13,228 nt of DNA, from contig JAGBAU010000256.1 in assembly GCA_017938785.1 (NCBI GenBank), positions 1-13,228 of the forward strand. Direction: 5' to 3'. Of this stretch, positions 1-13,228 are shown one piece after another; position 1 is the first letter of the stretch; each line of letters starts with the position of its first letter. The position numbers and the translations under genes are program-made. The notes beneath the pieces were generated by a model, which worked only from the letters and a program-made list of their open reading frames with translations, did no database searches and was not told where the DNA came from. The DNA is from Clostridia bacterium (GTDB taxonomy: Bacteria; Bacillota_A; Clostridia; Christensenellales; Aristaeellaceae).

Positions 1-126
1 CGGTTTCCCGCAGCATGAAATCATTGTTTCCAGAAAAACGGCAAGTATGCAAAACATGGGCAAATTGTTCTTCCATCTGTTCAAAAAACATAGATAATCC
101 CACTTCAACAAGCGGGAGGTCCTTCT
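1..126 (+). promoter_or_regulatory. spoIIE upstream region with a candidate long-spacer sigma-A promoter
   Basis: This is the leader of the SpoIIE gene. A TTGTTC (65-70) and a GATAAT (93-98, five of six matches to TATAAT) lie 22 bp apart. That is too far for ordinary sigma-A promoters, but it is the 21-22 bp arrangement known for Spo0A-activated sigma-A promoters such as B. subtilis spoIIE and spoIIG. I see only a poor match to a Spo0A box (TGTTCAA at 78-84, two mismatches to TGTCGAA), so activation by Spo0A is inference. A strong ribosome binding site, GGGAGG at 114-119, sits 7 bases before the ATG. Frame 1 is open from the first base to a TGA at 16-18, which could be the tail of an upstream gene, but five codons prove nothing. 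Confidence 0.35.
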
Positions 127-2166
127 ATGCTGCAAACGCTCCAACGCCAAACCACAATCCTGCACCGGCTGCAGATACCTGTCCGGCGGTTGATCAAGCC
201 CGTATGCCTGGCAACAACCATGTTTTTCTGCATGCGGGCAGAAATTCTGCTGCACGCTTCGCCGCTGGCTGCGGCGCTGATGGCGGCGGGGCTTGCCGCC
301 GGTGAAAGCGCTGCTGCGCTGGTGGCAGGCTGCCTGCTGGGTATGATACGCATTCCGTTGAGCGAAATCTCGCTGTTGCCTGCAATAAGCTGCGTCTTGG
401 CGCTGGCGGCAGAGCTTCTTCTTTCCTTTATCCCGGGAAAACGGCAGCCCGGCACTGAAACAAAATGTTCCCTTTCTGCCGGACTCTGCGTGCTGCTGCC
501 TGCGCTCATTTCAGCGAAGGGCATGCTGCTTCCCTCGCTGCAGGCCCTCGCCTGCGCGTTTCTCGCGGCGGCGTCTGCGCCGTTCCTGGCCGCCGCCTGC
601 GCACTGCATACTGAACGAAAAAACCTGATGTTCCAGGAAAAGCTGGGACTCGCGCTGGCAGCGTCCGCCGTCCTCGCCGGAATCTGGCAGATGCTGCCCC
701 CGGCCGGAGAATATCTGGCTGCGCTCCTGGTATTATTTCTTCCCGGCGGCTGGCTGATACACGCCGAAGGGATCCTGCCCGCCCGGCATAGCACATCCTA
801 CGACCCGGACCGCATCGCCCGGGAAGTATGCAGCGAAACCCGGCGCAGGCTGCGCGCACTGGGCGACGCATTCAGCGAAATGTCCGAGGGCGCTTCCTCC
901 CCCACCCCGGTCCCCGATGAACAGGCGCTCATCTGTGAAATGCGCAGCCGCCTTTGCACAGGCTGTGCGGGCTACGAAAGCTGCTGGACCGGCGGGGAGA
1001 ACCGGGGGGTACGCCTGCTGTGCCAGTTGATCGCCGACGCGCTGGACCGGGTGGACGCGCCGCCCGGCATGCGCATCCTCTTTTCGGACGGCGATATTCC
1101 ACCCTACATCCTGCGCGCCTGCCGCCGGGGACGGATGATTCCCGACCGTCTGGGGCTGCTTCTGCGGGATTTTGCCGAAAAGCGACGCAGCGAAATCAAG
1201 AGATGCGCCACCAACCAGCTGATGGCTGCCCAGTTTATGCAGGCACGGGAGATCCTCTATTCCCTTGCCGCCCGTCAGGAGGAACCCCTGTCCCTGCGCA
1301 GTCCCCGGCTGGAACAGCTTCGGGGCGCGCTGGATGGTGCAAAACTCGGGAACTGCGAGGCCATCATCTTCGGCACGCAGGAAACGCAGGTTCAGCTCAC
1401 CCGCCCCAACGGCTGGACCCGCGAAGAAGCCACCCGGGCAGCCCATGCCCTGAGCCGGGCATTCGGCGGAAGATTTCATCCTGAACCCCAGGGGAACACC
1501 CTGTGCCTGGTGCGCAGTCCCCGGTTCCGGGCTGACGCCGGTTCCAGCTGCCAAAGCGGCATCGCCGGGGAGATCTGCGGCGACAGCCACCTGGTGCGCA
1601 TGCTGGATGGGAACCGGCTGGCGCTGGTGCTCTCCGACGGCATGGGCAGCGGCAGTGATGCCTCCCGGGAGAGCCTGGAGGCGCTGCGGCTATTGTGGTG
1701 TTTCCTGGACGCGGGCATCTCACGAACCCTCGCGCTGGAGACAGTGAACCGGCGGCTTTTGATGAAAAGCACCGAAGAGATGTTTGCCACCATGGACCTG
1801 TGCATCCTCGACCTGAACACGGGCGTGGCGGAATTCACCAAGTTCGCCGCCTGCCGCACGCTGATCCTGCGTGGCCGGGAACTTTTGCAGATAGAGGGCG
1901 GACAGCTGCCGCTGGGCATACTGGAGGGCGTGCAGCCGGGCATCAGCCGGGTGCGCCTGCGGCCGGGAGATTTGCTGGTGATGGGCTCCGACGGTGTAAT
2001 GGAAGCCGGGGACGCGCTGATGATTGAACATCTTGTCCAGAAGCACACTACTTGTCCGCCCCAGCAGCTGGCAGAAATCCTGGTACGGGAAGCCGGGCTG
2101 CGCCGTGCCCGGGACCGGCAGGATGACCTGACCTGCATCTGTCTGAAGATGGAGGTGGCCGGTTGA
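127..2166 (+). CDS. spoIIE: Stage II sporulation protein E (SpoIIE), membrane-anchored PP2C-type serine phosphatase
   Basis: SpoIIE is a membrane phosphatase of the sporulation septum. In the family it dephosphorylates the anti-anti-sigma factor SpoIIAA and so activates sigma-F in the forespore; it also interacts with FtsZ. The 679-residue product has a hydrophobic N-terminal part (about 20-225, perhaps six to eight helices), a soluble middle region with a cysteine cluster C-x2-C-x5-C-W near residue 280, and a C-terminal PP2C domain from about 484. The PP2C metal-binding signatures are visible: DGMG (about 504-507), SDG (about 621-623) and the late DD pair (about 666-667). The tail also carries TMDLCILDL and LPLGI, close in spacing to the Bacillus protein. 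It is shorter than B. subtilis SpoIIE (about 827 residues), with the loss mainly in the membrane part. The ATG at 127 is chosen because GGGAGG lies 7 bases upstream. The gene is followed 35 bp later by a strong terminator, so it is probably monocistronic. Confidence 0.93.
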   Translation: MLQTLQRQTTILHRLQIPVRRLIKPVCLATTMFFCMRAEILLHASPLAAALMAAGLAAGESAAALVAGCLLGMIRIPLSEISLLPAISCVLALAAELLLSFIPGKRQPGTETKCSLSAGLCVLLPALISAKGMLLPSLQALACAFLAAASAPFLAAACALHTERKNLMFQEKLGLALAASAVLAGIWQMLPPAGEYLAALLVLFLPGGWLIHAEGILPARHSTSYDPDRIAREVCSETRRRLRALGDAFSEMSEGASSPTPVPDEQALICEMRSRLCTGCAGYESCWTGGENRGVRLLCQLIADALDRVDAPPGMRILFSDGDIPPYILRACRRGRMIPDRLGLLLRDFAEKRRSEIKRCATNQLMAAQFMQAREILYSLAARQEEPLSLRSPRLEQLRGALDGAKLGNCEAIIFGTQETQVQLTRPNGWTREEATRAAHALSRAFGGRFHPEPQGNTLCLVRSPRFRADAGSSCQSGIAGEICGDSHLVRMLDGNRLALVLSDGMGSGSDASRESLEALRLLWCFLDAGISRTLALETVNRRLLMKSTEEMFATMDLCILDLNTGVAEFTKFAACRTLILRGRELLQIEGGQLPLGILEGVQPGISRVRLRPGDLLVMGSDGVMEAGDALMIEHLVQKHTTCPPQQLAEILVREAGLRRARDRQDDLTCICLKMEVAG

Positions 2167-2200
2167 TTTCCTGGAACTTATTTCCTATCCTGTGCGTCCA

Positions 2201-2232
2201 AAAAACGGAAGTCCTTGCGGACTTCCGTTTTT
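2201..2232 (+). terminator. Rho-independent terminator after spoIIE, probably bidirectional
   Basis: A perfect 14-bp inverted repeat: AAAAACGGAAGTCC (2201-2214), loop TTGC, GGACTTCCGTTTTT (2219-2232). The right arm ends in a T run and the left arm starts with an A run, the classic intrinsic terminator form usable from either strand. It lies 34 bases after the spoIIE stop and separates it from the promoter of the next unit. Confidence 0.93.
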
Positions 2233-2239
2233 CCATAAC

Positions 2240-2268
2240 TTGCATAAAACCACGCCTTGTGCTATCAT
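2240..2268 (+). promoter_or_regulatory. Sigma-A promoter with extended -10 for the membrane protein-glycosyltransferase-aminopeptidase unit
   Basis: TTGCAT (2240-2245), a 17-bp spacer, then TATCAT (2263-2268) preceded by TGC, which gives the extended -10 form TGnTATCAT. The site lies between the terminator and the start codon at 2300, so transcription would start near 2275 with a short leader. No operator is evident around it. Confidence 0.7.
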
Positions 2269-2299
2269 AAATATCAAATGCGAAAGGAAAACAGAAGCG

Positions 2300-2794
2300 A
2301 TGAGCGAAGCTGCCCGTGAAATCCTGCCCGATAGTGCGCCCGCTCTGGAAATTGTGCCGGAACCCGTACCGGCCTTGCCCATGCGCTGGCACGGCTTTCA
2401 GGTGAAGTTTTACCTCTGGCTGGAGGCGGCTTATCATCTGTTCCAGGCAAGCTGGATATTCAGCGGAAAGATCTACATCGAATCCGCCGCCCGGGACGCC
2501 ATCTATGCCTCCATGCCGGGAATGCGCATCCTGGATTACAGTCTCGCCGCACTGCTGGCCGTTGGAGCCATCCTGCTTCTGGCTGCCCGTGCAAAACTCG
2601 CGAAGAAAAACAAAACCGGCATAGCCCTGCTGACCGGCGCATATATCCTGCTGGCGGCCGGTATGATCGTTTACCTGCTGGCGAGACTGCTGATCTCCGG
2701 CATGCCGCCGCTGAACCTGCCGCTCATCGGCCAGGCTGTTTCCTGTCTGGCGCTGCTGGGAATCAACCGTTCCTATTATCGCAAGCGCCTCTGA
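2300..2794 (+). CDS. Small four-helix integral membrane protein of unknown function
   Basis: I do not recognise a named function. The 164-residue product begins with a roughly 27-residue tail rich in proline, glutamate and alanine, followed by four hydrophobic segments: about 29-55 (starting MRWHGFQVKFYLW), 78-97, 105-130 and 140-155. It ends in a basic tail (YYRKRL). The general look, a short N-terminal tail and a first helix rich in Trp and Phe, resembles uncharacterised small membrane proteins that I recall from Clostridia; this is an impression, not a match. The frame is open from 2192, but ATG 2300 is preferred because the earlier ATG lies inside the terminator and upstream of the promoter, and AAAGGA stands about 12 bases before 2300. 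The stop is 19 bases before the glycosyltransferase gene, so the two are co-transcribed. In other bacteria GtrB-type transferases pair with the four-helix protein GtrA; whether this protein plays that part is only a guess. Confidence 0.75.
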   Translation: MSEAAREILPDSAPALEIVPEPVPALPMRWHGFQVKFYLWLEAAYHLFQASWIFSGKIYIESAARDAIYASMPGMRILDYSLAALLAVGAILLLAARAKLAKKNKTGIALLTGAYILLAAGMIVYLLARLLISGMPPLNLPLIGQAVSCLALLGINRSYYRKRL

Positions 2795-2813
2795 ACCCCC
2801 GAAAGGAGTAAAA

Positions 2814-3779
2814 ATGAAAGCAGAAAAGACACTCTATGTTGTCGTGCCCTGCTATAAGGAGGAAGCCGTACTTCCCGAAACCTCCAGGCGCCTCAGGGAG
2901 AAGATGTCCGCGCTGATGGCGCAGGGCAAAATCTCCGAAAAGAGCCGGGTGATGTTCGTCAACGACGGTTCCAAGGACCGCACCTGGGAGATTATCAGTG
3001 AACTCCACGCACAGGACAAGCTGTTCTCCGGCGTGAACCTCTCCCGCAACCGCGGCCATCAAAACGCGCTTCTGGCGGGTCTGCTGACCGCCGTACAGCA
3101 TGCGGACATGCTCATCTCCATGGACGCGGATCTGCAGGACGACATCAATGCCATGGACAGCATGATCGACGCCTACCACAACGGTTACGATGTGGTCTAC
3201 GGCGTGCGCTCCTCCCGAAAGACCGACACCTTCTTCAAGCGTTTCACCGCAGAAAGCTACTATAAGCTCCTGCACATCATGGGCGTGGATATTGTGTTCA
3301 ACCATGCGGATTACCGCCTGATGAGCAAGCGCGCCGTGGAAGGCCTGGCCCAATACAAGGAAGTCAACGTGTTCCTGCGGGGTATCGTGCCGCAAATCGG
3401 CTATCCCTGGACCACGGTGGAATATGAACGCGCCGCCCGCTTCGCCGGCGAGAGCAAATATCCCCTCAAGAAGATGCTTGCCTTCGCTTTCGACGGCATC
3501 ACCTCCTTCAGCGTAAAGCCCATGCGCCTGATTTTGTTCCTGGGCGCAGTGATCTTCGGCCTGAGCCTATTGATGCTGGCCTGGACCATCATCGACTGGG
3601 TCCTGGGCAATACGGTGAGCGGCTGGGCAAGCCTGATGTGCTCCATCTGGATGATCGGCGGCATACAGCTGCTGGCCCTGGGCGTCATCGGCGAATACAT
3701 CGGCAAACTCTACGCGGAAAGCAAATCCCGTCCCCGCTTCATCATTGAGCGGGTACTCAACCAGGAAGACAACGACTGA
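2814..3779 (+). CDS. Family 2 glycosyltransferase, polyprenyl-phosphate (GtrB/DPM1-like) type
   Basis: This is a GT-A fold family 2 glycosyltransferase. Such enzymes move a sugar from a nucleotide donor to a polyprenyl phosphate on the cytoplasmic face of the membrane, giving a lipid-linked donor for decoration of wall or surface polymers. In the 321-residue product the N-terminal strand VVVPCYKEE (9-17), the nucleotide-binding NDG (50-52) and the metal-binding DADLQDD (104-110) are all present. After the catalytic domain come two membrane helices (about 238-261 and 269-293) and the C-terminal GEYIGKLYAESKSRPRF, typical of the GtrB/DPM1-like subgroup. The donor sugar and final acceptor cannot be read from the sequence. 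AAGGAG lies 5 bases before the ATG. It sits between the small membrane protein (19 bases upstream) and the aminopeptidase (21 bases downstream), all on one strand. Confidence 0.9.
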   Translation: MKAEKTLYVVVPCYKEEAVLPETSRRLREKMSALMAQGKISEKSRVMFVNDGSKDRTWEIISELHAQDKLFSGVNLSRNRGHQNALLAGLLTAVQHADMLISMDADLQDDINAMDSMIDAYHNGYDVVYGVRSSRKTDTFFKRFTAESYYKLLHIMGVDIVFNHADYRLMSKRAVEGLAQYKEVNVFLRGIVPQIGYPWTTVEYERAARFAGESKYPLKKMLAFAFDGITSFSVKPMRLILFLGAVIFGLSLLMLAWTIIDWVLGNTVSGWASLMCSIWMIGGIQLLALGVIGEYIGKLYAESKSRPRFIIERVLNQEDND

Positions 3780-3800
3780 TACAGAAACGAGGAATATCGC

Positions 3801-5180
3801 ATGGAACGCAAAAATGCCTGGAAATCCTACAATGAAACTGATCTGGCTGCCCTGGAGCAGTTCAGCCGCGAATACCGCGCCTTCCTGGACGCCGGCAAGA
3901 CCGAACGCGAATGCGTACAGGAATGCGTGCGCATCGCCGAAGAGCATGGCTTCGCCAATATGCTGGAGCTGGCTGCCGAAGGCGTAAAGCCTGAACCCGG
4001 CGCAAAGCTCTATGCCAACTGGATGGGCAAGACCATCATGCTGTTCGTACTGGGCGACGAACCCCTTCAGAACGGCATGAACATCCTGGGCGCACACATC
4101 GATTCCCCGCGCATTGACGTAAAGCAGAATCCCCTCTACGAGGACAGCGACCTGGCCTACCTGGATACCCACTACTACGGCGGCATCAAGAAATACCAGT
4201 GGGTGGCCCAGCCCCTGAGCCTGCACGGCGTGATCGTGAAAAAGGACGGCACCATCGTGGACGTGGCCATCGGCGAAAACGACGATGATCCCGTGTTCTG
4301 CATCTCCGACCTGCTGCCCCATCTGGCCCAGGACCAGATGAAGAAGGATGCCGCCAAGATCATCGAGGGCGAAGATCTGAACCTGATCGTGGGCGGCCGC
4401 CCGCTGGAAGGCGAAGACAAGGAAGCCGTGAAGGCCAACCTGCTCAAGCTCCTGAAGGAAGCCTACGATGTGGAAGAGGAAGATTTCCTCTCCGCGGAGC
4501 TGGAAATCGTACCCGCAGGCAAGGCCCGCGACATGGGCATGGACCGCAGCATGATCCTGGCCTACGGCCACGATGACCGCGTATGCGCCTATCCCTCCAT
4601 GCGCGCCATTCTGGACTTCGAAGGCGTTCCGGCACACACCCTGTGCTGCGTGCTGTGCGACAAGGAAGAAATCGGCTCCGTCGGCGCAACCGGCATGGAT
4701 TCCATGTTCTTCGAGAACACCGTTGCCGAGCTTTACGCCCTGTGCGAGGAATACAGCGAGCTGGGCCTGCGCCGCTGCCTGAGAAGCAGCCGCATGCTCT
4801 CCAGCGACGTATCCGCCGGCTTCGATCCCAACTTCGCCGGCGCATTCGAAAAGAAGAATGCCGCATTCCTGGGCCGCGGCCTGTGCTTCAATAAGTACAC
4901 CGGCGCCCGCGGCAAGTCCTCCTCCAGTGATGCCAACGCCGAATACGTGGCCGAAATCCGCCGCATCATGGACGAGGCCAACGTTGCATGGCAGACCGCT
5001 GAGCTGGGTCGCGTGGACCTGGGCGGCGGCGGCACCATCGCCTTCACCTGCGCCAAGTACGGCATGAACGTAATCGATGCAGGCGTAGCGGTGCTCAGCA
5101 TGCACGCTCCCTACGAAGTGATCAGCAAGGCCGACCTCTACGAAGCCTACAAGGGCTACTGTGCCTTCCTGAACGCATAA
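3801..5180 (+). CDS. M18 family zinc aminopeptidase
   Basis: This is a cytoplasmic metallo-aminopeptidase of family M18 (aspartyl aminopeptidase/Ape1 group), a two-zinc enzyme that removes N-terminal residues from peptides, usually as a large tetrahedral oligomer. The 459-residue product has the expected ligands in order: H99 in GAHIDSPR, D258 or D259 in GHDDRV (bridging position), E289/E290 in DKEEIGS, D336 in SSDVSAGFDP and H435 in SMHAPYE. The length is normal. The HDDR form of the bridging motif differs from the DN form of eukaryotic members; I recall similar forms in clostridial M18 proteins. Substrate preference cannot be told. The start is set by GAGG 8 bases before the ATG. It is last in the unit begun at 2300 and is followed by the hairpin at 5193. 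Codon use is strongly biased towards GGC, GAA, AAG and ATC, which suggests high expression. Confidence 0.92.
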   Translation: MERKNAWKSYNETDLAALEQFSREYRAFLDAGKTERECVQECVRIAEEHGFANMLELAAEGVKPEPGAKLYANWMGKTIMLFVLGDEPLQNGMNILGAHIDSPRIDVKQNPLYEDSDLAYLDTHYYGGIKKYQWVAQPLSLHGVIVKKDGTIVDVAIGENDDDPVFCISDLLPHLAQDQMKKDAAKIIEGEDLNLIVGGRPLEGEDKEAVKANLLKLLKEAYDVEEEDFLSAELEIVPAGKARDMGMDRSMILAYGHDDRVCAYPSMRAILDFEGVPAHTLCCVLCDKEEIGSVGATGMDSMFFENTVAELYALCEEYSELGLRRCLRSSRMLSSDVSAGFDPNFAGAFEKKNAAFLGRGLCFNKYTGARGKSSSSDANAEYVAEIRRIMDEANVAWQTAELGRVDLGGGGTIAFTCAKYGMNVIDAGVAVLSMHAPYEVISKADLYEAYKGYCAFLNA

Positions 5181-5192
5181 AAGCAAACGAAA

Positions 5193-5225
5193 GAAACCCG
5201 GGCCATAATCTACGGCCCGGGTTTC
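5193..5225. terminator. Convergent-region hairpin 1 with loop ATAATCTAC
   Basis: A perfect 12-bp stem: GAAACCCGGGCC (5193-5204), a nine-base loop ATAATCTAC (5205-5213), and GGCCCGGGTTTC (5214-5225). It starts 12 bases after the aminopeptidase stop, the right place for that unit's terminator. The downstream T run is poor on the + strand (GTGCTTC) and better on the - strand (TTTCGTTTGCTTTT), so it may act on transcripts from both sides. Confidence 0.75.
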
Positions 5226-5262
5226 GTGCTTCGGTATAAAACTACTATAGAGAAGAAACAAA

Positions 5263-5297
5263 GAACTCCTGTCCCATAATCTACGGGACAGGAGTTC
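5263..5297. terminator. Convergent-region hairpin 2 with the same loop
   Basis: A perfect 13-bp stem: GAACTCCTGTCCC (5263-5275), loop ATAATCTAC (5276-5284), and GGGACAGGAGTTC (5285-5297). On the - strand it is followed by TTTGTTTCTTCTCT, which fits a terminator for the ispH-S1 transcript, 44 bases after that stop codon. Its loop and the two closing C-G pairs are identical to those of hairpin 1, although the rest of the stem is unrelated. Confidence 0.75.
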
Positions 5298-5309
5298 GTC
5301 GCTACAGCG

Positions 5310-5329
5310 CGGCAGCCAGCTGGCTGCCG
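5310..5329. repeat. 20-bp perfect palindrome just after the ispH-S1 stop
   Basis: CGGCAGCCAG joined directly to CTGGCTGCCG, with no spacer. In RNA it would fold as a 7-bp stem with a six-base loop. It lies 11 bases beyond the ispH-S1 stop codon on the - strand and has no T run of its own. It could be an accessory terminator, an mRNA 3' end stabiliser or a protein site; the sequence does not decide. Confidence 0.6.
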
Positions 5330-5340
5330 GCCCTGCCGAC

Positions 5341-7281
5341 TTAGATTTCTTCGATTTCGAAATCGTCTGCTTCCGGAACGGAATCCAGAGCTTCGTCTTC
5401 GAGGACTTCGCGGATGGACAGGCTGATGCGCTTGGCTTCGGTGTTGACGTCCAGAACCTTAACGCGAACAACGTCGCCTACGTTCACAGCGTCTTCAACC
5501 TTGGCGATGCGGGTCAGAGCGCACTGGGAGATATGTACCAGACCGTCGAGGCCGGGCTCCAGCTCTACGAATGCGCCGAAGGTGGTGATGCGGACAACCT
5601 TGCCCTCAACAACGGAACCAACGGGATACTTCTCGCCGGCAACGGTCCAGGGACGGGGCTGGGTCTGCTTGTAGGACAGGGAAATGCGCTCGCGCTCGGG
5701 ATCCACGTTCAGGATCTTGACTTCGATTTCCTGGCCAACTGCAACCACATCAGAGGGATGCTTTACGCGGCCCCAGCTGAGGTCGGTCACGTGTACGAGG
5801 CCATCAACGCCGCCGATGTCAACGAAAGCGCCGAAATCTGCCAGACGGCGAACGGTGCCCTTAACAACGGAGCCTGCTTCGAAGTTGTTCCACAGTTCCT
5901 TCTTGCGGGCGGCTTCTTCCACCAGCAGAACGGCCTTGCGGGAAGCAACGATGCGCTTCTTGGTCTTGTCGATCTCGATGATCTTCAGGTTCATGGTCTG
6001 GCCAACGAACTCTTCGATCTTCTCGACATAGCGGAGGGACAGCTGGGATGCGGGAATGAAGGCGCGGACGCCCATAACGTCTGCCAGCAGACCGCCCTTA
6101 ACGGCTTCCTTACCGGTGCCTTCTACGAATTCGCCGGCTTCCTGCTTGGCAACGATGTCTTCCCAAGCCTTGCGGTTGATGATGTTCTTCTGGGAAAGCA
6201 GAACGTTGCCTTCGCCGTCGTTCACCTTAACAACCTCAGCCTCGATTTCATCGCCGACCTTGACATCGGTAGAGGAAAGATCAGACTTCTTGATGATGCC
6301 GTCAGCCTTGTAGCCAACGTTGACACATACTTCGTCTTCAGTGATCTGCACTACCGTGCCGGTGACGACCTGGCCGGGGCGGAGCTGGACAAGCGTGCTC
6401 TCAACGTCTTCCATGGTCATAACAGCTTCTTCCTGGGTTTCTTCGGTGATAACTTTCTTCTCGATGTCGTTCATTCTTGCAACAACCTCCTTAATTATAC
6501 AATCCGGTGTGGATGCACCGGCTGTAATCCCGATGGTATCGGCAGCGGAAATTTGAATTTGATTCAGTTCATCCGCAGTCTCGATGAAATAGGTTCGCGG
6601 GCAACGCGACGCCGCCAGCTGGTACAGCTTCTTGCTGTTGGAACTGGTGTGTCCGCCGATTACGATCATCACGTCCGCTCGTTCGGCGATTTCCACGGCT
6701 TCACTCTGGCGATCCCTGGTGGCGGGGCAGATGGTAGGCCGGATATCCGGATCCTTGATCTTGCCCTTGAGCAGCTCGCACAGCTCGTCGTAGCGCTCAC
6801 GCACCATGGTGGTTTGGGATACGACCAATGCGCGCTCCATATCCGGAAGGGCGTCTACGTCCTCCGCGCACATTACGGTCATACCCGGCGGATCGGTCCA
6901 GCCGAGGATGCCCACTACTTCGGGGTGCGCACGTTCTCCGATCACAATCACCGGAATGCCTGCCTCCGAAGCAGTCCGCGCCATTTCATGAATGCGGGCA
7001 ACGAAGGGACAGGTGGCGTCCAGCAATTCGCAGTCCAGCGCCTGCAATCTTTCGATTTCAGCGCGGCCCACGCCATGGGATCGAAGCACAACCTTTGCGC
7101 CCCGGGGCACGTCCGGCCCATCGACGCTTACCACGCCCTGCTGCCGGAGCATCTCCACCATTTGCGGATTATGAATGATCGGACCCAGCGTCACCGCCGG
7201 CGCGGCAGCCGCCGCCGTATCTACCGCCCTGCGCACGCCGAAGCAGAAGCCTGCGTGCTTTGCAACGATGATTTCAGCGAT
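5341..7281 (-). CDS. ispH: IspH-ribosomal protein S1 fusion: 4-hydroxy-3-methylbut-2-enyl diphosphate reductase plus four S1 domains
   Basis: The N-terminal half is IspH (LytB), the [4Fe-4S] enzyme that makes IPP and DMAPP in the last step of the MEP isoprenoid pathway. The C-terminal half is a ribosomal protein S1 homologue. Numbered from an ATC at 7281 (646 residues), the IspH residues are all present: cysteines C13 (AGFCFGV), C91 (DATCPF) and C185 (TICPAT); H37, H69, H119; E121; the SSN triplet 213-215; and S257 in AGASTP. S1 domains follow at about 302-365, 385-450 (degenerate), 470-537 and 555-623, then an acidic tail. Such fusions are known in Clostridia. The start is uncertain. The frame has no ATG, GTG or TTG between the in-frame TAG (7305-7303) and the GTG at 7236, which lies after the essential C13. 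CTG 7290, ATT 7287 and ATC 7281 remain, and ATC best matches the family start and stands 9 bases after GGAG. It is the last gene of the - strand operon. Confidence 0.9.
   Translation of the reverse strand: MAEIIVAKHAGFCFGVRRAVDTAAAAAPAVTLGPIIHNPQMVEMLRQQGVVSVDGPDVPRGAKVVLRSHGVGRAEIERLQALDCELLDATCPFVARIHEMARTASEAGIPVIVIGERAHPEVVGILGWTDPPGMTVMCAEDVDALPDMERALVVSQTTMVRERYDELCELLKGKIKDPDIRPTICPATRDRQSEAVEIAERADVMIVIGGHTSSNSKKLYQLAASRCPRTYFIETADELNQIQISAADTIGITAGASTPDCIIKEVVARMNDIEKKVITEETQEEAVMTMEDVESTLVQLRPGQVVTGTVVQITEDEVCVNVGYKADGIIKKSDLSSTDVKVGDEIEAEVVKVNDGEGNVLLSQKNIINRKAWEDIVAKQEAGEFVEGTGKEAVKGGLLADVMGVRAFIPASQLSLRYVEKIEEFVGQTMNLKIIEIDKTKKRIVASRKAVLLVEEAARKKELWNNFEAGSVVKGTVRRLADFGAFVDIGGVDGLVHVTDLSWGRVKHPSDVVAVGQEIEVKILNVDPERERISLSYKQTQPRPWTVAGEKYPVGSVVEGKVVRITTFGAFVELEPGLDGLVHISQCALTRIAKVEDAVNVGDVVRVKVLDVNTEAKRISLSIREVLEDEALDSVPEADDFEIEEI
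6472..6492 (-). promoter_or_regulatory. Internal ribosome binding site and ATG at the IspH/S1 boundary
   Basis: Inside the fusion gene, on the coding strand, a perfect AAGGAGG (6492-6486) stands 11 bases before an in-frame ATG (6474-6472). The ATG begins MNDIEKK, right after the last IspH motif and about 30 residues before the first S1 domain. Initiation here would give a 377-residue S1 protein (6474 down to 5341), close to the length of free-standing Firmicutes S1 homologues such as B. subtilis YpfD (about 382). A TATAAT lies just upstream, but a start of transcription from it would cut into the AAGGAGG, and no -35 is seen at 17 bp. Translation of the long mRNA from this internal site is therefore the likelier reading. 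Confidence 0.5.
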
Positions 7282-7330
7282 CGGAATCAGCTCCCGACTT
7301 TCCTAAATTTCTCATTTGCGAATAAGTCTA

Positions 7331-7372
7331 AATTCCGCTAACGTCCGTTATTCGACGGTCATTAGCGGAATT
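7331..7372 (-). promoter_or_regulatory. Stem-loop in the plsC-ispH spacer
   Basis: The 135-bp spacer 7282-7416 holds a strong inverted repeat: AATTCCGCTAA (7331-7341) and TTAGCGGAATT (7362-7372), an 11-bp perfect outer stem. Inside, CGTC/GACG (7342-7345 with 7354-7357) can add four pairs, leaving a 4-base bulge and an 8-base loop. On the - strand it is followed by TTTAGACTTATT, only weakly T-rich, so it is either a weak terminator after plsC or a structured leader ahead of ispH-S1. A poor promoter-like pair, TTGTAA (7409-7404) and TAAATA (7387-7382) with a 16-bp spacer, stands just upstream of it; I give that little weight. Confidence 0.5.
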
Positions 7373-7416
7373 CCTGCATGATATTTATCTGTTTACTGTT
7401 ATTTTACAAGGAATTT

Positions 7417-8010
7417 TCAAGCATCCTTCAAGCCCCATACAGCGGCCTCGATGCGGCGGGTTGCCTCCTCCAGAGTGGCCGCATCGCACTTCCTTCCGAA
7501 ATCAGAAAAATCGATGGCTTTGCCGAAGCGGATGTCAATCCTACGGAACATCTTGTAAGGGCCGTCGATGTAACAGGGAATCACCGGCACGCCGCCGCGC
7601 AGGGCGATCATGGATGCGCCGGAGAGCATGGGCGTAGGGGTATTGTCCTTGCTGCGGGTTCCCTGGGGAAAGATCAGCAGGCATTTCCCATCCTTCAAGG
7701 CCTGCATGCTGGCGCGAATGGCGGCTATATCTGCGCCGCCGCGGTCCACCGGAATGGCGCCCAGTGCATCAATCAGCAGCTTCAAAAACCTGTTCTCAAA
7801 CAGTTCCTTCTTGGCCAGGAAGGCAAGATCGATCTTCTGGGGCAAACGGGCAGCGATGCAGATTGGATCCAGACCGGACAGGTGGTTCGCGCACAGCACG
7901 AAGGCGCCGTCCTCCGGAAGATTCTCAAGACCCTTGGCCGGATTCAGGTAACAGAATCCGAAGATGGGCTTAAAAACGGTATGCACCAGGCGATAAAAAT
8001 TCCGACCCAT
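7417..8010 (-). CDS. plsC: 1-acyl-sn-glycerol-3-phosphate acyltransferase (PlsC family)
   Basis: PlsC transfers an acyl group to lysophosphatidic acid at the membrane and makes phosphatidic acid, the precursor of all phospholipids. The 197-residue product has the catalytic NHLSGLD (NHx4D, H43 and D48), VDRGG (about 88-92), FPQGTRS (114-120) and a final VPVIPCYIDGP block, in family order. One oddity is that the third motif, usually FPEGTR with a glutamate, here reads FPQGTR (Q116). The frame is open to an ATG at 8025, but the ATG at 8010 is chosen because GGAGG lies 8 bases before it, and the earlier ATG would place the ribosome site inside the protein. The stop of cmk falls between that ribosome site and the start codon (4 bases from stop to ATG), so translation is probably coupled to cmk. 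Confidence 0.9.
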   Translation of the reverse strand: MGRNFYRLVHTVFKPIFGFCYLNPAKGLENLPEDGAFVLCANHLSGLDPICIAARLPQKIDLAFLAKKELFENRFLKLLIDALGAIPVDRGGADIAAIRASMQALKDGKCLLIFPQGTRSKDNTPTPMLSGASMIALRGGVPVIPCYIDGPYKMFRRIDIRFGKAIDFSDFGRKCDAATLEEATRRIEAAVWGLKDA

Positions 8011-8014
8011 TGAC

Positions 8015-8689
8015 TTAACCTCCAATGACTTCGCCGGCGAGGCGCTTCACCTCAGCCAGCACCTGCTTCAGAGTCATGTTGGACGTATCCAGAAGGTATG
8101 CGTCCTCAGCGCGCATCAGGGGAGACGCAGCACGGTGGGTATCGTTGTAGTCACGCTCCACGATGTCATCCAGCACCTCATGGAACAGGGGCCTTTCGCC
8201 CTTTTCCCGCAGTTCATTGTAGCGGCGCAGGGCGCGCACCTCGGCAGATGCGGTAATGTAAAGCTTGAGCGTTGCGTCCGGCAGAACCTTGGTGCCGATA
8301 TCACGGCCGTCCATGATGATGGAGATGCCCTTGGCGGTATCCTGCTGGAGCTTCACCAGGCGCTCACGCACCTCGGGAATTGCACCCACGGCGGAAGCTG
8401 CCATGGAAGCTTCGGGCGTACGGATGGCTTCGGATACATCCTCGCCGTCCAGCAGCATGTGCTGCACATCGCCCACAAACTTCACGGCGATATCCGTATC
8501 CCCCACCATGCGGGCGATGGCTTCCTTATCCTCAAGCATGTTCTTGCGCAGGAAGTACAGGCCCACGGTGCGGTACATGGCGCCGGTATCCAGATACATT
8601 GCGCCGAGCTCTCCGGCAGCTGCGCGGGCGATGGTGGATTTGCCTGCACCCGCAGGGCCGTCGATGGCGATGGAAAAAATCTTGTTCAT
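8015..8689 (-). CDS. cmk: Cytidylate kinase
   Basis: Cmk phosphorylates CMP and dCMP with ATP, recycling cytidine nucleotides from RNA and phospholipid turnover and feeding dCTP synthesis. The 224-residue product, the usual size for the family, begins MNKIFSIAIDGPAGAGKST with the P-loop GPAGAGKST at 11-19. It continues with YLDTGAMYR (about 32-40), which forms the nucleotide monophosphate site, then MDGRDIGT and a late arginine-rich region (RALRRYNELREKGE) forming the lid. The frame is open to 8797, but ATG 8689 is chosen because AAGGA lies 7 bases before it and the P-loop then sits at the family position. That AAGGA overlaps the TAA of the dipeptidase gene, so the two are translationally linked. 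In many Clostridia cmk stands beside plsC and ispH, as here. Confidence 0.95.
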   Translation of the reverse strand: MNKIFSIAIDGPAGAGKSTIARAAAGELGAMYLDTGAMYRTVGLYFLRKNMLEDKEAIARMVGDTDIAVKFVGDVQHMLLDGEDVSEAIRTPEASMAASAVGAIPEVRERLVKLQQDTAKGISIIMDGRDIGTKVLPDATLKLYITASAEVRALRRYNELREKGERPLFHEVLDDIVERDYNDTHRAASPLMRAEDAYLLDTSNMTLKQVLAEVKRLAGEVIGG

Positions 8690-8699
8690 ATGTTTATCC

Positions 8700-10118
8700 T
8701 TACTGAATGTTGTGGGAAGCCAGTTCCGCGATGACGCGGGCATAAATCTGGGTGGCGCGAACCATGCTCTCGATATTGATGCATTCGTCCGCCACATGGC
8801 AGCAGTCCGCCTCGCCCGGGAACACGGGACCGAATGCCACGGTGTTGGGCATCATGCGGGAATAGGTGCCGCCGCCGATGGCCAGGGGCTTGGCATCGTC
8901 GCCGGTCACTTCGTTGTATACCTTCATCAGGCCGCGCACGATCTTGTGCTCAGCGGGCACATGCAGCGGAGTATGGCCGCCGATGCGCTTGACCTGGCAG
9001 CCGAAGGGAGCGATGCTCTTGGAGATGTTTTCGATGATCTCCTCTTCGTTGGTGCACAGGGGATAGCGCATATCCAGGGTAGCACAGAATTCTTCGCCGT
9101 CCCAGCGCAGGATGCCCAGGTTGCAGGTCAAGTCGTGGGACAGTTCGTCGCCGCACTTGATGTTCAGGGATGCGCCGTCATACTCCATGCCCACGCATTC
9201 GTTCATCATATCCAGCGCGCCCTGCATATTTGCGCCCGCGCCGATGGCCTTCAGGGCCAGCATCAGCATGCCTGCGGCATTCACGCCGGTCTCCGGCCAT
9301 GCAGCATGGCTCAGCACGCCCTCGGCGATGATTTCGCAGCGGCCTTCACCTCCATCCTGTACGCTCAGCTTGTGGCCGGATTCGGCGCAGTAAGCAGCAA
9401 GGCGCTTTTCGATTTCAGCAGCGGATACCTTTTCGGTGGAGACTACGGCCTTCGCCATGGCGGGCACTACGTTGGGACGCTCGCCTGCATAGAGCTGCAG
9501 CACGGGAATTTCGGCCTCGCCGCTGCCGTTCCAGTGCAGTTCCACATTCACGCCGCCCTTTTCTATGTTGATCACCGGGAAGCAAGCGTCGGGGCTGAAG
9601 CCGTAATCGGGCATTTTTTCCTTGGAGGCATAATAGCGCATATCGGACATGCCGGTTTCTTCATCGCAGCCCAGGATCAGGCGAACGCCATCCTTGAGCT
9701 CCAGGCCGCAGTCGCGCACGGCGCGCATGGCGTAAAGGGCGCACAGGGCCGGGCCCTTGTCATCCAGGGTACCGCGGCCATAGATGTTGCCGTTGGCGAT
9801 TTCACCGCCGAAGGGAGGATAATTCCAGCCCTCACCTGCGGGCACCACGTCCAGATGGGCCAGCATGCCCATGGTCTGCTCGCCGCTGCCCATGGAGATA
9901 TCGCCTGCGTAGTAATCGATGTTGCGGGTTTCAAAGCCGTACTTGCGGGCAGTCTCCAGCGCAAGATCCAGCATGCGGGCATTTTCCTCGCCGAAGGGCT
10001 TGCCGTCCACGGGCGCAGCCTGCACGGAGGGCACGGACACCCATGCCTGGATATCTGCAATCAGTTCATCGCGCAGTTCCGCTACGCGGGCGTCCAGCTT
10101 GCTGTAATCAATTTTCAT
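8700..10118 (-). CDS. M20 family dipeptidase, Sapep/PepV-like
   Basis: This is a cytoplasmic metallo-dipeptidase of family M20. The Sapep/PepV group cleaves a range of dipeptides with Mn2+ or Zn2+ and takes part in peptide use. The 472-residue product has the metal ligands in order: H88 in LAHLDVVPAGEGW, D119/D120 in GRGTLDDKGP, E153/E154 in GCDEETGMSD (general base and ligand), D176 or so in SPDACFPV, and H441 in DCCHVADE. The GGGTYSRMMPN segment near 415-425 fits the PepV group's substrate-binding region. The length is typical. The ATG at 10118 is supported by GGAGG 9 bases upstream. It is the first gene after the promoter at 10201-10173 and leads a tightly packed run with cmk and plsC. Its role in that run is not obvious, and exact substrates are unknown. 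Confidence 0.92.
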   Translation of the reverse strand: MKIDYSKLDARVAELRDELIADIQAWVSVPSVQAAPVDGKPFGEENARMLDLALETARKYGFETRNIDYYAGDISMGSGEQTMGMLAHLDVVPAGEGWNYPPFGGEIANGNIYGRGTLDDKGPALCALYAMRAVRDCGLELKDGVRLILGCDEETGMSDMRYYASKEKMPDYGFSPDACFPVINIEKGGVNVELHWNGSGEAEIPVLQLYAGERPNVVPAMAKAVVSTEKVSAAEIEKRLAAYCAESGHKLSVQDGGEGRCEIIAEGVLSHAAWPETGVNAAGMLMLALKAIGAGANMQGALDMMNECVGMEYDGASLNIKCGDELSHDLTCNLGILRWDGEEFCATLDMRYPLCTNEEEIIENISKSIAPFGCQVKRIGGHTPLHVPAEHKIVRGLMKVYNEVTGDDAKPLAIGGGTYSRMMPNTVAFGPVFPGEADCCHVADECINIESMVRATQIYARVIAELASHNIQ

Positions 10119-10172
10119 ATGAATAAACCTCCATCATTTATAGGTGGATTTTTACGGGAATCCATTGTGTCT

Positions 10173-10201
10173 ATTGTGGCATCTTTTGGGGCTTTTGTCA
10201 A
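10173..10201 (-). promoter_or_regulatory. Sigma-A promoter of the dipeptidase-cmk-plsC-ispH/S1 unit
   Basis: On the - strand: TTGACA, a perfect -35 (10201-10196), a 17-bp spacer, then CACAAT (10178-10173) preceded by TGC, giving an extended -10. Transcription would start near 10166, leaving a leader of about 48 bases before the ATG at 10118. The site begins only 10 bases after the uvrC stop and no terminator separates them, so readthrough from uvrC is also possible. Confidence 0.75.
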
Positions 10202-10211
10202 TCCGAAAAGA

Positions 10212-12077
10212 CTACTCCGCGTCCCCCGCGTGCAGCATGGCATACACGTTTTCCGCAACACTCCGGTTCATACCCGGAACGCCGCAGATCTCCTCCACAC
10301 TGGCATTTTTGAGGGCCTCCACGGTGGAAAAATGCTTCAGAATCGCCTTCTTGCGCTTCTCGCCCACGCCGGCAACGCCGTCCAGGCGGGAAGATACGCT
10401 GGCCTTGCTCCGAAGCTTCCGGTGATGGGTGATGGCGAAGCGGTGGGCCTCGTCACGCAGGCGCTGAATCAGGTGCAGCGCATTGGAGTGGCGGTCCAGG
10501 TAGATGGTTTCATCCGAATAGGGCAGCACAATTTCATCGATGCGCTCCGCCAGGCCAAACATGGGAATCTCCAGCCCCACAGCATGCATGGCGTCCATGG
10601 CCGCATTCAGCTGGCCCTTGCCGCCGTCGATGAGGATGAGATCCGGCAGGTCGGAAAACTTGCCGCCCTCCAGATCCAGGCCCTCGGCCTTACGTTCCTC
10701 GATTTCCTTCAAACCATGGGTCAGGCGGCGGGTCATCACTTCATGATGGGAAGCGAAGTCGTTGGCGCCCTGCACGGTTTTGATGCGGTAGATGCGGTAC
10801 TGGTCCCGGCGGGACACGCCGTCGATCATGACCACCTGGCTGCCCACGCTGAGCACGCCCTGGGTATTGGAAATATCGTAGCCCTCGATGCGCCGGGGAT
10901 AGAAATCCAGCCCCAGCACCTCCGCCAGTTCCTCCGCTGCGCCGATGGTACGCTCCCGGCTGGAAGCCTTCTTTTTATCGGTCTTTTCGGCAATATCCCG
11001 GGCGTTCTTCATGGCCATGCGCGTAAGCTTCAGTTTGTCGCCGCGCATGGGCGTGAACAGATAGGTTCGCCTGCCGTGCAGCTCCGTGAGCAGCTCCTCC
11101 ACCACAGCCTTTTCCGGCGGGTCGGCGGAGAGGATGAGCTCCGTGGGCGGCAGGTTTTCCGGGCCGTAATACTGGAGGATAAACTGGGTGATGATCTCCC
11201 CCGCTTCCTCGTCGCCCGCACCCTCAAGGGTGAAATTCTCCGAACCGATGAGCCTGCCTGCGCGGATGTAAAGCATGACCACAATGGCGTCCGCATCGTG
11301 GCGCAGCACGGCGATCACATCGCGGTCATCCTGGGCAGTGGAGATGGCCTTTTGCTTCTGCATCACATTCTCCACGGCGCGGATGCGGTCCCGGTAGAGG
11401 GCGGCGCGCTCGTAGTTCATCTGCAGTGAGGCTTCCTTCATGCGCTGGGTGAGTTCATCAATCACCGGGGCATACTTGCCGCCCAGGAAATCCACCACGC
11501 TGTGCATGATCCCGGCGTATTCTTCCTTCGAAACCAAGCCTGCACAGGGAGCCTTGCACTGGCCGATCTGATGGTACACGCAGGGGCGGCGGGGCTTATC
11601 CGGATTGATGACCCAGTTGCAGGTGCGGATGGGAAACACGCTGCGCACCACGTCCAGCACCTCCCGCACCACGGTCGCACCCTGGAAGGGGCCGAAGTAC
11701 TTCGCGCCGTCCTTCGCCTGCTTGCGCACCAGCTCCGGCCGGGGAAAATCGTCCTTCAGGTTGATGCGGATGTAGGGGTAATGCTTGTCATCCTTGAGCA
11801 GGATGTTGTAGTGGGGCCGGTGCATCTTGATGAGATTGCACTCCAGGGTGAGGGCTTCCATCTCGCCGTCCACCAGCATGATGTCGAAGTCATCGATCTT
11901 CTCCACCATGGCCTTCACTTTGGGCGTGTGGTTCCGGGAGGCATGGAAATACTGCGAAACCCTGTTTTTCAGGTTTTTCGCCTTGCCCACATAGATGATC
12001 TTCCCGCCGGATTTCATCAAATAACAGCCGGGGGAATCCGGAAGATTATGCAGTTTCCATTGAAGCTCTGCGTTCAT
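10212..12077 (-). CDS. uvrC: Excinuclease ABC subunit C
   Basis: UvrC is the nuclease of nucleotide excision repair; recruited by UvrB at the lesion, it cuts the damaged strand on both sides. The 621-residue product is full length. The N-terminal GIY-YIG nuclease domain shows GCYLM (17-21), IIYVGKAKNLKNRV (27-40, with R39) and the metal-binding EALTLECNLIK (E79). A cysteine region follows: C154, C167, C175 and C179, at nearly the positions reported to bind a [4Fe-4S] cluster in E. coli UvrC. A UVR motif that contacts UvrB lies at about 206-240 (ERAALYRDRI). The RNase H-like nuclease domain has GYDISNTQG and LILIDGGKGQL, and the end has tandem helix-hairpin-helix motifs (GVAGVGEKRKKAI and GVPGM). 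The start at 12077 has AGGTG 4 bases before it and lies 20 bases after the penicillin-binding protein stop, so the two are probably in one transcript. Confidence 0.97.
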   Translation of the reverse strand: MNAELQWKLHNLPDSPGCYLMKSGGKIIYVGKAKNLKNRVSQYFHASRNHTPKVKAMVEKIDDFDIMLVDGEMEALTLECNLIKMHRPHYNILLKDDKHYPYIRINLKDDFPRPELVRKQAKDGAKYFGPFQGATVVREVLDVVRSVFPIRTCNWVINPDKPRRPCVYHQIGQCKAPCAGLVSKEEYAGIMHSVVDFLGGKYAPVIDELTQRMKEASLQMNYERAALYRDRIRAVENVMQKQKAISTAQDDRDVIAVLRHDADAIVVMLYIRAGRLIGSENFTLEGAGDEEAGEIITQFILQYYGPENLPPTELILSADPPEKAVVEELLTELHGRRTYLFTPMRGDKLKLTRMAMKNARDIAEKTDKKKASSRERTIGAAEELAEVLGLDFYPRRIEGYDISNTQGVLSVGSQVVMIDGVSRRDQYRIYRIKTVQGANDFASHHEVMTRRLTHGLKEIEERKAEGLDLEGGKFSDLPDLILIDGGKGQLNAAMDAMHAVGLEIPMFGLAERIDEIVLPYSDETIYLDRHSNALHLIQRLRDEAHRFAITHHRKLRSKASVSSRLDGVAGVGEKRKKAILKHFSTVEALKNASVEEICGVPGMNRSVAENVYAMLHAGDAE

Positions 12078-12097
12078 AGTTCACCTGATATAGCGTT

Positions 12098-13228
12098 TCA
12101 GTCCGCCTTTTCGATGGCCAGCGCCAGCGCCTTACCGGCCAGCTTTGCGGCCAGGTCGCCGCCGGAGCCGCCCTCCTCGATGACCACGGAGATTGCATAG
12201 GGATGTTTATCATCATACACAAAACCCGTATACCAGGCGTTGGTGGCCTTGGTCTTATCGTTGCTGGTTTCGGCGGAGCCGGTCTTGCCGCACACGGTAT
12301 AACCTCGGATGGCCGCATTGCCCGCTGTGCCGGACTTGACCGTTTCATACATATATTCTGCGATGGTCCGCGCCGTTTCGGGGCGCATCACCTGGCGGTA
12401 AACCTTGCTTTCGCCCTTGCGGGTCACCTGGTCCAGGGAAGTGGAAATTTCCTTCACCAGGTAGGGCTGCATCATCGCGCCGCCGTTTGCCACGGAGCCG
12501 GTGATCATGGCCATGTGCAGCGGGGTTACCAGAACTTCGCCCTGGCCGATGCCCGCCCACACCAGGCTGTTCATATTGTGCACATTCTGGGGGAAGGAGG
12601 AATTGTACACCACGAAATCGCCGAACTTGAAGTTTTCATTGAAGCCGAAGCCCTCGGCGGTTTCCTTCAGGCGCTGGATGCCCAGCTGGTAGGCCAGCTT
12701 GCCGAAGGTCACATTGCAGCTCTTGGTGAAGGCCTTCTTCAGGTTGATATCGCCGTGAGCGGTGCGGCCGGACATGCATACGATGTCGCCGCCTTCGTAA
12801 TCCCATACACCGGAACAGGTGAAGGCCTGGTTCACCACGTTGGGATCATAGTCCAAAGCTCCCGCCAGGGTGACAATCTTGAAGATGGAACCCGGCGTGT
12901 ACAAGCCCTGCAGGCAGCGGTTCAGGTAAGCCGTATCCGCCACACCCTCCTCGGAATTGTTCAGGGAATAGGGATCGTAGTTGGGCATGGAAACCATGGC
13001 GAGAATTTCGCCGGTTCTATAGTTGGTAACGCACACCGCGCCGTTGTAGCCCTTGGGGAACATGGCAGCGATGTTGGTCTGCAGTTCCGCGTCCACGGTG
13101 ATCTGGATGCTGGAACCCACATGACGGGCGGAATTGAACACTTCGCTCAATCGATCCGTCAAAGAAGTGGAAAGATCCAGCAGCGTGGAGGAAAAGAAGC
13201 TTTCCACGCCCGCGCCGGACATACCGGC
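12098..13228 (-). CDS. Class B penicillin-binding protein, transpeptidase domain (5' end outside the window)
   Basis: This is a peptidoglycan D,D-transpeptidase of the FtsI/PbpA type, anchored in the membrane with its catalytic domain outside; it cross-links stem peptides in septal or elongation wall synthesis. The window holds the last 376 or so codons; the N-terminal anchor and most of the dimerisation domain lie beyond 13228, and the frame is still open at the edge. The three active-site motifs are present: SIFK (catalytic serine, codon near 12887), SCN (near 12720-12712), and KTGS (near 12286). The surrounding NYRTGEILAMVSMPNYDP and GQGEVLVTPLHMA blocks are typical of class B proteins. 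Which paralogue it is (PbpA, PBP2 or SpoVD-like) cannot be settled without the N-terminus. I see no PASTA domain at the C-terminus, which argues against SpoVD-type proteins that carry one. The gene runs directly into uvrC. Confidence 0.93.
   Translation of the reverse strand, partial: AGMSGAGVESFFSSTLLDLSTSLTDRLSEVFNSARHVGSSIQITVDAELQTNIAAMFPKGYNGAVCVTNYRTGEILAMVSMPNYDPYSLNNSEEGVADTAYLNRCLQGLYTPGSIFKIVTLAGALDYDPNVVNQAFTCSGVWDYEGGDIVCMSGRTAHGDINLKKAFTKSCNVTFGKLAYQLGIQRLKETAEGFGFNENFKFGDFVVYNSSFPQNVHNMNSLVWAGIGQGEVLVTPLHMAMITGSVANGGAMMQPYLVKEISTSLDQVTRKGESKVYRQVMRPETARTIAEYMYETVKSGTAGNAAIRGYTVCGKTGSAETSNDKTKATNAWYTGFVYDDKHPYAISVVIEEGGSGGDLAAKLAGKALALAIEKAD

What the first reader, a model, noticed from the sequence alone, without database searches (positions are those of the whole stretch)
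6472..6492. Internal AAGGAGG-ATG may make a free ribosomal protein S1 from the ispH-S1 gene
Seen: a perfect seven-base ribosome binding site and an in-frame ATG 11 bases later, inside a fused gene and precisely between its two functional halves. Known: Firmicutes S1 homologues with four S1 domains are about 380 residues; the internal product would be 377. Inference: one gene yields two proteins, the IspH-S1 fusion and free S1. This would solve the stoichiometry problem of fusing a low-copy enzyme to a translation factor. The AAGGAGG is encoded by the codons for K-E-V-V, and IspH often has a similar K/E-V stretch there, so chance from protein constraint must be excluded.
Basis: partly seen in the sequence, partly recalled or inferred. 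Interest (0 to 1): 0.7.

Follow-up and report, generated by a model that had tools for sequence, protein, structure and literature searches.

The report
One gene, two products: IspH-S1, S1
In clostridia the isoprenoid enzyme IspH and ribosomal protein S1 are annotated as one fused protein, but nearly every fused gene sampled keeps a strong ribosome binding site and start codon in the middle, so it very probably also makes S1 alone, and probably more of it.

Summary
It is not a by-product of the peptide. Of 245 distinct IspH-S1 junctions 244 have GGAGG before an in-frame ATG, 239 at exactly 11 nt; 20 of 20 loci read later agree. In 138 class-wide fusions Lys-Glu is AAGGAG in 102 of 103 cases, against 15.7 expected from each gene's codon usage; elsewhere in these genes AAGGAG is avoided. 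Where rpsA is unfused and overlaps ispH, the same site serves its out-of-frame start; in unfused members of the window's family ispH lacks it and rpsA has its own site after the stop. Codon adaptation jumps at the internal ATG in the window (IspH half 0.47, S1 half 0.75; S1 higher in 54 of 54 near and family genes). Best reading: weak AUC start for IspH-S1, strong internal AUG for free S1. The free protein is not yet shown.

The parts
5341..7281 (-). ispH-rpsA fusion gene read from the AUC codon (646 aa)
   Evidence: start codon inferred
7279..7281 (-). putative AUC (ATC) start codon of the fusion, 10 codons before the G of GFCFGV
   Evidence: no ATG/GTG/TTG between the in-frame TAG (7305-7303) and GFCFGV; ATC at this codon in 26 of 64 distinct near/family loci
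7291..7295 (-). GGGAG, Shine-Dalgarno-like, 9 nt before the ATC
   Evidence: anti-SD duplex of the upstream stretch -10.6 kcal/mol
7350..7375 (-). SigH-like promoter motif AGGA-N18-GAAT upstream of the gene
   Evidence: 1 match in the window, 1.07 expected by chance; loose motif in 26 of 64 upstream regions of near/family loci, 0 in 118,170 bases of gene body; motif definition seen in passages of PMC12456013
6486..6492 (-). internal Shine-Dalgarno AAGGAGG, encoded by K-E-V
   Evidence: conservation
6472..6474 (-). internal ATG start codon of free S1
6457..6507 (-). block of extreme synonymous conservation around the internal start
   Evidence: best of 636 ten-codon and of 626 twenty-codon windows over the gene lie in this stretch or overlap it
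5341..6474 (-). predicted free ribosomal protein S1 (377 aa, four S1 domains)
   Evidence: codon adaptation
5193..5225 (-). terminator-like hairpin downstream, second of two
   Evidence: consensus match only
5263..5297 (-). terminator-like hairpin downstream, first of two
   Evidence: consensus match only

Best explanation
The gene makes two proteins by two starts in one frame. Ribosomes that begin at the 5' end (in this lineage at a weak AUC codon) make a little IspH-S1 fusion, which supplies the essential IspH activity. Ribosomes that bind the internal AAGGAGG and begin at ATG 6474 make free 377-aa S1, the main product, at the level ribosomes need. The internal site is the original ribosome binding site of rpsA: in unfused relatives it starts an overlapping or adjacent rpsA gene. 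Shown: the signal, its class-wide purifying selection at nucleotide level, its tracking of the S1 start and not of the peptide, and the codon-adaptation break. Inferred: that initiation occurs, that free S1 outnumbers the fusion, and that AUC is the fusion's start.
For:: codon choice and fixed spacing (244 of 245 distinct junctions, then 20 of 20 more loci); the junction has the highest synonymous conservation in the gene; it keeps GCA and AGA in 26 and 25 of 26 genes although these are 6.8% of Ala and 3.6% of Arg codons in near genes; 10 of 10 unfused overlapping pairs use the same site for an out-of-frame rpsA; in L176 (unfused) and L070 (fused) the Shine-Dalgarno has moved six codons together with the S1 start; five unfused members of the family have no site in ispH, and L236/L237 carry a sequence nearly identical to the L207/L208 junction, but one base shorter and after the ispH stop, as the rpsA ribosome binding site; codon adaptation 0.47 against 0.75 in the window, best break 1 codon after the internal Met; S1 half higher in 54 of 54 near and family genes scored; weak mRNA structure at the internal start (median -5.8 against -11.9 kcal/mol over 101 genes; window -6.2 against -10.2); in G001 to G005 the fusion is the only S1 over the cut-off; no ATG, GTG or TTG start for the window's fusion.
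Against: No protein or ribosome data were available, and none of the sections and passages that I saw reports free S1 from this gene. The 11-nt spacing is longer than the usual optimum (recalled). The codon-adaptation break lies 24 to 120 codons after the internal Met in 38 of 54 genes and at +368 in one; in the rest of the class S1 exceeds IspH in only 16 of 21 genomes and by a small margin (means 0.72 against 0.67). In the window 15% of in-gene stretches are folded as weakly as the internal start, so weak structure alone is not striking there. L158 lacks GGAGG (it has AGAGAGG and AAAGGA).
Confidence: 0.92

Rival explanations
1. The motif is a by-product of the conserved K-E-V peptide and of GC-rich codon usage, with no role.
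For: K-E-V is common at the IspH C terminus, and the window's clade is GC-rich (AAG and GAG are frequent there: 17.8 of 31 expected in the near set).
Against: AAGGAG 31 of 31 near, and 102 of 103 against 15.7 expected class-wide; KE elsewhere is AAGGAG in 58 of 911 (far) and 17 of 80 (near), below expectation; codons for E, R, Q, G at the Lys position end in G in 42 of 43; L195 (IspH-CMP kinase) uses AAA GAA GTA.
Confidence: 0.01
2. The internal Shine-Dalgarno is a programmed pause that lets IspH fold before S1 is made; it does not start translation.
For: It lies between two domains and such motifs have been proposed to slow ribosomes (recalled).
Against: A pause needs no ATG, yet an in-frame ATG sits exactly 11 nt on in 239 of 245 junctions and moves with the motif in L070; the same site starts a separate rpsA in unfused pairs; the codon-adaptation change is unexplained by a pause.
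Confidence: 0.04
3. Free S1 comes mainly from a separate internal promoter giving an S1-only mRNA; the ribosome binding site serves that mRNA.
For: TATAAT lies just before AAGGAGG in the window.
Against: That Ile codon varies (ATA, ATC, ATT, ACA) among relatives; no sigma-70-type match in 5150-7500; a start about 7 nt after TATAAT would cut into the ribosome binding site; no SigH-like motif within 170 nt upstream of the internal ATG in the 64 loci examined.
Confidence: 0.05
4. The internal start is real, but the AUC reading is wrong: the fusion starts at another non-canonical codon (CTG or ATT just upstream), or the window has a sequence error.
For: CTG and ATT lie 3 and 2 codons before the ATC; L002 and L033, close relatives, have TTG one codon downstream of the ATC position; of the 26 loci with ATC, L017 and L221 have GTG and ATG as the next codon and 14 others have a possible canonical start further upstream in the open frame.
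Against: ATC at the same codon, in most cases with a Shine-Dalgarno-like stretch 8 to 10 nt upstream, in 26 of 64 distinct loci, 10 of them (the window included) without any ATG/GTG/TTG at or upstream of codon -8; two more loci have ATG exactly there (L004, L010).
Confidence: 0.25

Closest known systems
IspH-RPS1 fusion ('Rosetta stone') proteins, Rao et al. 2015 (PMC4746011); NCBIfam NF000907
   Same: Same gene and domain order; the paper reports 447 fusions, mostly from Firmicutes, and found no other ispH or rps1 gene in those organisms (seen: outline, two of three parts of Results and discussion, and the section on possible roles).
   Different: The paper treats the gene as one polypeptide; 'internal', 'Shine', 'start codon' and 'stoichiometr' do not occur in its main text. 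It proposes that IspH sits at the ribosome through S1, which becomes less likely as the main form if most S1 is free.
Internal in-frame translation of Cas11b within cas8b (PMC11899642, abstract and outline seen); IF2 isoforms of infB (recalled)
   Same: One gene gives a long protein and a C-terminal product from an internal start.
   Different: Here the internal product is a ribosomal protein and the long form is an unrelated essential enzyme fused to it; it looks like two genes whose second ribosome binding site was kept.
IF3-controlled non-canonical start codons: infC (ATT in E. coli, ATC in Streptomyces) and sigR (GTC) (PMC5472188, abstract listing and passages seen)
   Same: A rare start codon kept at a gene of the translation apparatus.
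   Different: My searches listed none for ispH or rpsA; IF3 control not tested here.
Overlapping ispH/rpsA gene pairs with the rpsA start inside ispH (L179, L180 and eight others)
   Same: Same ribosome binding site inside the ispH tail codons.
   Different: There rpsA is out of frame and ispH stops, so the proteins are separate.

Membership tests
Bifunctional IspH/S1 fusion (NF000907) | Full-length match over the curated cut-off | tested here: met
   740.7 bits against 624
30S ribosomal protein S1, four-domain Firmicutes type (PRK06676) | The internal product alone reaches the cut-off | tested here: met
   432.2 bits against 368; four S1 stretches
Gene with internal in-frame translation start | Strong Shine-Dalgarno and start codon in frame | tested here: met
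   anti-SD duplex -12.3 kcal/mol
Gene with internal in-frame translation start | Signal under selection apart from the protein | tested here: met
Gene with internal in-frame translation start | Shorter product or start-site signal observed in cells | not testable with these tools
   no ribosome profiling or proteome data held
Non-canonical start codon genes of the infC/sigR type | Conserved near-cognate start, no canonical start available | tested here: inconclusive
   ATC in 26 of 64 loci, 10 of those 26 without a canonical start at or upstream of codon -8; many other family members have ATG, TTG or GTG one codon on
Non-canonical start codon genes of the infC/sigR type | Expression rises when IF3 is impaired | not testable with these tools
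   needs an experiment

The most novel reading that the evidence does not exclude
Across Clostridia the S1 on ribosomes is an internally initiated free protein and not the annotated IspH-S1 fusion, and in the window's lineage the fusion's own start has decayed to AUC, so that IspH output is set by initiation-factor fidelity (IF3) while S1 output is set by the internal site: one mRNA that ties isoprenoid supply to the state of the translation apparatus.
Probability: 0.3. Interest if true: 0.85.

Novelty: new variant of a known kind. Interest (0 to 1): 0.74.

Why it matters
The standard family model names this gene only as a fusion of S1 with an iron-sulphur enzyme (NF000907), and a published hypothesis places IspH at the ribosome through S1 (PMC4746011). 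A conserved internal start would mean that most S1 is free, correct the annotation of a core ribosomal protein over a whole class, explain how a low-copy enzyme and a ribosomal protein can share a gene, and give a clean natural series (separate, overlapping, fused) for how gene fusions keep unequal expression. The AUC start adds a rare, testable case of a near-cognate start on an essential gene.

Tried and rejected
Internal promoter: TATAAT beside the site is not conserved and no sigma-70-type match was found. RNA family: one weak match below the gathering score (STnc450, E 0.31), outside the site. Fusions in another phylum: of 118 genomes of G007's phylum (its locus title says Syntrophorhabdaceae) 25 were over the fusion cut-off; I read 15 loci (8 of the 15 returned and 7 fetched), 11 had an IspH hit and all 11 IspH reading frames end with a stop right after IspH; 3 of those 11 tails contain GGAGG (L325, L326, L328, read by eye from the printed codons), none with an in-frame ATG after it; L332-L338 were not read. 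So an independent fusion could not be tested; the Fusobacterium fusion named in PMC4746011 was not reached. The first codon-adaptation run used the wrong strand of many ribosomal loci and was replaced. Clostridium ljungdahlii profiling paper PMC6203783: passages on S1 seen; they say nothing on ispH or a fusion. Paper searches bearing on internal initiation at this gene listed nothing on it; only open-licence PMC papers were searched.

Dropped before counts: 13 duplicate junctions and 4 loci without the GxSTP motif (L035, L045, L200, L241); L200 was read afterwards and has GGAGG with ATG 11 nt on. One search counted L195 as fused; it is an IspH-CMP kinase fusion (recognised from the sequence, no family search) and I take it out (246 to 245). 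Loci cut at contig ends but reaching past the junction were counted. Not all 225 class and 125 family genomes over the cut-off were read. The near set was found with patterns that include MNDIEKKV, so it is biased towards Met there; the class and family sets were found with a protein HMM and are not. Seven-genome one search was the only search for further S1 genes.

Full report
What is there. On the minus strand the window carries an ispH-rpsA fusion ending at 5341. It matches the bifunctional IspH/S1 family (740.7 bits, cut-off 624), and the part from the internal ATG matches four-domain S1 on its own (432.2 bits, cut-off 368). Between the halves lies AAGGAGG (6492-6486), 11 nt and ATG (6474-6472), in frame.

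Is it chance or protein constraint? I read the junction in relatives found in three ways: 45 close loci; a sample of 291 genomes of the class, 225 over the fusion cut-off, of which I read 141 listed loci (L046-L175 and, after a check, 11 more) and further loci from a TIGR00216 search of 40 of these genomes; and 150 genomes of the family, 125 over the cut-off, of which 99 loci were returned or fetched (L206-L295 and 9). In 138 class-wide fusions the Lys codon is AAG in 102 of 103, the Glu codon GAG in 137 of 138, and the pair AAGGAG in 102 of 103, where each gene's own codon usage predicts 15.7; in the near set it is 31 of 31 against 17.8. Elsewhere in the same genes Lys-Glu is AAGGAG in only 58 of 911 (121.5 expected) and, in the near set, 17 of 80 (45.3 expected). 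When the Lys is replaced, the codon still ends in G in 42 of 43: GAG, AGG, CAG, GGG, CGG, with one AGA. So what is kept is the nucleotide string GGAGG.

The start codon goes with it. Of 245 distinct IspH-S1 junctions 244 have GGAGG before an in-frame ATG: 239 at 11 nt, 4 at 8 nt and 1 with the whole signal moved six codons on (one search lists 246, of which L195 is an IspH-CMP kinase fusion, and one locus, L081, appears there with the first of its two ATGs). The one miss, L158, has AGAGAGG and AAAGGA upstream of the same ATG. Twenty loci that I had first left out agree, 20 of 20 at 11 nt. At other in-gene ATGs the signal is rare: 9 of 287 near, 6 of 1173 far. In 26 non-redundant near genes (median amino-acid identity 0.78) the junction holds the ten-codon window of highest synonymous conservation in the gene, 0.975 against a median of 0.694 over 636 windows; GCA and AGA are kept in 26 and 25 of 26, although they are only 6.8% of the Ala and 3.6% of the Arg codons of near genes.

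Natural controls. Ten unfused loci have rpsA overlapping the end of ispH out of frame; all ten carry GAGGAGG in the ispH tail, with the rpsA ATG 9 to 10 nt on. In the other 17 unfused ispH genes that I could group this way GGAGG is in the tail in 2 (L178, L181). In L176 (unfused) the K-E-V is AAAGAAGTA and the GGAGG lies six codons further on, by the rpsA start; the fused L070 shows the same shift. In five unfused loci of the window's own family (L233, L236-L239) the ispH tail has neither GGAGG nor Met, and rpsA starts 61 to 118 nt after the stop with its own site. In L236 and L237 that site is nearly the same string as the fused junction of L207/L208, one base shorter in the spacer. The internal site of the fusion and the ordinary rpsA ribosome binding site are therefore, as I read it, the same thing.

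Is S1 made in larger amounts? If only the fusion were made, both halves would be translated equally often. Measured against ribosomal-protein genes of the same genomes, codon adaptation is higher in the S1 half in 23 of 28 genomes (Wilcoxon p = 0.0002): 7 of 7 in the window's family (means 0.48 and 0.74) and 16 of 21 elsewhere (0.67 and 0.72). For the window it is 0.47 and 0.75, using G001's ribosomal genes, with the best break 1 codon after the internal Met (pooled reference). Over 54 near and family genes the S1 half is higher in 54; the break is never more than 2 codons upstream of the Met, but is often well downstream (median 46.5 codons, one at 368). So the family result is strong and the class-wide one weak. 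The site also lies in a weakly folded stretch (101 genes), and in G001 to G005, of seven genomes searched, the fusion is the only S1 over the family cut-off.

How does the fusion start? Between the in-frame TAG (7305-7303) and the GFCFGV cysteine motif there is no ATG, GTG or TTG. The codon where IspH should begin is ATC (7281-7279), with GGGAG 9 nt upstream. Of 64 distinct near and family loci 26 have ATC at this codon, most with a Shine-Dalgarno-like stretch 8 to 10 nt upstream; 10 of the 26 have no ATG/GTG/TTG at or upstream of codon -8; two of the 26 (L017, L221) have GTG or ATG as the next codon; two other loci have ATG at this place, and many family members have ATG, TTG or GTG one codon on. 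I take AUC as the likely start (about 0.75). PMC5472188 states that infC starts with ATT in E. coli and ATC in Streptomyces and that IF3 represses such starts (passages). A weak AUC for the fusion and a strong AUG for S1 fit the codon-adaptation break.

Transcription. A SigH-like motif (AGGA, 17-18 nt, GAAT; definition seen in passages of PMC12456013) lies at 7375-7350. In the window alone one match is no more than chance (1.07 expected), but a loose form is in 26 of 64 upstream regions and nowhere in 118,170 bases of gene body. No sigma-70-type match was found in 5150-7500. The simplest model is one mRNA with two starts.

What is known. The fusion is known (PMC4746011; parts seen), including that such organisms lack another ispH or rps1; its main text does not contain the words that an internal start would need. 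Searches over open-licence papers listed no report of it. Internal in-frame starts are known elsewhere (Cas11b in cas8b, abstract seen). Hence: new variant of a known kind.

Limits. The evidence is comparative. No ribosome or protein data were available. Fusions outside the class were not tested: the loci of G007's phylum that I read were unfused.

Noticed in passing
window 7279-7281 (minus): The fusion appears to start with AUC; no ATG/GTG/TTG is available in frame, and ATC is at the same codon in 26 of 64 distinct near and family loci.
   Followed up: yes
window 7350-7375 (minus): SigH-like promoter motif AGGA-N18-GAAT upstream of the fusion; the loose motif is in 26 of 64 upstream regions and in none of the gene bodies searched.
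   Followed up: partly
window about 7335-7377 (minus); L001, L002: A strong hairpin (AATTCCGCTAA...TTAGCGGAATT) overlaps the SigH-like motif upstream of the fusion; terminator of the upstream genes or a leader element, not resolved.
   Followed up: partly
window 5193-5225 and 5263-5297: Two terminator-like hairpins downstream share the loop-side string CGTAGATTATGG.
   Followed up: no
L195: IspH fused to what looks like CMP kinase (recognised from the sequence, no family search) with a separate ORF resembling S1 downstream; K-E-V is encoded AAA GAA GTA, without a Shine-Dalgarno.
   Followed up: partly
L233, L236-L238: Unfused ispH in the window's family has a distinct C-terminal tail (PQWLL...) and a spacer before rpsA: the fusion was split, or ispH was replaced, in these lineages.
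   Followed up: no
near and far fusion genes: Lys-Glu codon pairs avoid AAGGAG elsewhere in the gene (58 of 911 and 17 of 80, half or less of expectation), as if internal Shine-Dalgarno strings are selected against.
   Followed up: no
L023-L025, L027, L214, L283, L292: In these loci (several titled Pullichristensenella) the codon at the ATC position is GTT, with no canonical start at all in L025/L292; the start of their fusion is unclear.
   Followed up: no
L325, L326 ispH tails: ispH tails in G007's phylum contain AGGGAGGAGGT without an in-frame ATG after it; purpose unknown.
   Followed up: no
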